From: Nocardioides euryhalodurans
Lineage (GTDB): Bacteria; Actinomycetota; Actinomycetes; Propionibacteriales; Nocardioidaceae
Assembly (NCBI RefSeq): GCF_004564375.1
Contig: NZ_CP038267.1
Span: 2,978,501-3,042,500 of the forward strand
Direction of reading: 5' to 3'
Length of the DNA: 64,000 nucleotides
Both the position numbers and the translations under genes were made by a program. The notes under the pieces are model-generated. The model was not told where the DNA came from, searched no databases, and worked only from the letters and a program-made list of their open reading frames with translations. How positions within the stretch are numbered: the stretch's first letter is position 1; each line of letters opens with the position of its first letter. Shown here piece after piece: positions 1 to 64,000 of the stretch.

Positions 1-21
1 AGCTCGAAGGGGTGATGCGCC

Positions 22-1224
22 ATGTCAAGCACTGACTCGATGGACAAGTTCAAGGATGCCGGACGGAACGCTCTGGGCGCACTGGGCAAGAAGGCCCTCG
101 GAACCGTCTCAGACAGGGTCGGAGGTCTGACCGAGAAGTTCGACGGCGTCGCCGGAGGCGGCCCCGTCGGAAAGGCGGTGGCCGAGGGCGGAAAGGCGAA
201 GGCCGAGGGGGGCTCCGCAGTGGGCGGCGCGCTCAAGGGCGCGGCCTCCGGGGTGAAGGACAAGCTCACCGGGGGCGGCGAGAGCAGCGGAGGGGGCAAG
301 CCGACCAAGTCGACGAACATCGTCGAGACCATCGATGTCGGAGTGCCGATCAAGGTCGCCTACAACCAGTGGACCGAGTTCGGTTCCTTCCCGAGCTTCA
401 TGAAGAAGGTCGAGAGCGTGCAGGCGCCCGAGGAGAACAAGCTCGAGTTCAGCGCGAAGATCTTCTGGTCCCAGCGCAGCTGGGAAGCAACCATCCAGTC
501 CCAGATTCCTGACGAGCGCATCGTCTGGCGCTCCAAGGGTCAGAAGGGGCACGTGGACGGTGCGGTCACCTTCCATGAGATCGGGCCCAACCTGACACGC
601 ATCCTGGTCGTCCTCGAGTACTACCCCAAGGGGTTCTTCGAGAAGACCGGCAACATCTGGGAGGCGCAGGGACGACGTGCCCGGGCCGAGCTCCGCCACT
701 TCCGTCGCCACGTGATGACTCGCACCCTGCTCGAGCCCGACGAGGTGGAGGGCTGGCGCGGCACGATCGAGGACGGCGAGGTCGTGGAGTCCCACGAGGA
801 TGCCGTCGAGCGCGAGGAGCAGGAGGAGGCCGAAGCCGCAGAGCAGGAGGACGGCGGCGGCGAGTACGACGAGTCCGACGAGTCCGACGAGCCGGAGGGC
901 GAGGACGAGTACGAGGAGGACGAGGAAGCGGCCGAGGGCGAGGAGCCTGAGGACGAGTACGAGGACGCCGATGAGGCGGAGGAGTACGACGACGCCGAGG
1001 CTGAGGAAGAGCCGGAGGCCGAGGAGTACGAGGAGCCCGAGGGCGATGAGCCCGAGGACGAGTACGAGGACGCCGAGTCCGAGGAAGAGCCGGAGTCCGA
1101 GGAAGAGACCGAGGAGTACGAGGAGGAGCCGGAGGCCGAAGAGGCCGAGGACGAGTACGCTCCCGAAGAGGAGCCGGAGGAGCAAGAGGAAGAGAAGCCC
1201 AGGCGGAAGCGCCGGGCTCGCTGA
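22..1224 (+). CDS. SRPBCC-domain protein with long Glu/Asp-rich tail, first gene of the gas vesicle cluster
   Basis: A 400-residue protein in three parts. Residues 1-95 are Gly/Lys/Ala-rich and low in complexity. About 98-235 form a polyketide-cyclase/START-like (SRPBCC) domain, beginning NIVETIDVGVP and running through the FPSFMKKVE and GFFEKTGNIWEAQGRR segments. About 245-390 are an acidic disordered tail of degenerate EPEDEYEDAE-like units, closed by a basic KPRRKRRAR end. Proteins of this type are commonly encoded beside actinobacterial gvp genes; whether it binds a lipid or assists vesicle assembly is unknown. An AAGGGG stretch lies upstream of the ATG. It sits 24 bp before gvpA in the same direction, so the two are probably co-transcribed. 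Confidence is high for the domain and low for the role. Confidence 0.85.
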   Translation: MSSTDSMDKFKDAGRNALGALGKKALGTVSDRVGGLTEKFDGVAGGGPVGKAVAEGGKAKAEGGSAVGGALKGAASGVKDKLTGGGESSGGGKPTKSTNIVETIDVGVPIKVAYNQWTEFGSFPSFMKKVESVQAPEENKLEFSAKIFWSQRSWEATIQSQIPDERIVWRSKGQKGHVDGAVTFHEIGPNLTRILVVLEYYPKGFFEKTGNIWEAQGRRARAELRHFRRHVMTRTLLEPDEVEGWRGTIEDGEVVESHEDAVEREEQEEAEAAEQEDGGGEYDESDESDEPEGEDEYEEDEEAAEGEEPEDEYEDADEAEEYDDAEAEEEPEAEEYEEPEGDEPEDEYEDAESEEEPESEEETEEYEEEPEAEEAEDEYAPEEEPEEQEEEKPRRKRRAR

Positions 1225-1248
1225 CCCAACCTGAGCAAGGAGAAACGG

Positions 1249-1662
1249 ATGACTGTTCAATCCCAGCGCCGGGGCGGCGGCTACCTCGAGCGCCCGGCCC
1301 CGAGCGGACTCGCAGACGTCATCGAGATCATCCTCGACAAGGGCATCGTCATCGATGCTTACGTACGCGTTTCCTTGGTCGGCATCGAGCTGCTGACGAT
1401 CGATGCCCGCATCGTGATCGCGAGCGTCGACACCTACCTGCGCTTCGCCGAGGCGACGAACCGGCTCGATCTTCTCGAGCAGGGCGGCGGCAAGCCCCTC
1501 GACGAGTTCATCGGCAACATGCAGGAGAGCGGCGCAGGCCGCAAGGTCAAGGGTGCCGTGAGTGGCGCGAAGAAGGCCTTGTCCAGCAGCGACGACGACG
1601 AGGATGACCGCGAGCGTCGTCCCGCGAAGAAGACGTCGTCGCGTCGGCGGTCCTCTGCATGA
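1249..1662 (+). CDS. gvpA: Gas vesicle structural protein GvpA
   Basis: Major shell protein family of gas vesicles, the protein-walled buoyancy compartments. The diagnostic GvpA core is at residues ~18-72: [20 protein letters not shown], then [20 protein letters not shown] and [14 protein letters not shown]. At 137 residues it is longer than the ~70-residue cyanobacterial GvpA; the extra C-terminal part is charged, with a DDDEDD run and a Lys/Arg-rich end, as is usual for the actinobacterial form. A clear AAGGAG ribosome binding site precedes the ATG. Its stop overlaps the start of the next gene (ATGA). It is assigned as GvpA rather than GvpJ because it is the first paralogue in the cluster and its core is closest to the consensus. 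Confidence 0.93.
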
Positions 1663-2447
1663 GTGGAGTCACCGGTGCCGCCAGCCGTGAGGACGCTGCG
1701 CCGGCGTCCACCGAGTCCGGCTTGTTCGTCTACGGAGTCATGGATTCACGTGACTCGGTGCCGGACGGGCTGACCGGCCTGGACGCTGAGCCGGTCACGA
1801 CTCTGGCGTCAGGGAGGGTCGCGGCGATCGTCACCCGGGTGTCGATCGAGCGCCCTCCCGGGCGCGGAGCGGAGCTGCTGGCCTACAACGCCGTGCTGGA
1901 CGCCCTGGCTCAGGGGCCGACGGCGGTGGCACCGGTCCGTTTCGGCTCCGTGCTCGGCGACGAGCAGGCCGTGGTGGAGGAGTTCCTGGCGCCTGACGAA
2001 GACTACTTCGCGGAGCTCCTGGCCAGCCTGCAAGGTCGGGACCAGTACATGTTCCAGGCGGTCTACGACGAGCAGCAGATCCTCAGTGAGGTCGTGGCGG
2101 CCGAACCCGAGATCGCAGAGCTGCGGCGCTACACCAGCGGACTCCCGGAGGACGCCGCCTATGGAGAGCGAGTGCGGCTGGGCGAGCTGGTGGCCGCAGC
2201 GGTCGAAGGCCGCCGCTCGATGGACGCTGAGTGGTTGCTCGAGCAGGTCCTCCCGCTCAGCGAAGCGCACTCCCTGCGCGCCGTCTCCGGTCTCGAACGG
2301 GTGGTGGACGTGGCCCTGCTCGTCGACAGCGACCGCCGGGAGGACTTCGAGGCCCGTCTGGAGACACTGGCCGAGGAAGTGCACGGTCGGCTGCGGCTCC
2401 GGCTCATGGGGCCCACCGCGCCGTACGACTTCACCGGAGGGATCTGA
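1659..2447 (+). CDS. gvpF: Gas vesicle protein GvpF (GvpL/GvpF family)
   Basis: GvpF/GvpL family accessory protein, needed in characterised systems for early assembly of the GvpA shell. The family start LFVYGVMDS is at residues ~22-30, followed by the motif [12 protein letters not shown] at ~88-99 and a C-terminal half ending [13 protein letters not shown], which matches the family's closing GPWPPYSF-type motif. Length (262 aa) is normal. The ATG overlaps the gvpA stop by 4 nt, indicating translational coupling. A second family member (gvpL) lies at 3428-4192; I call this one gvpF from its position immediately after gvpA, as in Streptomyces clusters. Confidence 0.9.
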
Positions 2448-2451
2448 TCTG

Positions 2452-2706
2452 ATGGGACTGATCACCGGGATTCTCGGCCTACCGCTCGCGCCAGTCAGAG
2501 GAGTGGCGGCGGTCGCGGAGCAGGTGCTCCACCAAGCTGAGGACGAGTTCTACGACCCGGCGAACATCAGGGCCGAGCTGGAGCGGACCTCCAGAGCGCG
2601 CGAGGAGGGCGAGCTCAGCGACGACGAAGCCACCGCACGCGAGGATGAGCTGATCGAACGGCTGATGATCGGCAACCAACGAGCACGAGAGGGTCGACAT
2701 GGCTGA
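2452..2706 (+). CDS. gvpG: Gas vesicle protein GvpG
   Basis: Small 84-residue GvpG family protein, an accessory factor of vesicle assembly. The N-terminus MGLITGILGLPLAPVRG is the family signature; a charged helical region follows (QAEDEFYDPANIRAELE, then EEGELSDDEATAREDEL). It begins 4 nt after the gvpF stop. An in-frame upstream extension exists, but the ATG at 2452 is the only start that gives a normal GvpG. Its 3' end overlaps gvpO by 8 nt. Confidence 0.9.
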   Translation: MGLITGILGLPLAPVRGVAAVAEQVLHQAEDEFYDPANIRAELERTSRAREEGELSDDEATAREDELIERLMIGNQRAREGRHG

Positions 2707-3103
2707 GAAGAGCGCGGCCAGCACGGAGTCGGAGAGTTCCGGGACACCTCCCACGAAGAAGACCGGCGCCAAGCGAGCGCCAGCCAAGAAGAACACTCGC
2801 TCCGGCGCATCGGCGCGAGCACCCCGGGCGGAGCCCGCTCGCAAGATCACCGGCGCGAAGGTGGCCGAGCAGGCAGTGCGCCAGCTCGGCGAGCTGACCT
2901 CGAAGGAGATCGAGGGAGTGACCGCGCTGCAGCGGACCGAGGATGGCTGGCAGGTCGAGCTGGAGGTCCTCGAGCTCCGGCGGATCCCTTCGACCACGGA
3001 CGTGCTCGGTACCTACCAGGTGGGTCTCGACGCTTCAGGTGAGCTCCAGGAGTACCGACGACTGGGGCGGTACGTCCGCGGACAGGCGGAGGATGGCGCA
3101 TGA
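2699..3103 (+). CDS. gvpO: Gas vesicle protein GvpO
   Basis: GvpO family protein of 134 residues. The first ~50 residues are a disordered Lys/Ala/Ser-rich leader. The conserved GvpO domain spans ~50-130 with EQAVRQLGELTSKEIEGVTA, then EDGWQVELEVLELRRIP and LGTYQVGLDASGELQEYRR. GvpO is found in all actinobacterial gvp clusters and affects vesicle formation in haloarchaea, where it may act on gvpA expression. It overlaps gvpG at its 5' end and gvpJ at its 3' end (ATGA), so it is embedded in the polycistronic message. Confidence 0.88.
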   Translation: MAEKSAASTESESSGTPPTKKTGAKRAPAKKNTRSGASARAPRAEPARKITGAKVAEQAVRQLGELTSKEIEGVTALQRTEDGWQVELEVLELRRIPSTTDVLGTYQVGLDASGELQEYRRLGRYVRGQAEDGA

Positions 3104-3444
3104 CCGAACAGGGTGCTGGCCCCCCGTCGCGGTCCTACCAGAGCAGCCCCGGGCAGTTCGGCCGTCCCCAGCCGGCGAACCTCGCCGACATCCTCGAGCG
3201 TGTCCTCGACAAGGGCATCATCATTGCGGGTGACATTCGTGTGAACCTGCTCGACATCGAGCTGCTGACCATCAAGATCCGGCTCCTGATCGTCTCCGTC
3301 GACAAGGCGCAGGAGATGGGGATCGACTGGTGGCGCAACGATCCGATGTTGAATGCGTCTGCGCAGGAGCTGACCGAGGAGAACCAGCGTCTGCAGAGCC
3401 GGATCGACGAGCTCGAGTCCGACAGGAGTGAGCGCGGTGACTGA
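3100..3444 (+). CDS. gvpJ: Gas vesicle protein GvpJ (minor GvpA paralogue)
   Basis: Second GvpA-fold protein, 114 residues. The core at ~27-75 reads NLADILERVLDKGIIIAGDI, then RVNLLDIELLTIKIRLLIVS. It differs from the main shell protein by IAGDIRVNLLDIE in place of [13 protein letters not shown], and by the GvpJ-typical EMGIDWW motif after the core. The tail is a short coiled coil (EENQRLQSRIDELES). GvpJ paralogues are minor components thought to form or nucleate the vesicle tips. It overlaps gvpO and gvpL. Confidence 0.9.
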   Translation: MTEQGAGPPSRSYQSSPGQFGRPQPANLADILERVLDKGIIIAGDIRVNLLDIELLTIKIRLLIVSVDKAQEMGIDWWRNDPMLNASAQELTEENQRLQSRIDELESDRSERGD

Positions 3445-4192
3445 CACCGCGCGCTACGCCTACGCCGTCGCGCGCCACCTGGACGCGGCGGCCGTGGACG
3501 GCGTCCCCGGGGTGCACGGCGCCGATCTCTCTGTCGTGCGTCACTGCGGCTTGGACGCCGTGCTGAGTGACGTGCCCCTGCCAGAGTTCGACGAGCAGGG
3601 GCTCAAGCAGAATCTCGAGGACTTCACATGGCTCGAGGCCGTGGCGCGGGCACACGACGACGTGGTCTGGGCAGTGGCGTCGTCGGCGCCGACGGCACCC
3701 CTGCGTCTGGCAACAATCTTCCTCGACGACGACGCTGTGCGGCGGCGCCTCGAGGAGCTGCAAGGTCAGCTCACCGAGGTGCTGGACCGTGTCGAGGGGC
3801 GGGCCGAGTGGAGTGTGAAAGTCATCGCGCCGCCGCGTGGCGGCGCGTCCGAGTCTCCTGCCCCGACCTCCGGCGCGGAGTTCCTGCGCCGGCGCAAGGC
3901 AGAGGCCGAGGAGCGCGAACAGCATCTCGAGGACGGCACTCGCGCGGCCGAGGAGGTCCACCAGGAGCTGGTCGCCCTCACGGTGGCTTCCCGCCTGTTG
4001 CCGCCCCAGGATCCGCAGCTCACGGGGCACCGCGGGACCATGGTCCTCAACGGCGCGTACCTGGTCCCTCACGATGCAGGAATGGCCTTCGCCGACCGGG
4101 TGCGCGACCTCGGCGCCCGGCACACCGGTCTCAGCGTCGAGGTGGCGGGGCCGTGGCCGCCCTACTCCTTCGCCGTTCTGGAGGAGATGTGA
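3428..4192 (+). CDS. gvpL: Gas vesicle protein GvpL (GvpL/GvpF family)
   Basis: Second GvpF/L family member, 254 residues. The family start RYAYAVARHLD is at ~9-19, a TAPLRLATIFLDDDAV block at ~89-104, a charged helical insert (RRRKAEAEEREQHLED) mid-protein, and the closing family motif VAGPWPPYSFAVLEEM at the C-terminus. The GTG at 3428 overlaps gvpJ by 17 nt; a GTG at 3437 is an alternative start. It probably acts in the accessory assembly complex with GvpF, G and K. Confidence 0.88.
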   Translation: MSAVTDTARYAYAVARHLDAAAVDGVPGVHGADLSVVRHCGLDAVLSDVPLPEFDEQGLKQNLEDFTWLEAVARAHDDVVWAVASSAPTAPLRLATIFLDDDAVRRRLEELQGQLTEVLDRVEGRAEWSVKVIAPPRGGASESPAPTSGAEFLRRRKAEAEEREQHLEDGTRAAEEVHQELVALTVASRLLPPQDPQLTGHRGTMVLNGAYLVPHDAGMAFADRVRDLGARHTGLSVEVAGPWPPYSFAVLEEM

Positions 4193-4395
4193 CCAGTTCA
4201 GCCGTCGAAGCCCGACCTGCTCGCGCGGCAGCACAACAGCAGATCGCCCTCGTGGACCTGCTGGACCGGCTCCTGGGCACGGGCGTCGTGCTGTCCGGTG
4301 ACATCGTGATATCGCTGGCCGGCGTCGATCTGGTGCAGGTCAGCCTCCGCGCCCTCATCACGACCGTCCGCGCGGAGATGGTGACGGTGCCATGA
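4189..4395 (+). CDS. gvpS: Short GvpA-family protein (GvpS/GvpM type)
   Basis: A 68-residue third GvpA-fold paralogue. The core IALVDLLDRLLGTGVVLSGD followed by IVISLAGVDLVQVSLRALI replaces the DKG-IDA signature of GvpA with GTGVVLSGD, as in Streptomyces GvpS and related GvpM/J proteins. It lacks any extension beyond the core. The start is GTG at 4189, overlapping the gvpL stop (GTGA), and its own stop overlaps gvpK (ATGA). It is expected to be a minor shell or tip component. Confidence 0.85.
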   Translation: MTSSAVEARPARAAAQQQIALVDLLDRLLGTGVVLSGDIVISLAGVDLVQVSLRALITTVRAEMVTVP

Positions 4396-4682
4396 CCGAG
4401 CGTCCGAGCATCCCCCAGCGGCTGGAGACCGATCACGAGAGCGTCGAGCGCGACCTCTTCAAGCTCGTCCTCACCATCATCGAGCTGGTCCGTCAGCTGA
4501 TGGAGAAGCAAGCACTCAGGCGCGTCGACGAGGGTGACCTGAGTGACGAGCAGATCGAGGGCCTCGGGCTCGGACTGATGCACCTGGAGCGGGCCATGGA
4601 GGAGCTCAAGGCCCGCTACGACCTCACGACCGAGGACCTGGACATCGACCTAGGGCCCTTGGGGTCGTTGCTCAGCTCTTGA
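4392..4682 (+). CDS. gvpK: Gas vesicle protein GvpK
   Basis: GvpK family, 96 residues, close to the usual ~90-110. Signature segments are DHESVERDLFKLVLTIIELV, RQLMEKQALRRVDEGDLSD, and the C-terminal LGLMHLERAMEELKARYDLT followed by DLNIDLGPLG-like residues (here DLDIDLGPLGSLL). GvpK is one of the accessory proteins essential for vesicle formation in tested systems. Coupled by ATGA overlap to the gene before it. It is the last recognised gvp gene of the operon. Confidence 0.92.
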   Translation: MTERPSIPQRLETDHESVERDLFKLVLTIIELVRQLMEKQALRRVDEGDLSDEQIEGLGLGLMHLERAMEELKARYDLTTEDLDIDLGPLGSLLSS

Positions 4683-4732
4683 GGGCTTCCCGGATCGCAG
4701 TTGCGGCATACCCGCCCCACCAAGGAGGAGAA

Positions 4733-4954
4733 ATGGCACAGGAGTCCCAGAACGACGTGAGGACGCAGCTGCTCGAGCTCCTGCTCGACAAGGTCGAGCA
4801 GGATCAGTACCCCTCGTCGACGATGCTTGACCTGATCGAGGAGCTCGTCTCCCCGGACGAGGTCGAGGAGTACGCCGGCGTTCTCATGGCAAAGCTCGAG
4901 GGCGAGACGTATCCCAGCAACTCGCTCATCCGACGGGTCATGGCTCTCCGGTGA
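4733..4954 (+). CDS. Small acidic protein of unknown function at the 3' end of the gvp operon
   Basis: A 73-residue acidic, mostly helical protein (LLELLLDKVEQDQYPSS, then MLDLIEELVSPDEVEEYAGV and SNSLIRRVMAL). I do not recognise a named family. The ATG at 4733 is chosen because AAGGAGGAGAA stands directly before it; a longer reading from 4679 would ignore this strong ribosome binding site. It follows gvpK by 50 nt on the same strand, so it is probably part of the gas vesicle message. Its two DKV/DL-YPS segments (residues ~19-27 and ~58-63) look like a degenerate internal repeat. Confidence 0.72.
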   Translation: MAQESQNDVRTQLLELLLDKVEQDQYPSSTMLDLIEELVSPDEVEEYAGVLMAKLEGETYPSNSLIRRVMALR

Positions 4955-5053
4955 CCCAGGAGCCATCATCAGGACGACGGTGACGCTTCGCCGTCCACGT
5001 CCGTGGGGGGCCGTGTGGCGCGACCTGATGCCCTCACTCGACGACGGCGGTCG

Positions 5054-5728
5054 ATGACGTCGGCGCGGGTGGTACCCGTGCACGTGCCGCGAGACCCGAC
5101 AGCCCAGGTGCTGGTGCTGCACGGCGGTGGTGCACGTCGACACGGCGTTCGGGTCAGTCCGACCCAGTTGTCCGTCGTGAGGATGGTGCCCATAGCGCGC
5201 CGCATCGCCCTGGGGGGACGAGATCGTCTCGCCGTCTTCCGCCTGCTCAACTCCTCACGCGGGTGGGACGCCCACCACACGCCGGTGCACGACGTCGCGT
5301 GGGCGCTGGGGCAACTTCGCTCCCGTCTGGGCAGGAACCTGCCGACAGGGCTGGTCGGGCACTCGCTGGGTGGGCGGGCCGCCCTCCTCTCGGCGGACGA
5401 GCCATCAGTTCGCAGCGTGGTCGCGCTAGCCCCCTGGGTCTATGCCACTGATGGCCGACGAGACCTGTCGGGGCGGCGGGTGCTGCTGGTCCATGGCACG
5501 GAGGACCACATCGCGAGCCCAGCCAGGTCATCGGCGGTTGCGAGTGACCTGCGCAGGACTGCGGAGGTGGGGTACATCTGCATCGAGGGCGGGCGCCACG
5601 CCATGGTGCGTCACCATCATCAGTTCGACGGGTACGCAGCCGAGTTCACCCGCGCGACCCTGCTCGACGACACGGTGTCGGGCCCGGTCGCTCGGGTCCT
5701 GGCGGGTGAGACCTGGGTGGACGTCTGA
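5054..5728 (+). CDS. Alpha/beta hydrolase (dienelactone-hydrolase-like)
   Basis: Alpha/beta hydrolase fold of about 224 residues: strand and oxyanion region VLVLHGGGARRHG near the N-terminus, nucleophile elbow GHSLGG mid-protein (G-x-S-x-G), probable acid in LVHGTEDHIASP, and catalytic His in EGGRHAMVRHH. The substrate cannot be inferred. The same segments occur in small actinobacterial hydrolases annotated as dienelactone-hydrolase-like. ATG 5054 is preferred over a GTG at 5003 because it begins just before the conserved region; neither has a strong ribosome binding site. It lies 99 nt after the gvp-linked small gene and ends before a strong hairpin. Confidence 0.8.
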   Translation: MTSARVVPVHVPRDPTAQVLVLHGGGARRHGVRVSPTQLSVVRMVPIARRIALGGRDRLAVFRLLNSSRGWDAHHTPVHDVAWALGQLRSRLGRNLPTGLVGHSLGGRAALLSADEPSVRSVVALAPWVYATDGRRDLSGRRVLLVHGTEDHIASPARSSAVASDLRRTAEVGYICIEGGRHAMVRHHHQFDGYAAEFTRATLLDDTVSGPVARVLAGETWVDV

Positions 5729-5766
5729 GACCTCGTCCCGACGAGCATTGGCGGCGGGCACGAGCG

Positions 5767-5796
5767 AGCGCCGCCCTTCTGCAGAAGGGCGGCGCT
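5767..5796. terminator. Bidirectional terminator hairpin
   Basis: A perfect 30-nt palindrome centred on CTGCAG, with arms AGCGCCGCCCTTCTG. It lies between the hydrolase (plus) and the MscS-like gene (minus), which converge here, and can serve both strands. There is no long T-run on either side. Confidence 0.8.
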
Positions 5797-5845
5797 CTGC
5801 ATCACGAGGCTCGCGACGCCAGTGGATCGGGCGAGCCGCTTCGTT

Positions 5846-7060
5846 CTACGAGGTCGTCCCACCTGCGGAGGAGCCACTCTCGATCTCAGCGCGTGCCTCG
5901 AGTCGCTGCAGCTGGCGGGCGGCAGCCTCGCGGCCGCCGAGACCGAAGGCGAGGGCTGCGGCCGCGGCGCCACCGACGACGATCGCTCCGAAAGCCAGGT
6001 TGACGATGGAGTCGGCCAGACCCATCGAGCCGAGACCGATCGCGACGAACAATGCGATGGTGGCGTACCTCAGGATCTGTCCTGCCCGGCCGGAGACAAA
6101 CCTGGGGGCCAGGTTCGCGATGAAGACCCCGACCGCGATGATGGCGACGCCGAGGAGGATGCCGCCGGCGACCTCGAGGACGGTGTCGAGGATGCGGGTG
6201 ACTTCGGGGAAGCCGAGCACGCGAGTGGCAGCAACCGCGAAGAAGAGCACGATCGCGACCTGTACGGCCCTCGCGATCACCCTGGAAGGCGGGGTGGCTG
6301 TGGTCCCGCCAGCCCCCAGGTCGGCGAGGACGCGGTCGGTGCCGAGGCCCTGAAGTGTCGACTCCAGCAGCGGTGCCACGAATCGGGAGATCAGGTAACC
6401 GATCCCCAGCAGCAGCGCCGCGGCGATGACCGACGGGATGGCGTTGAGGATCAGGGTCAGCATCTGCGTGGCCGGCTCCGCGATCGCCTCGATGCCGAGG
6501 ACCTGCAGGGCTGAGATCGACACCACGATGAGGATCAGCGCGAAGACCAGCTGACCAGCGATGCGCGAGAGCGGCGGGGCCGTCGTGGTCGTGGCGGCGC
6601 GGGTTCCCGTCGTCCCGGGTGAGGTAGCAGCCGGCTCATCGGTGCGCCCCAGCCAGTTGTCCGCTCCGGCCGTGCGCAGGGACGTCTCGACCAGCTGCCG
6701 CACGATCCGGGCCAGGACCAGGCCGATGAAGAAGATGATGGCGGCACCGGCGATGCCCGGGAGCGCTGCAAGGACCCTCTGAAGCAGATCCTGGATGGGC
6801 GCCACCACCTCGGTGAGCGCGAAGAGGTTCAGGATCGCGATCAGCCCGAACAACCAGACCACCAGCGAGGCGATCGTGGCCAGGGACTGCCCGAGTGACT
6901 GTCCGCTGGAGTCCTCCCGTTGCAGCACCTTCACCCGCTCGAGGCTCTTGCTCAACAAGGTCTTGATCAGCTTCGCGATCAGCCACGTGACGATGAGGAT
7001 GACCACCGCCGCGGCCACGCGCGTCAAGATTCCCGCGACGTCGAAATCGTCCAGAGTCAT
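5846..7060 (-). CDS. MscS-like mechanosensitive channel family membrane protein (TM-helix repeat type)
   Basis: A 404-residue polytopic protein with about eight to ten membrane segments: VAAAVVILIVTWLIAKLIKT at the N-terminus, IASLVVWLFGLIAILNLF, LPGIAGAAIIFFIGLVLARI, LVFALILIVVSISALQVLGI and further helices to the C-terminus. The repeated pattern of helix plus amphipathic LIKTLL or RQLVE stretch is that of the conserved TM-helix repeats of MscS-related proteins. The last helix (AFGLGGREAAARQLQRLE) matches the pore-lining AFGLGG-type helix, but no large cytosolic beta domain follows, so a true channel function is uncertain. A Thr-rich linker lies at ~145-165. It may be expressed with the related gene upstream at 7273-8004, with a ~210-nt gap. 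Confidence 0.78.
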   Translation of the reverse strand: MTLDDFDVAGILTRVAAAVVILIVTWLIAKLIKTLLSKSLERVKVLQREDSSGQSLGQSLATIASLVVWLFGLIAILNLFALTEVVAPIQDLLQRVLAALPGIAGAAIIFFIGLVLARIVRQLVETSLRTAGADNWLGRTDEPAATSPGTTGTRAATTTTAPPLSRIAGQLVFALILIVVSISALQVLGIEAIAEPATQMLTLILNAIPSVIAAALLLGIGYLISRFVAPLLESTLQGLGTDRVLADLGAGGTTATPPSRVIARAVQVAIVLFFAVAATRVLGFPEVTRILDTVLEVAGGILLGVAIIAVGVFIANLAPRFVSGRAGQILRYATIALFVAIGLGSMGLADSIVNLAFGAIVVGGAAAAALAFGLGGREAAARQLQRLEARAEIESGSSAGGTTS

Positions 7061-7272
7061 TGCAATTCTCCCCTGAGATAGACCTACGCCGACGAGGTGC
7101 CGGCTCTCCCTGGGGGACTGCAGGTCACGCGCTCCCTCGGACCTGCCGGAAGCCCCCTCGGGTACCCGGCGACGCTAGTCCGGACCCTCCCGCAGGGGCC
7201 CATCCCCACGGGTGGTGACAGGGCAGGTGACCTCTGGTCGACTGAGGGGGGATCGGTCGGGCTGAGCCGTCG

Positions 7273-8004
7273 TCACTGCTCGGGACGGGGCGGACGGGTG
7301 ACCGTGATGGGGCCGTCCAGCATGACCGTGTTGGGGACGTGCGTGGTCCCCGGAGCGTCACCCTCCATCTCGGTGGTGGCCGCGTGCAGGGCGACGACGG
7401 TGCCGTTGACCCCCTCGGTGTGTACGTGGTCGCCCTCGCTCAGGATGCGCCGGAGGTAGCGGCCGGCGGCGACCTCGCGGGCGACGTGACGACCTCCGAG
7501 CCCGATCAGCAGCGCCATCGCAGTGGCGAGGCACAGCAGCACCGCTGCGAAGGTCAGCGTGAGGAGCTCGGTGTTGACGCCGAGCTGGCCGAGCGCCAGC
7601 AGGACGACCACCACCATGATCACGCTTCGCAGCACGATCACCATCTCGCGCCTGGTCCGGCCGGTTGCGCGGGCCAGCCCGGCCCCGAGGAGGGTGCCGG
7701 CCAACGTGGCCGCCGCCCGGCCGACGATGAGCATGAGGATCGCGATCAGCACCTGGGGCAGGAAGGCGAGCACCCGCTCGCCCAGTGGCTCGAGCGCGCC
7801 CGGCGCGAGGATCCCCACCGCTACGGCGATTCCCAGGGCCAGGACAACCCAGAAGACGAAGGCTGCGGCAGGGCCCGCGAGGCCCTCGAGGGAGCGGCGA
7901 CGCTCCTGGGGAGCGACGAGCCGGCGTGTCAGCGCGCCCAGGATGGATCCGAGCGCCAGTCCGGCCAGGATCGCGGCCAGTGCGTAGATCACCTGTTCAC
8001 TCAT
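7273..8004 (-). CDS. MscS-like membrane protein, last gene of the ECF sigma operon
   Basis: A 243-residue protein with four or five membrane helices (QVIYALAAILAGLALGSILG; FVFWVVLALGIAVAVGIL; VLIAILMLIVGRAAATLAG; then MVVVVLLALGQLGV and the AMALLIGLGGRHVAREVAAG pore-helix type). A short soluble beta domain follows (LSEGDHVHTEGVNGTVVALH), the first part of the MscS beta domain that keeps the lipid-facing Gly-rich turn. It is shorter than canonical MscS (~280 aa). The start overlaps the anti-sigma gene by 8 nt, so it belongs to the sigma/anti-sigma message, suggesting a membrane-stress output. Confidence 0.75.
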   Translation of the reverse strand: MSEQVIYALAAILAGLALGSILGALTRRLVAPQERRRSLEGLAGPAAAFVFWVVLALGIAVAVGILAPGALEPLGERVLAFLPQVLIAILMLIVGRAAATLAGTLLGAGLARATGRTRREMVIVLRSVIMVVVVLLALGQLGVNTELLTLTFAAVLLCLATAMALLIGLGGRHVAREVAAGRYLRRILSEGDHVHTEGVNGTVVALHAATTEMEGDAPGTTHVPNTVMLDGPITVTRPPRPEQ

Positions 8005-8323
8005 CGTCTCTTCCTTCGTCCACGGTCCCCTCCAGCAGCAGCCGCGATGTCGCGGGCCCGACGTCCATGAGCTCGGTGAACACGGAGATGGCTTCCCTCT
8101 CTGCGATGCGTGACTCGAGACGATCCCACAGCGCCGCCTCCAACGAGGGACGGGGCATGGTGTCAGCCTCCAGTTCTGCCCGGATCCGGGGCTCGAGGTC
8201 AGTGATCTGTTCCAGCCGCTCCAGGCACAGCGGGCAGTGCTGGGCGTGTCGGGCCGCCCGGCGGCTGGGGCCGCCTGTGGACCACCTTTCGAGGGTGGTG
8301 TCGGAAGGGTGGCGCCAGCTCAT
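7997..8323 (-). CDS. Zinc-finger-type anti-sigma factor (putative)
   Basis: A soluble 108-residue protein. The N-terminal half carries H-x3-C-x2-C (RHAQHCPLC at about residues 25-33), the ZAS signature that binds zinc and clasps ECF sigma factors. No transmembrane helix is present, so it would act in the cytosol. It overlaps the upstream sigma gene by 4 nt and the downstream MscS-like gene by 8 nt; this sigma/anti-sigma coupling is the main argument for the function. The signal it senses is unknown; a zinc-thiol redox switch is possible. Confidence 0.75.
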   Translation of the reverse strand: MSWRHPSDTTLERWSTGGPSRRAARHAQHCPLCLERLEQITDLEPRIRAELEADTMPRPSLEAALWDRLESRIAEREAISVFTELMDVGPATSRLLLEGTVDEGRDDE

Positions 8324-8844
8324 CGCGGGCCTCCCTTCGGGGCCGAGCGCAGCCGCGCCCGAGCCCGGAACAACCGGGTCTTGACCGTCGGCATCGGGAC
8401 CCCGAGCACGTCGCTGATCTCGGCGTAGGTGAGCTGCTCGACCTCACGCAGCACGACCACGGCCCGGCTGAGCGGGTCGAGCGCGTCGAGCGCCTCGTCG
8501 ATGAGCAACCGACCCTCCACCACGTCGTCGGGATGGCGGGGCTCCTGAATCGGCAACCTCCGGGGGTCGGTCGAGTCCTCCCGGATCGTCCGCAGGGTCG
8601 AGACAGCGAGGTTGTGCGCGATTCGGAGCAACCAGTGCAGGATCGGGGCGTCCCCACGATAGCTGTCGTGGTGCTGCCACGCCTTGATGAACGTTTCCTG
8701 GGTCACGTCCTCGGCCAGCCCAGGGTCGCGGAGCACGGATCGGGCCATCCGGTAGACCGAGGCGCCGTGCTCGGTGAAGAGCCGTCGTAGTGCGGCCTCC
8801 GAGTCCAGGGCAGGTGGCTGCCCGGCACCTGGTTCTCCTGCCAT
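8320..8844 (-). CDS. ECF-family RNA polymerase sigma factor
   Basis: A 174-residue sigma-70 family protein with only regions 2 and 4. Region 2 holds LAEDVTQETFIKAWQ (about residues 43-57) and LLRIAHNLAVSTLR. Region 4 holds PLSRAVVVLREVEQLTYAEI followed by the HTH SDVLGVPMPTVKTRLFRARA. This is the extracytoplasmic-function architecture. It is first in a three-gene operon with its probable anti-sigma and an MscS-like membrane protein, suggesting an envelope or osmotic stress regulon. A possible autoregulated promoter would lie in 8845-9253, but I could not identify convincing ECF elements. Confidence 0.92.
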   Translation of the reverse strand: MAGEPGAGQPPALDSEAALRRLFTEHGASVYRMARSVLRDPGLAEDVTQETFIKAWQHHDSYRGDAPILHWLLRIAHNLAVSTLRTIREDSTDPRRLPIQEPRHPDDVVEGRLLIDEALDALDPLSRAVVVLREVEQLTYAEISDVLGVPMPTVKTRLFRARARLRSAPKGGPR

Positions 8845-9253
8845 TGACTGATCATGGCCTTCCCTGAGTCGTAACCCCCTGAGGAGGACGCCGGCGGAGG
8901 CGAAAAAGTCGCACCAAAGGGGGTCTTCGAAGAAATGTGGTCCTCCGTTGCGACTTTGTCACGTCCTGTCGCGTCTCCGAGTGGAAGACGACCCTCCAGC
9001 GAGGAGCAAGATCGCATGGAAGACCTCTCGACGGCAGGCCTGGCCACCGTCTGTGCCGGACGTCGATCGACGTGACCGGGACTGCGGAGTCCTCGCCGTT
9101 GCCGGCACTTCGGGACTCTGTGGACCGTGCGCCGGCCGCAGCATGCGCATGACGCCCGCTGAACGCCACCGCCGACACCCGTTCTGCCCTCGGTCCTCCT
9201 GCCCTCGCTGGCAGGTCAGGGTCGACCCCACCCATCGAAGAAGGGACAACCGC
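8845..9253. other. Divergent intergenic region with a spaced inverted repeat
   Basis: About 400 nt between the ECF sigma gene (minus) and a LuxR regulator (plus). No credible gene is seen. It contains an exact 9-nt inverted repeat, AAAGTCGCA at 8905-8913 and TGCGACTTT at 8949-8957, separated by 35 nt, which could be paired regulator half-sites or a long-loop hairpin. Promoters for both flanking genes must lie here. Confidence 0.5.
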
Positions 9254-9994
9254 ATGGCGACGACGAGCATGCTCACCTCTCCGCGCAGCCATCTGCCGAG
9301 CCCGTCACACCACTCCCTGCCCGGGGTGCGAGCGACGCACGGTGCTGACCTCGAGCCCCAGCGGCGGCCAGTGGCGCACGGGCTCGTGCGGGTGGCGGTC
9401 GTCGAGCCGCACGACGTGGTGGTCGCAGGCTGGACGCAGCTGCTCGAGACGGCGTCGACGGGTCGTTACGTGGTCGCCGATCCCGACTGCCCGGAGATCC
9501 CTGATGTGACGCTCTACGGGGTGTACTCCAGCGACTCGGCGAGCTCGCACGACTCCGGCCTCCACGACCTGCTCCGCAGTACTGGGTCCACGGTGATCGC
9601 GACCCATTGGGACGACACACCGACGGTCGTGGAGGCGGCATTGAGTTGCGGCGCGCACGGAGCACTCTCCCAACGGCTTCCGCAGGCGCGGCTGCTCGAG
9701 GGGATCGAGAGCATCCACCGGAGGCGGGACCGCGCGCAGTGCCCTCCTTCCGGCGACTACTGCCACCCTGAGATCGCGCACAGTGGACTCACCCCTCGCG
9801 AGCTCGACGTGCTGAGGCTGATCGCAGCAGGGCTCAGCAACCAGGAGATTGCGGGGCAGCTCTATCTGAGCCTCAACACGGTCAAGACCTATATCCGGAC
9901 CGGTTATCGCAAGATCGGCGCCGAGCGGCGACCGCAAGCCGTGATCTGGGCAAGCCAGCACGGACTCGTAGCACCGGTCCCTGCGAACTCCTGA
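9254..9994 (+). CDS. LuxR-type regulator with a degenerate receiver domain
   Basis: A 246-residue NarL/FixJ-like protein. Residues ~45-150 resemble a receiver (LVRVAVVEPHDVVVAGWTQL at the start, a CGAHGALSQRLPQ-type end), but the position of the phospho-accepting Asp after strand 3 reads DVTLYGVYS, with Gly where D is expected, so normal phosphorylation is doubtful. The C-terminal LuxR HTH is intact: LTPRELDVLRLIAAGLSNQE then IAGQLYLSLNTVKTYIRTGY. No sensor kinase is nearby. ATG 9254 has AAGAAGGG upstream; the open frame extends further, but the upstream part does not look like protein. Confidence 0.8.
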   Translation: MATTSMLTSPRSHLPSPSHHSLPGVRATHGADLEPQRRPVAHGLVRVAVVEPHDVVVAGWTQLLETASTGRYVVADPDCPEIPDVTLYGVYSSDSASSHDSGLHDLLRSTGSTVIATHWDDTPTVVEAALSCGAHGALSQRLPQARLLEGIESIHRRRDRAQCPPSGDYCHPEIAHSGLTPRELDVLRLIAAGLSNQEIAGQLYLSLNTVKTYIRTGYRKIGAERRPQAVIWASQHGLVAPVPANS

Positions 9995-10392
9995 CAGCCG
10001 GACGGCCCCCGCTCGCCGTCAGCGAACGGGAGCCTACTCCTGCGTGGTCGCCACCCAACTGACACGCGGGACAGCGACAGGAGTTGGGAGCAGATCCCGG
10101 GCTCTACTCCCTCGTCCGTGATGCGGTGAAACATCACCCATCACTCGTTCAGGCTAGGAGCGACAGTGGCTGCGCGGCTCACCCCTTTAGTGGCGGGTCT
10201 GATCGGTGGCGTGAAGTGCACATCGTGAGTCCGGGAAGCGTCGGGCGCGACACGAATGTCGTGGTGTCGTCCGGGTACGAAGTCGTCAGGGAGAGAGGGA
10301 GCTTCTCAGATGGAAGGCCGTCCGATTCATTGCCCGGGAAGCCAGACCGGGGGGACCTTGGTGAACTCGGTTGCGTGTCCGGGGAGGCAGCG
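9995..10392. other. Intergenic region before a membrane protein gene
   Basis: About 400 nt holding the terminator-like hairpin near its left end. The open frame of the following gene extends back to about 10084, but the translation there is not protein-like and no ribosome binding site supports an early start. Nothing else is recognised. Confidence 0.4.
10008..10030 (+). terminator. Putative terminator after the LuxR gene
   Basis: CCCGCTCGC, loop CGTCA, GCGAACGGG: a 9-bp stem with one mismatch, starting 14 nt after the LuxR stop codon. Confidence 0.5.
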
Positions 10393-11031
10393 ATGAGCAG
10401 ATACGCGGTCGCAGCAGTCCGAACCTGGTGGTTGGTCGCCTTGGTCCTCACGCTGAACGCCGCCGCTTGGGATCCCTCGCCAGTTCTCATTGCTCCTGCC
10501 ACCGCTATCGGGTTCTGGGTCCTGCTCGGCTCCGGGCTAGTCAGGCGTACGAGAGCACGTGGCCCTGGGGCAATTGTCAGAGCGATGGGCGACGGGTTGC
10601 TTTCCGCGCTGGTCTTCCTGACAGCGTGCGGGTTGTGGACTCAGCTCGGTTACGTAGGAATCGCGCTCTTCGTCGCTCTCGTGGCGTGCTCACCGCCAGT
10701 TCTCCGCGTGTTGGCGGAACGTCGGCCAGCACCCGAAGCGTCGAGCGATCGGGTGGGCCAGGGGGCCGGCGGAACCACCCGTCCGTCCTTCTCCATGGTG
10801 CCTCGACACCCGCGCTTTTCCTCCATGACCACGCCCGAACTGGGGGAGGTCTGGGCGATCTCAGGCATGGCTCTGCCGGAGGCCGACGACTCCACCGACA
10901 GCCTGGCTCTGGTCGACCTGCGGCAACGCCTCCTCGAGGAGCTTCAGCGACGTGATGCGGCGGCGCTGCATGAGTGGCTTAAGTCCGAGCCGTCTCCCGC
11001 CAGTGACCCAACGCGCTACTTCTCCCGATGA
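10393..11031 (+). CDS. Hypothetical membrane protein with conserved soluble tail
   Basis: A 212-residue protein with three or four membrane helices in the first half (WWLVALVLTLNAAAW; SPVLIAPATAIGFWVLLGSG; LLSALVFLTACGLW; YVGIALFVALVACSPPVL). The soluble C-terminal part contains MTTPELGEVWAISGMALPEA and LRQRLLEELQRRDAAALHEW, which looks conserved (an acid-rich helix followed by a WLKSEP end). I do not recognise a named family. ATG 10393 is preceded by GGGGAGG at a good distance, which decides the start over the much longer open frame. Confidence 0.65.
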   Translation: MSRYAVAAVRTWWLVALVLTLNAAAWDPSPVLIAPATAIGFWVLLGSGLVRRTRARGPGAIVRAMGDGLLSALVFLTACGLWTQLGYVGIALFVALVACSPPVLRVLAERRPAPEASSDRVGQGAGGTTRPSFSMVPRHPRFSSMTTPELGEVWAISGMALPEADDSTDSLALVDLRQRLLEELQRRDAAALHEWLKSEPSPASDPTRYFSR

Positions 11032-11192
11032 AGCGATCGCTTCTCGAGTCAGCCTCGACCCGAGGTCGCTCTGTCGTCCCCAGAAGAAGTCCGGTCCTCG
11101 TCCAGGCTTCGTCAGCAGCCATGCGACGACCGTGTGATCGCTGACGCTCCGGACCCGGAATGCATCACCCGACATTCGCACGATCAACGGGG

Positions 11193-11366
11193 TTACTTCC
11201 GGTGCGGATCCCGCAGCACTCGGATTCCGAGCCACGTCGCGAGCGGGATTCCGACGACGATCACGATCAGGAGAACCCACTGGCTTGTCGACACGTCCAG
11301 CAGTGTAGAACGGACGCTCGCCTCGAAGTCGCTACGGGCCGGTGACTTACAACGGAGTGATGTCAT
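11193..11366 (-). CDS. Possible single-pass small membrane protein
   Basis: A 57-residue frame whose C-terminal half is one clear membrane helix (QWVLLIVIVVGIPLATWLGI) followed by a basic RVLRDPHRK end, the profile of an N-out/C-in small membrane protein. The start is uncertain: ATG 11366 is used, and a GTG ~24 codons later would still keep the helix. No ribosome binding site is obvious. It is supported only by the hydrophobic segment in an otherwise gene-poor stretch. Confidence 0.35.
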   Translation of the reverse strand: MTSLRCKSPARSDFEASVRSTLLDVSTSQWVLLIVIVVGIPLATWLGIRVLRDPHRK

Positions 11367-11428
11367 AGGGACCGGACGCCGAGGTCCGCCTGGCGCGGTG
11401 ACGTGCACCCTGCTGTCGTGGCGAAAGG

Positions 11429-11635
11429 TCAGCTCGTCGTACCGCTGTCTGTCAGCCACTGACCCCGCCGTGTCCCCTGCCGGGCCTCGCGAAGCCAGGC
11501 CCTGGTTCGCAGGCGTACGTGCTCAGGGTGGGTGCCGGACTCAGGGGACCAGCACCACCTCGGCAGGTTGGTCGGGTTTTGGTCGAGTCGCCTTCCTTGC
11601 GGACCGGCACGGGAACCGTGAACTTCCGTCGTCAT
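11429..11635 (-). CDS. Possible small protein coupled to the FAD oxidoreductase gene
   Basis: A 68-residue frame (start MTTEVHGSRAG, with tryptophans in NLPRWCWSPESG) whose ATG overlaps the stop of the upstream oxidoreductase by ATGA. Codon third positions are less GC-rich than in neighbouring genes. I recognise no family. The coupling geometry is the only support, so it may be spurious. Confidence 0.25.
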   Translation of the reverse strand: MTTEVHGSRAGPQGRRLDQNPTNLPRWCWSPESGTHPEHVRLRTRAWLREARQGTRRGQWLTDSGTTS

Positions 11636-13209
11636 CGGCGCCAAGGACGTAACCGCGCATGCGCGAGCGCGGCACGTGCGGCGTTCATCCCGGGGGCGCC
11701 GTGGACCCCGCCGCCCGGATGCGCAGAGGCCGACCCGAGGTAGAGCCCCCTCACCGGCGTCTCGGCGCGCCCGTGCCCCGGCACCGGACGGAAGACCAGC
11801 TGCTGGTGCAGCTGCGCGGTTCCGCCGTTGATCGATCCGCCCTGCAGGTTGGCGTTCATCTCCTCCAGCTCCCTGGGTCCGAGGACCCGCCGCGCCACGA
11901 TGCATTGCGCAAGACCGGGGGCGAAGCGCTCGAGGCGCGCCTGCATCCGGTCCGCCATCCGCTCCCGGTCGGTGTGGTCCCAGGCGCCGCGGATGCCGCT
12001 GTCCCCAGCGTCTCGCGTCACGTTCTGGGGGACGTGGGTGTAGGCCCAGAGGGCCTCGGTGCCGGCGGGGGAGCGCGTCGGATCTGCGACGCTCATCTGC
12101 CCAGCCAAGAGGAACGGGTGGGCCGGCACGGCACCCGCGGCGACCTGGCTCATCGACTCAGCCATCTCGCTCACCGAGTCGGCGATGTGGACGGCCCCGG
12201 GTGCGCACAGAGGGGCAACCTCCCACGGCACGGGTGAGGAGAGCGCCCAGTCGACCTTGACCGTGGCAGCGTCGAGACGGAACCGCTGCATGGCGCGCAA
12301 CAAGCGTGGCGGGAGCTGGTCAGCTGCCACCAGATCACCGTAGAGACGAGTCGCGAGCACATCGGCGATGATCGCGCGGCCTGCTGCGACGTACGTCTCC
12401 CCACCGACCTCGACCCCGACCGCGGTGCGCGAACGAGTGACCACCTTCGTGACGGGCGAGGAGCAGCGGATCTCGCCGCCACGAGACTCGATTCGCCGGG
12501 CGAGCGCCTGCGTCAGCTTGCCAGCGCCACCGACCGGGACGGGGAATCCGACGGTCTGGCCGAGCATGGAGAGCAGCAGCCCCATCAGGCCGGACCCGGC
12601 CCCATCGAGCGGGATGTCTGCGTGAGCGGCATTGCCGGCGAGCAACAGCCGGGGCGCCTCACCCCGGAACCGGCTGCCCCCGAGGCTGACGGCGGGTTCG
12701 AGCAAGGTGCGGAGGAAGTCGAGCCCACCGACGGACCTCAGGCGGGTCAGCAGCCCAGTCGCGTGGCGCAGTGGCGGAAAGGGGGTGAGGAGCGCGCCCA
12801 CGAGGTGCTCACCGACCCGGTCCCACTCCGCACAGAGATCGAGCCATGCCTGACCGTCTCCAGGCGCCTCCTCGTCGAAGAGCTTTGCGGTGGCGTCACG
12901 ATCCGGGTGCAGCAAGGCCCACGGCGCGTTCGGCCTGGGGTGGCCGAGCACCGCGGGTGCCTGGGTCCACCTGAGACCGTGCTGCTCGAGGTCGAAGGAA
13001 CGGATGGTGGGCGACGTCGCGGCCAGAGGATAGAAGGCGCTGAAGGTGTCGTGGACAAAGTCGGCGTGGAGGCTCCGGTCGCTCTTGACGGCGCCGCCTA
13101 CCTCCTCCTGGGCCTCCAGGACCAGCACCGACCAACCCGCGTCCAAGAGGTGGTTGGCCGCGACGAGACCGTTGGGGCCGGCACCGATGACGATCGCATC
13201 GTGGCCCAT
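11632..13209 (-). CDS. FAD-dependent oxidoreductase, phytoene desaturase / PYROXD2-like family
   Basis: A 525-residue flavoprotein. The N-terminal dinucleotide-binding motif is VIGAGPNGLVAANHLLDAGW, followed by VLVLEAQEEVGGAVKS. The C-terminal FAD-binding segment is VRGLYLGSASAHPGGGVHGA then PGMNAARAAL, typical of the carotenoid desaturase/isomerase superfamily (CrtI, CRTISO, PYROXD2). No other carotenoid genes are nearby, so a PYROXD2-like enzyme of unknown substrate is more likely than a carotenoid enzyme. It is preceded 4 nt upstream by an SRPBCC gene transcribed the same way, which may bind its hydrophobic substrate. Confidence 0.85.
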   Translation of the reverse strand: MGHDAIVIGAGPNGLVAANHLLDAGWSVLVLEAQEEVGGAVKSDRSLHADFVHDTFSAFYPLAATSPTIRSFDLEQHGLRWTQAPAVLGHPRPNAPWALLHPDRDATAKLFDEEAPGDGQAWLDLCAEWDRVGEHLVGALLTPFPPLRHATGLLTRLRSVGGLDFLRTLLEPAVSLGGSRFRGEAPRLLLAGNAAHADIPLDGAGSGLMGLLLSMLGQTVGFPVPVGGAGKLTQALARRIESRGGEIRCSSPVTKVVTRSRTAVGVEVGGETYVAAGRAIIADVLATRLYGDLVAADQLPPRLLRAMQRFRLDAATVKVDWALSSPVPWEVAPLCAPGAVHIADSVSEMAESMSQVAAGAVPAHPFLLAGQMSVADPTRSPAGTEALWAYTHVPQNVTRDAGDSGIRGAWDHTDRERMADRMQARLERFAPGLAQCIVARRVLGPRELEEMNANLQGGSINGGTAQLHQQLVFRPVPGHGRAETPVRGLYLGSASAHPGGGVHGAPGMNAARAALAHARLRPWRR

Positions 13210-13213
13210 GCCC

Positions 13214-13645
13214 TCAGCGTCCTTCCGCCACCGAGGCCAGACGGCGCAGAGTCTCCCGGTTGCGCCACGTCAGCAAGGGAGATCGCAGCGGTGCGGGCAT
13301 GAGCCGCCCAGGCCCAGACACCGCGTCCTCGCGGATCTCCACGAGAGTCCCTTCGCCCTCCGGCGTCAGGGTGAGGAGCACCTCGGCCTCACCCGCAGGC
13401 CACCCGCGTGCCTTGAGCCGGAGCGCTGCGCCCGGCATGACCTCGAGGACCTCGGTGGTGTCGTCGATGACGAGCGGCCAGACCCCGGCGGAGTGGTGCA
13501 GCTTGGCCCCCGGGGCCGGCCACGTCTCGTCAACCTGCCGCATGCGCGTGGCACCCACTACCCAGAGCGGATAGAGCCATCCGTCGGCGAGCACGTCCCA
13601 GACCTTCCCCGGGGGTGCGTCGACGTGGCGTCGGTTCGTGGTCAT
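13214..13645 (-). CDS. SRPBCC family lipid-binding-like protein
   Basis: A 143-residue protein of the START/polyketide-cyclase fold: RHVDAPPGKVWDVLADGWLY at the start, then VVGATRMRQVDETWPAPGAK, then a beta-rich region ending in a long C-terminal helix (TWRNRETLRRLASVAEG). The fold forms a hydrophobic cavity for lipids or polyketides. It lies 4 nt upstream of the FAD oxidoreductase in the same direction and is likely co-transcribed with it. The ligand is unknown. Confidence 0.8.
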   Translation of the reverse strand: MTTNRRHVDAPPGKVWDVLADGWLYPLWVVGATRMRQVDETWPAPGAKLHHSAGVWPLVIDDTTEVLEVMPGAALRLKARGWPAGEAEVLLTLTPEGEGTLVEIREDAVSGPGRLMPAPLRSPLLTWRNRETLRRLASVAEGR

Positions 13646-13688
13646 CAGCTATCTCCTCAGGTCGGGCGGTCGGGTCGCTGTCGGGCGT

Positions 13689-14188
13689 TCACTGCGATGG
13701 CGGAGGCGGGAAGCTCCGCGAGGCCAGTAGTCGTGCGAGGTGGGCGGCGTTGAGTGCGGCGGTACGCGTGGTCTGGTCCGTCCCCTCGGGCGTCTGCCCG
13801 AGGTCGTTGTCGTCGGTGCCCTGCATGGCCGTGCCCACCCAGTAGGTGCTTGCGTTGGCCGGGACGTCTCGGCGATCTCGCCGTCGAGCCTCTCGAGAAC
13901 CATCTTGCACACGGAGGCGGGCTGGCCCATCCAGATCGGGGTGGCCAGCACCAGGATGTCGGCGTCGATCACCAGCTGCCGGATGCGGGGCCAGGCGTCA
14001 CCCCCGCCCTCGTCGGTGCTCACCCCCCAGCGGATGTGGTGGTCGACGCCACGGACCACCTCGCCCGCGGTGCCGTGCTCCTCCAGCGCGTCGAGCACCT
14101 GTTGCCCGAGCGTGAAAGTGCTGGACGGCGCCGGCGACGGCTTGAGCGTGCCTGCCAGGACGAGGGCGCGCAGGTAGCGATCGGTCAT
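13689..14188 (-). pseudogene. Flavodoxin-family NAD(P)H:FMN oxidoreductase, broken by internal deletion and frameshift
   Basis: The first part reads as a normal flavodoxin-like reductase (LRALVLAGTLKPSPAPSS; ADILVLATPIWMGQPASV; CKMVLERLDGEIAET). After about residue 109 that frame loses similarity, while the -1/+1 frame continues with the proper family end: PANASTYWVGTAMQGTD, then a TPEGTDQTT segment and LNAAHLARLL. The family normally has about 40 residues (GKVA-VVGNEDGAHH region) between these parts, and they are absent. So an out-of-frame deletion at about 13860-13875 fused the two halves. The product would lack part of the flavin site. It lies upstream of the SRPBCC/FAD pair. Confidence 0.8.
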
Positions 14189-14396
14189 GGTCGTCCTCGT
14201 GCCCCGATCCGTCCTGGGACATGCCAGCCCGGCTGTGATGTGGACCGCTGTACGCGGGCAGTCCTGATGGTGACACCCCGGACATGAGCGGCTGGGGCTG
14301 CCTGATGACTGCAGGAGGGGCCTCGGTGTCCGCTCGCCCGAGGCCCCCCGGTCGAACCGTGGGTGTCGATCGAGAAGGATCGGGTACGCACCTACC

Positions 14397-14576
14397 ATGA
14401 GAACGCACAAGGACGTGAACAGGCCCGAGCTCGACGAGGAACCGGTCAAGCAGGAAGGGCAGCTCTCCGAGACATCTGCCCTCGACGAACCCGAGCCCGC
14501 GGGTGACGCCGACGCCACGGACAAGTCCACCGGGACCGTTCCCGACTGGCCGGACAGCTCGGAATGGGAAGAGTGA
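14397..14576 (+). CDS. Small acidic hypothetical protein
   Basis: A 59-residue acidic, apparently disordered protein (ELDEEPVKQEGQLSETS, ending TVPDWPDSSEWEE). It has strong GC third-position bias like neighbouring genes. The ATG has GAGAAGGA about 15-20 nt upstream, somewhat distant for a ribosome binding site. No family is recognised. It lies 25 nt before the HhH-GPD gene in the same direction. Confidence 0.5.
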   Translation: MRTHKDVNRPELDEEPVKQEGQLSETSALDEPEPAGDADATDKSTGTVPDWPDSSEWEE

Positions 14577-14601
14577 GGCGCTTGCCGGCCTTGGGAACCG
14601 A

Positions 14602-15243
14602 ATGCGAGTCCCTCCCCACAGCGGAGCGCCCCGCGTGACGACCTCGCACCACGAGATCGTGGCCGACCTGCTCGAGCACGGGCGCGGCACGTACGCCCTC
14701 GAAGGTGGAATCACACTGCGCGACAAGCCCGCCCCGCTGTTCCAGCTGTTGGTGCTCTGCACGCTCGCGGCGACCCGCATCGATGCGGGACTGGCGGCCG
14801 CAGCGGCACGAGAGCTGTTCCGGGCCGGGTGGAGAACGCCCGAGCGCCTGGCTGAGTCCACGTGGCAGCAGCGTGTGGACGCGTTGGGCCGGGGCGGCTA
14901 CCGCCGCTACGACGAGAGCACGGCCTCCAGCCTGGAGGAGACGGCCACCCGGGTGCTGAGGGACCATGACGGCGACTTGCGAGCCCTGCGGCCGTCCGCC
15001 CGATCCGCGGTGCCTGATCTCGAGGACGCCATCGCGTCCTTTCCACGCATCGGGCCGGTCGGCGCCCGGCTCTTCTGCAGGGAGGTGCAGGAGGTGTGGC
15101 CCGCAGTCCGCCCGTACTTCGACCCGCGGGCACTGCGCAGGGCAGAGACACTGGGGCTGCCCACCGACCCCGAGGCTCTCGCCTCGCTCGCACCGCGAGG
15201 TCGGCTGACTGACCTCGCAGCAGCGCTCGGGCGTAGTTCCTGA
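14602..15243 (+). CDS. Endonuclease III-like HhH-GPD superfamily protein
   Basis: A 213-residue all-helical protein with the layout of the HhH-GPD base-excision repair superfamily: HEIVADLLEHGRGTYAL, QLLVLCTLAATRIDAGLAAA, and a hairpin region FPRIGPVGARLFCREVQEVW in which the GPVGA turn takes the HhH position. The catalytic Lys of endonuclease III is not evident, the aspartate may be in PYFDPRAL, and the [4Fe-4S] Cys cluster is absent. It is therefore a divergent member, possibly not a glycosylase. ATG 14602 is used; a GTG at 14635 is an equally good start. Confidence 0.7.
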   Translation: MRVPPHSGAPRVTTSHHEIVADLLEHGRGTYALEGGITLRDKPAPLFQLLVLCTLAATRIDAGLAAAAARELFRAGWRTPERLAESTWQQRVDALGRGGYRRYDESTASSLEETATRVLRDHDGDLRALRPSARSAVPDLEDAIASFPRIGPVGARLFCREVQEVWPAVRPYFDPRALRRAETLGLPTDPEALASLAPRGRLTDLAAALGRSS

Positions 15244-15248
15244 TCCGG

Positions 15249-15268
15249 CCGCGGTCACGAGACCGTGG
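15249..15268 (+). terminator. Putative terminator after the HhH-GPD gene
   Basis: CCGCGGTC, loop ACGA, GACCGTGG: an 8-bp stem with one G-T pair, 5 nt after the stop codon, between convergent genes. Confidence 0.45.
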
Positions 15269-15501
15269 CGTGTGCGTTCCCGCGAGGGCCCCGCGAACTC
15301 TTGTCCACGACGGCGGTGCACCGTGACCGCGGGCCACCCGAGAGCACGTCCACGATTGAGCTGACCGTCGGCACCACGCGATGGTGCGCACCCCAGGACC
15401 GAGCAGCGAGGGAGCGTGACCGCCGGTCCCGTCGGAGTGGTTCGTGAGCGACTGGTGACGCTCGACGTCCCACTGTGGAGTGCCCCGAGGCATGGCTCGC
15501 C

Positions 15502-15996
15502 TCACTGCTGCGGCGGATCTCCTCGCTCAGCGTGGTGGTCGCCCCACCAGGGGACAACGCCCCACAGCAGGAGGAAGAAGGCGAACGCCGCCGCGAAGGC
15601 GATGCTGGCGGGCCACAGCCCCAGCACCACGTCGAACACGAAGAACAGGACGCCGCAACTGGTGAGGGCGAAGCACACCAGCCCCAGTCGTGCGCACACA
15701 TTGGCCGCCTCGACGATCCACGGACGCTGACGGCGCCGGAAGAGGACGCGGTGGAAGGCCACGGGTGCGACCACGAAGCCCGTACTGAGGACCGCTCCCG
15801 CGAGGACGACCAGGTACGTCACGGTCTGCCGTGGTTCGAGGTCGCCGAAGACGGAGGTGAAGGGCAGCGTCAAGAGGAAGCCTGTGAGGATCTGGACTCC
15901 CGTCTGAGTGACCCGCAACTCTTGGAGCAGCTCGTTCCAGTTGCGTGTGATCGTCCGGGTGCTCCGCCTGGAGGGACGGCGAGAAGCTCTACTCAC
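15502..15996 (-). CDS. DUF6328 family membrane protein
   Basis: A 164-residue protein with the family opening NWNELLQELRVTQTGVQILTG and four predicted membrane helices (TGFLLTLPFTSVFG; YLVVLAGAVLSTGFVVAPVA; LVCFALTSCGVLFFVFDVVL; IAFAAAFAFFLLLWGVVPWW). Function is unknown. It is the last gene of a three-gene minus-strand operon (YihY, GAF-ANTAR, DUF6328), overlapping the GAF-ANTAR gene by 8 nt. Confidence 0.8.
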   Translation of the reverse strand: MSRASRRPSRRSTRTITRNWNELLQELRVTQTGVQILTGFLLTLPFTSVFGDLEPRQTVTYLVVLAGAVLSTGFVVAPVAFHRVLFRRRQRPWIVEAANVCARLGLVCFALTSCGVLFFVFDVVLGLWPASIAFAAAFAFFLLLWGVVPWWGDHHAERGDPPQQ

Positions 15997-16513
15997 CGCT
16001 CTGCCCGTCCATCAGGGCGATGAGGGTCTCAGCCACCTGGATGACTCGCACGCCGGTGTAGCGCGCAGTCGCGAAAGGTCTTGCGTGCGCCCCTCCGGCG
16101 TCCGCTGACTCGAGCCGAGCCAGGAGGCCGGCGGCGACGTCGATCCGGAGGCCCTCGCGCGCCGTCAGCTCGGCCGTTCGGCGCGTCGAGAAGCCCAGGC
16201 CCACCCTGGCGGTCGCTCCAGAGGCCCAAGCGCCAAGATTGGCCGTCTCGTGGTGACCGGTGAAGGCCTTGTCCGAGGCGGTCTTGAGGTCCACGCTTCC
16301 GACCGCGCGCCCGCCGGCCATCGCGGGGAGGGTGAGAGTCGATGCGACGCCACCTGCTGCCCGCCGCTGTGCGAAGAGCTGCCAGTCCGTGCGGGCCCGG
16401 CCCACCGCTGTCCCATCGGCCACCCCAGGGCTCGCCCCCAGAGCTCGGCGGCTACCTGGACGTGGGGCTGGCACGTTAATGACGATTTGCAGCCAGGGCG
16501 CCTTGATGGTCAC
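15989..16513 (-). CDS. GAF-ANTAR protein with shortened N-terminus
   Basis: A 174-residue protein whose middle is the second half of a GAF domain (GGVASTLTLPAMAGGRAVGS, VDLKTASDKAFTGHHE, LGAWASGATARVGLGFSTRR). The C-terminal helices resemble the ANTAR RNA-binding domain (EGLRIDVAAGLLARLESADA, then YTGVRVIQVAETLIALMDG). ANTAR proteins bind paired hairpins in mRNA leaders and prevent termination. Relatives are ~230-240 aa; here the first ~50 residues of GAF are missing and replaced by a short Pro-rich start, so function is doubtful. The start is GTG overlapping the YihY stop (GTGA). Confidence 0.65.
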   Translation of the reverse strand: MTIKAPWLQIVINVPAPRPGSRRALGASPGVADGTAVGRARTDWQLFAQRRAAGGVASTLTLPAMAGGRAVGSVDLKTASDKAFTGHHETANLGAWASGATARVGLGFSTRRTAELTAREGLRIDVAAGLLARLESADAGGAHARPFATARYTGVRVIQVAETLIALMDGQSGE

Positions 16514-17553
16514 TCGTCCGCTTCCGCGTGCCGCTGACGGATCTCACGACCCCGGCGTACGTCGTCCTCTGCCTTCTCCTCCGCCTTCTGGATGCCGGCG
16601 GTGTCTCGAGCCGGTAACTGGATTGTCCGCTCGGCGGGTATGCCGGCCTGGAGCTCACGACCTCGTTCGAGCTCGGCGTCCAGTTCGGCGCCGAACAGGA
16701 GCGCGAGGTTGGTCAGCCACAACCACAGGAGGAAGACGATGACCCCCGCAAGCGAACCGTAGGTCCTGTCGTAGGTCGAGAAGTTGGACACGTAGAAGCC
16801 GAACGCTGCTGACAGCACGATCCAGACCACGATGGCGAGGGCGGCGCCCAAGCTGAGCCAGCGGAACTTCGCCTGCCTTACGTTCGGGGTGGCCCAGTAC
16901 AAGGTCGCCACGATCAGCATCACGACGAGGAGGATGACCGGCCACTTCGCGATCTGCCACGCCAGCACCGCCGCGGAATCCAGTCCGAGCGCGCGGCCGA
17001 CAGCCTCCGCGACCGGTCCGGAGACCACCAGTCCCACCAGCGTGAGCGCCGCCAGCAACACCAACACCAACGTGACCAGCAGCATGGCCGGGCGCAGCTT
17101 CCAGATCGGACGCCCTTCACCTGTCCCATACATCCGGTTCATCGCTCGGCCGAACGCCCCGACGTACGCCGACGCCGACCACAGCGCTCCCGCCAGGCCC
17201 AGCAGCAGGGTGATGCCCCCGCTCGGCGCGGCGCTCAGCTCCAACAGCGTCGCCCGAACTGTCTCGGCGACCGCGCCCGCACCCATGTCCTCCAGGATGT
17301 CCAACAGTGCCTCGGCCGACGACTGTCCTTGCCCGACGAGTCCCACGAGCGACAGGAGCGCGATGAGGGCGGGGAACAACGCGAGCACGGCGTAGTAGGT
17401 CAGCGCGGCGGCGAGGTCCAAGCACTCGTCCTTGGAGAACTCACGGACTGTCTTGCGGACGACGTACCACCATGACTGCCGGGTGAGCTCGAGCGGAGAT
17501 GCGGGATCGTCTCCGGCGCGATCAGTACCTGCGGCTCCGAGTATGCGGGTCAT
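16510..17553 (-). CDS. YihY/BrkB family membrane protein
   Basis: A 347-residue inner-membrane protein of the YihY/virulence factor BrkB family (once called RNase BN). Family marks are DLAAALTYYAVLALFPALIA near the N-terminus, GLAGALWSASAYVGAFGRAM, IWKLRPAMLLVTLVLVLLA and the last helices around TYGSLAGVIVFLLWLWLTN then LALLFGAELDAELER. The tail is charged and soluble. Six or seven membrane helices are expected. The transported substrate is unknown. ATG 17553 is preferred; a GTG six codons upstream at 17571 is possible. It heads the operon with GAF-ANTAR and DUF6328. Confidence 0.88.
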   Translation of the reverse strand: MTRILGAAGTDRAGDDPASPLELTRQSWWYVVRKTVREFSKDECLDLAAALTYYAVLALFPALIALLSLVGLVGQGQSSAEALLDILEDMGAGAVAETVRATLLELSAAPSGGITLLLGLAGALWSASAYVGAFGRAMNRMYGTGEGRPIWKLRPAMLLVTLVLVLLAALTLVGLVVSGPVAEAVGRALGLDSAAVLAWQIAKWPVILLVVMLIVATLYWATPNVRQAKFRWLSLGAALAIVVWIVLSAAFGFYVSNFSTYDRTYGSLAGVIVFLLWLWLTNLALLFGAELDAELERGRELQAGIPAERTIQLPARDTAGIQKAEEKAEDDVRRGREIRQRHAEADE

Positions 17554-17862
17554 GCCGAGCACGTACCCCACATCGGGACCTCGTAACCCAGACGTCAGCT
17601 GGGACCGGAGCGCCGCGCTGGAGCCAGCGGTCAGATGTCGCCGGGCGTTGTCCGGGTCACCTCATTGCCCCGCCAACGCCGTAGCTCCATCATCTCTGCC
17701 TCGAAGATGTGAGGCGCCCGCGCGACACTGGCAGGCACAGATCCAGAAGCCGATAGCTGTCACTCCGCGTGCCGCACACCGGTGCGGAGGTCATGTCGCC
17801 TTGGGGTGTCCACAGCTCCGTCGGATGCGCGCCCACGAAGGCCCCAGTCCTACCCTGTCTCG
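17554..17862. other. Divergent intergenic region, nothing recognised
   Basis: About 300 nt between the YihY operon (minus) and azlC (plus). No gene, RNA or obvious repeat is seen. Promoters for both directions are expected here. Confidence 0.4.
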
Positions 17863-18546
17863 GTGAGTCCTTCCTTCCGTCGGGGTCTGCGACTGGGTCT
17901 GCCCTTTGCCGCGGTCGCGCTCGTGCTGGCGCTGTCCTTCGGGGTGCTGGCCGTCCAAGCAGGCTTCACCCCCGTACAGGCGGTGCTCATGTCCGTCCTG
18001 GTGTTCGGCGGCTCCGCTCAGTTCACCGCGCTGACGATCGTCGGTGCAGGTGGCGGCATCGGAGCTGCTGTGGGCGCAGCGACGTTGATGCACTCACGGT
18101 TCCTGGCCATGGGCATCGCGCTGGCCCCGTCCCTGTCGGGCGGTCCGCTACGTCGGGCGGCCGAGGGCCAGGCGGTGGTCGACTCGTCATGGGCACTCGC
18201 CAGTCGGGGCGACGGGACGTTCGATCGAGGCCTGCTGTTCGGAACCACCCTGCCGCAGTACATCGGGTGGGCGGTCGGAACCGTGCTCGGCGCCTACGGG
18301 GGCGCACTTGTCGGCGACCCCGAGCGGCTCGGCCTGGATGCACTCTTCCCGACGTTCTTCATCGGCATCCTCGTAGCCGAGCTGCGCCGACCCCGAGCCC
18401 GGGTGGCGGCTTTGCTCGGTGCCGGGATCGCGCTCGCACTGGTGCCCGTCGCGCCCGCTGGTGTGCCGGTGCTGGCAGCGAGCGCCGCAGCGCTGATCGG
18501 CCTGGGAAGGGTCGAACCGGCACCCGGCGCGGAGGCATCCGGATGA
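17863..18546 (+). CDS. azlC: AzlC family branched-chain amino acid exporter, large subunit
   Basis: Inner-membrane permease of the AzlC/YgaZ family (LIV-E type), which with AzlD exports branched-chain amino acids or analogues. Features: LRLGLPFAAVALVLALSFGV, QAGFTPVQAVLMSVLVFGGS followed by AQF (the conserved F-x-G-x-AQF region), MHSRFLAMG, DSSWALASRG and a C-terminal pair of helices. GTG 17863 (VSPSFRRGL) is the likely start because it precedes the family's N-terminus; upstream in-frame sequence is not protein-like. It overlaps azlD by ATGA. Confidence 0.85.
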   Translation: MSPSFRRGLRLGLPFAAVALVLALSFGVLAVQAGFTPVQAVLMSVLVFGGSAQFTALTIVGAGGGIGAAVGAATLMHSRFLAMGIALAPSLSGGPLRRAAEGQAVVDSSWALASRGDGTFDRGLLFGTTLPQYIGWAVGTVLGAYGGALVGDPERLGLDALFPTFFIGILVAELRRPRARVAALLGAGIALALVPVAPAGVPVLAASAAALIGLGRVEPAPGAEASG

Positions 18547-18866
18547 CTCTGAACGAAGTCCAGGTGTGGCTGCTGATCGGGGCGCTCACCGCGATGGCCG
18601 TGCTCACCAAAGCTCTGGGACCCGCATTCGTCGGCGGCCGCGAACTGCCCACGTGGGGGAACGGCGTCATAGCGGTCAGCGCACCGGCGCTCCTGTCGGC
18701 CCTGGTCGTGACCTCGGTGCTGGCTGACGGCCAGCAGTGGGCCGTCGGCGCCCAGACGGTGGGCGTTGGGGTGGCGGCCGTGATGCTGCTGTGCCGTGCG
18801 CCGTTGCTCTTGGCCAGCCTGGTCGCAGTGGTGGTGACAGCTGTGTTGCGAGCGCTGACGGGCTGA
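18543..18866 (+). CDS. azlD: AzlD family branched-chain amino acid exporter, small subunit
   Basis: A 107-residue protein with four membrane helices (VWLLIGALTAMAVLTKALGP; GVIAVSAPALLSALVVTSVL; VGVGVAAVMLLCRAPLLLAS; LVAVVVTAVLRAL). Its size, hydrophobicity and coupling to azlC are those of AzlD/YgaH, the obligate small subunit. The ATG overlaps the azlC stop. Confidence 0.85.
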   Translation: MTLNEVQVWLLIGALTAMAVLTKALGPAFVGGRELPTWGNGVIAVSAPALLSALVVTSVLADGQQWAVGAQTVGVGVAAVMLLCRAPLLLASLVAVVVTAVLRALTG

Positions 18867-19200
18867 CGGCGGGGTGACGGTGGTGGCTCGGGCTCCGTAG
18901 GCGAGGCGCTGACCATGATGGTGGTAGCGCTCTTCACACGTGTGGTCGAAGGTGCCGGGCCAGGGGCATCGAAAGCGACGTCGGGGGATGTCCGGCGACG
19001 AGAACGACGGTGCCCCTCGAGATCGACCTCCGGGCCGGCACCGCACGTTAGGCCTGCCGAGCTCGCGGGGGCCCACGTCCTCCTCGCCTCGGAGGAGGGT
19101 GGCTCCATGTCCGGCGCCCGCGTCGCGGTCACGGGTGGGCGACCCGTCCTGTGACGCAGGTCGCTGCATGGGGGCAGACCCGCTGGGTACGTCCCACCAC
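18867..19200. other. Intergenic region, nothing recognised
   Basis: About 330 nt between azlD and the zinc dehydrogenase. No convincing gene or terminator is seen. The promoter of the three-gene dehydrogenase operon should lie in its right half. Confidence 0.4.
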
Positions 19201-20382
19201 ATGAAGGCAGTCACCTGGCAAGGTCCGCGCGACATCCGCGTGGATGACGTTCCCGACCCGACCATCGTCGACCCCACGGACGCGATCATCAGGGTCACCA
19301 CGACCGGCCTCTGCGGTTCCGACCTGCACCTCATGGAGCCCCTGGCTCCGTTCATGTCGCCCGGGGACGTGCTCGGCCACGAGCCCATGGGCATCGTCGA
19401 GGAGGTCGGCAGCGAGGTCGGCGACCTCGCGGTCGGAGACCGGGTGGTCATTCCGTTCAACGTGAGCTGTGGCTCGTGCTGGATGTGTGAGCGTGGCCTC
19501 AACAGCCAATGCGAGACCAGCCAGAACCGCGACCAGGGCACTGGGGCGAGCCTCTACGGCTACAGCAGCCTGTACGGCTCGGTCCCCGGTGGCCAGGCGG
19601 AGTACCTCCGGGTGCCGTACGCCGGCCACGCCGCCATGAAGGTGCCGGAGGGGCCGCCGGACGACCGGTTCGTGTTCCTGTCCGACGTGCTGCCGACCGC
19701 CTGGCAGGGCGTGCGCTACGCAGAGGTCCCTGACGGCGGCACCCTCCTGGTCATCGGCGCCGGCCCGATCGGTGACATGGCAGCCCGGATCGCCCTGCAC
19801 GAGGGGCGGCGCGTGATCGTCGTCGATCGCGTGCCGGAGCGGCTTGCCAGGGTCGCTGCGCGGGGCGCCGACACCATCAACCTCGACGAGGTCGACGACC
19901 TGGCGACCGAGGTGCGGGACCGGACGGGGGGCCGCGGGGCGGACTCCGTCGTCGAGGCGGTGGGCATGGAGGCCCACGGCAACCCGGTCGCCGAAAGGGC
20001 GATCAGGGCGATGGGTCTCCTTCCCTCCGCGGTGGTCCGGCCCATCATGAAGAAGGCGGGCTTCGACCGCACGGCTGCCCTCATCTCGGCCTTCGAATGC
20101 GCCCGGCGCGGCGGCACCGTCTCCATCCTGGGGGTCTACGGCGGCGCGGCCGACCCGATGCCGATGGTGCAGCTCTTCGACAAGCAGCTGCAGCTGCGCA
20201 TGGGTCAGGCCAACGTCCGTGCCTGGACCGACGACCTCATGCCTCTTGTCCTCGACGACAGCGACCCGCTCGGCACCATGGACTTCGCCACCCACCGGCT
20301 GCCGCTCTCCGAGGCGGCCGCGGCCTACGACGGGTTCAAGCGCAAGGACGACGGCATGGTGAAGGTGGTCTTCACGCCGTGA
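19201..20382 (+). CDS. Zinc-dependent alcohol dehydrogenase (FDH-like MDR family)
   Basis: A 393-residue medium-chain dehydrogenase. The catalytic zinc region shows TTGLCGSDLHLMEPLAP and VLGHEPMGIVEEVG (Cys, His, Glu); the structural zinc loop is CGSCWMCERG with a later Cys in SQCETSQ. The nucleotide-binding motif is LLVIGAGPIGDMAARIAL. The insertions after the structural zinc and the AVGMEAHGNPVAE segment resemble glutathione-independent formaldehyde dehydrogenase-like enzymes, so formaldehyde or another small aldehyde/alcohol is a possible substrate. ATG 19201 directly precedes the family start MKAVTWQGPRDI. Its stop overlaps the next gene by GTGA. Confidence 0.88.
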   Translation: MKAVTWQGPRDIRVDDVPDPTIVDPTDAIIRVTTTGLCGSDLHLMEPLAPFMSPGDVLGHEPMGIVEEVGSEVGDLAVGDRVVIPFNVSCGSCWMCERGLNSQCETSQNRDQGTGASLYGYSSLYGSVPGGQAEYLRVPYAGHAAMKVPEGPPDDRFVFLSDVLPTAWQGVRYAEVPDGGTLLVIGAGPIGDMAARIALHEGRRVIVVDRVPERLARVAARGADTINLDEVDDLATEVRDRTGGRGADSVVEAVGMEAHGNPVAERAIRAMGLLPSAVVRPIMKKAGFDRTAALISAFECARRGGTVSILGVYGGAADPMPMVQLFDKQLQLRMGQANVRAWTDDLMPLVLDDSDPLGTMDFATHRLPLSEAAAAYDGFKRKDDGMVKVVFTP

Positions 20383-21338
20383 TCGCCACCGCCCGAGGAG
20401 CGCTGAGCGAGGCCGTCCTCCGCGGTCTTCGTGGGTCGGAGCGTGACCGGTCTGCGTCGCTGACCCTCGTCGAGGACGACCACGAGGACGCCCAGCTGTC
20501 CTTGTGGATGCTCTACGAGCTCCACTACCGCGGCTTCGATGGGGTCGACGACGCCTTGGAGTGGGACCCCGACCTGCTCCGGCTGCGCCGCCGTCTGGAG
20601 ACGGACCTGGAGCAGCGGCTGCGGGCCCGGTTCACGGGGCACCGGCACGAGGGTGCCGTCGCGGACGCACTCTTCGACTACGTCGACGCCCACGACGGTC
20701 CCGCGCTCGCACCGTACGTGCAGAGCTCGGCTGACGCCGACCAGGTGCGGGAGCTGCTGCGACACCGCTCGCTCTACCACCTCAAGGAGTTCGACCCGAC
20801 GGCCTGGGTGATCCCCCGGTTGCCGACGGCGCCGAAGGCCGCGCTGATGGAGCTGGCCTTCGACGAGTACGGCGTGGGTGACCCCAACCGACTGCACGCG
20901 CACCTCTTCGCGCGCGGGATGGCTGCCAGCGGGCTCGACTCCCGGCCCGGGGCGTACGTGGACGACGCCCCGGTCGAGATCCTCGAGCAGAACAACGCGA
21001 TGACGCTGCTGGGCCTGCACCGTCGGCTGCGCGCGGCGGCCCTCGGGCACCTCGCGGCGTTCGAGGCGACGAGCTCCTCGCCCTCGCGCCGGCTCGCACA
21101 GGGGCTGCAGCGGCTCGGCTTCGACGAGGCCCTGGTCGGGTACTACACCGAGCACGTCACGGCCGACGCCGTCCACGACCAGCTGGCCTGCCGGAGCGTG
21201 TGCGGAGCGCTGGTGGAGGAGGAGCCGGAGCAGGCGGAAGAGGTCTTCTTCGGGGCCTTCACGTGCCTCGACCTCGAGGCTCGCTATGCCGCCCGCATGC
21301 TTGAAGGCTGGCAGCCGTCGGAGCAGGTGCCGGCGTGA
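20379..21338 (+). CDS. Iron-containing redox enzyme family protein (haem-oxygenase-like fold)
   Basis: A 319-residue all-helical protein. Motifs consistent with a haem-oxygenase-like diiron scaffold are ELAFDEYGVGDPNRLHAHLF and YYTEHVTADAVHDQLA (Glu/His ligands spread over several helices). Members of this fold oxidise lipids, amines or amino-acid side chains with O2. No substrate can be assigned. The start is GTG 20379, overlapping the dehydrogenase stop, and its own stop overlaps the CDGSH gene (GTGA). The coupling suggests the three proteins act together, with the CDGSH protein as a possible electron carrier. Confidence 0.75.
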   Translation: MIATARGALSEAVLRGLRGSERDRSASLTLVEDDHEDAQLSLWMLYELHYRGFDGVDDALEWDPDLLRLRRRLETDLEQRLRARFTGHRHEGAVADALFDYVDAHDGPALAPYVQSSADADQVRELLRHRSLYHLKEFDPTAWVIPRLPTAPKAALMELAFDEYGVGDPNRLHAHLFARGMAASGLDSRPGAYVDDAPVEILEQNNAMTLLGLHRRLRAAALGHLAAFEATSSSPSRRLAQGLQRLGFDEALVGYYTEHVTADAVHDQLACRSVCGALVEEEPEQAEEVFFGAFTCLDLEARYAARMLEGWQPSEQVPA

Positions 21339-21538
21339 AGGACTTCACGCACCCCGACGTCGTGCTCTGTCCGGGAGGGCCGATGCTGCTGCGCGGCGAC
21401 CACGTCGTGGAGGACGATGCCGGGGTCCGGCACCGCACCGTGCGACCGGTGAGCGCGGTGTGCCGGTGCGGTCGCTCGGGCACGCTGCCGTGGTGTGACT
21501 CCACACACCGGCTGCTGCCGCGTGAGCAGCGGCCGTGA
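21335..21538 (+). CDS. CDGSH-type iron-sulfur protein
   Basis: A 67-residue protein with a single CDGSH motif, C-R-C-G-R-S-G-x4-C-D-x2-H (CRCGRSGTLPWCDSTHRLL), which binds a [2Fe-2S] cluster through three Cys and one His as in mitoNEET. The N-terminal half is a small beta domain (VVLCPGGPMLLRGDHVV). The start is GTG 21335, coupled to the haem-oxygenase-like gene. It probably feeds or accepts electrons for that enzyme; this is inference from position. Confidence 0.85.
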   Translation: MKDFTHPDVVLCPGGPMLLRGDHVVEDDAGVRHRTVRPVSAVCRCGRSGTLPWCDSTHRLLPREQRP

Positions 21539-22141
21539 TCAGTGACGCCTGAGCAGGGCGAGCGTCCCGCGGCCGTGGTCTCGGGACTCGGCTAGCGCCC
21601 CAGGCCGCCGTCCGCCGTGAGACGCTCGCGGACGCACCCGGCTGGAGGTAGTCGCGCAGCTGCAGGATCGCGCTGCCGCCTGTGAGCAGATGGCGGCTGA
21701 TCACGGACAGGCAGCGCCGCACGAGCGCCATGCCGCCCGGTCCGCCGTCGATCGCGAGGCGTGGGTCGCGGGGTAGAGGTCGCGCTCGTCCGCGCCGAGG
21801 TAGGGCGGGCCCGCGACCACCAGCGGGAAGCGCTCGTGCGGACCGAGCACCTCCTGTAGGTCGCCCTGCCGCACCTCGACCCGGGAGGCGAGCCCGGCTT
21901 GTCCAGCATTGCGCCGGGCGAGCTCGCCGGCCGCCGGGTCGAGGTCGACCGCGACGAGCTCGCGGTAGGTCGCCGCAATCGTCAGCAGCCCGATCTGCCC
22001 GGCGCCCGTGCACAGCTCGAGGACCGGACCGGGAGGGGCCGTTGTCAGCAGGTCACCGGCCCAGTGGGACTGGTGGGCGGTCCAGGGTCGCGGCTCCAGC
22101 ACCTGGTCGTCGTACTCGATGAGGAGCGAGCCGAATCTCAT
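21539..22141 (-). pseudogene. HemK-like class I methyltransferase gene with three frameshifts
   Basis: Read from 22141, the protein is a normal class I SAM methyltransferase: VLELCTGAGQIGLLTIAATY (motif I), VAVDLDPAAGELARRNA, then LVVAGPPYLGADERDLYP (NPPY-type motif as GPPY). At the GGGG run 21770-21773 the sense shifts to the next frame (RDPRLAIDGGPGGMALVRRC, HLLTGGSAILQLRDYLQ). Near 21645 it shifts again (VRERLTADGGLG), and near 21597 a third time (LAESRDHGRGTLALLRRH, stop at 21539). Each shift equals one missing base. The stop then abuts the CDGSH gene exactly, as an intact gene would. An upstream start at 22201 is possible. It is either recently decayed or carries assembly indels. Confidence 0.82.
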
Positions 22142-22816
22142 GGTCCGCGTGGGGGAGCTCGGGTTCGGGAGCGTGCCTTGCGGCTGTGTCTGCGGGGCCA
22201 TGGTCGCCCCGTACCCCATGTTCACCGCGGGATTCGCCAGATCGAGCGTCGAGGGGAACGGCCTGCACGAGCACCCGTGCAGGACGACAACGTGGCGCGT
22301 CCTGGTCCTCGCGACTCGCGCTGACGGTCCCGCCGCGTGAGCGGTGCCTCCGGGGACGAGCGGGATGGGTCCCCGGAGGCACACAGTCTCTGCCCCCCAA
22401 GCGGTGTCCCCCGACCACCAGGCAGTTGTTCCCCCGTTGATCGAGGACGCTACGCCCGTGTGGCTCTGGTGGCGATGCCTCGAAAGGGTGAAGTCGGCGA
22501 GACCTACTTTCGGGGGAGTACCCCCTCCAGCCAGACGGGGGAATCGACCGAAGGGGGCACCCGGGGGGACTGCCACGCTACCGCGCAAGCCAGCAGGTCT
22601 GGGGCAATCGTCTGGGGCGCCTAGGCACGGTCATGCATCACCGCGGCCCTCGTCGTGGTCGTACCTTCGACGTCATCGAGGCGACGCGGCAGGAGGGCAT
22701 GACGGTGGCACCGGGTCGTCGGCGTGATCGGCCGTGTTAGCAAGGCGGTAGCAACACGCCGTGTGTCCTCTCAGTCCGGTGAGCACCCCACCCACTCTGA
22801 CCTGCGGCAACGTTTG
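22142..22816. other. Gene-poor region between tRNA-Lys and the broken methyltransferase
   Basis: About 675 nt with no protein I can support. It contains the strong hairpin at 22344-22382 and a small GGGGG-AGTA-CCCCC palindrome at 22512-22525. The base composition is less biased than in genes, and the sequence may be decayed DNA downstream of the tRNA. Confidence 0.45.
22344..22382. terminator. Strong 14-bp hairpin
   Basis: GTGCCTCCGGGGAC at 22344-22357 pairs exactly with GTCCCCGGAGGCAC at 22369-22382, with an 11-nt loop. It stands alone in a gene-poor stretch, so which transcript it ends (a lost gene, the tRNA transcript, or none) is unclear. Confidence 0.5.
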
Positions 22817-22889
22817 TAGGCCCTGTGGGACTCGAACCCACAACCAACGGATTAAAAGTCCGGAGCTCTGCCAATTGAGCTAAGGGCCC
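22817..22889 (-). tRNA. tRNA-Lys (anticodon TTT)
   Basis: A 73-nt cloverleaf on the minus strand. The acceptor 5' strand is GGGCCCT, pairing with AGGGCCT (one G-T at the end); the D-loop is in TAGCTCAATTGGCAGAGC; the anticodon arm is CCGGACTTTTAATCCGT with TTT in the loop; the T-arm is GTGGGTTCGAGTCCCAC. CCA is not encoded. Lysine identity follows from the anticodon. Confidence 0.95.
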
Positions 22890-23251
22890 GGGACGTGGGG
22901 ACTGTCAAGGGACGAACTCTCAGGAGAAGTCCCCGCCCCGAAGGAGTATCCCAGAGTTCCGACCTTGAACTGCATGGGGCTCTCCCCGACAACGCTGTCG
23001 CAAGTGAGCTAGGGCCTGTCAGCTACCGCCAGGCGCGCGACACGTCGCGGTCCCGTGAGACCGGGACCGCGACGCCGCGCCACCGGAGTGCGTCGCTCGT
23101 CCCCCGACCAAGCGGCGCGCTCCAGACTGATACGGCAACCCGTCTCCCCGAAGGTGCCGCTCGACAACACTGTCCTCCCCGCGGAGCCATTGGGATACCC
23201 CTTCGCTGGACCCACTGCTGACATGGATCGGTTGCGGGCAGAACTGGAGTT
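22890..23251. other. Intergenic region between the serine hydrolase and tRNA-Lys
   Basis: About 360 nt without a supportable gene. It holds a perfect hairpin at 23043-23074. The promoter of the tRNA (minus strand) should lie near its left end. Confidence 0.4.
23043..23074 (-). terminator. Putative terminator of the serine hydrolase operon
   Basis: A perfect 13-bp stem (CGTCGCGGTCCCG and CGGGACCGCGACG) with a 6-nt loop TGAGAC. It lies ~180 nt downstream of the minus-strand serine hydrolase and before the tRNA gene, so it would separate the two transcripts. Confidence 0.55.
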
Positions 23252-24751
23252 CTACTTGCGGTGGGCGAGAAGCTGGTCGCCCAGGCCGCTGGCGTCGTTC
23301 GCGACGTCGGACAGGACGATGACGGCCTCGCCCCGGGAACGGTCGAGGCCGAGGTAGGAGGCGTAGCCGCCGGTCTGCCCGGCGTGCGAGGTGATGGTCT
23401 GACCGGTATCCCACGTGGAGATCCACCAGAAGTGACCGATGCGTCTGTTCGACTGGTCGGTGGCGGTCGTGGGCTCCAGGGCGATCATGCCGGGTGCGGT
23501 TCCGTCGAGGAGCGCGGTGGCGAGCTTCGCGAGGTCGCCGGTGGTGGACACGGCGGCGGCGCCGGGCGCGTAGGCATCCATGACCCATGGCTGCACCGGG
23601 AGACCGGTCCGCGACCGTCCACCGGCCACGAGCTCGCGGTCGACCTCGATGGCGGTGCGGGACATGCCCAGCGGTTCGAACAGCCGGGTGCGCATCAAGT
23701 CCGGGTAGCTCATCTGGGCTGCGGCCGCGACGGCCTGGCCGGCGATGGCCGAGCCCAGGGTGGAGTACGCGTAGTCGCCACGGCCACTCAGCGTCTGTGC
23801 CCGGGTGTCCTCGGTCATCTCCGCGCTGTCGGAGGTGAAGAAGTTCTGACCGAGCGGCGCTTTCCAGGCGGCGCGGCGCAGGGTGGCGGTGCCGAACTCG
23901 GCGTACCCGGAAGTGTGGGTGACGAGTTCGTGCATCGACACGGTGCCGGCCGGTGAACCCTTCAGCTGCGGAAGGTAGGTGGCCACCTGGGCATCCATGC
24001 GGATCTCGCCGCGGTTTACGGCGTCCGCGATCACCAGGCCGGTCATCGCCTTGGTCATCGACCCGACCTCCATCGGAGTGGTGTCGTCGGCGCCGATGCC
24101 GGCCAGCCGGACGGGTCGGTCCGCGTCGAGGTCGACCTCGGCGACCGCCACGTCGTGGTAGCCGGCCAGCATGCCCCAGTCGGTTTGCTGGTCCAGGTGG
24201 GCGAGGACCACGGGGTCGCCGTTGCGGGCGGTGGCCAGGTCCGGGGACAACAACCAGGACACGACCGCGACAGTCGCGGCCGCGGCGAGCACGGTGAGGA
24301 CAAGGCGACGCGAGACGAGGTAGCCCCCGGCCAGGACGCCGAGCATGAGGAGTGCCTTCCAGCTGTCGTCCTCGTACCGGCCGTACCTGCCGCCGACCAG
24401 CGAGAGCAGCACCATGGTTGCGGGGATGACGAGCAGGACCGTGGCGACCAGCACCTTACCCGCCCAGCCGCGGGCGAACCCGGCCGTGTCAGCGGTGAGC
24501 AGCACTCGCAGGGGCCGGCGCCGAACCAGCGTCTGGAAGGCTGCCCAGAGCAGCACCCCCAGCAGCACGACACCAACGAACCCGAGACCCAGCACGAACC
24601 CGAGCACGAGCCAGGTGGCCACGAAGCCGACACCGGCGACCACCTCGACCGTCCGGGGACGACCGCCGGAGGCGGGACGACCGGACGGGGGTGGTTGGTG
24701 GGGCAAGAGCGGTGAGGTCGTGCTGGACAGAAGGTTCTCGGACGGCGACAT
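23252..24751 (-). CDS. Membrane-anchored serine hydrolase (class C beta-lactamase/DD-peptidase fold)
   Basis: A 499-residue protein. The first ~180 residues are membrane helices (VEVVAGVGFVATWLVLGFVL; GVVLLGVLLWAAFQTLV; VLVATVLLVIPATMVLLSLV; then three more). The rest is a penicillin-binding-type domain: S-x-x-K nucleophile in VGSMTKAMTG, Y-x-S in DYAYSTLGSA, and the third motif HAGQTGGYASY. It has the architecture of exported esterase/peptidase-like proteins rather than a resistance beta-lactamase. ATG 24751 overlaps the stop of the DJ-1 gene (TGATG), and AGG stands upstream; a GTG three codons earlier is an alternative. Confidence 0.85.
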   Translation of the reverse strand: MSPSENLLSSTTSPLLPHQPPPSGRPASGGRPRTVEVVAGVGFVATWLVLGFVLGLGFVGVVLLGVLLWAAFQTLVRRRPLRVLLTADTAGFARGWAGKVLVATVLLVIPATMVLLSLVGGRYGRYEDDSWKALLMLGVLAGGYLVSRRLVLTVLAAAATVAVVSWLLSPDLATARNGDPVVLAHLDQQTDWGMLAGYHDVAVAEVDLDADRPVRLAGIGADDTTPMEVGSMTKAMTGLVIADAVNRGEIRMDAQVATYLPQLKGSPAGTVSMHELVTHTSGYAEFGTATLRRAAWKAPLGQNFFTSDSAEMTEDTRAQTLSGRGDYAYSTLGSAIAGQAVAAAAQMSYPDLMRTRLFEPLGMSRTAIEVDRELVAGGRSRTGLPVQPWVMDAYAPGAAAVSTTGDLAKLATALLDGTAPGMIALEPTTATDQSNRRIGHFWWISTWDTGQTITSHAGQTGGYASYLGLDRSRGEAVIVLSDVANDASGLGDQLLAHRK

Positions 24752-25380
24752 CAGCTGCACCTTTGCGCGTAGTAGGAACTCACGAGCTCGCCGATCTCAG
24801 CGGGCGCCTTCGCCGGGGAGCCGGCGTCGTACGGGGGTTGAGGGTCGTACTCGAGGGCCAGCTGCACCGCCTGCGCGACGTCCGGACCGTGGCTGAGGCC
24901 CAACAAGGTCAGCGCCAGGTCGATCCCGGCTGAGGCGCCGGCCGAGGTCAGCACCTTTCCGGCCCGGACGACCCGCTCTTGGCTGTAGGTGACGCCCACA
25001 TCGGTCAGACGCTGTGCCGAGGCCCAGTGGGTGGCGGCCGCGGCACCCTCGAGAGCACCCGCGGCGGCGAGGTAGCTGGATCCGGTGCCGACGCTGAGAG
25101 TCCAGGTCGTCGCCGGGTGCACGAGACGGAGCCACTCGACGAGGGCGGGGTCCGGGTCGCACAAGCAGTCGCTGCCAGGTATGAGCACCACATCGGCCGA
25201 GGCGACGCCACCGAGGCTCGTGCCCGCCTGGAGCGCACACAACCCCGTGTCGTCGAGGACGGTGCCGGCCTCGGCCGCCACGAACACGCTCTGCATGCCC
25301 GGAGCGGCAGCAAGGACCTGGAAGGGTCCCACCACGTCGAGGGCGGTGAACCGGGGGTAGAGCAGGTAGGCGACCAACAT
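24751..25380 (-). CDS. DJ-1/PfpI family protein lacking the nucleophilic cysteine
   Basis: A 209-residue class I glutamine amidotransferase-like fold (YLLYPRFTALDVVGPFQVLA; ADVVLIPGSDC; GAAAATHWASAQRL; VLTSAGASAGIDLALTLL). In catalytically active relatives the elbow reads S-V-C-x-G; here it reads SVGTGSSYLAAAG, with Gly in place of Cys, so the usual chemistry should be lost. It is closest to the isonitrile hydratase/GlxA-N group. It may be a binding or sensory protein. It is divergent from the GlxA-type regulator at 25479 and coupled to the serine hydrolase. Confidence 0.82.
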   Translation of the reverse strand: MLVAYLLYPRFTALDVVGPFQVLAAAPGMQSVFVAAEAGTVLDDTGLCALQAGTSLGGVASADVVLIPGSDCLCDPDPALVEWLRLVHPATTWTLSVGTGSSYLAAAGALEGAAAATHWASAQRLTDVGVTYSQERVVRAGKVLTSAGASAGIDLALTLLGLSHGPDVAQAVQLALEYDPQPPYDAGSPAKAPAEIGELVSSYYAQRCS

Positions 25381-25478
25381 GCTTTCAGCGTGTGCCCGCG
25401 GCGTGCCACCCGCAAGGACACGTTGTTGACGATGTCGGCCTCCGCATCGCCGGCGTACCTTCGACGCATGGACTCCCG

Positions 25479-26510
25479 ATGACTGGATCGACGAAGCCGC
25501 GCTCGAACGAGCCGACTCCCGGCGTGCCCGTTGAGCGTGGCGTGGTCATCGTGACCTTCGACACGGCCCAGATCCTCGACGTCACCGGGCCGCTCGAGGT
25601 CTTCTCCAGCGCCAGCCGCTTCCTGCCCGTAGTCCAGTACCGCACCCACGTCGTGTCCGCCCTGGGCGGCCCGGTCCGAGCCAGCTGCGGGCTGGAGTTC
25701 GCCTCGGCTCCGATCACCGAAGTGACCGGGCCCGTCGACACGCTGCTGGTGGCCGGTGGCGCCGACATGGACGCGGCAGTCGCCGACACCAACCTGCGCG
25801 ACGAAGTGGGGCGCCTCGCCGCGGAGGCGCGCCGGGTGACCTCGGTCTGTTCAGGCGCGTTCTTGCTCGCGGCAGCGGGACTGCTGGAGGGGCGCCGAGC
25901 AACCACCCACTGGGCAGAGTGCGGGCTGCTCGACGACACGTACGCAGGTGTCACGGTCGACCCCGACGCAATCTACGTTCACGACGGCAACGTGTGGACC
26001 TCTGCCGGCGTCACCGCCGGCATCGACCTCGCGCTCGCTCTCGTCGCCGACGACCACGGGCACCAGGCCGCCGCCACGATCGCGCGTCAGCTGGTCGTCT
26101 ACCTGCAGCGCTCGGGTGGCCAGGCACAGTTCTCCGCCCTCCTGGCCGGGCAGACCGCCGACACCGAGCCGGTGCGGGACTTGCTGTCCTGGCTGCGCGA
26201 CCACCTCGCCGACGACCTCTCCGTGGCAGCACTCGCCCGACAGCTCAACCTCTCCGAACGACATTTCACCCGAGTCTTCAAGGCCGAGGTGGGTGCCACC
26301 GCTGCAGACCACGTCGAAGCCGTCCGGCTCGATTCCGCATGCCGGCTGCTGGAGACCACCAACAGGACCATCGAACAGATCGCCAAGACGTGTGGCTTCG
26401 GAACACCCGAGACCATGAACCGAACCTTCCGGCGGCGGCTCGACACGACCCCGGGCGAACATCGCCACCACTTCCGGGGTGACATCCCCGCGGTTCGCCA
26501 GGGCTTGTAG
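25479..26510 (+). CDS. GlxA family AraC-type transcriptional regulator
   Basis: A 343-residue protein with an N-terminal DJ-1/PfpI-like domain (VVIVTFDTAQILDVTGPLEV; VTSVCSGAFLLAAAGLLEG, which keeps the Cys; ATTHWAECGLL) and a C-terminal AraC DNA-binding domain with two HTHs (DDLSVAALARQLNLSERHFT; EQIAKTCGFGTPETMNRTFR). GlxA-type regulators usually respond to a small metabolite through the first domain. It is divergently oriented to the DJ-1 gene by ~98 nt and likely controls it and the serine hydrolase. ATG 25479 follows a CCCGATG context with no strong ribosome binding site. Confidence 0.88.
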   Translation: MTGSTKPRSNEPTPGVPVERGVVIVTFDTAQILDVTGPLEVFSSASRFLPVVQYRTHVVSALGGPVRASCGLEFASAPITEVTGPVDTLLVAGGADMDAAVADTNLRDEVGRLAAEARRVTSVCSGAFLLAAAGLLEGRRATTHWAECGLLDDTYAGVTVDPDAIYVHDGNVWTSAGVTAGIDLALALVADDHGHQAAATIARQLVVYLQRSGGQAQFSALLAGQTADTEPVRDLLSWLRDHLADDLSVAALARQLNLSERHFTRVFKAEVGATAADHVEAVRLDSACRLLETTNRTIEQIAKTCGFGTPETMNRTFRRRLDTTPGEHRHHFRGDIPAVRQGL

Positions 26511-26520
26511 ACATCGGCCC

Positions 26521-26682
26521 CGGACAAGTAGCGCCGACGCAGATCTGGCCCGGCTGACTGCTGCGGTCGGGAGCAACGGGCTGGTCACGTCTACGGGAAT
26601 GGGAGGCGTCGGGAAGACGCGGCTGCGGCTCGTCGCCGGGGCCGGCCGAGAGGTCCGTGCGCTCTTGAGTCCCACGCTCTAG
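26521..26682 (+). pseudogene. Remnant of an AfsR/NB-ARC-type ATPase
   Basis: A ~53-codon fragment: ADLARLTAAVGSNGLVTSTG followed by a Walker A loop MGGVGKTRLRLVAGAGREV. This matches the start of the NB-ARC domain of BTAD/LuxR-type regulators (E-L-x-R-L, then V-T-x-x-G-x-G-G-V-G-K-T-R-L). The frame stops a few codons later. No start or remaining domains are present, so it is a relic cut by the end of the MFS gene, which overlaps it on the other strand. Confidence 0.6.
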
Positions 26683-27956
26683 CGAACGCCCCTGACGGGA
26701 GCGATCGAAGCAGCGCCGGCCAGCGCGCAGGCTCCGGCAACGGCGTACAGGATGGCGTAGCTACCGTCCCCGAGCGCCAAGAGTCCGGGTGCCAGGGCGG
26801 GCGCGAGAGCAAAGGGCAGGGCGCCGGCGATGTTGAGGACGCCAAGGTCCTTGGCCGCCGTCCGGGGGTCGGAGAGGACGTCGACGACGAGGGCGAGGTC
26901 GACGGCCATGTACATGCCGAATCCGACTCCACCGATGGCCATCCCGACCAGGTATCCGTCGAAGGAGTCGGCGCCGGCGATGACGAAGAGCGCGCTGGCA
27001 TAGATGACGGCCGCGACCATGACGAACACCTTGCGACGTCCCAGCCGGTCGGACAGGCGTCCGGCGACGGGCGCGACGAGGACCAGGGCGACCGATTGGA
27101 CGACCGTGCCGAGGTACACCTGCCGCGGCACGGCGTCCTCGCTGCTGCCGACCTGCGCGATCAGGAAGAACGCCTGGAAGGTGACGAGGAACGCGTAAGC
27201 CATGACCAGCAGGAAGCGGGAAAGGAATGCCCACGCGAAGTCCGGGTTGCGGCGCGGGCTCACGAAGAAGGTGCCCGCCAGCTCTCGCAGCGACCACGGC
27301 GGTTTGTCCTCGGCGGCGAGCCGCCGGTCGGGGAGGCGCCACACGAACAGCAGCACGGCTGCCCCGCCGACGGCGCACGGCACCGCGAACATGAGCACGG
27401 TCGAGTAGTCGAACCTCTGGACCAGGTAGGTGCCGGCGACGGATGCGGCGGGGACGGCGAGACCCAGGAGGCCGGAGACGGCGCCGCGCTGCTGGGTGGG
27501 GACCTGATCGGCCAGGACGGCGGCCTGCGCGGCGAGGGTGGCGTTGAAGAAGACCTGGCAGATGCACCAACCGACCAGGACGACGGTGATGTTCGGTGCA
27601 GTCGCGACCACCATCGTTCCCAAGGCTCCAGCCGCGACCCCGGTGACCATCCAGGGCCGTCGCATCCCCCACCTGGCGGTGGTTCGGTCACTGAGGCGTC
27701 CGAACAGTGGGTTGGCCACGATGGCGAGCAGCGACCCGATGCCGGTGACCATGGCCAGGTTCCCGGGTGCGGCGCCGATGCCGACGAGGTCGTTCACCTT
27801 CAACGCCAGCGACACCAGGAGCGGGGCGAGGAAGAGCAGCGACCCCCCGGTGTAGGAGGCGGCGTACAGGGCGATGAACCCCCACCCCACAGGTGGTGGC
27901 GCATGTGGGGCATCGAGGGCGGTGTGGCCTTCGCTGGGTGACTGGGAGCCGGACAC
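26679..27956 (-). CDS. MFS transporter
   Basis: A 425-residue major facilitator with twelve predicted helices. Family marks are the motif A loop NPLFGRLSDRTTARWGMRR between helices 2 and 3, its second copy PVAGRLSDRLGRRKVF in the C-half, and a central cytoplasmic loop. It resembles sugar- or drug-type MFS proteins (GPH/other) but the substrate cannot be told. GTG 27956 is chosen: GGAG lies 7 nt upstream and the protein then begins just before the first helix (GWGFIALYAASYTGGSLLFL). It is divergent from the LAL regulator at 28180. Confidence 0.85.
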   Translation of the reverse strand: MSGSQSPSEGHTALDAPHAPPPVGWGFIALYAASYTGGSLLFLAPLLVSLALKVNDLVGIGAAPGNLAMVTGIGSLLAIVANPLFGRLSDRTTARWGMRRPWMVTGVAAGALGTMVVATAPNITVVLVGWCICQVFFNATLAAQAAVLADQVPTQQRGAVSGLLGLAVPAASVAGTYLVQRFDYSTVLMFAVPCAVGGAAVLLFVWRLPDRRLAAEDKPPWSLRELAGTFFVSPRRNPDFAWAFLSRFLLVMAYAFLVTFQAFFLIAQVGSSEDAVPRQVYLGTVVQSVALVLVAPVAGRLSDRLGRRKVFVMVAAVIYASALFVIAGADSFDGYLVGMAIGGVGFGMYMAVDLALVVDVLSDPRTAAKDLGVLNIAGALPFALAPALAPGLLALGDGSYAILYAVAGACALAGAASIAPVRGVR

Positions 27957-28179
27957 AGTGGCACTCCGTGAAGTTCGCCCGAGCACTGAGGTGTTCCCGA
28001 CCCGACAGTGGTGGACGTGTCGTTCGCCGTCGCCGACCGGTCGTCGGTTCCAGCATGAACCCGCGACGCCGCTCTGCGACAGGGGCTGATCGGACAGGTC
28101 CTGACCCGAAGCGGGCAGGCTGTGCAGCTGCTGCTCCCCTACGCTTTCGGAGAAGAGTCGCCGCTGGGAGGGAGCGCCG

Positions 28180-30906
28180 ATGGTCGACGCCCTGGTGCGG
28201 ACCAAGCTGGCTCAGCCGCACCCCCGGCCGGGACTGGTGGACCGGGCGCGGCTGACCGAGGTTCTGGTGCGTGCCCGGGACGCTGCCGTGGTCCTGGTGT
28301 CGGCACCGGCGGGCTTCGGGAAGACGACCCTGCTCGCCTCCGCACTGACACGCGAGCCTCGGGTGGCCTGGGTGTCGCTGGATGCCCGCGACAGCGACGC
28401 CGCCCGCTTCTGGGCCTACGTCCTGCATGCCCTCGAGGGAGCGAGCCCCGGGTGCGCGACCACCGCCTTGGCACTCCTCGAGACGGGCCACGGGTCGTTC
28501 GAGGACGTCGTGGCGGCCCTGGTGAACGAGCTCAGCGTACGTCCTGTGGACCTGACCCTGGTCCTGGACGACTACCACCTCGCCGACGGCCCCGAGGTGA
28601 GCGACGGCGTGACCTTGTTGTTGGAACACCGGCCACCGCAGCTGCACCTGGTCCTCGGCACCCGGGCCGACCCGGCTCTGCCGTTGTCGCGGCTTCGTGC
28701 TCGCGGCGACTTGGTCGAGGTCCGTGCTGCCGACCTGCGCTTCACCACCGAGGAGGCAGACAGCTACCTCAACGTGGTCCACGACCTCGGTCTCACCATG
28801 GCGGACGTGGTCGCGTTGGAGTCGCGGACCGAAGGATGGGCAGCAGCCCTGCAGCTGGCCGCCCTGTCGCTGCGGAACCGTGACGACCCGCCCGCGTTCA
28901 TCGCATCGTTCGCAGGCGACGGCCGGTACGTCGTGGACTACCTGGCCGACGAGGTGCTCGACCAGCAACCTCCTCAGCTGCGCCGGTTCCTGCTGGACAC
29001 CTCCGTGCTGGCACGCCTGCATGGCCCGCTGTGTGACGCGGTGACCGGCCCGGTCGCCGACATGCCGGGCACTGCGGTGCTGGAGCTGCTGGAGCGCCGC
29101 AACCTGCTGTTGGTCCCCCTGGACGACCACCGCCGCTGGTACCGCTACCACCACCTGTTCGCCGACGTCCTGCGGTCACGGCTGCGGGCCGAACGCCCTG
29201 ACGACATCCCGGTACTCCACAGCCGGGCGAGCGTCTGGTACGACGAGGTCGGGGACGTGGAGGCAGCTGTGCGGCATGCCTTCGCCGCCGATGACGTGGA
29301 CCGGGCCGCGGACCTCATCGAGGTGGCCGCACCGGAGCTGCGCCGTCGGCGGGCGGAGGGGGTGCTGCGCAGCTGGGTGTCGATGGTGCCGCCGGAGGTG
29401 GTGGCACGCCGGCCGGTGCTGGGGAGCACCTTCGTCGGCGCCCTGATGGCGAGCAACATCTTCGACGAAGTCAGCGGCAGGCTCGATGCCATCGAGGCCA
29501 GCCTGGCAGCAGCCGAGGCACCGGTGGTTCGGGACCAGGCCGAGTGGCAGCGGCTGCCTGCCGTGGTGGCGACGCAGCGGGCCGGCCTCGCGCTGGTGGG
29601 TGGGGACGTGGCAGGGACCCTCGCACACGCTGAGGAGGCGATGTCCCGGGCCACGGCGGGTGATGAGCTGACACGCGCGTCTGCCGCGGCGTTGAAGGGT
29701 CTGGCGTCCTGGACGTCCGGGAACCTCAGCGCAGCACTCGATGGATACCTGGCTGCGACGCGAGGGCTTGCGGCGACGGGCCACGTCTCGGATGCTCTGG
29801 CCTGCACGATCACGGTGGTCGAGCTGGAGCTGTTGCACGGCGACCTCGACGCCGCCCGGGACGCGGTGCACCGGGCGCTCGCCCTTGTCGACACTGCGGA
29901 CGAGGCCTCGCCGAGGACCGGTGCGGTGGTGCGCGGGACGGCAGACATGTGGGTGGCGATGGCCCGCGTGACGTGGGAGCAGGGTGACGTCGAAGCGACC
30001 GCCCAGCACCTGCAGCGGGCCGGTGACCTGGGCGAGGCAGCAGGCCTGGCACAGCAGCCGTACCGGTGGCGGGTCGCGCTGGCCCTCGTCCGCGAGAGCC
30101 AGGGTGACCTGGCGGCCGCCGACGCGCTGCTCACCGAGGCCGACCGCTTGTTCAACAGCGACTTCTCGCCCAACGTTCGCCCCGTCCCCGCGGTACGCGC
30201 CGGCGTGCACATCAGGGCCGGCGACCTCGACGCCGCCTACGGCTGGGCGACAGCCGCAGGGGTCACGGCGGCTGATGAGCTGACCTACCTGCGGGAGTGC
30301 GAGCACATCACGCTGGCCCGGCTGCTGTTGGCCGACCACGAGGCGACCGGAGACCCGGCGAAGCTGGGACAGGCGGTGGAGCTGCTGACCCGCCTCCACG
30401 GAGCGGCTGCCGAGGCCGGGCGCACTGCCGCAGTGGTCGAGACCGACCTCTTGCTGGTCGCCGCCCGCGACATCGCCGGCGGACACGATGGGGCACTCCA
30501 CCAGCTCGGGCGCGTGGTGGACCTGCTTCGGCCACGACACTGGCTGCGACCGCTCCTCGATGCGCCACCCCGGGTGCAGGACCTCCTGCGGCGGCTACCC
30601 GACGCAACGCCGCTCCCAGCCGCGGCAGGCGCCCCGGTTCCCGCTCGGACCCTGACGGCGTCAGAAACGCACGCGCCCGCGGTGGAGCCGGCCGCGGAGC
30701 CAGGAGCGCCCCTCGTCGTGTCGTTGAGCAGCCGCGAGCTCGACGTCCTTCGCCTGCTCGGGTCAGATCTCGACGGACCCGCCATCGCCCGCCACCTCAA
30801 CGTGTCCCTGCCGACGGTCCGGACCCACACCCAACACATCTACGCCAAGCTCGGCGTCAACAACCGCCGCGCCGCCGTCCGCCGCGGGCACCAGCTGCAC
30901 CTGTGA
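28180..30906 (+). CDS. Large ATP-binding LuxR (LAL / MalT-like) regulator, copy 1
   Basis: A 908-residue LAL regulator. It starts with the MalT-type opening VRTKLAQPHPRPGLVDRARL. Walker A is APAGFGKTTLL (~residues 42-52) and Walker B is LTLVLDDYHLA (~128-138). A helical TPR-like region fills the centre. A LuxR HTH closes the protein: LSSRELDVLRLLGSDLDGPA then IARHLNVSLPTVRTHTQHIY. MalT-type proteins are activators switched by ATP and an inducer bound to the superhelix. It is followed by a small protein, DUF4386 and an ABC relic on the same strand, the probable targets. Confidence 0.9.
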   Translation: MVDALVRTKLAQPHPRPGLVDRARLTEVLVRARDAAVVLVSAPAGFGKTTLLASALTREPRVAWVSLDARDSDAARFWAYVLHALEGASPGCATTALALLETGHGSFEDVVAALVNELSVRPVDLTLVLDDYHLADGPEVSDGVTLLLEHRPPQLHLVLGTRADPALPLSRLRARGDLVEVRAADLRFTTEEADSYLNVVHDLGLTMADVVALESRTEGWAAALQLAALSLRNRDDPPAFIASFAGDGRYVVDYLADEVLDQQPPQLRRFLLDTSVLARLHGPLCDAVTGPVADMPGTAVLELLERRNLLLVPLDDHRRWYRYHHLFADVLRSRLRAERPDDIPVLHSRASVWYDEVGDVEAAVRHAFAADDVDRAADLIEVAAPELRRRRAEGVLRSWVSMVPPEVVARRPVLGSTFVGALMASNIFDEVSGRLDAIEASLAAAEAPVVRDQAEWQRLPAVVATQRAGLALVGGDVAGTLAHAEEAMSRATAGDELTRASAAALKGLASWTSGNLSAALDGYLAATRGLAATGHVSDALACTITVVELELLHGDLDAARDAVHRALALVDTADEASPRTGAVVRGTADMWVAMARVTWEQGDVEATAQHLQRAGDLGEAAGLAQQPYRWRVALALVRESQGDLAAADALLTEADRLFNSDFSPNVRPVPAVRAGVHIRAGDLDAAYGWATAAGVTAADELTYLRECEHITLARLLLADHEATGDPAKLGQAVELLTRLHGAAAEAGRTAAVVETDLLLVAARDIAGGHDGALHQLGRVVDLLRPRHWLRPLLDAPPRVQDLLRRLPDATPLPAAAGAPVPARTLTASETHAPAVEPAAEPGAPLVVSLSSRELDVLRLLGSDLDGPAIARHLNVSLPTVRTHTQHIYAKLGVNNRRAAVRRGHQLHL

Positions 30907-30942
30907 CCGTGCGTCCCGTCCGCTGAGGGCGCAGTCGGAAAG

Positions 30943-31000
30943 TTCATCAGCACTCTCATCACCTGTGATGACGCGAGCTCATCAGCGCCGTTCCTATGTT
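30943..31000 (+). promoter_or_regulatory. Putative activator-dependent leaderless promoter
   Basis: The element TCATCA occurs three times (30944, 30956, 30979). The middle one forms a spaced palindrome TCATCAC-CT-GTGATGA at 30956-30971. A good actinobacterial -10, TATGTT, lies at 30995-31000, six bases before the ATG at 31007, so the transcript would start at or next to the start codon. No -35 consensus exists at the right spacing; the palindrome lies just upstream of that position, as for an activator site. Confidence 0.5.
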
Positions 31001-31006
31001 CGCGGC

Positions 31007-31246
31007 ATGAGCAGCACCTCGCACGAGCAGCACGGCCACTGGTACGAGATCCGCATCCAGGGCCGGCTCGACGAGCGCTGGTCGGCCTGGTTCGACGACC
31101 TGACCCTCTCGCAGGAAGACGGCACCACCGTCCTCCGCGGACACGTCACCGACCAGGCGGCGCTCCACGGCCTGCTGCACAAGCTCCGCGACCTCGGGCT
31201 TCCACTCCTCTCAGTCACCCGAGCCGAACCTGGCCCGCACTCCTGA
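31007..31246 (+). CDS. Small conserved protein paired with the LAL regulator, copy 1
   Basis: A 79-residue soluble protein (WYEIRIQGRLDERWSAWFDD; TTVLRGHVTDQAALHGLLHK; LRDLGLPLLSVTRAEPG). The predicted order is beta-helix-beta-beta-helix-beta, like a ferredoxin-type or ACT-like half-domain. It clearly resembles the 67-residue protein at 51440, sharing the I-R-[IV]-x5-[LE], T-L/V-x-G-x-[VL]-[TD]-[DT]-Q, [AE]-[LE]-x-G-[VL]-L and L-G-[IL] positions. Both lie beside a LAL regulator. Function is unknown; it may be an effector-binding partner or a co-regulator. It probably has a leaderless mRNA. Confidence 0.75.
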   Translation: MSSTSHEQHGHWYEIRIQGRLDERWSAWFDDLTLSQEDGTTVLRGHVTDQAALHGLLHKLRDLGLPLLSVTRAEPGPHS

Positions 31247-31301
31247 GACGTCCCTCGCCCGTTCCGACCGCCCATCTCACCCACCAACCCAGGAGTCCCA
31301 G

Positions 31302-32045
31302 ATGACCACCACAGTGCAGACCGTCGCCCGTTCCCGGACGGCAACCGACCCGACCCGACGTGCCGCCACCATCGTCGGCTGGCTGTTCGTCCTGACCTAC
31401 GTCACGTCCATCGCGGCCAAGATCTGGTTCTACCCACCCCTGTTCGACGGGAACTACATCACCGGACCCGGGCAGGACACCCGCGTCCTGTGGGGGGCCT
31501 TCTCCGAGGCCATCCTCATCATCGCCAACATCGGCACCGCCACCGTCATCTACACCGTCATCAAGAAGCGGCACCCGAACCTGGCCCTCAGCTTCGTGGC
31601 TGCCCGCGTCATGGAGAGCGTGTTCATCGCGGTCGGCATCCTGGCGGTCCTCACCGTGGTCACCCTCAGACAGGACTACGCAGCAGCAGGCGAGCAGTCC
31701 GCGGCCGGCCTGGCCGTCGTCGGCGACGCGTTCCTCGCCATGCAGGAGTGGACCTTTGGCCTCGGCCCGTCGTTCGTCGTCGGCGTCGGGAACGGCTGCA
31801 TCCTCGGCTACATCATGTACCGAACGGGTCTGGTACCTCGGCGACTGGCGATGTTCGGTCTCATCGGCGGCCCTCTGATCATCTTGTCCGGATCTGCCGC
31901 GATGCTGGGGTACATCGAGCTCGACGGGACGTGGCAGATGCTCTCCGCCGCTCCCGAGTTCGTGTGGGAGCTCGGCCTCGGCATCTATCTGATCGTCAAG
32001 GGCTTCAAGTCCTCGCCCAGCACCGCCGAGGTGAGCACCCGATGA
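31302..32045 (+). CDS. DUF4386 family membrane protein
   Basis: A 247-residue protein with about six membrane helices (ATIVGWLFVLTYVTSIAAKI; AFSEAILIIANIGTATVIYT; ARVMESVFIAVGILAVLTVV; GLGPSFVVGVGNGCILGYIM; MFGLIGGPLIILSGSAAMLG; FVWELGLGIYLIVKGF). The Glu in the second and third helices and the WELGLGIYLI end are typical of DUF4386. Function unknown. It lies 55 nt after the small LAL-partner gene and overlaps the ABC relic by ATGA, suggesting one message induced by the LAL regulator. Confidence 0.85.
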   Translation: MTTTVQTVARSRTATDPTRRAATIVGWLFVLTYVTSIAAKIWFYPPLFDGNYITGPGQDTRVLWGAFSEAILIIANIGTATVIYTVIKKRHPNLALSFVAARVMESVFIAVGILAVLTVVTLRQDYAAAGEQSAAGLAVVGDAFLAMQEWTFGLGPSFVVGVGNGCILGYIMYRTGLVPRRLAMFGLIGGPLIILSGSAAMLGYIELDGTWQMLSAAPEFVWELGLGIYLIVKGFKSSPSTAEVSTR

Positions 32046-32269
32046 TCACCGTCGGAGGTGTCACCAAGGCCTACGGCGACGTCACGGCCGTGGATGACGT
32101 GAGCATCGTGGCCCAGCCTGGACCCATCAAAGAATTTCTGGGTCCGCATGGGACCGGCAAGTCGACCACCCTCCGAGTGGTGGTCGGTCCTGGCCCTCGA
32201 CTGCCGGATCGCACGCGAGACCTTTGGTTGATGTCGCAAGCGGGAAGCTGTTCCGGCGTGATCGCGTAG
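32042..32269 (+). pseudogene. Truncated ABC transporter ATP-binding gene
   Basis: A 75-residue frame starting ITVGGVTKAYGDVTAVDDVS, reaching an altered Walker A, GPHGTGKSTTLRVVVG, then losing all similarity (PGPRLPDRTRDLW). The signature motif, Walker B and everything after are absent. Its start is nearly the same as the intact ATPase at 35700 (IAVEGVTKQYGHFTAVDDVT). KEF replaces TGF before the P-loop and His replaces Asn within it. It is a decayed duplicate or a deletion scar, still coupled to DUF4386 by ATGA. Confidence 0.75.
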
Positions 32270-32670
32270 CGGGGCGCGGCCCAGCCCTTGAGCCCGCCGG
32301 CAAATAGTCGGCTTCGCACGCCGCCACCGCCCTCGGACTGTGGTTCACTGAAAGTCATCGCCGCCCCGCTTCAAGACCAGAGAGGGGCACGAACGTGACG
32401 AAAATCCGTGCAACCCGGATGCCCCTCGCCGCGGGTACGGCCGTCTGGCTCGCCCGGCAGAGCCTCCACCGCGTCTGCTCCTGGGGTTAGCCACCCGCAG
32501 GCATCGGCCTGCCGTCGTCGGCCCTATGGGCCACCAGCGGTCATCCACTCCTCGGGAATGCCCGCGACGCGGGCCCGCCCCCACCGCAGAAGTTCCACGC
32601 TCAGGTGTCTACCCACGCCGAGCCAATGCCCGGGCGCCCGCACAGGACGGCCGACACCGAGGAGAACGAC
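32270..32670. other. Non-coding or decayed stretch before the MMPL gene
   Basis: About 400 nt after the broken ABC gene. I see no protein to support and no remnant of the lost ATPase 3' part. The MMPL promoter and its ribosome binding site (GAGGAG, just before 32671) lie at its end. The frame of the MMPL gene extends to 32605 without a second good start. Confidence 0.4.
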
Positions 32671-34884
32671 ATGTTGGTACGTCTCGCTGACTGGTGCTAC
32701 CGCCGCCGTCGTCTCGTGGTCCTCGCCTGGATCGCCGCCCTCGTGGGTGGCTTCGCCCTGGCCAACACCTTCGGCGGCGAGCTCAAGCAGGACTACCTGC
32801 AACCCGGCTCGGAGTCCAGAGCCGCCGCGGACACCCTCGAGAACAACTTTCCGCAGAGGGCCGGCGACACCATCCAGGTCGTCGTCCACTCCGAGGACGG
32901 CTTCGCCTCACCCCAGGCGCAAGCCCGCGCAGAGGCAATCTTCACCGATGTGGCCGACAGTGACCACGTGGTCGGTGTCGCCAGCCCGTTCGTGGACGGC
33001 GGCGCCCAGCAGATCTCCCAGGACGGCACCACGGCGTACGCCGAGGTCGCCCTCGACCAACGCGACAGCGACTTCACCCCCGATCAGGCCAAGGCACTGG
33101 TCGAGCCCATCCTCGAGGCCGGCGACGACACCGTCCAGGTCGAGGTCGGCGGCCCGGTGGCTGCGCTGTCCCAGACGGCCCCCTTCGGCACCGAAGGCAT
33201 CGGGCTCCTCGCCGCCGCCGTCATCTTGCTGTTCACCTTCGGGTCCGCGGTCGCGATGGGACTGCCTCTAGTCACGGCCGTGTTCGGGCTCGGCACCGCG
33301 ATCGCACTCGGCGAGCTCCTGCGCCGGGTGGTCGACGTCCCGGACTGGGCCCCACCCACCGCGGCGATGGTCGGCCTCGGGGTCGGCATCGACTACGCCT
33401 TGCTCATCGTCACCCGGTTCCGCAGCAACCTCGCCGAGGGGCACGAGCCACGGAGGGCCACCGTGGGCGCGATCGCGACCGCCGGGCGGGCTGCCGTGTT
33501 CGCCGGCCTCGTCGTCATCGTCTCGATGCTCGGCATCCTGCTGGTCGGCCTGTCGTCCCTGAACGGGTTCGCGTTCACCGTGTCGCTGGCCGTGCTGCTG
33601 GTCATGACCGCCTCGGTGACGCTGCTGCCCGCGCTGCTGGGGTTCACGGGACGCAACATCGAGCGGCTGCACGTACCGTTCTTCGGCAAGAACCCGCACG
33701 CCTACAACACCTCACGCTGGTACCGGTGGAGCCGCTTCGTCCAACGCCGCCCGTGGGCCGCGGCGGTCGGTGGACTCGCGGTCCTGCTCACGCTCGCCGC
33801 TCCGTTCCTCGGACTCCGGCTCGGGTTCCCCGACGCCCAGAACGACCCGCCTTCCTTCACCACCAGCAGGGCCTACGCCCTGCTCGCCGACGGGTTCGGC
33901 CCCGGCTTCTCCGGTCCGCTGGTCCTCACCGTGCAGGGCGCCTCCGGCGGCGAGCTGCTCACGGCCACGGACGCGGTCGGCGACCAGTTGGCCGAGGTCG
34001 ACGGCGTCGCTCGTGTCTCCCCGGCCGTCGTCAACGACGACGGCGACACCGCCGTCCTCAGCGTGGTCGCCACCACCTCCCCGCAGGACGAGGCCACCTC
34101 GGACCTGGTCGACGTGCTGCGCGACACTGCCGTCCCGGATGCCGTCGCGGGCACTGGCCTGACCGTCGACGTCGGCGGGATGGCCGCCGCGAACCTCGAC
34201 ATCACCCGGGGGGTCGCTGACCGGCTACTGCTCTTCTTCGGCGGCGTGCTCCTGGTGTCGTTCCTGCTGCTGATGATGGTCTTCCGCTCAGTAGTGGTCC
34301 CGCTCAAGGCGGTGCTGATGAACCTGCTCGCGAGCGCCGCCGCCTTCGGCGTCCTCACCGTCGCGGTCAGCGGCGGATGGCTGGGAGAGCTCGTCGGGAT
34401 CCCGGGGGCCACCCCGGTGCCGATCCTGCTGCCGATCGGGATCTTCGCCATCCTGTTCGGGTTGTCCATGGACTACGAGGTCTTCCTGCTCTCGCGGATC
34501 AAGGAGGAGTACGACCGGACCGGCGACAACGCACTCGCCGTCGCCGACGGTCTCGCCAAGTCCGCTCGGGTCATCACTGCCGGCGCTGCGGTCATGGTCA
34601 CCGTGTTCCTCTCCTTCGCCCTCGGGGTCGACGTCTACGGCAAGATGTTCGGCATCGGCCTTGCGGCCGCCGTCCTCATCGACGCCACCATCGTCCGGAT
34701 GGTGCTCGTCCCGGCGACCATGGAGCTCCTCGGCGACCGGAACTGGTGGCTGCCCGGCTGGCTCGACAGGCTGCTGCCCACCATCGACGTCGACGGCCAT
34801 GACGCCACCGACAGCGATCTCGGTCTCCCGGACACACCAGTCAGCGAGCCCCCGGCCCCGGTAGCAACCGGGAGCAGCACGTGA
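32671..34884 (+). CDS. MMPL family transporter (RND-like)
   Basis: A 737-residue membrane protein of the actinobacterial MMPL family (drug or lipid export). Two halves are visible: first helix RLVVLAWIAALVGGFALANT and a periplasmic domain, then helices with the conserved GLGVGIDYALLIVTRFRSNL; the second half repeats with IFAILFGLSMDYEVFLLSRI and the Asp-Tyr pair used for proton relay (GIDYA and SMDYE). The ATG at 32671 is set by GAGGAG at the right distance. No partner mycolate genes are nearby, so the substrate is open. It is followed by coupled small genes. Confidence 0.9.
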   Translation: MLVRLADWCYRRRRLVVLAWIAALVGGFALANTFGGELKQDYLQPGSESRAAADTLENNFPQRAGDTIQVVVHSEDGFASPQAQARAEAIFTDVADSDHVVGVASPFVDGGAQQISQDGTTAYAEVALDQRDSDFTPDQAKALVEPILEAGDDTVQVEVGGPVAALSQTAPFGTEGIGLLAAAVILLFTFGSAVAMGLPLVTAVFGLGTAIALGELLRRVVDVPDWAPPTAAMVGLGVGIDYALLIVTRFRSNLAEGHEPRRATVGAIATAGRAAVFAGLVVIVSMLGILLVGLSSLNGFAFTVSLAVLLVMTASVTLLPALLGFTGRNIERLHVPFFGKNPHAYNTSRWYRWSRFVQRRPWAAAVGGLAVLLTLAAPFLGLRLGFPDAQNDPPSFTTSRAYALLADGFGPGFSGPLVLTVQGASGGELLTATDAVGDQLAEVDGVARVSPAVVNDDGDTAVLSVVATTSPQDEATSDLVDVLRDTAVPDAVAGTGLTVDVGGMAAANLDITRGVADRLLLFFGGVLLVSFLLLMMVFRSVVVPLKAVLMNLLASAAAFGVLTVAVSGGWLGELVGIPGATPVPILLPIGIFAILFGLSMDYEVFLLSRIKEEYDRTGDNALAVADGLAKSARVITAGAAVMVTVFLSFALGVDVYGKMFGIGLAAAVLIDATIVRMVLVPATMELLGDRNWWLPGWLDRLLPTIDVDGHDATDSDLGLPDTPVSEPPAPVATGSST

Positions 34885-34997
34885 GTGCCTCGACCCCGGC
34901 GGGGCCCTCCTGGCTGGACTGGCTGCCTGAGCTGCACGTCGAGGGTGACGCCGAGTTCCTCCCCCCGCCACCAGGTACCGCCGCCTCGAGGAGCTGA
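34881..34997 (+). CDS. Possible 38-residue peptide coupled to the MMPL gene
   Basis: The GTG overlaps the MMPL stop (GTGA) and reads SWLDWLPELHVEGDAEFLPP before stopping 5 nt before the next start at 35003. Third positions are GC-rich. No family is known. It may simply be a coupling frame that carries ribosomes to the next gene. Confidence 0.35.
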   Translation: MSASTPAGPSWLDWLPELHVEGDAEFLPPPPGTAASRS

Positions 34998-35002
34998 GCA
35001 GC

Positions 35003-35659
35003 ATGACCGAACCGAACCTCCCAGCAGCCTTCCTTCGCACGTGGTCGGTGTGGCTCGCCAGCGCCCTCGCCTTCCCGATCGCAGGGCTGGCCGGCACCGC
35101 CGTGGCGGGACGCGTCGACGACGCCGGCTCGGCACTGCTGGGCGGGACGGTCGCCGGGCTCGTCCTCGGAGTCGGTCAATCACTGGCCAGCCGTCGACGA
35201 CTCGACCCGCGCAGGTGGATCCCCGGCACCGCGGTCGGGATGGGCGGTGGGTTGCTCCTGGGCGCATGGGCCGTTGGCTACGGCACGACGCTTGCTGACC
35301 TGGCCGCGATGGGCGTCCTCACCGGCCTGGTCCTCGGTCCGGCGCAGGCCATCGCGCTGCCCGCCCGCGCGGCCCACCGCTGGATCTGGGCGCTCGCCCT
35401 CCCCGCACTGTGGGCACTCGGCTGGACCGCCACCACTCTCGGCGGCATCACCGTCGAGGAGCAGTTCACCATCTTCGGCCTCTACGGCGCGGTGACCTTC
35501 ACGGCCCTGTCCGGGCTGCTGCTGCACCGGCTCCTCCCGGCCGGGACACACCCCGACCGCGCCAGGCGTCCGCCGCACCGCCGGTCGCCGGGTGAGGACC
35601 CGGCCGTTGTGGGACCCAGCGCGGACTCACCACCCAGAGAACGAGGTGCACGGCCATGA
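35003..35659 (+). CDS. Hypothetical polytopic membrane protein
   Basis: A 218-residue protein with six or seven Gly/Ala/Leu-rich membrane helices (WLASALAFPIAGLAGTAVAG; LLGGTVAGLVLGVGQSLASR; GTAVGMGGGLLLGAWAVGYG; MGVLTGLVLGPAQAIALPA; WIWALALPALWALGWTATTL; FGLYGAVTFTALSGLLLHRL) and a Pro/Arg-rich soluble end. The repeated LVLG-x-GQ and LVLGPAQ motifs suggest an internal duplication. No named family is recognised. It lies in the MMPL/ABC cluster and is probably co-expressed with the ABC genes. Confidence 0.65.
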   Translation: MTEPNLPAAFLRTWSVWLASALAFPIAGLAGTAVAGRVDDAGSALLGGTVAGLVLGVGQSLASRRRLDPRRWIPGTAVGMGGGLLLGAWAVGYGTTLADLAAMGVLTGLVLGPAQAIALPARAAHRWIWALALPALWALGWTATTLGGITVEEQFTIFGLYGAVTFTALSGLLLHRLLPAGTHPDRARRPPHRRSPGEDPAVVGPSADSPPRERGARP

Positions 35660-35703
35660 CCAACCCTCACCGCACAACTCACCGGCGGGACACCAGCCCA
35701 TGA
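35656..35703 (+). other. Possible 15-codon leader frame before the ABC ATPase
   Basis: ATG at 35656 overlaps the previous gene's stop and opens a frame MTNPHRTTHRRDTSP whose TGA overlaps the ABC start at 35700 (ATGA). It could couple translation between the two genes. It may be accidental. Confidence 0.3.
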
Positions 35704-36623
35704 TCGCCGTCGAGGGCGTCACCAAGCAGTACGGCCACTTCACCGCGGTCGACGACGTCACCTTCACCGCCCGGCCGGGACGGGTGACCGGATTCCTCGG
35801 CCCGAACGGGGCCGGGAAGTCGACCACGATGCGGGTCATGGTCGGCCTGACCCGCGCCAGCTCGGGGACCGTCACCATCTCCGGACGCCACTACGTCGAC
35901 CTGCCCAACCCCGGCCTGGAGGTCGGGGTCCTCCTTGACGCGTCCGCACAGCACGCGGGCCGGACAGGCCGCGAGATCCTGGTCATCGCGCAGCAGTTCA
36001 TGGGCCTGCCACGACAGCGCGTCGACCAGATGCTGGAGGTCGTCAGCCTGACCCCTGCCGAGGCGTCCCGCCGGGTCGGCAACTACTCACTCGGGATGCG
36101 GCAGCGGCTCGGCATCGCCACCGCCCTGATCGGCGACCCTGAGGTGCTCATCCTCGACGAGCCTGCCAACGGCCTGGACCCTGCCGGCATCCGCTGGATG
36201 CGCGACCTGCTCCGTGGCTACGCCGATCGCGGCGGCACCGTCCTGCTCTCCTCCCACCTGCTGCACGAGATCGAGGTCATCGCCGACGACATCGTGATGA
36301 TCGGCAACGGCCGCATCGTCTCCCAAGGCACCAAGACCGAGCTGCTGCACGCTGCCGGCACGGTCGTCCGCGCCACGGACATCGCCGTGCTCCAACGTGC
36401 GCTCGAACAGCTGGGCATCACCGCCACCGTCGACGAGAACGGTGACGAGAACGGCGCCGGAGGTGGTGCCGTGTTGCGCACCGACGTGGACCCTGCCCTG
36501 GTCGGGAAGGTCGCGCTGGAGGTCGGGGTCGCCCTCACCGAGCTCCGGGCCGCCGATGCCGGCTTGGAGGACATGTTCCTCGAGCTCACCGCCACCTCCC
36601 AGCGAGACGTGGCCATCGCATGA
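35700..36623 (+). CDS. ABC transporter ATP-binding protein
   Basis: A 307-residue ATPase of the CcmA/DrrA-like class. Walker A is GPNGAGKSTTM (~33-43), the signature is NYSLGMRQRLG (~131-141), Walker B is EVLILDEPANGLDP (~151-164) and the switch His is in LLSSHLLHE. The last ~80 residues form the C-terminal regulatory domain of antibiotic or multidrug exporters. ATG 35700 is chosen at the family start IAVEGVTKQYG; the frame is open further upstream. It is coupled to the permease (ATGA). The export substrate is unknown. Confidence 0.9.
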   Translation: MIAVEGVTKQYGHFTAVDDVTFTARPGRVTGFLGPNGAGKSTTMRVMVGLTRASSGTVTISGRHYVDLPNPGLEVGVLLDASAQHAGRTGREILVIAQQFMGLPRQRVDQMLEVVSLTPAEASRRVGNYSLGMRQRLGIATALIGDPEVLILDEPANGLDPAGIRWMRDLLRGYADRGGTVLLSSHLLHEIEVIADDIVMIGNGRIVSQGTKTELLHAAGTVVRATDIAVLQRALEQLGITATVDENGDENGAGGGAVLRTDVDPALVGKVALEVGVALTELRAADAGLEDMFLELTATSQRDVAIA

Positions 36624-37423
36624 CCGCCATCACAGCAGACCACGTCCACGTACCGGCCACAGTGCCCCACCGTGTGCCGCTGGCCCGGGTGACCAAGGTC
36701 GAGCTGCGCAAGATGCTCGACACCCGCTCCGGGTTCTGGCTGGTCGCGAGCATCGCCATCTCGGCCGTCCTGGCGACCGTAGGCGTCATCTTGTGGGCCC
36801 CCGACGGCGAGATGACCTACTCCACGTTCGCCACTGCCATCCGGTTCCCCGTCGTCATCATCCTGCCGCTGGTCGCGATCCTCGCGGTCACCAGCGAGTG
36901 GAGCCAACGCACCGGCCTCACCACGTTCACGCTCATCCCGCACCGCAGCCGCATCATCACCGCCAAGGCCGTCTCCTCGGTCCTCGTCGCCGTCGCCGCG
37001 ATGGTGCTGACCTTCGCGGTCGGCGCGCTCGGCAACCTCCTCGGAGCAGCGGTGACCGGCACCTCCCCGGTCTGGGACGTGACGATCACGCAGTGCGCGT
37101 ACTACGTGTTCGGGATGGTGCTGAGCCTGATGGTCGGCTTCATGCTCGGCGTGCTGATCCGTGCCTCGACCGGAGCGATCGTGGCCTACTTCATCCTGAC
37201 GTTCCTGTTGCCCACCGTCTTCGGACTGCTGGCGACCAGCCAGCAGTGGTTCGCAGACCTGCAGCCGTGGGTCGACATCCAGTTCGCCCAGAGCGGCCTG
37301 TTCGTGTTCGAGCAGTCCCTGACGGGTGAGCAGTGGGCCCACATCGCCGTCACCGGAGTCACCTGGCTCCTCATCCCGATGGCCGTCGGGCTCGGGTTCG
37401 TGATGAGAGCCGAGGTCAAGTAG
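36620..37423 (+). CDS. ABC transporter permease (ABC-2 type)
   Basis: A 267-residue membrane protein with six helices: first VASIAISAVLATVGVILWAP after the amphipathic VTKVELRKMLDTRSGFW, then FPVVIILPLVAILAVTSEWS followed by QRTGLTTFTLIPHR, the typical ABC-2 elbow. Three more helices follow, with GLGFVMRAEVK at the end. It pairs with the ATPase at 35700 through an ATGA overlap and forms an exporter whose cargo is unknown. Confidence 0.85.
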   Translation: MTAITADHVHVPATVPHRVPLARVTKVELRKMLDTRSGFWLVASIAISAVLATVGVILWAPDGEMTYSTFATAIRFPVVIILPLVAILAVTSEWSQRTGLTTFTLIPHRSRIITAKAVSSVLVAVAAMVLTFAVGALGNLLGAAVTGTSPVWDVTITQCAYYVFGMVLSLMVGFMLGVLIRASTGAIVAYFILTFLLPTVFGLLATSQQWFADLQPWVDIQFAQSGLFVFEQSLTGEQWAHIAVTGVTWLLIPMAVGLGFVMRAEVK

Positions 37424-37439
37424 GCGGTCAGGAGGCGAG

Positions 37440-38348
37440 ATGGAGAACCACCTACGCGGGCTGATGGTCGGCCGGACGGTGCTGGTCACCGGTGGCACCG
37501 GCGGCATCGGCCGGGCGACCGCCGTGGGTCTGGCCAGGATGGGTGCCCGGGTCGCGGTCACCGGCCGAGACCGGGACCGAGCCGACGCCGCCGCCGGCGA
37601 GATCCGTGACGCCCGTCCTGCTGGCACGGCGGAACCTGTGCTCTTCATCGCTGACATGTCCTCCCAGCAGGAGGTCCGACACCTCGCCGACGAGGTCCTC
37701 GCGGCGCTGCCCCGGATCGACGTGCTGGTGAACAACGTCGGCGGTTACTGGAACACCCGCCACGCCACCGAAGACGGACTGGAGCGCACGTTCGCCGTGA
37801 ACCATCTCGCGCCATTCCTGCTCACCCACCTGCTCTGGGATCGGCTGACCCTGGGCGGACCGGCCCGCGTGGTCACCGTCGCCTCCCACGCACACGCCCA
37901 GGGTCGGATCGACTTCGATGACCTGCAAGGCGAACGCCACTACTCGGGCGCCCGCGCCTACAACCAGTCCAAGCTCGCCAACGTCCTGTTCAGCTTCGAG
38001 CTGGCGCGGCGCCTTGCCGGCACGGCCGTCACAGCCAACGCCCTCCACCCCGGCGTGGTGAGCACCGCCTTCGGCGCCGACGATCCGGCCCGCGTCCAGC
38101 GGCTCCTGGTCCCGCTGCTGCGGCCGGTCATGAAGTCCCCGACCCAGGGTGCCGCCACCTCGATCCACCTGGCCTCCGCTCCCGAGGTCGAACGGGTGAG
38201 CGGCGGCTACTTCGCCAACAGCAAGCCGAAGCGCGCGACCAAGCTCAGCCACGACGAAGCGGTGGCGGCACGGCTGTGGCGCGTCAGTTCTGAACTGGCC
38301 GGGCTCGCCCAACAGCCGACGGCGCGGGACGACCCTCACGGCGGCTGA
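37440..38348 (+). CDS. Short-chain dehydrogenase/reductase (retinol dehydrogenase-like)
   Basis: A 302-residue SDR. The cofactor motif is TGGTGGIGRATAVGLARMG (TGxxxGxG), then LVNNVGGYWNTR (NNxG), catalytic Ser in VVTVASHAHAQG and Y-x3-K in YNQSKLANVLFSFEL. The SKLAN segment and the FAADDPA-like tail are found in RDH-like/Lin-type actinobacterial SDRs. NAD(P) preference: R39-like residues after GRDRDR suggest NADP. GGAGG precedes the ATG at 37440. It follows the ABC permease by 16 nt. Confidence 0.88.
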   Translation: MENHLRGLMVGRTVLVTGGTGGIGRATAVGLARMGARVAVTGRDRDRADAAAGEIRDARPAGTAEPVLFIADMSSQQEVRHLADEVLAALPRIDVLVNNVGGYWNTRHATEDGLERTFAVNHLAPFLLTHLLWDRLTLGGPARVVTVASHAHAQGRIDFDDLQGERHYSGARAYNQSKLANVLFSFELARRLAGTAVTANALHPGVVSTAFGADDPARVQRLLVPLLRPVMKSPTQGAATSIHLASAPEVERVSGGYFANSKPKRATKLSHDEAVAARLWRVSSELAGLAQQPTARDDPHGG

Positions 38349-38647
38349 GAGCGCTCGACGACCCATTCCCGCGAATCCACGGGGGCGTTCCGCATGGCGG
38401 TTTGGACGATCAACGCCCCGGACAGGGAGGGGTCGGATCCCTGCTGAAAGGAATTCAGTCCCCATGTCCCCAGGGCCCGGGCTTCCACTCTTCGGTCGAC
38501 CCCTCGACGGTCATGGGCCGCCGCGCCCGCTTCGGCCCAGCTGTCTGAGGTGCCATGTAGGTAGTTCGCCTGATCCGGGAACTGCGTCTTAGGGGAATCG
38601 TCGGACTCGTCGGCACAGCGCCGAGCACGGCAACCCAGGGAGGCATC
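38349..38647. other. Intergenic region, nothing recognised
   Basis: About 300 nt between the SDR and a small basic protein. No gene, RNA or repeat is identified. Confidence 0.35.
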
Positions 38648-38878
38648 GTGATCGGATCGACCACCCCCATCCTCTCCGCAGACGTCATGCGAGCAGACAT
38701 GGCGGCTCGCCTCCGGGGCGCCGAGGCAGGCCGGGACATGGCCGCGATGCGGCGTGAGCTGCGTGCAGCCAGGGCGGAGGAGCGACGAGCCCGACGCTCC
38801 GAGCCCCTCGTCGCCGCTGCACCGCGGGCGCGCGTCCAGTGGCGGGTCGGCTGGCTCACCCACCACTGGGGGGCCTGA
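38648..38878 (+). CDS. Small basic helical protein of unknown function
   Basis: A 76-residue protein, mostly one Arg/Ala-rich helix (MRADMAARLRGAEAGRDMAA; MRRELRAARAEERRARRSEP). The GTG start at 38648 is preceded by AGGGAGG at ideal distance, which supports translation. No family is known. The composition could fit an RNA- or DNA-associated or membrane-surface protein. Confidence 0.55.
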   Translation: MIGSTTPILSADVMRADMAARLRGAEAGRDMAAMRRELRAARAEERRARRSEPLVAAAPRARVQWRVGWLTHHWGA

Positions 38879-38879
38879 C

Positions 38880-39050
38880 ATGTTCACGACGTTCTCCCCG
38901 ACCAGCCGTCAGACGGTGGCGTTCGCCAGGGACAGCCGCGAAGAGGAGTGGAGGGCTGCCGCGATGCCTCGCGTCGTCCGGCGAGCTCGACCTCCCGGAG
39001 GTCGGGCGGCCGGCTGGCCCCGGCGCCCCGTCCCGGCGGTGATGCCCTAG
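38880..39050 (+). CDS. Small basic hypothetical protein
   Basis: A 56-residue frame (FSPTSRQTVAFARDSREEEW then RVVRRARPPGGRAAGWPRR) starting 2 nt after the previous stop. It is short, basic and unrecognised. Support is only its position and GC-rich third positions. Confidence 0.4.
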   Translation: MFTTFSPTSRQTVAFARDSREEEWRAAAMPRVVRRARPPGGRAAGWPRRPVPAVMP

Positions 39051-39191
39051 CCACGTCCCCGCGTGGGGCGCGAGGGAGGCGAGGTCCGGAGCTCGTGAAT
39101 CCCGGATTCGGCTGCGCGCGGGCGCGCCCGCAGGCACAGTGGCGGCAGCACACGCCCCGGGTTCGCCCTGACCACCACGCTGGAGACTCTC

Positions 39192-40088
39192 GTGCCCCAT
39201 GCCTCGCTCGCAGCCGGGACCGTGGTCACGTTGACCGCTGCGCTGCTCACCCTCGGGCCCACGCAGGCCGCGCCCGCCACGGACCACGCTGCGTCCTCCG
39301 CGCCGAGCACCGCGAGGGTGGCCACCGGGTTCACCGGCAAGACCGTCAAGCTGCGTCTTCGGCGGGCGGTGAAGAAGCTGCCCGTCGCGACCGAGCGGCG
39401 TCGCGGCTACGACCGGGACAAGTTCCGGCACTGGATCGACGCCAACGGCGACTGCCAGGACACCCGCGACGAGGTGCTGAAGGCCGAGTCGCTGACCGCG
39501 GTGTCCGGGTGCGACATCACCTCGGGCGAGTGGCGCTCCTACTACGACGGTGAGGAGTGGACCAGCTCCTCCGACGTCGACATCGACCACCTGGTCCCGC
39601 TCGCGGAAGCGTGGGACTCCGGTGCCCGCCGGTGGACGGCCGGCACCCGCCAGCGCTTCGCCAACGACCTGGGTGATCGGCGGGCGCTGGCGGCGGTGAC
39701 CGACAACGTCAACCAGTCCAAGTCCGACCAGGACCCCGCCGAGTGGATGCCGGCCCTCGGCAGGTGCCGCTACGTGCGCGAGTGGGTCGCGGTGAAGATC
39801 CGATGGCGGCTGGCCGTGGACCGGCCGGAGAAGCGGGCGCTGGCCAGGCGGGCAGGGAACTGCGACAACACGGTCCTGAAGGTCCGACGCGCCACGGTAC
39901 GGCGGAAGAACACCGGTGGAGGTGGCGGCGGCGGAGGGTCGGCGAACTGTGCGCCCGGCTACTCCCCGTGCGTCCCCCCGCCGCCGCCGGACCTGGACTG
40001 CTCCGACCTCGACGGCCCCATCCGGGTCACCGGGTCCGACCCGCACAACCTCGACGGCGACGGCGACGGGTGGGGCTGCGAGTCCTAG
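39192..40088 (+). CDS. Secreted HNH nuclease (DUF1524/GmrSD C-terminal type) with excalibur domain
   Basis: A 298-residue exported protein. A signal peptide (ASLAAGTVVTLTAALLTLGP, cleaved near TQAAPA) leads into the nuclease: YDRDKFRHWIDANGDCQDTR, then the HNH core DVDIDHLVPLAEAWDSGAR and AAVTDNVNQSKSDQDPAEWM. A Gly-rich linker (GGGGGGGG) joins a C-terminal excalibur calcium-binding motif (DCSDLDGPIRV ... NLDGDGDGWGCES). It probably degrades extracellular DNA, needing calcium or another metal. The start is GTG 39192. It converges with and slightly overlaps the next gene's end. Confidence 0.88.
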   Translation: MPHASLAAGTVVTLTAALLTLGPTQAAPATDHAASSAPSTARVATGFTGKTVKLRLRRAVKKLPVATERRRGYDRDKFRHWIDANGDCQDTRDEVLKAESLTAVSGCDITSGEWRSYYDGEEWTSSSDVDIDHLVPLAEAWDSGARRWTAGTRQRFANDLGDRRALAAVTDNVNQSKSDQDPAEWMPALGRCRYVREWVAVKIRWRLAVDRPEKRALARRAGNCDNTVLKVRRATVRRKNTGGGGGGGGSANCAPGYSPCVPPPPPDLDCSDLDGPIRVTGSDPHNLDGDGDGWGCES

Positions 40089-40906
40089 TGGGCGTGGCTC
40101 TCGTGGCCGCCGCACCGCAGGCCGCAGCCGACGTGCAGTGTCACCGGGTGCAGGGTGTCCGGCGTCAGTCGGCCCACGCGGGCACCCTGGAGCCGGTCGG
40201 GGACGAGGTCGTAGTAGATCGACGCCATCGGCAGCGTCTCGCCCTCGACGTCCTCGTAGGCGAGCACCACGACCCGGGTGGCGGTGGCTGAGACCAGGTC
40301 GAAGGCCACCGACCGGTTGCTCACGATCACGTCGTCCGGATCGCCGAAGTCACGTACGTCGATCGCGTGCGGGCCGTGCTGGAAGGTCACGACGGGCGAC
40401 TCGGCCTTGCCGGAGAACGGCTCGTAGTCCTCGGCTGCGACCGTGCAGTCCCGCGTCTGCCGGTCCGTGAGGTTGACGGTGCCGTCGGCATCGCGCGACT
40501 CCTCGATCATGAACTTGTCGTTGAGCTTGAGGTAGCCGCTCTTCTTGTCCTCCGGGTCCTGGAACTTCGACACGGTGACGCGGCCGACGATGAACCCGCG
40601 GTAGCGCAGGAAGGCGAAGCCGCAGCGGTAGGCGCGGCGGTCGCCGTCGACCCAGCCGGCCTCCGCGTCGAGGGTTCGCGTCCGGTTCGGGCCCCGGAAG
40701 AGGTTGCGCTCGTAGATGATGTCGAGGGCGCGGGACTCGGCCTTGCCGCTGTTGTCCTCGTCGGTGGCGACCGTGAAGCGGAACCTGTCGCCACGGGGCT
40801 CCCTGGGCATCGTCTCGCCGGGGGAGTCCTTCGCGGTCGCGGGCGTCGCGGCCCACAGCGAGGCCGTCAGCAGCAGGCTGAGCGCTGCGGTGGTGGCCTT
40901 GAGCAT
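40085..40906 (-). CDS. Secreted protein of unknown function
   Basis: A 273-residue protein with a signal peptide (TAALSLLLTASLWAATPATA). The mature part is beta-rich and acidic, with Cys pairs (AYRCGFAF with TRDCTVAA; HVGCGLRCGG). The region DKFMIEESRDADGTVNLTDR shows no recognised domain. It may be a cell-surface or secreted binding protein. It converges with the HNH nuclease gene, overlapping by 4 nt. Confidence 0.6.
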   Translation of the reverse strand: MLKATTAALSLLLTASLWAATPATAKDSPGETMPREPRGDRFRFTVATDEDNSGKAESRALDIIYERNLFRGPNRTRTLDAEAGWVDGDRRAYRCGFAFLRYRGFIVGRVTVSKFQDPEDKKSGYLKLNDKFMIEESRDADGTVNLTDRQTRDCTVAAEDYEPFSGKAESPVVTFQHGPHAIDVRDFGDPDDVIVSNRSVAFDLVSATATRVVVLAYEDVEGETLPMASIYYDLVPDRLQGARVGRLTPDTLHPVTLHVGCGLRCGGHESHAH

Positions 40907-40991
40907 GGTGTGCCTCCCTCACCCGTCGAGGTGGCGAGGCTAGTCGAGGTCACACCCCGGGCGAATCAGCCATCGGGGTTGTTCTCGCGGT

Positions 40992-41234
40992 TCAGGCGGC
41001 GCGGCCGGCGCGCAGCATCCGCACCATCCGACGCAGGGAGGACTCGTGGACCTGGGGGCGCTGGAGGGGGAGCAGGTGGGTCTTCCCCTCGCGCTCGGCG
41101 ACCAGCCGCACGGCGTCGTCGTCGTAGGCCTCGGCGAGCTGGTCGGCGAGGGCGAAGTCGTCCTCGGCGACCGCGGCGTTGATGGCGCGGACGTAGGACG
41201 CGTGCAGCTCGTTGAGCTCGTCGATCAGGCGCAT
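40992..41234 (-). CDS. Small hypothetical protein
   Basis: An 80-residue helical protein (RLIDELNELHASYVRAINAA; EDDFALADQLAEAYDDDAVR; LVAEREGKTHLLPLQRP) ending in a basic helix. ATG 41234 is chosen over the longer frame because it starts the regular helix. No family is named; similar short proteins are common in actinobacteria. Confidence 0.6.
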   Translation of the reverse strand: MRLIDELNELHASYVRAINAAVAEDDFALADQLAEAYDDDAVRLVAEREGKTHLLPLQRPQVHESSLRRMVRMLRAGRAA

Positions 41235-41312
41235 GACACCAGTGTGCGCGTGTCCTTGGAACGATCCAAGTCCTGGCGGGTGTGATCTGCGCACACCCTC
41301 GACCGTCGTGGG

Positions 41313-42080
41313 TCAGGCGGCGACGGCCCGCCGGTTCCGGCGTACGACGACCAGGCCCAGCGCCACGCCGAGGATCGTGTTGAGGAACACGAGCGGGGTG
41401 ATCCAGGCTGGGGCGTCCTCGCCGATGAAGCTGGAGAAGTCCCAGAACCCGTGCACGAACATCGCGAGGACCAGGGTGCCGCTCCACCGGCGGACCACGT
41501 AGAGCATCGAGCCGGCTCCGAAGACCAACGCCACCTGGGCCATGGCGCCCGGGCCGGCGCCGAACCACCAGTTCGGCAGGTGCAGGAGGCCGAACAGCAG
41601 GCAGCTCAGGAACCACGCCCCCATCTCTCCCATCCCGCCACGCAGGCCGGTGAGCAGCACGCCCCGCGTGGCGAGCTCCTCGCAGAAGCCGACCCCGATG
41701 CTGCCCAGCACCAGCCACAGCAACATCGTGGAGGTCGTGGAGTCGTAGCTCTTGGTGGCCAGCATCAGCAGGCTCACGCCGACCATGTAGAGCGGGGCGA
41801 TGACCAGCCAGCGAGGGCCGGCGCGGTGCTCCTCGTGCAGGGCGGGGCGCCACCAGCCGAGCCAGGTGGTGGCCACGACCAGCACCACGGCGCCCGCAGC
41901 CAACGGCGAGACGTACCAGCGAAGCAGGGTGGAGGCCGAGTCCCCGACGCGCTCGTAGTCGATGTCGTTGAACATCCACACGGCGTAGAACACGACGAGG
42001 TAGGCGGCCAGGACGCCGATCCCGATCGCCGGTGTGGGGGCGATGCGGTAGCGCGGGCGCGCGGTCGAGGTGGTGGTCAT
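41313..42080 (-). CDS. CPBP family intramembrane glutamic endopeptidase
   Basis: A 255-residue protein with seven or eight membrane helices and the three CPBP (CAAX protease/bacteriocin-processing) motifs: EELATRG (EExxxR type), FGLLHLPNWW (FxxxH) and HGFWDFSSF (HxxxD/N). Members cleave membrane proteins such as anti-sigma factors or modify peptides in the membrane. No target is apparent here. It is divergent from the sulfur operon. Confidence 0.85.
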   Translation of the reverse strand: MTTTSTARPRYRIAPTPAIGIGVLAAYLVVFYAVWMFNDIDYERVGDSASTLLRWYVSPLAAGAVVLVVATTWLGWWRPALHEEHRAGPRWLVIAPLYMVGVSLLMLATKSYDSTTSTMLLWLVLGSIGVGFCEELATRGVLLTGLRGGMGEMGAWFLSCLLFGLLHLPNWWFGAGPGAMAQVALVFGAGSMLYVVRRWSGTLVLAMFVHGFWDFSSFIGEDAPAWITPLVFLNTILGVALGLVVVRRNRRAVAA

Positions 42081-42205
42081 GGGTCCTCCCAGTCATGTGT
42101 CACCGGGCGGAAACCCCTGGCCGGGCCGGCCCTCCGCCGCTGTCCACCGTGGCGGCGGCGGCTCGCGCTGTGATCCCCCGATTCGGTGAGGACCGACTTG
42201 CGAGG

Positions 42206-42223
42206 AATACCCCAGGGGGTGTT
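42206..42223 (+). promoter_or_regulatory. CsoR/CstR-like operator, distal site
   Basis: AATACCCC-AG-GGGGTGTT: a GC-tract palindrome of the form bound by the CsoR/FrmR/CstR family. It lies 54 nt upstream of the rhodanese start. Confidence 0.5.
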
Positions 42224-42241
42224 ACGGTTGACCACGACCAG

Positions 42242-42257
42242 ATACCCCCCTAGGTAT
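42242..42257 (+). promoter_or_regulatory. CsoR/CstR-like operator, proximal site
   Basis: ATACCCCCCTAGGTAT: arms ATACC and GGTAT around a C-tract, 20 nt before the ATG of the first rhodanese, probably overlapping the promoter. Together with the site at 42206-42223 it suggests repression by a persulfide-sensing CstR-type protein, but no such gene is in this window. Confidence 0.55.
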
Positions 42258-42276
42258 GAGTCGGGAGAGATGAACG

Positions 42277-42609
42277 ATGCCCGGTCCCACCCCTGAGGTC
42301 TCCGTCGAGGTCCTCGACGCCGCGCTGCGCGACGGCGCCACCGTCATCGACGTCCGCGAGGCGGGCGAGTACGTCGAGGGCCATGTCCCCGGCGCCCACC
42401 TGGTCCCGATGGGACAGCTCCCCGCCCGGATGCACGAGCTCGACCGCACCGCCCCGGTGTACGTCGTCTGCGCGTCGGGCAACCGGAGCGCCGCGATGAC
42501 CGACCTGCTGACCGCGTCCGGCTTCGACGCCGTGTCCGTGGCCGGCGGCACCCGCGGCTGGCTGCAGTCCGGCCGCGCCGTCGTCCCCGGGCCGCGGCCC
42601 ACCGCCTGA
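42277..42609 (+). CDS. Single-domain rhodanese (sulfurtransferase)
   Basis: A 110-residue rhodanese domain: ATVIDVREAGEYVEGHVPGA (CH2A-like motif), then the active-site loop VVCASGNRSAAM with catalytic Cys, and AGGTRGWLQSG at the end. It transfers sulfane sulfur between persulfides and thiols. It is the first gene of the sulfur operon (rhodanese, persulfide dioxygenase, TauE, rhodanese-TM). GGGAGA precedes the ATG. Confidence 0.9.
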   Translation: MPGPTPEVSVEVLDAALRDGATVIDVREAGEYVEGHVPGAHLVPMGQLPARMHELDRTAPVYVVCASGNRSAAMTDLLTASGFDAVSVAGGTRGWLQSGRAVVPGPRPTA

Positions 42610-42634
42610 CCGCCGCCACCGAGAGGAGATCGCC

Positions 42635-44035
42635 ATGAGCGCACCCGACCTGACCATCGTCCCCATCGAGACGCCCACCCTCGGTGACCGGTCCTATCTC
42701 GCCCACGACGGCGAGGTCGCCCTCGTCGTCGACCCGCAGCGGGACATCGACCGCGTCCTCTCGCTGCTGGAGGAGCACGGTGTCCGGCTGACCCACGTCT
42801 TCGAGACCCACATCCACAACGACTACGTCACCGGTGGCCTGGCGTTGGCCGAGCGCACCGGTGCCGCCTACCTCGTCAACGGCGAGGACCCGGTCTCGTT
42901 CGCACGGACGCCGATCGCCGACGGCGAGGTGGTCGCGGTGGGCGAGCGGATGCGCGTCACCGCGCTGGCGACCCCGGGCCACACCTTCACCCACCTGTCG
43001 TACGCCCTGGCCGACGCGGCCGCCGACGACGGGCAGGGTGCCGACGTGGCGGTCTTCTCGGGCGGGTCGCTCCTCTTCGGTGCGACCGGCCGTCCGGACC
43101 TGCTCGGCGAGGAGCACACGCACGACCTGGTCCGTGCCCAGCACGCCTCCGCGCGCCGCTTGGCCGACACGCTGTCCGACGACGCCGAGGTGCTGCCGAC
43201 CCATGGCTTCGGGTCCTTCTGCTCCGCGACCCAGTCGGAGGCGACCGCGTCGACCATCGGCCAGGAGAAGCAGGCCAACCCGGTGCTCGTCCAGGACGAG
43301 GAGACCTATGTCCGCGAGCTGCTGGCCGGACTGTCGGCGTACCCCGCCTACTACGCCCACATGGCGCCGGCCAACCTCGCCGGACCGGTCGAGCCCGACC
43401 TCTCGACGCCCGCCCAGGCGGACCCGCACGAGCTGCGCCGCCGCATCGACGCGGGGGAGTGGGTCGTCGACCTGCGCAACCGGACCGTCTTCGCGGCCGG
43501 CCACGTGCCCGGCTCCCTCAACTTCGGGCTCGACGGCGGCTTCGCGACATACCTCGGCTGGCTGGTCGAGTGGGGCACCCCGCTGACGCTGCTCGGCGAG
43601 ACCGCGGAGGACGTCGCGACCGCCCAGCGCGAGCTGGTCCGGATCGGCATCGACCGACCCGCTGCGGCTGCGACCGGCAAGCCGGAGGACTGGGTGGCCG
43701 GGACCAGTCACGAGCTCGCGAGCTTCCCGACCGCGACGTTCGCGGACCTCGCCCAGGTGCGGCACCACCGCACGGTCACCGTCCTCGACGTACGCCGTGC
43801 CGACGAGCACGACGCGTCCCGGATCGACGGCGCGGTCAACATCCCGCTGCACGAGCTGCCGACGAGGCTCGCCGACGTTCCGGCCGGCGAGCTCTGGGTG
43901 CACTGCGCCGGGGGCTACCGCGCCTCCGTCGCGGCGTCGTTCCTGTCCGCCGCCGGGCGCCCCCTCGTCGCCGTCGACGACTCCTTCGACCAGGTGGCCG
44001 AGGTCGGGCTCCCGACGGTCGGTCGCGACGCATGA
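42635..44035 (+). CDS. Persulfide dioxygenase-rhodanese fusion (MBL-fold, CstB/ETHE1-like)
   Basis: A 466-residue protein. The metallo-beta-lactamase domain (~1-240) has the ETHE1-type HxHxDY motif in ETHIHNDYVTGG, metal ligands in TPGHTFTHLSY and FSGGSLLFG, and THGFGSFCSAT. Two rhodanese domains follow: a degenerate one (~265-355, WVVDLRNRTVFAAGHVPGSL, no Cys visible) and an active one ending with the loop WVHCAGGYRAS (~415). Such fusions oxidise glutathione/low-molecular-weight thiol persulfide to sulfite and pass sulfur on. A ribosome binding site GAGAGGAG precedes it. It overlaps the TauE gene by ATGA. Confidence 0.9.
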   Translation: MSAPDLTIVPIETPTLGDRSYLAHDGEVALVVDPQRDIDRVLSLLEEHGVRLTHVFETHIHNDYVTGGLALAERTGAAYLVNGEDPVSFARTPIADGEVVAVGERMRVTALATPGHTFTHLSYALADAAADDGQGADVAVFSGGSLLFGATGRPDLLGEEHTHDLVRAQHASARRLADTLSDDAEVLPTHGFGSFCSATQSEATASTIGQEKQANPVLVQDEETYVRELLAGLSAYPAYYAHMAPANLAGPVEPDLSTPAQADPHELRRRIDAGEWVVDLRNRTVFAAGHVPGSLNFGLDGGFATYLGWLVEWGTPLTLLGETAEDVATAQRELVRIGIDRPAAAATGKPEDWVAGTSHELASFPTATFADLAQVRHHRTVTVLDVRRADEHDASRIDGAVNIPLHELPTRLADVPAGELWVHCAGGYRASVAASFLSAAGRPLVAVDDSFDQVAEVGLPTVGRDA

Positions 44036-44856
44036 CCCTCGCCCTCGTCGCCGTCGTGGCCGGGCTGCTCATCGGCCTGAGCCTCGGCGCCCTCGGCGGC
44101 GGTGGCTCCGTCCTGGCCGTGCCCGTGCTGGTCTACGCCCTCGGCCAGACGGCCGGGCAGGCCACCACCGGCTCGCTGGTGGTGGTCGGGCTCACCAGCC
44201 TCGTCGGCGCCGTGACCGCCTATCGGTCCGGCAACCTGATGCTCGGTCGCGGGATCGCCTTCGGTGCGGTCGCGATCGGGGGAGCGGCGCTGGGGGCCAC
44301 GGCGTCCGGCCTGGTCCCCGACGCGGTGCTGCTGGCGTCGTTCGCGGTCCTGCTCGTGGTCGTGGCAGCCCTGATGGTGATCCGCCAGGTCCGTCGCGGC
44401 CGCGGCACCGGACGGCGCCGCCGCGACGTACGCCTCGACGACCCCATCATCACCTTCAGCCCGCACTTCGCGTGCGCCTGCCCGCGCGCCCTCAAGGTGC
44501 TGGTCACCGCGACCGCGGTCGGCCTGCTGACCGGCTTCCTCGGTGTCGGCGGCGGCTTCCTCGTGGTGCCGGCGCTGGTGCTCGCCCTGGGCCTCCCGAT
44601 GGAGCTCGCGGCCGGCACCTCCCTGGTGGTCATCACGATCACCTCGGCCTCGGCGCTCGCCGTCCGTGCGGGCACCGTCGTCCAGCCCGACTGGGGCCTG
44701 GTGGCGCTGCTCACGATCTTCGCCGTGGTCGGCGGACACCTCGGCGCCCGGCTCGCGAGCCGGACCCCCACCGAGCGGCTGCAGGCCGGCTTCACCGGGC
44801 TGCTGCTGGCCGTCGCCGGCTACACGGCCTGGCAGGCCGTCCCCTCCCTGGTCTGA
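44032..44856 (+). CDS. Sulfite exporter TauE/SafE family protein
   Basis: A 274-residue protein with eight or so membrane helices in two repeated halves: GLSLGALGGGGSVLAVPVLV (N-half motif G-x-G-G-G) and LLTGFLGVGGGFLVVPALVL (C-half). The cytosolic loop HFACACPRALK holds three Cys. TauE/SafE proteins carry sulfite, sulfonates or related anions. Coupled to the persulfide dioxygenase, it most likely exports the sulfite formed. Confidence 0.88.
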   Translation: MTLALVAVVAGLLIGLSLGALGGGGSVLAVPVLVYALGQTAGQATTGSLVVVGLTSLVGAVTAYRSGNLMLGRGIAFGAVAIGGAALGATASGLVPDAVLLASFAVLLVVVAALMVIRQVRRGRGTGRRRRDVRLDDPIITFSPHFACACPRALKVLVTATAVGLLTGFLGVGGGFLVVPALVLALGLPMELAAGTSLVVITITSASALAVRAGTVVQPDWGLVALLTIFAVVGGHLGARLASRTPTERLQAGFTGLLLAVAGYTAWQAVPSLV

Positions 44857-44888
44857 CCCCGATCCACCCCATCCCCGAAAGGAACCCT

Positions 44889-45485
44889 GTGTCCTCGTAC
44901 GCCCCCACCACCCCCTCGACCGGCTTCGGCATCGACCCCGCGACGCTGCGCGAAGCGATCGACGCCGGTGACGCCCCCCGGATCCTCGACGTCCGCACGC
45001 CCGCCGAGTTCGAGACCTCGCACATCAGCGGTGCCGACAACGTCCCCCTCGACCTGCTGCGCGAGCACCGCGCCGACCTCGCCGACCGCCTCGGCCGTGG
45101 GACCGTGCTGGTGTGCCGCTCCGGCGCCCGGGCCGACCAGGCCGAGCACGCCCTGGCGGAGGCCGGGCTGACCGGGCTGCGCGTGCTGACCGGCGGCATG
45201 GCCGGCTGGGAGGCCAGCGGCGCGCCCGTCATCCGAGGCCGGCAGACGTGGGACCTCGAGCGGCAGGTACGCCTCGCCGCCGGCTCGCTCGTCGCCTCCA
45301 GCGTGATCGCGAGCAGCCGGGTTCCCCGCCTGAAGTGGCTGGCGGCGGCCGTCGGTTCCGGGCTCTCCGTCGCGGCCGTCACCAACACCTGCGCGATGGG
45401 CGCGGTGCTCTCACGACTGCCGTGGAACCGTGGAGCCGCGCAGGTCGACATCCACGACGTGATGGCGTCGCTGCGCGCCGGGTGA
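44889..45485 (+). CDS. Rhodanese with C-terminal membrane-associated (DUF2892-like) region
   Basis: A 198-residue protein: a rhodanese domain (~15-115) with LDVRTPAEFETSHISGADNV and active loop LVCRSGARADQ, then a C-terminal segment of two hydrophobic stretches (QVRLAAGSLVASSVIASS; LKWLAAAVGSGLSVAAVTNT) with Cys in NTCAMG, the DUF2892-type tail often found in sulfur operons. The start is GTG 44889, with AAAGGAA upstream. It is the last gene before the terminator. Confidence 0.85.
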   Translation: MSSYAPTTPSTGFGIDPATLREAIDAGDAPRILDVRTPAEFETSHISGADNVPLDLLREHRADLADRLGRGTVLVCRSGARADQAEHALAEAGLTGLRVLTGGMAGWEASGAPVIRGRQTWDLERQVRLAAGSLVASSVIASSRVPRLKWLAAAVGSGLSVAAVTNTCAMGAVLSRLPWNRGAAQVDIHDVMASLRAG

Positions 45486-45516
45486 GCCGCCGCCCGCGGA
45501 AGCGGCGCCCTCCTCG

Positions 45517-45544
45517 GCCGCTTGCTTGAGATCAAGCAAGCGGC
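45517..45544. terminator. Terminator of the sulfur operon
   Basis: A perfect 13-bp stem: GCCGCTTGCTTGA, 2-nt spacer, TCAAGCAAGCGGC. It sits between the converging rhodanese (plus) and HTH (minus) genes and can serve both. Confidence 0.75.
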
Positions 45545-45562
45545 GGCGACACCGTTACGCCC

Positions 45563-45883
45563 TCAGAGCCGGCGGGCCCGGGTGGCCCTCACCAGGGCGG
45601 CGACCCGGGCCACCGGCAGCCCCGTCGCCTCGGCGAGCCGGGTGAACGACCAGCCCTGGCGGCGCAGCGACCTGACCGCGGTGAGCTGCTCCAGCCGGAG
45701 CGCGTCGAGCTGGCTGTCGACCCGGTCGAGCAGCTCCTCCAGCTCGCGCACCGCCTGCGCGCGGTCCTCGAGGCTGGCGGTGCGGTCGACCTCACGCGCG
45801 ATCGCGTCCGCGATCGCCTCGGCGGCGGGCCGGTCACCCCGCACGGTCCGGCGCTGCCGGACCGGTCCGGTCCACGTCGTCAT
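45563..45883 (-). CDS. Putative HTH DNA-binding protein
   Basis: A 106-residue protein. The N-terminal ~60 residues are a charged helix (AAEAIADAIAREVDRTASLE; LEELLDRVDSQLDALRLEQL), and the C-terminal part is HTH-like (QGWSFTRLAEATGLPVARVA ALV). ATG 45883 is taken; the longer frame upstream is not protein-like. It is not of the CsoR family, so it is not an obvious regulator of the sulfur operon next to it. Small proteins like this are frequent in Nocardioides-type genomes, role unknown. Confidence 0.6.
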   Translation of the reverse strand: MTTWTGPVRQRRTVRGDRPAAEAIADAIAREVDRTASLEDRAQAVRELEELLDRVDSQLDALRLEQLTAVRSLRRQGWSFTRLAEATGLPVARVAALVRATRARRL

Positions 45884-46027
45884 GCTCGTCCTCCACCTGT
45901 GTCTCGGCCAGCCTGCCCCACGGGCGTGAACCGGCGGTGTGCGGAAGGTGACGAGGGAGTTTCGTCGTCCTCCCGGCCAGGACACCGCCCGGCCCGCGGG
46001 GGACGGGCCGGGCGGTGTCGTGACGGG

Positions 46028-47272
46028 TCAGGAGGTCGACACGTCGAGCAGCGGCTCCTTCGTGCTGTCGGGGTCGTCGACGTCGTTCCACGCCGAGGAG
46101 CCCGAGCCGAGGAGCGCGGCCTTCACCTGCGACGGCGTCGCGCCGGGGTGGGTGGCGGCGTGCAGCGCGGCGCCACCGGCCACGTGCGGTGCGGCCATCG
46201 AGGTCCCCGAGAGCGTGGCGTACCCGCCCTGCATCGAGGTGCTGTCGATGCACACGCCGGGCGCGATGATGTCGACGTCCTGGCCGAAGTTGGAGAACGA
46301 CGCGAAGGTGTCGTCCTCGTCGGCCCGGCAGGTCGACGCACCGGCGCCGCCGGGGGCGCCGTCGAAGTCGGCCAGGGCGCTGACCGTGATCACCTCGTCG
46401 TACGCCGCGGGCGTGGACGTGGCCGCGTCGGCGGACTCGTTGCCGGCGGCGACCACGAAGGTCACCCCCGCGTCGGTCGCCTCGCAGATGGCGGCGTGCA
46501 TCGCGTCGCCGCTGCTGGCGCCGCAGCTGCCGTCGTCCTCACCGCCACCACCCAGGCTCATGTTGGCGACCTCGATCTCGTCGGCGTGGGCGGCGACGTA
46601 GTCGATGCCGCAGATCACGTCCGCGTTGGTGCCGCTGCCGGCGGCGTTGAGCACCTTGACGGGCCAGATCCGAGCGCCGGGCGCGACACCGACGACGCCG
46701 TTGGTGTCGTCCAGGGCGCCGATCGTGCCGGCGACGTGGGAGCCGTGGCCGTTCCCGTCGTCGGCGTTCCCGATCCCGAAGAGGGTGCAGTTCTTCGCGC
46801 CGGCGGTGTTCACGTTGAGGTCCGGGTGGTCGAGGTCGACCCCGGTGTCGATGACGGCCACGTCGACGTCGACCCGCTGGTCGGTCCCGTCGATCGCGGC
46901 GGTCGGGCTCACGTCGGCCTCGGCCCGGTCGACCCCGGTCGGCGTCTCCTGCGCCGTCGCGGTCAGCTGCCGCTCGGGCTGCACGAAGTCGACGCCCGGC
47001 AGGGCCTCCACCAGGGCGGCGGTCTGCGGGGTCATCGTCGCGGAGTACCCCTGCAGGGCCGAGGAGTAGACGTGACCGAGGTCCAGCCCGAACCGGTCGG
47101 CGTGCAGGTTCGCGACACTGCGGGCCACCATCGAGTCCTCGAGGACGACGACGTAGCCGCTGGGCGCCGAGGCGTCCTGGGGGGCAGCGGTCGCGGACGA
47201 GGTGAGGGCCGTGGTGGCGAGGGCGAGGGCGGAGGCCGTGGCCGCCGCGGTGACGAGGAAGGTCCTGTGCAT
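46028..47272 (-). CDS. Secreted S8 (subtilisin-like) serine protease
   Basis: A 414-residue exported protease. Signal peptide ~1-30 (LVTAAATASALALATTALTS), inhibitor I9-like propeptide (GYVVVLEDSMVARSVANLHA then GYSATMTPQTAALVEALPGV), and a catalytic domain with the triad Asp (VAVIDTGVDLDHPD), His (GNGHGSHVAGTIG) and Ser (LSGTSMAAPHVAGG), plus oxyanion Asn in VAAGNES. No C-terminal domain follows. It matches thermitase/aqualysin-type S8A enzymes. Cys-containing loops suggest disulfides. Confidence 0.92.
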   Translation of the reverse strand: MHRTFLVTAAATASALALATTALTSSATAAPQDASAPSGYVVVLEDSMVARSVANLHADRFGLDLGHVYSSALQGYSATMTPQTAALVEALPGVDFVQPERQLTATAQETPTGVDRAEADVSPTAAIDGTDQRVDVDVAVIDTGVDLDHPDLNVNTAGAKNCTLFGIGNADDGNGHGSHVAGTIGALDDTNGVVGVAPGARIWPVKVLNAAGSGTNADVICGIDYVAAHADEIEVANMSLGGGGEDDGSCGASSGDAMHAAICEATDAGVTFVVAAGNESADAATSTPAAYDEVITVSALADFDGAPGGAGASTCRADEDDTFASFSNFGQDVDIIAPGVCIDSTSMQGGYATLSGTSMAAPHVAGGAALHAATHPGATPSQVKAALLGSGSSAWNDVDDPDSTKEPLLDVSTS

Positions 47273-47432
47273 GGAGGTCCTTGCGTTCCGGTGTGCCGCT
47301 GGGGGCGGCCTGACCGGGGTGCAACGCGGCCGGGGGCGTCCGGGTCACGGACACGGCGGCCTCAGGTCTCTGCAGCGCAGGATCCTGCAAGGTGCCGCGC
47401 CACGGCCTCCGTCCGGTTCTCCGTGACCGGAC

Positions 47433-47924
47433 TCAGTCGGTCTCGTCGAAGACGTCGCGGATCGCCTGCTCCTGGTCGTCGCTGAGGTTGGTGAAGATCA
47501 GCTCGGGCTGCTGGCCGGTGAACGCCTCGCGGACCTTGTCCATCACGGCGTCCGAGGACATGACGAACAGCGCCGAGGTCCCGGGCGTCACCTGGTCCCG
47601 CACCTTCTTGATGAACGAGTCGTCGATGCCGACGTCGGCCAGCGACCCGGCCAGGGCGCCGCTCGCGGCACCGATGGCGGCCCCGAGCAGCGGCACGAAG
47701 AAGATGAGCCCGAAGAGCATGCCCCAGAAGGCGCCACCGAGGGCGCCGGCGCCGGCGAGGTTCTGCAGCTGACGCGTCTTCGGCTTCTTCTTCCCCTCGG
47801 GCCACGAGACGGTCGCGGCGTCGTGGATGGTGATCAGCTTCTGGGTGGCGAGGTTGCGCAACGTGTCGGTGGCGGCGTCCGCCCCGGCTGCGTCGGGAAA
47901 CTTCCACACGGTCAGCGTGGCCAT
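47433..47924 (-). CDS. DUF1269 family protein
   Basis: A 163-residue protein with the family core TLTVWKFPDAAGADAATDTL, then TIHDAATVSWPEGKKKPKTR and a Gly-rich double hairpin of membrane-like stretches (GALGGAFWGMLFGLIFFVPL, LGAAIGAASGALAGSLAD), ending VTPGTSALFVMSSDAVMDKV. DUF1269 proteins are often stress-linked and may associate with membranes. ATG 47924 replaces a longer reading. Confidence 0.85.
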   Translation of the reverse strand: MATLTVWKFPDAAGADAATDTLRNLATQKLITIHDAATVSWPEGKKKPKTRQLQNLAGAGALGGAFWGMLFGLIFFVPLLGAAIGAASGALAGSLADVGIDDSFIKKVRDQVTPGTSALFVMSSDAVMDKVREAFTGQQPELIFTNLSDDQEQAIRDVFDETD

Positions 47925-48001
47925 CGGGCTCTCTCCCCTTCGTCGGTGGGGCCGCGCGGGACCGCCCGGCCGGGGACCAGACTCCGGTCCGCCCGTGTCG
48001 C

Positions 48002-48030
48002 CCGGGTTCCCCCGGAACGGGTGAACCCGG
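48002..48030. repeat. Spaced inverted repeat in the DUF1269 / 48061 intergenic region
   Basis: CCGGGTTC and GAACCCGG, 8 nt each, 13 nt apart, in a 136-nt divergent intergenic region. It could be an operator for one or both neighbours. Confidence 0.45.
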
Positions 48031-48060
48031 CCCGCCCAGGGGATGCGCACTGTGGGACCC

Positions 48061-48600
48061 ATGACCACCTCACGCGCAAGCGGCCGCACCAACCGGGCCG
48101 TGCTCAACAGCCTCACGGAAGCGGAGTGGTTGCTGGTGCAGGAGACCGAGCCCGCCGCCCTCGCCTCCCTCGGGGAGGACGACCTCCTCCTGCTCCACGA
48201 CCGGGTACGTCGGGCGCGGAAGAAGTACCTCGGCCAGTACCGCCGCGGCGCCAGCTCCGCGGTGGCCGAGCGCGGCGGCCGGGGAGCGTCGTTCCGGACC
48301 AACCAGCGGGCGCGCGACAAGGCCGAGGTCTTCGAGACCGCCCTGGCGCGGGTGAGCCGGGAGGTGGGCCGGGCCGCTAACCGGACCGCCGCGGAGCTGC
48401 GTCAGGAGCGGCTGGCCGCTGCTCGTGCCGAGAAGGGCGCCGGGCCGGCGGTGGGCGGCTCCGCAGCGGCGTCGACGCCGGAGCGGGCGAGCACGCGCCG
48501 ACGTACGACCAAGACCACGGGCGGGATCAAGAAGGACGCCCACACCCGCGCTGCCGGCACCCGCCGCCAGGCCGCGCGGGACACCCGGCGCAGCGGCTGA
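48061..48600 (+). CDS. Basic hypothetical protein with disordered Lys/Arg/Thr-rich tail
   Basis: A 179-residue protein. The first half is helical and acidic/hydrophobic (NSLTEAEWLLVQETEPAALA; LASLGEDDLLLLHDRVRRAR) and the second half is an Arg/Ala-rich tail ending with RRTTKTTGGIKKDAHTR. The N-terminal part looks like a conserved actinobacterial domain without a name. ATG 48061 is taken; an ATG at 48043 also exists. It ends 8 nt before the convergent LAL gene. Confidence 0.6.
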   Translation: MTTSRASGRTNRAVLNSLTEAEWLLVQETEPAALASLGEDDLLLLHDRVRRARKKYLGQYRRGASSAVAERGGRGASFRTNQRARDKAEVFETALARVSREVGRAANRTAAELRQERLAAARAEKGAGPAVGGSAAASTPERASTRRRTTKTTGGIKKDAHTRAAGTRRQAARDTRRSG

Positions 48601-48608
48601 GCTCAGGG

Positions 48609-51245
48609 TCAGATCAGCCGCAGGTTGCGAGCCACCGTCAGCGCCTCGCTGCGCCGCCCGACGGCCAGCTTGCCGTAGAGGCTGGAGACGTGGGTCTTCA
48701 CGGTGTTCTCGGAGACGAACAGCGCGGCCGCGATGTCGGCGTACGTCGACCCGCGGGCCAGCTCGTTGAGGACCTCCCGCTCGCGGGGGCTCAGGGGCGG
48801 CCGCACGGTCGCCTCGGTGGGCGTCGACCGCTCGCGCCCGGTCGGCGTGCTCGACGCGATCATCGTGACGTAGTCGGGTCGCTGCGCCGCCGCCTCGTCC
48901 AGCTCGACCGACCACGGCGTGGGCGTGCTCCGGACCAGGGCGCCGAGCAGCGCGCGGATCGGCGTGCCGAGACGGCACCAGCCCATGAAGGGGACCGCGT
49001 TCCGGCGTACCTCCGTCGCCACCGCCGCCTCCCGCAGGTGCTCGAGGGCATCCTCGGTCTGGCCGAGCGCGTCGAGCAGCTGGGCCGCGCAGGCGAGCGC
49101 CAGCGGCCGGGTCGCCGGCTGGGAGTAGGTCGTGTCGGCGGCGGCCCGGACGAACTCGGCCGCCGCGCCCTTGCGGTCACCGGCGAGGTCCCGGGCGAGC
49201 CCCTCGACCAGGGCCGCCTCACCGAGCGCCCCGACCTCGAGCAGCCGGTCGGCGCTGTCGCGCAGGACGTGGGCGTCCGCGGAGAGGTGGGCCAGGAAGG
49301 ACTGCTCGAGCAGCACCACGACGGCCAGGTGGTCGGGCAGGGGCGGGAGGTCCAGGTGTGACTCCAGGGCCCGCTCGGCGTCGATGAGGGCGCTGCGCGC
49401 CAGCGCGAGCCGTGCGACGAGCTCGCGGGTCCAGAACTTCGAGCACAGGTCGGCGGGGTGGATCGGCGCGGAGGGTCCCTGCAGGTGCTCGGGAGGGTCG
49501 AGCGCCGCCAGCCAGGCGTGGTCGAGCACCGCGGGCGCCTCGCAGAGTCGGGCGAGGTGCAGCGCCAGCCGCGCGCGGGCGGGGGTGTGCCGGGCCCGCC
49601 AGTAGGGCATCGCCTCGAGCCTGGCGAGTGCCTCGGTCGCCAGCTCGATGCAGGACTGCTCGTGACCGGCCATGAACTGGGTGACCGCGAGGTGGGACAG
49701 CGCCGCCGCCTCGAGCGCGGGCAGGTCGCGGGTGCGGCACAGCCAGATCGCGGCGGTCAGGTTGACCTCGGCCTCGCCGAGCTCGCCGAGCCAGTTCTGG
49801 GTGACTGCCAGCTCGGTGAGCAGCAGCGGCAGCTCGCTGCCGGCCCGCTCCCGGTCCTCCGCGAGGACCACGCGCTTGGCGTTGCCGACCGCCGCGAACA
49901 TCGGTTCCAGGCCGAGCCGCGCCCGCATCAGCCGCAGCATCGCCAGCTGCGAGGGGTGCTCGGTGGGCAGGTCGGAACGCAGGATCCGGTCCATCCAGTG
50001 GGTGGCCTGCGGGATGTCGCCGGCGAACCAGCGGTTCATCGCCAGGCTGAACCACGTCTCGGGGTGCTCGTCGACGGTGTCGGGGTGCAGCCGGGCGAGG
50101 TCACCGATCCGCTCGCCCCGCCCCTGCGCGGTCAGCGTGACGCCCTCCTCGGCCAGCAGCTCGACGCAGGCATCGAGCGCCCCCACGGCCATGAGCCGGG
50201 GGAGGGCGAACCGGGTGTCCCCGCGGGAGCGGTCCAGCCGGACGGCGTCCACCACCGACTCGCGGGCCCGCTCCACCTCCGCACCGCCGGCCGCGAGCGT
50301 ACGCCGGGCGAGCTCGGTCAGCAGGGGATGGATCCGGTAGGTGACCTCGTCCGCTGCCTCCTGCGGAAGACCTACCGGACCGTCGGGTGTGGCCGGCACC
50401 CGCGAGACGAGCAGGCCGGTCGACTCGAGGTCGGCCAGCAGGTCGCCGGCACCGCGGTCGCGGGACAGCTGGGCGGCGGTCGTGGTCGTGACGACGGGCT
50501 CCGCGGCGAGCGACAGCAGCACGTGCCGCTGGCGTGGGGACAGGCTCTCGAAGACCTCGCGCGCCACCCGGTCGGTGACCGAGGCGCCGCCGGCGCCGAT
50601 CCGGGCGGCCGCCGCCGCCGGGTCCTGTGCGCTCCCGGCGGCCCGGGCGGCGAGCACGGTCGCGGCGCACCATCCCTGGGTCCGCTCGACGAGCGGGTCG
50701 ACGACCGCCGGGTCCGCGGTCCCCGTGTGGGCCTCGATCAGCGAGCGGGCCTCCGCCTCGTCGAGCCGCAGCACGTCACCACGCAGCACGGTGAAGTGAC
50801 CGAGCAGCTCGGGGACCAACCGGGTGACGGGCAGGTCCCAGCGGGCGGCGAGCAGCAGCCGCATCGAGAGCGGGTCCTCGCCGAGCAGGCGGTCGAGCTC
50901 GTGGAGGGAGGACGCCGGCAGGGCGTGGGCGTCGTCGATGACCACCAGGCGAGGGCGTACGCCCTCCCGGTCGCCGCGCGCCTCGCTCAGCAACGACGAC
51001 AGCCGTTCGGGGCGCCAGGTCCGGTCGGCGTGCACCCAGGTGACCTCGCCGGTCTGGCCGGAGTGGTGCAGCCAGCCGCTGATCCCGAGCGTCTTGCCGG
51101 CGCCTGCCGGGGCCACGAGCAGCGTCATCGGACGCTCGCACGCGTCGTCCAGCCGTCGCCACAGGTCTGGCCTGGGCACGTAGACGCGCGGCAGGCGCGG
51201 CAGGGCCGCCTGCCTGGTCCCCGTCGTTCCCGCTCCCCCGGTCAT
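48609..51245 (-). CDS. Large ATP-binding LuxR (LAL / MalT-like) regulator, copy 2
   Basis: An 878-residue regulator. N-terminal ATPase: Walker [12 protein letters not shown] (~residues 44-54) and Walker [11 protein letters not shown] (~100-109). A long helical TPR-like middle follows, then a LuxR HTH at the end: [20 protein letters not shown] then [20 protein letters not shown]. Relative to copy 1 it is shorter at the N-terminus ([20 protein letters not shown]) and belongs to a different LAL subfamily. ATG 51245 is taken. The small protein gene at 51440 is divergent from it. Confidence 0.9.
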
Positions 51246-51439
51246 GAGGTTCCCTTCGGACGCTGAGCCCCATGTCCTCAAGGGGAAAGTCTCGACCAGC
51301 GCTCGCCTCGGCACAAGGGGTGGTCCGGAGCGCCGACGGTCCGCCCATTTCGGGTGGGGCGTGGCCGGGCCGGTCCTGCCTACCGTGGGTCATGGCCGTC
51401 CACGAGGCGGGAGGAGGGGGACCAGGAGGTGCCCAGGGC

Positions 51440-51643
51440 ATGACCAAGATGCTGATCCGCGTCGACGCCGAGCTGTCCGACGAGCTCGCCGGCGCGTTCC
51501 CCCACCTCGCGGTCCAGCACCACCGCCCGCAGACGACGCTCGTGGGCGACCTCACCGACCAGGAGGAGCTCCAGGGCGTGCTCCAGCTCCTGGCCTCGCT
51601 CGGCATCCAGATCATCGAGGTGGTGACCATCCCGGGAGGCTGA
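51440..51643 (+). CDS. Small conserved protein paired with the LAL regulator, copy 2
   Basis: A 67-residue protein ([56 protein letters not shown]). It shares length, strand/helix pattern and key positions with the 79-residue protein at 31007 (I-R-[IV], T-x-[LV]-x-G-x-[VL]-[TD]-x2-Q, L-x-G-[VL]-L, L-G-[IL]). AGGAGG upstream of 51440 sets the start; an ATG at 51392 gives a longer Gly-rich N-terminus. Divergent from the LAL regulator (194 nt apart). Function unknown. Confidence 0.72.
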
Positions 51644-51671
51644 GTCACCCGGTGGTCGTCGGACCTTCACC

Positions 51672-51698
51672 TGCCCGCCATCCGGACTGTGGCGGGCA
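51672..51698 (+). terminator. Terminator after the small LAL-partner gene
   Basis: TGCCCGCCA, 9-nt loop, TGGCGGGCA: a perfect 9-bp stem 29 nt after the stop, followed by TGCTTCATTT. Confidence 0.65.
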
Positions 51699-51723
51699 TG
51701 CTTCATTTCGCGGTCCGTGTTGG

Positions 51724-51902
51724 TAGGCTCGGTGTTGCAGAAGGTGCAAGTTCCAGATGGTCTGACGCCAGCGGAGTTTGTGATCCAACGGCGTTTCTTC
51801 GGGTGTGTCTGCCAGTCACGCAAGACGGAGCGACGTGTCACCGCATCTGATGCGGGTCGTCGAAGTGGCGACTCTCGTTCCGATAACAGGAGTATCGAGC
51901 AC
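51724..51902 (+). promoter_or_regulatory. Putative promoter and long 5' leader of the cold shock gene
   Basis: TAGGCT (TANNNT -10) at 51724-51729 would start transcription near 51736, leaving a ~165-nt untranslated leader before the ATG at 51903. Long structured leaders are typical of cspA-type mRNAs, where they control translation at low temperature. No -35 match is strong. ACAGGAGTA near 51889 provides the ribosome binding site. Confidence 0.45.
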
Positions 51903-52106
51903 ATGGCTCAAGGCACCGTGAAGTGGTTCAACGCCGAGAAGGGTTTCGGCTTCATTGCGCAGGAGGACGGCGGCGACGACGTCTTCGTGCACTACTCGGC
52001 GATCCAGTCGCAGGGCTACAAGTCCCTCGACGAGAACCAGAAGGTCGAGTTCGACGTCACCCAGGGCCCCAAGGGCCCGCAGGCGGAGAACGTTCGCGCC
52101 CTCTGA
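51903..52106 (+). CDS. Cold shock protein (CspA family)
   Basis: A 67-residue OB-fold nucleic-acid chaperone: [20 protein letters not shown] carries RNP1 (KGFGFI) and [19 protein letters not shown] carries RNP2 (VFVHY). It ends [11 protein letters not shown], as usual for actinobacterial Csp. It binds single-stranded RNA/DNA and melts secondary structure. Monocistronic, with its own leader and terminator. ATG 51903. Confidence 0.95.
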
Positions 52107-52129
52107 TCATCTTCTGATCAGACCTTCGA

Positions 52130-52159
52130 CGAGGCCCCACCCGCGAGGGTGGGGCCTCG
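52130..52159 (+). terminator. Terminator of the cold shock gene
   Basis: A 13-bp perfect stem CGAGGCCCCACCC / GGGTGGGGCCTCG with loop GCGA, 23 nt after the stop, followed by TTGCG. Confidence 0.85.
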
Positions 52160-52292
52160 TTGCGTCCGGAGCCGTCCGTGATTTTCCGGTGGAGGCGGTC
52201 CGCTCCGACCCGCGACCCGGCACAATGGGTCGTGGGGATGATCTCCGGGCACGAACCGGGGCCGTCGAAGACTGCTGTCAGGGAGGGGGTGG

Positions 52293-52451
52293 GTGTCCGT
52301 GCACGACCAGTTCGACGTGTCGCTCGAGGACGGCGACCTGCTGGGCGAGGTGGAGCTGACCACCAACCTCATCATCGCCGCCAGTGAGTCCGACGAGCAC
52401 CTGAGTGCTGCGGAGATCGACCGCATCCTCGGCGTACGCCCCCGCGGCTGA
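52293..52451 (+). CDS. Small conserved hypothetical protein
   Basis: A 52-residue acidic protein: FDVSLEDGDLLGEVELTTNL IIAASESDEHLSAAEIDRIL in two parts, ending GVRPRG. The pattern E-V-E-L-T-T-x-L-I-[IV]-A-A and the final helix AAEIDRILGV recur in short actinobacterial proteins of unknown role. GGGAGGGG precedes the GTG at 52293; a second GTG at 52299 is a possible start. Confidence 0.6.
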   Translation: MSVHDQFDVSLEDGDLLGEVELTTNLIIAASESDEHLSAAEIDRILGVRPRG

Positions 52452-52454
52452 GGG

Positions 52455-53504
52455 TCAGCAGGTCGCGAAGAGCACCGGACCGCTGGTGAGGTCCGAGAGC
52501 ACGTAGCTCCCCTCGACGGGGTCGAGCTCCATGGTCACGACCTCGCCCTCTGCGGCCACCCGGCCCAGCCGGAACCGGTCGCCGAACTCACCGCCCTGCC
52601 CCGGCGCGGGTCCGGCGGCCAGGGCCGCCCTGCTGTCGGCGTCGGCCCGCGCCTGGTCCTCGGTCTCCAACGACATCGCGACACGCACGTCGCGGTCGGG
52701 GAGCAGCCCCATGGCGAAGCCGGTGAGCGGGTTGACCTCGCCGGCCGCCTCCACCAGCTGGTCGGCCTGGTCCTGGTCGGCCGGCCCGGCGTTGCCCATC
52801 GAGAGCGAGCTGCACGCGACGTCGGCGTCGTAGACCGCGGCAGCGAGCGGGGTGCCGACCGCCTCGACGACCTCGTCGAGCCCGGACACCGCGTCGGCCT
52901 CCCCGGTCACCGACTCCATGGCTCGCTCGGCGTAGTCACCGGTGTCGGAGGCGACCACCACCCCCTGGTCGGCGTCGAGGGCGAGGTACTGGAGCTCGGG
53001 GGTCAGCGTGCCGATCGCCGGCAGCAGGTCGGCGCCGCCCCGCCAGGTGCCGCCCTCCTCGTCGGGTGGCGTGTAGCCCAGCTCCTCGAGCCCGTCGGCG
53101 AGGGCGTCGGTGTCGGCGTCCTCGGGGAGCTTCATCAGCACGGCCGCGCCGTCGGGTGACTGGGTGAAGAGCTCCCACTCGAGCGTGGCGGGTGAGAAGC
53201 CGTACTCCGCCTGCATCGTCTCGGCGGACTCGACCAACGAGGACATCGGGGACAGGTCGGCGTCGTAGGCGTCGTCCAGGAAGGTCGCCAGCTCCCCGGT
53301 GCCCGAGGAGCCGGACAGGCCGCCCGCACCGAGCTCCCGGCGTACGCCGGCCCAGTCGGTCCACGTCAGCCGTTGGGACCCTTCGGGGGCCAGGGCGACG
53401 GCCCGCTGCAGGTCGGTCTGCTGCGAGGACCGCCACCAGAGCACGCCGCCGGCCACCAGCACGACCACGAGCCCGGCGACGACCACGGCCGGCCACCGCT
53501 TCAC
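52455..53504 (-). CDS. Hypothetical membrane-anchored exported protein
   Basis: A 349-residue protein: one N-terminal membrane anchor (AVVVAGLVVVLVAGGVLWWR) and a large extracytoplasmic acidic part (YGFSPATLEWELFTQSPDGA; LEELGYTPPDEEGGTWRGG; SDTGDYAERAMESVTGEADA). No catalytic signature is seen. Similar proteins without a name are found in Nocardioides and relatives. It begins 56 nt from the divergent NUDIX gene. Confidence 0.6.
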   Translation of the reverse strand: MKRWPAVVVAGLVVVLVAGGVLWWRSSQQTDLQRAVALAPEGSQRLTWTDWAGVRRELGAGGLSGSSGTGELATFLDDAYDADLSPMSSLVESAETMQAEYGFSPATLEWELFTQSPDGAAVLMKLPEDADTDALADGLEELGYTPPDEEGGTWRGGADLLPAIGTLTPELQYLALDADQGVVVASDTGDYAERAMESVTGEADAVSGLDEVVEAVGTPLAAAVYDADVACSSLSMGNAGPADQDQADQLVEAAGEVNPLTGFAMGLLPDRDVRVAMSLETEDQARADADSRAALAAGPAPGQGGEFGDRFRLGRVAAEGEVVTMELDPVEGSYVLSDLTSGPVLFATC

Positions 53505-53560
53505 GTGCTCACCTCTGATCGGGTCTCCTGTTCGGGCTCGGGTGGTGTGAGACTAACCCC

Positions 53561-54427
53561 ATGCCACAGCGCAGGGACGTGGTCGCCGCGGGCGCCGTCG
53601 TCTTCCGACCGGGTCGTGAGGTGCTGCTGGTGCACCGTCCCCGCTACGACGACTGGTCCTTCCCCAAGGGCAAGCTCGACCCGGGTGAGCACTGCGCGGT
53701 CGCGGCGGTGCGCGAGGTCGCCGAGGAGACCGGCGTGCACGTCCGGCTCGGACCCCCGCTGTCGCACCAGCGCTACGCCACCGGCTCGCGGTGGAAGACC
53801 GTCCACTACTGGGTCGGCTGGCCGGTGGGTGACGACGACGTCGAGTCCTACCTCGTCAACGACGAGATCGACGAGGTGGTCTGGCTGCCCTACGACGAGG
53901 CGATGGCGCGGTTGAGCTACGCGCACGACCGGGCCACCCTCGAGGAGGCCAAGCGGCTGCGGAAGAAGACCCGCGCGCTCGTCGTGCTCCGCCACGGGAA
54001 GGCCCGCTCGCGCAAGTCGTGGGGTCGCAAGCGCCCGGACACCGAGCGTCCGCTGATCTCGCTCGGGCACGACCAGGCGCAGCGGCTGGTAGCCCTGCTC
54101 GCGGTGTGGGACGCCACCCGGGTGGTGAGCTCGTCGGCGACCCGGTGCGTGCAGACCGTCCAGCCGTACGTCGACAGCACCGGCTGGGAGCTGGAGGAGT
54201 CCGACGGGCTGACCGAGGAGCAGGCGACGCCGAAGTCCGTGGGCAAGGTGGTCGCGCGCCTGGTCGACGGCTCCGCCGGTGCCGTGCTCTGCACCCACCG
54301 CCCGGTGCTGCCGATGGTGCTCGACGCGGTCGGGCTGCCCGTGACCGGGCTCGAGCCGGGCGGGGTGCTCGTCGTCCACCATCGCAAGGGCGTCGTCGTG
54401 GCTGCGGAGGTCCACGCACGGCCCTGA
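53561..54427 (+). CDS. NUDIX hydrolase-histidine phosphatase fusion (MutT1-like)
   Basis: A 288-residue two-domain protein like mycobacterial MutT1. The NUDIX domain (~1-135) has the box G-x5-E-x7-R-E-x2-E-E in the segment GEHCAVAAVREVAEETG after DWSFPKGKLDP. The second domain (~140-288) is a histidine phosphatase: VVLRHGKARSRKSW (RHG), then SSSATRCVQTVQPY and AVLCTHRPVLPM. MutT1 enzymes hydrolyse 8-oxo-(d)GTP and Ap(n)A, and the phosphatase half completes the conversion to monophosphate. Confidence 0.9.
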   Translation: MPQRRDVVAAGAVVFRPGREVLLVHRPRYDDWSFPKGKLDPGEHCAVAAVREVAEETGVHVRLGPPLSHQRYATGSRWKTVHYWVGWPVGDDDVESYLVNDEIDEVVWLPYDEAMARLSYAHDRATLEEAKRLRKKTRALVVLRHGKARSRKSWGRKRPDTERPLISLGHDQAQRLVALLAVWDATRVVSSSATRCVQTVQPYVDSTGWELEESDGLTEEQATPKSVGKVVARLVDGSAGAVLCTHRPVLPMVLDAVGLPVTGLEPGGVLVVHHRKGVVVAAEVHARP

Positions 54428-54436
54428 GGTGGTGCG

Positions 54437-55288
54437 TCAGCGGACGGTGCTGCGGCGCTCCAGAAGGACCGTGTCGCGCCACTCGCCGTCGAGCTGGGCG
54501 ATCCGGCTGCGGACGGCGAGGGTGCGGTAGCCGGCGGAGTGGTGCAGTGCCAGGCTGGCGCGGTTCTCCGGGAAGATCGAGGTCTGCAACGTCCAGAGGC
54601 CCCCGGCGTCGGCCTGGTTGACCTGGGTGTGGAGCAGCGACTTGCCCACACCACGATCCCGCGCCGACTCCGCGACGTAGACGGTCGACTCCGCGACCCC
54701 GGCGTAGCACTCCCGCTGGGAGGTCGGGCTGAGGGCGGTCCACCCGACCACCTGACCCTCGCGGATGGCGACCCACGCGTGCCCCGGCAGCCACCGGGCG
54801 CGGAGCTGGCGGACCGTGGGCACCCGGGTCTCGAAGGTGGCCTGCCGGGTGGCGATGCCTTGGGCATAGATGTCGAGGACCGCGGGCATGTGGTCGTCCG
54901 AGGTCGCCTCGACCACGACGTCCGCCGGCAGGTCCGCCGGGCAGCAGGGGAGCTCGGCGAGCGTGCCCATGACGACGTCGGCGGCGTGCGGCAGCCCGGT
55001 GCAGCAGGCCTGGTTGACGGTCACGACACTGCTCGTGCCGACCTTCTCGACCAGCACGAAGCCCACCTCGGCGAGCTTGCGGACGTGGTGGGAGCACGTG
55101 GACTGGCTGATGCCGAGCCGGTCGGCGAGGTCACCGACGCGCAGCGAGCCGGTGGGGCTGGTCGCCACCGTGTGGAGCAGCCGCACCCGGGTGGCGTCGG
55201 ACAGGGTGGCGAACCACTCGGCGTACGTCTGGGCGGCGTCGCCGCTGAGTCCGGTCCTGGTCGCGGGAGGCGTCGTCACCGTGGTCAT
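54437..55288 (-). CDS. ArsR-family repressor fused to a GNAT acetyltransferase (ArsN1-like)
   Basis: A 283-residue fusion. N-terminal ArsR HTH (~15-110): DAAQTYAEWFATLSDATRVR, then VGDLADRLGISQSTCSHHVR; a Cys pair in NQACCTG is a candidate metalloid site. C-terminal GNAT (~125-283): VVVEATSDDHMPAVLDIYAQ, WTALSPTSQRECYAGVAEST, YVAESARDRGVGKSLLHTQV, FPENRASLALHHSAGYR. This acetyltransferase resembles phosphinothricin/arsinothricin N-acetyltransferases; in an ars island ArsN1 detoxifying arsinothricin is the likely role. ATG 55288. Divergent from the flavoprotein gene at 55384. Confidence 0.85.
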   Translation of the reverse strand: MTTVTTPPATRTGLSGDAAQTYAEWFATLSDATRVRLLHTVATSPTGSLRVGDLADRLGISQSTCSHHVRKLAEVGFVLVEKVGTSSVVTVNQACCTGLPHAADVVMGTLAELPCCPADLPADVVVEATSDDHMPAVLDIYAQGIATRQATFETRVPTVRQLRARWLPGHAWVAIREGQVVGWTALSPTSQRECYAGVAESTVYVAESARDRGVGKSLLHTQVNQADAGGLWTLQTSIFPENRASLALHHSAGYRTLAVRSRIAQLDGEWRDTVLLERRSTVR

Positions 55289-55301
55289 GGCACACACTCT
55301 A

Positions 55302-55319
55302 CATCGACAGCGATCGATG
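55302..55319. promoter_or_regulatory. ArsR operator, site 1
   Basis: CATCGA-N6-TCGATG: a perfect hyphenated palindrome, 14 nt upstream of the ArsR-GNAT start, the expected autoregulatory position. Confidence 0.65.
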
Positions 55320-55327
55320 GTTGCTTT

Positions 55328-55345
55328 CATCGATCCGGCTCGATA
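55328..55345. promoter_or_regulatory. ArsR operator, site 2
   Basis: CATCGA-N6-TCGATA: same half-sites and spacing as site 1, 26 nt away, nearer the divergent flavoprotein gene. One protein could control both directions. Confidence 0.6.
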
Positions 55346-55383
55346 CTCTGTCGATCGACGCCCATCGATCCAAGGAGACAGTC

Positions 55384-56703
55384 ATGGTGCACCCCGTCGT
55401 CGTCATCGGTGCCGGCCCGATCGGCCTCGCCGCCGCGGCCCACGCCCGGTCCCGCGGCCTGCGCGCCGTCGTGCTGGAGGCGGGCGCCGGTGCCGGCGCG
55501 TCGGTCCGGGAGTGGGGGCACGTCCGTCTCTTCTCGCCGTGGTCGGAGCTGCTGGACCCTGTCTCCGTCGCGCTGCTCGAGCCCACCGGCTGGGTCGCGC
55601 CGGCAGCCGACTCCTACCCGACCGGGGACGAGTGGGTCGAGCGCTACCTCGAGCCGCTGGCCGCGGCGCTCGGCGACGAGGCGTCGGTCGAGCTGCGCTT
55701 CAGGCACCGCGTCACCGGCGTCGCCCGCCAGGGACGCGACGTGATGGTCGACGCCGGCCGCGAGAGCGAGCCGTTCGTCGTCCACGTCACCACCCCGGAG
55801 GGGCCCGCGCGGTTCCTCGCGAGCGCTGTCGTGGACGCCTCGGGCACGTGGACCGGGCCGAACCCCCTGGGGGCCGACGGCTACCCCGCCGACGGGGAGC
55901 ACGAGCACGCGGAGCACATCCACCACGGGATGCCCGACGTGGACGACCCTGCCGTCCGGGACCGCTACGCCGGGCGCCACGTCGTCGTGGCCGGCACCGG
56001 AGCCTCCGCCCAGAACGCCCTCGTCGCCCTGGCCAGGCTCGCCGTCGACCACCCCGACACGCGGGTCACCTGGCTCGTGCGCCGGGCCGCGGCCACCTTC
56101 GGCGGCGGGGACAACGACCAGCTGGCGGAGCGCGGCGCGCTCGGGCGGCGGGCGCAGGCGGTCGCGGAGTCCTCGGTGGTCACGATCCGCAACGGCTTCC
56201 GTACGACCGCCGTCCGCGAGGCAGCCGGGCGCCTCGCGATCGAGTCGGTCGACGGCCAGGTCGTGACCGACGTCGACGAGGTCGTGGTCGTGACCGGCTT
56301 CCGGCCCGACCTGGGCTTCGTCTCCGAGGTCCGCCTCGACCTCGACCCGGTCCTCCAGGCGCCGCGGGCGCTGGCACCGCTGATCGACCCCAACGTGCAC
56401 TCGTGCGGCACCGTCTACCCCCACGGGGCGCGGGAGCTGGCGCATCCGGAGCAGGGCTTCTACCTTGCCGGGATGAAGTCGTACGGACGGGCGCCGTCGT
56501 TCCTGACATTGACCGGCTTCGAGCAGGTCCGCAGCATCGTCGCGGCCATCGACGGCGACACCGAGGCGGCCGAGCGGGTCGAGCTGGTGCTGCCGGAGAC
56601 CGGGGTGTGCGGCGGGGCGGGGCAGTTCGACGAGCCGGAGGCCGCGGGTGGCTGCTGCGGCACGTCGGTCGAGACCGAGCTGCTCACCATCTCCTCGCGC
56701 TGA
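55384..56703 (+). CDS. FAD/NAD(P)-dependent oxidoreductase of the arsenic island
   Basis: A 439-residue flavoprotein: VVVIGAGPIGLAAAAHARSR (FAD motif), WGHVRLFSPWSELLDPVSVA (monooxygenase-like), VVDASGTWTGPN, a second dinucleotide motif HVVVAGTGASAQNALVALAR, and FATAVTGFRPD-like VVVTGFRPDLGF. The C-terminus is Cys-rich (VCGGAGQF, GGCCGTS), which could bind As(III). It resembles FMO-like enzymes in ars operons. ATG 55384 follows AAGGAG. Its stop is 6 nt before the MFS start. Confidence 0.8.
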   Translation: MVHPVVVIGAGPIGLAAAAHARSRGLRAVVLEAGAGAGASVREWGHVRLFSPWSELLDPVSVALLEPTGWVAPAADSYPTGDEWVERYLEPLAAALGDEASVELRFRHRVTGVARQGRDVMVDAGRESEPFVVHVTTPEGPARFLASAVVDASGTWTGPNPLGADGYPADGEHEHAEHIHHGMPDVDDPAVRDRYAGRHVVVAGTGASAQNALVALARLAVDHPDTRVTWLVRRAAATFGGGDNDQLAERGALGRRAQAVAESSVVTIRNGFRTTAVREAAGRLAIESVDGQVVTDVDEVVVVTGFRPDLGFVSEVRLDLDPVLQAPRALAPLIDPNVHSCGTVYPHGARELAHPEQGFYLAGMKSYGRAPSFLTLTGFEQVRSIVAAIDGDTEAAERVELVLPETGVCGGAGQFDEPEAAGGCCGTSVETELLTISSR

Positions 56704-56708
56704 GCGCC

Positions 56709-57935
56709 TTGCCGATCGCCGCCACGAGCACGCTGCCGTCCGGGCTCGACAGAGCCGGCCGGCGGCGGGTGACCGCGGTCCTGTGCCTCACGCAGGTGAC
56801 CGGGTGGGGCGTGCTCTTCTACGCGTTCCCGGTCCTCGCGCCGACCATCGCCGAGGACACCGGCTGGGCGACGTCCGCGGTCATCGCGGCCTTCACCGTC
56901 GCCCAGCTGGTGTCGGCTGCGGTCGGGATCTGGGTGGGGCGCCGGATCGACCGGCACGGTCCGCGTGCCGTGATGACGACCGGGTCCCTCCTCGCCACCG
57001 TCGCCGTCCTGCTCGTCGCGTCGTCGTCGTCCCTGCCGTGGTTCGTCGCGGCGTGGGTCCTGGCCGGGACGGCGATGTCGGCCGTCCTCTACCCACCGGC
57101 GTTCGCCGCCGTCACCCGGTGGCACGACGCGCACGACCGGCTGCGCGCGCTGACGGTGCTGACCATCGCCGGAGGTCTGGCCAGCACCGTGTTCGCCCCG
57201 CTCACGGCGTCGCTGCTCGGCGAGCTCGGCTGGCGGACGACGTACGTCGTGCTCGCGGTCGTGCTGGCCGCCCTGACGGTGCCCGCCCACCTGTGGGGCC
57301 TGCGGGGGCCGTGGCCCGCTGCGCCGGCGGGCCGGGACGAATCCGGCACGGTCCCCCGGGAGGTCGTCACCAGCCGGGCCTTCGTGGCGCTCGCGGTCGC
57401 GTTCACGCTGACCGCCCTCTCGGCGTTCGCCGTGATCGTCAACCTGGTTCCCCTCCTGGCCGAGCGGGGCATCGGCCTCGCGACCGCCGGCCTCGTCCTC
57501 GGCCTCGGTGGGCTGGGACAGGTCGCCGGGCGCCTCGGCTTCGGCCTGCTCCGCAGCCGGCTCGGCGGCCGGGGGACGACCGTCCTCGTCCTCGCCCTGC
57601 TCGCGGCCACGACCGCGCTCCTCGGTGTCGTGGACTCCCTGGCGCTGGTCGTCGTCGCCGGCCTGCTGGCCGGGATCGGCCGGGGGATCTTCACGCTGCT
57701 CCAGGCGACGGCCGTGACCGAGCGGTGGGGAGGCCGTCACTACGGACACCTCAACGGCGTGCTCACCGCCCCCGCGACGGTCGCGATCGCCCTGGCGCCG
57801 TGGGTGGGCGCCTCCCTGGCGGGACTGCTCGGCAGCTACTCCGCTGCCTTCCTGGTGCTGGCGGCGGTCAACGGCCTGGCCGCCGTGGTGTGCCTGGCGT
57901 CCTACCCACGCCGGGACCCGGTCGGCACCGGGTGA
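56709..57935 (+). CDS. MFS transporter of the arsenic island
   Basis: A 408-residue major facilitator with twelve helices: VLCLTQVTGWGVLFYAFPVL (helix 1), motif A GIWVGRRIDRHGPRAVM, and a second half beginning FVALAVAFTLTALSAFAVIV. Such MFS proteins in ars clusters may export organoarsenicals or arsenite conjugates. The start is uncertain: TTG 56709 is used, GTG 56769 begins right at helix 1, and CTG 56700 would overlap the previous stop. Confidence 0.8.
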   Translation: MPIAATSTLPSGLDRAGRRRVTAVLCLTQVTGWGVLFYAFPVLAPTIAEDTGWATSAVIAAFTVAQLVSAAVGIWVGRRIDRHGPRAVMTTGSLLATVAVLLVASSSSLPWFVAAWVLAGTAMSAVLYPPAFAAVTRWHDAHDRLRALTVLTIAGGLASTVFAPLTASLLGELGWRTTYVVLAVVLAALTVPAHLWGLRGPWPAAPAGRDESGTVPREVVTSRAFVALAVAFTLTALSAFAVIVNLVPLLAERGIGLATAGLVLGLGGLGQVAGRLGFGLLRSRLGGRGTTVLVLALLAATTALLGVVDSLALVVVAGLLAGIGRGIFTLLQATAVTERWGGRHYGHLNGVLTAPATVAIALAPWVGASLAGLLGSYSAAFLVLAAVNGLAAVVCLASYPRRDPVGTG

Positions 57936-57945
57936 TCCGACGCCT

Positions 57946-57981
57946 TGACAGCGACGGTGTCCCTCCTGTCTCATCGAGACA
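57946..57981 (+). promoter_or_regulatory. Putative leaderless promoter and operator of the second arsR
   Basis: TTGACA at 57946-57951 and a weak TCTCAT 17 nt further put transcription start at the ATG 57981, so the mRNA is probably leaderless. A palindrome TGTCTC-ATC-GAGACA (57967-57981) covers the -10 and the first base of the start codon, a good ArsR autoregulatory site. A further TTGATCAA lies at 58003-58010 inside the gene. Confidence 0.5.
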
Positions 57982-58292
57982 TGTCGTTGACATCAGTTCA
58001 GATTGATCAACGCCTGACGGCGTTCGCGGACCCGCTCCGCTGCGAGATCATCGCGCTCCTGGCCCGCGAGCAGCTGTGCACGTGCCACCTCGTCGAGGAG
58101 ACGGGCGCCAAGCAGACCACCGTCTCCCACCACCTCAAGGTGCTCCGCGAGATGGGACTGGTGGAGACCGAGCCGTGCGGCCGCTTCACCTACTACAGCC
58201 TGCGCCCGGACGTCCTCGACGAGCTGTCCGACCACCTCGGTCACCTCTCCGGCGGCGCGCGGGCGGCGGCCGCCGCGCGGAGGCCGTGCTGA
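57981..58292 (+). CDS. arsR: ArsR/SmtB family arsenical repressor
   Basis: A 103-residue winged-helix repressor: RLTAFADPLRCEIIALLARE, metalloid site EQLCTCHLVEE (C-x-C, equivalent to the ELCVCDL motif that binds As(III)), HTH QTTVSHHLKVLREMGLVETE and wing PCGRFTYYSL. It represses the downstream arsenic genes and is released by arsenite. Its stop overlaps the ACR3 start (TGATG, shared A). It is independent of the ArsR-GNAT fusion at 54437. Confidence 0.92.
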   Translation: MSLTSVQIDQRLTAFADPLRCEIIALLAREQLCTCHLVEETGAKQTTVSHHLKVLREMGLVETEPCGRFTYYSLRPDVLDELSDHLGHLSGGARAAAAARRPC

Positions 58293-59398
58293 TGAGCGAC
58301 GCGACGACGGAGCGGTCCCGCACCGGCGAGGACGGCGTGCTGCAGCGGCTCTCGCTGCTCGACCGCTTCCTCCCGGTCTGGATCGTCGCCGCGATGCTGG
58401 TCGGCCTCGCCCTGGGCCGCTGGGTCCCCGGCGTCACCGAGGGGCTGGACTCGGTGAAGGTGGGGGAGACGTCGCTGCCGATCGCCCTCGGCCTGCTCCT
58501 CATGATGTACCCGGTGCTCGCCAAGGTGCGCTACGAGGAGATCGGCCACCTGACCTCCGACCGGCGGATGCTGTGGCTCTCGCTGGTCCTCAACTGGGTC
58601 ATCGGCCCGGCCCTGATGTTCACCCTGGCGTGGACCTTCCTGGCCGACCAGCCCGAGTTCCGCACCGGCGTGATCGTGGTCGGGCTCGCCCGCTGCATCG
58701 CCATGGTGCTGATCTGGAACGACCTGTCGCGCGGCGACCGCGAGGCGGGCGCCCTGCTCGTCGCGGTCAACTCCGTCTTCCAGATCGGCGCCTACGCCCT
58801 GCTCGGCACCTTCTACCTCAAGTGGCTCCCCGAGTGGCTGGGCCTCGGCGGAGAGGACGTCACGTTCTCGACGTGGGACATCACCAAGGCGGTGCTGGTC
58901 TTCCTCGGGATCCCGCTGGTCGCCGGCTACCTCACCCGCCGGATCGGCATCGCACGCCGGGGCACCGACTGGTACGAGGAGGTCTTCCTTCCCCGCATCG
59001 GCCCGGTCGCGCTCTACGGGCTGCTCTTCACCATCGTCGTGCTCTTCGGCCTGCAGGGCGAGGCGATCACCAGCGACCCGTCGTCGGTGGCCCGGATCGC
59101 GCTCCCGCTGCTCGTCTACTTCGCGGTGATGTGGGTGGTCGCGTTCGAGATGTCCCGCCGGGCCGGGCTGACGTACGAGCGCACCGCCACGGTCGCGTTC
59201 ACGGCCGCGGGCAACAACTTCGAGCTCGCGATCGCCGTGTCCGTCGGGGTCTGGGGCGTCACCTCGGGCCAGGCGCTCGCCGGCGTCGTCGGACCCCTGA
59301 TCGAGGTCCCCGTGCTGGTGGCCCTGGTCTACGTGTCGCTGTGGCTCCGGCGGCGGCTCACCTTCCACACCCCCACGACCGTCGGGAGCACCCGATGA
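58292..59398 (+). CDS. arsB: ACR3 family arsenite efflux transporter
   Basis: A 368-residue membrane protein with ten helices: PVWIVAAMLVGLALGRWVPG, ALGLLLMMYPVLAKVRYEEI (family signature), GLARCIAMVLIWNDLSRGD holding the essential Cys, and TAAGNNFELAIAVSVGVWG (conserved NFELA). ACR3 extrudes arsenite using the proton gradient. It lies between arsR and arsC in the usual order. Its stop overlaps the arsC start (ATGA). Confidence 0.95.
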   Translation: MSDATTERSRTGEDGVLQRLSLLDRFLPVWIVAAMLVGLALGRWVPGVTEGLDSVKVGETSLPIALGLLLMMYPVLAKVRYEEIGHLTSDRRMLWLSLVLNWVIGPALMFTLAWTFLADQPEFRTGVIVVGLARCIAMVLIWNDLSRGDREAGALLVAVNSVFQIGAYALLGTFYLKWLPEWLGLGGEDVTFSTWDITKAVLVFLGIPLVAGYLTRRIGIARRGTDWYEEVFLPRIGPVALYGLLFTIVVLFGLQGEAITSDPSSVARIALPLLVYFAVMWVVAFEMSRRAGLTYERTATVAFTAAGNNFELAIAVSVGVWGVTSGQALAGVVGPLIEVPVLVALVYVSLWLRRRLTFHTPTTVGSTR

Positions 59399-60045
59399 CC
59401 CACGTCCCCGTCGACCCCGCCCTCGAGGTGGCGCTCGACCACGCCGCCGACCGCCTGCACGAGGAGTTCGCGGGCGTCTTCGCACGCGAGACGGTCGCCG
59501 AGGTGGTCGCCGACAGCCACGACGCGCTGGCCGGCTACTCCGTGGCGACGTACGTCCCCCTGCTCACCCAACGCTTCGCCCGCGAGCGCCTGCGGGCGAT
59601 CGCCGTCACGAAAGGCACGATCATGTCCGACCGTCCCGAGGTCCTCTTCGTCTGCGTGCACAACGCCGGCCGCTCCCAGATGGCGGCCGCCCTGCTGGCC
59701 CACCACGCGCAGGGGAGCGTCGTCGTACGGTCGGCGGGCAGCGCGCCGGCCGACTCGATCAACCCGGCCGTCGTGGAGGTGATGGCCGAGCTCGGGCTCG
59801 ACCTCTCCCAGGAGTTCCCCAAGCCCCTCACCACCGAGTCGGTGCAGGCCGCCGACGTCGTCATCACGATGGGCTGTGGCGACGCGTGCCCGATCTTCCC
59901 CGGCAAGCGCTACCTCGACTGGCAGCTCGACGACCCCGCCGGGCAGGGCGCGGACGCCGTCCGGGTGATCCGTGACGACATCGACGGCCGGGTGCGCGGG
60001 CTGCTGGCCGAGCTGACCGCACAGCCCAGCGACAGCAACGCCTGA
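59395..60045 (+). CDS. arsC: Arsenate reductase ArsC with N-terminal three-helix domain
   Basis: A 216-residue protein. Residues ~1-75 are a three-helix bundle (EVALDHAADRLHEEFAGVFA; YVPLLTQRFARERLRAIAV). From ~78 comes a low-molecular-weight phosphatase-type ArsC: LFVCVHNAGRSQMAAALLAH with P-loop C-x5-R and, further on, TMGCGDACPIFPGKRYLDW, whose Cys and Asp complete catalysis. The family reduces arsenate with mycothiol or thioredoxin in actinobacteria. An internal ATG before SDRPEVLF shows where the fused enzyme part begins. Confidence 0.93.
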   Translation: MTHVPVDPALEVALDHAADRLHEEFAGVFARETVAEVVADSHDALAGYSVATYVPLLTQRFARERLRAIAVTKGTIMSDRPEVLFVCVHNAGRSQMAAALLAHHAQGSVVVRSAGSAPADSINPAVVEVMAELGLDLSQEFPKPLTTESVQAADVVITMGCGDACPIFPGKRYLDWQLDDPAGQGADAVRVIRDDIDGRVRGLLAELTAQPSDSNA

Positions 60046-60047
60046 CC

Positions 60048-61148
60048 TTGGCCCCCGGCGACCGTGACGTCGACGTCCTCGTCGTCGGGGGTGGCCAGGC
60101 CGGCCTCGCCGCCGGGTTCCACCTGAGGCGCGCCGGGCTCGACCCGGTCATCCTGGACGCGGCGGACCGGCCCGGTGGCGCGTGGCCGCGGACCTGGGAC
60201 TCGCTGCGGCTCTTCTCCCCGGCGGCGTACTCGTCGTTGCCGGGGATGCGGATGCCGCCGTTCCCCGGTCCGGGCTTCCCGACGGCCGGCCACGTGAGCA
60301 GCTACCTCGCCGCCTACGAGCAGCGCTACGACCTCGACGTGGTGCGCCCCGTGCGGGTGACCTCGGTACGTGCGGAGGAGGCCCGGCCCGACAGTCGGCT
60401 CGTCGTGGAGAGCGAGGCCGGCGCCACCTGGCGGGCGCGGGGGGTGGTGTCGGCGACCGGCACCTGGGAGCGGCCGTTCTGGCCGGCGTACTCCGGCATG
60501 GCCGGCTTCCGGGGCCGGCACCTCCACGCTGCGGACTACCGGCGTCCGGAGGGCTTCGAGGGAGCCCGGGTGGTCGTCGTGGGCGGGGGCAACACCGCGG
60601 CCCAGCTGCTCGCCGAGGTCTCTACCGTCGCGCACACCACCTGGGTGGCGCCGCGTCCGCCCCGCTTCATGCCCGACGACGTCGACGGCCGCGTGCTCTT
60701 CGGCGTGGCCACCCGCCGCAGACGGGCGCTCGACGCCGGCGACACGGGGGACGCCGGGGTCGGCGGCCTCGGCGACATCGTCATGGTCCCGCCCGTGCGC
60801 GAGGCCCGCGACCGCGGGGTGCTGGACGCGCGACCGATGTTCAGCCACGTCGTCCCGGACGGCGTCGCGTGGCGGGACGGCTCCCACGAGCCCGCCGACG
60901 TGATCCTGTGGTGCACCGGTTTCCGGCCGGCGCTGGCCCACCTGGCACCGCTGCACCTCGGCCGGGCGCACGGGGTCGTCCCCACCGTGCCGGTGGGGCC
61001 GGTGGCCGGCACCCGCGCCGCTGCGGACCCCCGGGTGCACCTGCTGGGCTACGGCGACTGGACCGGCCCGGCCTCGGCGACCCTGATCGGGGTGGGGCGG
61101 ACCGCCCGGGACGCGGCCCGGGACCTCGCCGACCTTCCCTTCATGTGA
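60048..61148 (+). CDS. ArsO-like flavin-dependent oxidoreductase
   Basis: A 366-residue flavoprotein: VDVLVVGGGQAGLAAGFHLR (FAD), GGAWPRTWDSLRLFSPAAYS, VVSATGTWERPFWP, second motif ARVVVVGGGNTAAQLLAEVS, and VILWCTGFRPALAHL. These are the motifs of FMO-like ArsO enzymes found after arsC in actinobacterial ars operons; ArsO's chemistry is not settled. The TTG 60048 start begins 3 nt after the arsC stop, which supports coupling. It is the last gene of the island. Confidence 0.82.
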   Translation: MAPGDRDVDVLVVGGGQAGLAAGFHLRRAGLDPVILDAADRPGGAWPRTWDSLRLFSPAAYSSLPGMRMPPFPGPGFPTAGHVSSYLAAYEQRYDLDVVRPVRVTSVRAEEARPDSRLVVESEAGATWRARGVVSATGTWERPFWPAYSGMAGFRGRHLHAADYRRPEGFEGARVVVVGGGNTAAQLLAEVSTVAHTTWVAPRPPRFMPDDVDGRVLFGVATRRRRALDAGDTGDAGVGGLGDIVMVPPVREARDRGVLDARPMFSHVVPDGVAWRDGSHEPADVILWCTGFRPALAHLAPLHLGRAHGVVPTVPVGPVAGTRAAADPRVHLLGYGDWTGPASATLIGVGRTARDAARDLADLPFM

Positions 61149-61193
61149 CGGTCGTCTCACGCTCGCCTGGCTGTGGACGACTTGCCGCACCTC

Positions 61194-61248
61194 GTTCACC
61201 GTCCGTTCACCGACGACCCCGGATCCGGTCACCTGCGCTCCCTACCTT
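61194..61248 (+). promoter_or_regulatory. PHO box and -10 element of the pst operon
   Basis: Direct repeats in 11-nt register: GTTCACCGTCC at 61194, GTTCACCGACG at 61205, a degenerate unit at 61216 and GGTCACCTGCG at 61227. This is the arrangement recognised by actinobacterial PhoP (G[GT]TCAYYYR[GC]G). A -10 TACCTT at 61243-61248 follows, with start of transcription near 61255, so PhoP would sit at the -35 region and activate under phosphate limitation. Confidence 0.8.
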
Positions 61249-61294
61249 CGCAGTGTCAGTTCCGACAGACATACAGACGTGTCAGGAGTACGAA

Positions 61295-62398
61295 GTGAAG
61301 ACCACTTCCATCCGTCGGGCCCTCGTGCCCGGCGTCGCGGCCGTGGCCCTGGCCCTGGCCGGTTGCTCGGCCGCCAACGAGCAGCCCGCCGAGGGCGGCG
61401 AGGGCGAGAGCGGCCTGAGCGGCACCCTGAGCGGTGGTGGCGCCAGCTCGCAGGAGGCGGCCCAGAACGCCTGGCGTGCAGGCTTCCAGGACGCCAACCC
61501 GGGCGTGCAGGTCAACTACGACCCGATCGGCTCCGGCGGTGGCCGTGAGCAGTTCATCGGGGGCGGCTACCCGTTCGCCGGCACCGACTCCGCCCTGTCC
61601 GAGGAGGACGGCGAGGTCGAGGGCGCGACCGAGCGCTGCGGCGGCGACTTCGTCGAGGTCCCCAACTACGTGAGCCCGATCGCCGTCATCTTCAACGTCG
61701 ACGGCGTCGACGAGCTCCAGCTCTCGCCCGAGACGCTGGCGTCGATCTTCAACGACGAGATCACCACGTGGAACGACCCGGCGATCGCCGAGGACAACCC
61801 GAACGCGGACCTCCCCGACGCCGAGATCACCGCCGTGCACCGCTCCGACGAGTCGGGCACCACCGAGAACTTCACCAACTACCTCGGCACGGTCGCGGAG
61901 GACGAGTGGCCCCACGGCGAGGTCGGCGAGTGGCCGATCGACGCCGGCGAGGCCGGCAACGGCACCTCCGGTGTGGTCTCCGCCGTCCAGAACGGCACCA
62001 ACACCATCGGGTACGCCGACGCCAGCCAGGCCGGGGACCTCGGTACCGCGCTGATCGGGGTGGGCGACGAGTTCGTCGGTCCGACGCCCGAGGCGGCCGC
62101 CCAGATCCTCGAGGTCTCGCCGCGGACGGAGGGTCGTCCCGAGACGTCGATGGCCTTCGAGCTCGACTACGAGACCGAGGAGGCGGGCACCTACCCGATC
62201 GTCCTCACCTCGTACCTCGTCGCCTGCACGTCCTACGAGGACCCCGAGGAGGGCGAGCTGGTCAAGGGCTACCTGTCCTACATCATCAGCGAGGAGGGAC
62301 AGCAGACCGCGGCCGAGAACGCCGGCTCCGCACCGCTGTCGCCCGAGCTGGCCGAGGAGGCGCAGGGCATCGTCGACGGCATCACTGCCGGCGAGTGA
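61295..62398 (+). CDS. pstS: Phosphate ABC transporter substrate-binding lipoprotein PstS
   Basis: A 367-residue lipoprotein: signal VAAVALALAGCSAA with lipobox L-A-G-C, then the phosphate-binding fold: GGGASSQEAAQNAWRAGFQD, YPFAGTDSALSEEDGEV (S/T-D site), HRSDESGTTENFTNYL (ligand-binding SGTT) and GNGTSGVVSAVQNGTNTIGY. It captures phosphate outside the membrane for PstCAB. GTG 61295 is preceded by AGGAG at the right distance. It is separated from pstC by a hairpin that probably lowers downstream expression. Confidence 0.95.
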   Translation: MKTTSIRRALVPGVAAVALALAGCSAANEQPAEGGEGESGLSGTLSGGGASSQEAAQNAWRAGFQDANPGVQVNYDPIGSGGGREQFIGGGYPFAGTDSALSEEDGEVEGATERCGGDFVEVPNYVSPIAVIFNVDGVDELQLSPETLASIFNDEITTWNDPAIAEDNPNADLPDAEITAVHRSDESGTTENFTNYLGTVAEDEWPHGEVGEWPIDAGEAGNGTSGVVSAVQNGTNTIGYADASQAGDLGTALIGVGDEFVGPTPEAAAQILEVSPRTEGRPETSMAFELDYETEEAGTYPIVLTSYLVACTSYEDPEEGELVKGYLSYIISEEGQQTAAENAGSAPLSPELAEEAQGIVDGITAGE

Positions 62399-62410
62399 CG
62401 TGAGACTGGG

Positions 62411-62440
62411 GACCCTGCCCGGAGTCGTCCGGGCAGGGTC
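62411..62440 (+). terminator. Attenuating hairpin between pstS and pstC
   Basis: A perfect 13-bp stem GACCCTGCCCGGA / TCCGGGCAGGGTC with loop GTCG, 12 nt after the pstS stop. No T-run follows. In pst operons such a hairpin lets pstS exceed the permease genes. Confidence 0.7.
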
Positions 62441-62500
62441 CACCGGCATGAGTGGACCACCGGTTGTGCGTGGCGGCGGTCCGCAGGAAGGATGAACAGC

Positions 62501-63424
62501 GTGTCAGTGGAAGCAGCGGCTCCCCCTGTGGTGCGTCGCCGCGGTGACGTGATCTTCGCGGGCCTCGCCCGCGCGGCGGGGATCACGATCCTGGTGGCGC
62601 TCGCGGGTGTGGCGATCTTCCTCACCCTCGAGAGCGCGCCGGCCATCACGGCCACCCCCGAGGAGCTCGGCGGCGACAACATCATCGTCTACGTCTGGCC
62701 GCTGCTCTTCGGCACGCTGCTCGCTGCGTTCCTCGCGATCCTGATGGCGGCGCCGCTGAGCATCGCCCTGGCGCTGGTGATCTCGCACTACGCGCCGCGA
62801 CGGCTGGCCAAGCCCATCGGCTACCTGATCGACCTGCTGGCCGCGGTGCCGAGCATCGTCTACGGCCTCTGGGGCATCGGCTTCCTGGGCCCGCAGATCT
62901 ACCCCGTCTACGAGTGGCTCGCGGAGAACCTCGGCTGGCTCCCGTTCTTCGAGGGTCCGGCCAACGGCCGCAGCATCCTCACTGCCAGCATCGTGCTCGC
63001 GATCATGGCGCTGCCGATCATCACCGCCATCTGCCGCGAGATCTTCTCCCAGACGCCGACGCTGCACCAGGAGGCCGCGCTGGCCCTCGGCGCCACGCGC
63101 TGGGAGATGATCCGGATGACCGTCTTCCCGTACGGCCGCTCGGGCATCGTCTCCGCCGTCATGCTGGGCCTGGGTCGCGCCCTGGGCGAGACCATGGCGG
63201 TGGCCGTCGTGCTGTCGGCCACGGGCGTGGTCACCTTCAACCTGATCTCCAGCGTCAACCCGTCGACGATCGCCGCCAACATCGCGCTGAAGTTCCCCGA
63301 GGCGACCGGTGTCGACGTGAACGTCCTGATCTTCACCGGCCTGGTGCTCTTCCTGGTCACGTTCGTCGTCAACTTCCTCGGCCGTGCCATCGCCTCGCGC
63401 GGCGTCGTCAAGGAGAGCCGCTGA
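62501..63424 (+). CDS. pstC: Phosphate ABC transporter permease PstC
   Basis: A 307-residue permease with six membrane helices: GITILVALAGVAIFLTLESA; VWPLLFGTLLAAFLAILMAA; PIGYLIDLLAAVPSIVYGLW; ILTASIVLAIMALPIITAI; the EAA loop EAALALGATRWEMIRMTVFP; and the last helix VLIFTGLVLFLVTFVVNFLG. GTG 62501 is chosen because AGGAAGG abuts an ATG at 62492 too closely but stands 9 nt from this GTG; the ATG would add three residues. Its stop overlaps pstA (ATGA-type). Confidence 0.9.
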   Translation: MSVEAAAPPVVRRRGDVIFAGLARAAGITILVALAGVAIFLTLESAPAITATPEELGGDNIIVYVWPLLFGTLLAAFLAILMAAPLSIALALVISHYAPRRLAKPIGYLIDLLAAVPSIVYGLWGIGFLGPQIYPVYEWLAENLGWLPFFEGPANGRSILTASIVLAIMALPIITAICREIFSQTPTLHQEAALALGATRWEMIRMTVFPYGRSGIVSAVMLGLGRALGETMAVAVVLSATGVVTFNLISSVNPSTIAANIALKFPEATGVDVNVLIFTGLVLFLVTFVVNFLGRAIASRGVVKESR

Positions 63425-64000
63425 TGAGCACGACGGACACCCGGCCGACCCCGACCCGGTCCTCGCTGCCGCTCGTACGGCCGCAGCTTCCCCGCTGGGC
63501 GCCCGCGCTGGTCGCGGTGGTCGCGGCAGCGGTCGGTGCGCTGCCGATGATCGTCCTCGGCTGGGGCATCGTCGGCGCCGTCGTGCTGGCGGCGCTGGTC
63601 TACGTCGTCGCGCTCCCGGTCTGGTCGAGGGCGGTCGAGGGCTCACGCCGCTCCACGGACCGTCTGGTCAGCACCCTGATCTGGGGCGCGTTCGTCCTGG
63701 CCATGCTGCCGCTGTTCAGCCTGGTGTGGACGGTCGTCAGCAACGGTGCGCCGGCGCTCTCGGTCGAGTTCTTCACCAACTCGATGTTCAGCGTCGTCGG
63801 CGAGGGCGGCGGCATCTACCACGCCATCATCGGCACCGTCATCGTCACCGCGTGGGCGGCCGCGATCTCGGTCCCGGTCGGCGTGATGGCCGCGATCTAC
63901 CTGATCGAGTACGGCAAGGGCCGGCCGCTGGCACGGGTGATCACGTTCCTGGTCGACGTCATGACCGGCATCCCGTCGATCGTCGCGGGCCTGTTCGCCT
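63424..64000 (+). CDS. pstA: Phosphate ABC transporter permease PstA (3' end outside the window)
   Basis: The first ~192 residues of PstA: an N-terminal Ser/Thr/Arg-rich segment, helices WAPALVAVVAAAVGALPMIV and GAFVLAMLPLFSLVWTVVSN, and the conserved GTVIVTAWAAAISVPVGVMA then IYLIEYGKG. The window ends in DVMTGIPSIVAGLF, before the EAA loop. Partner of PstC in the phosphate channel; pstB probably follows outside the window. Confidence 0.92.
   Translation, partial: MSTTDTRPTPTRSSLPLVRPQLPRWAPALVAVVAAAVGALPMIVLGWGIVGAVVLAALVYVVALPVWSRAVEGSRRSTDRLVSTLIWGAFVLAMLPLFSLVWTVVSNGAPALSVEFFTNSMFSVVGEGGGIYHAIIGTVIVTAWAAAISVPVGVMAAIYLIEYGKGRPLARVITFLVDVMTGIPSIVAGLFA

Follow-up and report, generated by a model that had tools for sequence, protein, structure and literature searches.

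MalT is the archetype of the STAND regulators. The available text of one study, together with a related one, describes MalY as a protein inhibitor that binds the NOD region of MalT and stabilizes its resting form, with the inducer competing MalY off (PMC4381067; related, PMC6468293), and titles cited in the first of these name MalK and Aes as further protein partners of MalT of Escherichia coli (PMC4381067). Among the Streptomyces LAL proteins, SCO0877 and SCO7173 resemble the regulator discussed below in being large ATP-binding LuxR regulators, and the accessible part of a report on Streptomyces coelicolor places SCO7173 over the 3' end of the gene for an 89-aa hypothetical protein (PMC3282765), which is possibly a member of the small-protein family described here. 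LuxR-type STAND regulators under the control of proteins are a known kind; the new part is this small protein (SM) as a candidate protein effector. A full-text literature search (titles and abstract openings, with subscription papers largely outside it) returned no description of the SM-LAL pairing.

The window, by which we mean the whole stretch of DNA that was analyzed, comprises 64,000 nucleotides of the 4.02-Mb genome of Nocardioides euryhalodurans (positions 2978501-3042500). A sequence-only reading of it had remarked that the 67-aa product encoded at 51440 resembles the 79-aa product encoded at 31007, that each lies beside a LAL gene, and that two such pairings argue for a functional unit rather than chance; it had proposed a profile-profile comparison of the two small proteins, structure prediction for both, and a genome-wide search for further pairs. 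The features of the two loci are as follows.

47436..47924, minus strand: DUF1269 protein gene, downstream of LAL2 (Pfam DUF1269, 3.8e-38)
48609..51314, minus strand: LAL2, large ATP-binding LuxR-type STAND regulator (P-loop, GerE, weak TPR)
51246..51439, no strand: divergent intergenic region between LAL2 and SM2, 194 nt
51440..51643, plus strand: SM2, 67-aa small protein with a predicted ferredoxin-like fold, copy 2 (ORF, profile match, AF2 model, dN<dS)
28180..30906, plus strand: LAL1, MalT-like STAND regulator of SM1 (TPR_MalT 135.8 bits, GerE 48.2 bits)
31007..31246, plus strand: SM1, 79-aa homologue of SM2, copy 1 (BLASTP, profile, AF2, hhalign)
31314..32045, plus strand: DUF4386 membrane-type protein, after SM1 (Pfam, 3.3e-42)

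LAL2 is 901 aa long when read from a GTG at 51314, with an in-frame ATG alternative at 51245, and it is with this ATG that the 194-nt gap reported earlier between the divergent SM2 and LAL genes holds. The protein has the makeup of a LAL: about 900 aa, an N-terminal P-loop (APAGAGKT), and a C-terminal GerE domain (62.3 bits versus a Pfam cut-off of 23.5). The likeness to E. coli MalT, which is controlled by protein partners, is that LAL2 is also a MalT-type STAND ATPase with a C-terminal LuxR helix-turn-helix; the difference is that LAL2, at 83.7 bits, falls far under the 537-bit cut-off of the NCBIfam MalT equivalog (NF003420), which LAL1 does not reach either (356.5 bits). The two regulators of the window share 30% identity over 264 aa of their ATPase parts, and Pfam TPR_MalT, which is listed for LAL1, is not listed to E 10 for LAL2, where only weak matches to TPR_2, TPR_1, and TPR_12 appear. 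The earlier assignment of the two LALs to different subfamilies agrees with these comparisons.

The intergenic region between LAL2 and SM2 carries a 14-nt imperfect direct repeat (51354 and 51385, 31-nt spacing), for which any role is only a guess, and it gave no sigma-70-type promoter match. A Shine-Dalgarno-like AGGAGG lies 10 bases 5' of the SM2 ATG. On the 3' side of SM2 are a terminator-like hairpin (51672-51698, plus strand) and then a cold-shock domain gene (51924-52103, plus strand); SM2 may be transcribed alone. A 166-aa ORF (48100-48597, plus strand) with no Pfam match sits between the DUF1269 gene and LAL2. At the other locus, SM1 is followed by the DUF4386 gene and then, by eye, by an MMPL-type transporter ORF (31314-34884 for the two together, plus strand); the annotation of a Chlorohelix plasmid likewise shows LAL, SM, and MMPL in this order.

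The small proteins belong to no significant Pfam or NCBIfam family, as searched with SM1 and SM2. In simple codon counts, dN was below dS in 10/10 pairs of SM genes (three including SM2 and one including SM1), which fits the SM genes being real and under purifying selection. In a BLASTP alignment of 62 aa, SM1 and SM2 are 31% identical (E 1e-8, calculated for this one comparison), and hhalign matches a profile of 16 SM1-type sequences to one of five SM2-type sequences at 97.7% probability (E 2.4e-12, 63 columns). Judged by these sequences, SM1 and SM2 are homologous and form one family. The AF2 model of SM2, made from a single sequence, has a pLDDT of 85.6 and places strands at residues 3-9, 24-28, 31-36, and 57-64 and helices at 13-19 and 41-53; that of SM1, made from five sequences, has a pLDDT of 79.8 and the same order of elements. 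This order, β-α-β-β-α-β, is ferredoxin-like in both models, a likeness judged by the succession of strands and helices and not by superposition. The resemblance noticed in the sequence-only reading is thereby confirmed by both of the comparisons it had proposed. In a weighted set of 57 LAL-paired SM sequences, Asp40 never varies, and conservation is 0.87-0.97 at Thr32, Gly36, Gln41, Leu44, Gly46, Leu48, and Gly55; the conserved start of helix 2, after strand 3, is the leading candidate functional surface of SM.

The predicted fold likens SM to the ACT and RAM (Lrp/AsnC) domains. The top structural match of the SM2 model is the regulatory subunit of acetohydroxyacid synthase (Z 8.8), and those of the SM1 model are Lrp/AsnC proteins (Z 7.6). 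As far as models of this kind can be read, the ACT/RAM resemblance is generic, with Z values of at most 8.8 that are level with those of ribosomal S6 variants and SecDF P4, and we claim no specific relative. SM differs from the ACT/RAM proteins in that neither SM1 nor SM2 matches Pfam ACT or RAM to E 10 and in that its ORF comes without an enzyme or helix-turn-helix domain; the degree of similarity is one that a common arrangement can account for. A search for remote sequence relatives of SM in solved structures reached a best E of 0.46, which is not significant.

Other leads on the family were followed and dropped. A fifth SM in the genome, suggested by a single-protein search (E 0.47), is absent from the family-profile matches. 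A viral or phage origin found no relatives among the 21 pattern matches of a viral-contig scan, and in phage records neither distant blastn with the SM2 region nor a protein search with the SM of Acaryochloris gave a match. With regard to anti-phage defence, PADLOC matched only the LAL helix-turn-helix to CARF-type models and nothing in SM.

In the genome of the window, a 12-sequence profile that includes all four copies finds SM at four places at E ≤1, which besides SM1 and SM2 (E 2.1e-28) are at 540 kb and 796 kb. Each copy lies 0.1 to 1.6 kb from a LAL. The proposed search for further pairs did uncover them, here and in other genomes. The same genome has 60 GerE matches (55 over the cut-off; 15 in open frames of at least 800 aa). 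In the tree, its four paired LALs share a single branch with every paired LAL of other genomes or records except that of L101, which lies 1.8 kb from its SM and groups with unpaired LALs. Nine other LALs of the genome that could be placed full-length lie outside the paired branch and have no SM nearby, and 12 further loci in it, covering the other 11 LAL-size frames and two shorter ORFs, yielded no SM at iE <1. Apart from L101, the partners of SM come from one branch of LALs.

Beyond this genome, an order sample of 57 genomes (the window's own included) holds SM in 15, at 28 places, with a LAL within 2 kb at no fewer than 19 and within 20 kb at no fewer than 26; these LAL counts are lower bounds from a separate genome-wide LAL search, and the number expected within 20 kb is 0.57, as calculated from that LAL list with genome sizes rounded. 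When a LAL is counted within 6 kb at a profile score of at least 60, with SM hits of E >1e-6 omitted (the one at L069 and a fragmentary one at L074) and the L006 locus entered once only, L046 being a duplicate of it, linkage is found at 4/4 places in the window's genome, 15/22 in the order sample, 6/6 on plasmids (six of the seven plasmid records with SM matches), 2/3 in the closest relatives, and 39/43 of the non-own places listed in a phylum sample of 197 genomes, at least 29 of which carry SM. This last figure is 38/43 with a stricter LAL score, and the total over all sets is 66/78, in which some LALs are shared between SM places (L073, L076, and L093). The LAL profile and its alignment were built from SM-linked LALs, so its scores lean toward the paired branch. 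Relative to the LAL, the 66 linked SM genes are mostly in tandem downstream (48), and the others are divergent (11), in tandem upstream (5), or convergent (2). On plasmids of Chlorohelix (Chloroflexota), two Deinococcus strains, and Pseudomonas, SM lies 0.1 to 0.8 kb downstream of the LAL; other genes separate the two, over 3 to 4 kb, on those of Acaryochloris and Streptomyces anulatus, and a stop breaks the SM frame on the plasmid of Deinococcus sp. KNUC1210. At the level of whole genomes, and among the matches listed, 14 of the 57 have both SM and a paired-branch LAL (E ≤1e-100), eight have the LAL only, 34 have neither, and one has SM only (Fisher p 5e-7); in this one, the SM match is incomplete and sits on a contig of 10 kb (L068). 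The pairing of SM with LAL is not chance, and the functional unit first proposed from two neighboring cases is supported as a conserved, coinherited gene pair.

The linkage has exceptions. Seven of the 22 order-sample SM loci have no LAL within 6 kb; in six of these (L057-L060, L062, and L063) a LAL lies 9 to 20 kb off, and in the seventh, G038 (L046/L006), it lies 7 kb off. The six form a subgroup of genus g4, which belongs to the window's order and has genomes of about 8 Mb. At one of them, L059, SM stands among SfLAP, LPG_synthase_TM, and DUF6325 genes, and similar ORFs can be made out by eye at several other g4 loci. At L095, the LAL is 6.4 kb from SM. Neither the 6-kb check nor the genome-wide LAL search showed a LAL near SM at L099 or in the related genomes of L106 and L108. 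Conversely, 12 of 37 LALs of the paired branch (E ≤1e-100, among the matches listed) have no SM within 20 kb, which suggests that not every such LAL needs one; a search for missed SM genes at eight loci holding nine of these 12 strong LALs gave none that was convincing (best iE 0.8). At L069 (E 3e-4), a 153-aa ORF (6530-6991, plus strand) has two weak SM-like stretches (iE 6e-6 and 0.14), and no LAL was found on the stretch of its contig that was fetched.

Do the two genes also share a history? For 57 pairs (near full-length LAL within 3.5 kb; 43 genomes or records, nine with two or more pairs), distances in the SM and LAL trees correlate with an r of 0.78. Shuffling the pairing within genomes only, which keeps species history in place, lowers the mean to 0.48, with a highest value of 0.776, and 0/2,000 shuffles reach the observed r. 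The two trees, which carry no support values, disagree at L053/L055, L093, L101, and L104. The branch of SM2, with the window, L056, L007, and L008, is mirrored by a branch of LAL2, even as the layout varies from divergent (the window; L007, over 2.1 kb) to tandem with SM upstream (L056) or downstream (L008). The LALs of L056 and L008 are 46% and 41% identical to LAL2, respectively; that of L007 stands furthest from the others, and plain BLAST aligns it to LAL2 only in the helix-turn-helix.

Third genes recur as well. Each of the four LAL-bearing loci in the SM2 branch has a DUF1269-like gene, confirmed by Pfam in the window, L056, and L007 and called in L008 only by a profile made here, and this recurrence suggests that LAL2, SM2, and DUF1269 may be a trio. 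At SM1-type loci, a DUF4386-like neighbor occurs at 16 of 29 (21 of 112 neighbor proteins), and the 119 neighbors at other loci include SHOCT, DUF7144, DUF1269, DUF6325, PLDc_N, and DUF308. Across 14 loci that have LAL, SM, and DUF4386, the partial r is 0.41 for SM with LAL versus 0.03 for SM with DUF4386, which in this small sample favors LAL as the closest partner of SM. In the sub-branch of the 796-kb copy (L015, L064, L065, L066, and L102), an extra ORF of 68 to 90 aa sits beside SM at 5/5 loci, and a profile of these five sequences matches that of the SM1 type at 92% (E 6e-7). At the 796-kb locus itself (L015, 5716-5952, minus strand), a second, divergent SM-like ORF lies between SM and LAL. 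The second small protein at five loci and the double stretch at L069 hint that the SM domain works as a pair or dimer.

How should these associations be interpreted? One could suppose that SM is what the LAL controls: the regulator would activate SM and a neighboring membrane-protein gene, and the two products would act together in an envelope or stress response. The recurrent neighbors, DUF4386 as well as the families listed for the other loci, are of membrane or envelope type, SM adjoins DUF4386 at L108 with no LAL near it, and SM stands well apart from its LAL in the g4 subgroup; against this, it is the LAL and not DUF4386 that SM follows at the three-gene loci, few as they are, the neighbor families differ between SM1-type and other loci whereas a LAL is usual in both, and in the 57-genome sample SM is absent where such a LAL is absent, among the matches listed, save for one partial hit. 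Because SM is sometimes far from a LAL or without one, the view of SM as an output keeps a substantial minority share of our belief.

It is improbable, in our estimation, that SM and LAL are mere fellow travelers on islands and plasmids, linked in function by nothing more than shared transcription. SM does occur on plasmids, and its presence is patchy in both the order and the phylum samples, but the pairing outlasts rearrangement of the two genes, in order as well as in orientation, both inside a single branch and between phyla, and the sub-branches are largely matched between the two trees. We give even less credence to SM as a small metal- or ligand-handling protein under LAL control, akin to a copper chaperone or an acylphosphatase; the fold matches that suggest it, Atx1-type chaperones and acylphosphatases, are generic ferredoxin-like ones, CxxC occurs in 0/57 paired SM sequences (SM1 and SM2 included), and neither SM1 nor SM2 matches Pfam HMA or acylphosphatase to E 10.

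Alongside the observed linkage, homology, fold prediction, coinheritance, and purifying selection of SM and LAL, we posit that SM2 and LAL2 constitute a two-gene unit in which SM2 is a dedicated, ACT/RAM-shaped, and probably dimeric effector that gates the STAND ATPase of LAL2, a reading to which we assign a probability of about 0.5. In this model, LAL2 is a STAND regulator of the MalT-like branch, with a P-loop ATPase, a repeat region, and a C-terminal LuxR helix-turn-helix, and SM2, probably as a dimer, would bind it. SM2 would thereby set whether the LAL2 ATPase opens and multimerizes on DNA, as MalY, Aes, and MalK do for MalT. The signal is probably either a small molecule that SM binds or the condition of the cell envelope, the latter because a membrane-type protein is the product of the third gene that recurs (DUF1269 with SM2, DUF4386 with SM1); this protein would either supply the signal or be the chief output. 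SM is likened to the MalT effectors by role and not by sequence, and it differs from them as a stand-alone, predicted ferredoxin-like protein of 67 to 79 aa that is encoded near its LAL. A direct SM-LAL interaction is a proposed part of this scheme, as are the dimer, the ligand, and the sign of control; genes in tight linkage coinherit even when their products do not touch. More tentatively, SM could be an as yet unnamed family of protein effectors that serves a single large branch of the MalT-like STAND regulators, and that branch alone, in several bacterial phyla: a small ferredoxin-like dimer that would gate their ATPase switch.

Actinomycetes have many LAL regulators, most of them, to our knowledge, with no known input. 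Because SM is encoded near LALs and evolves with them, it is a direct candidate for such an input. If this model is correct, many orphan LALs would gain a genetically encoded input, and an unannotated protein family would gain a place in a pathway.
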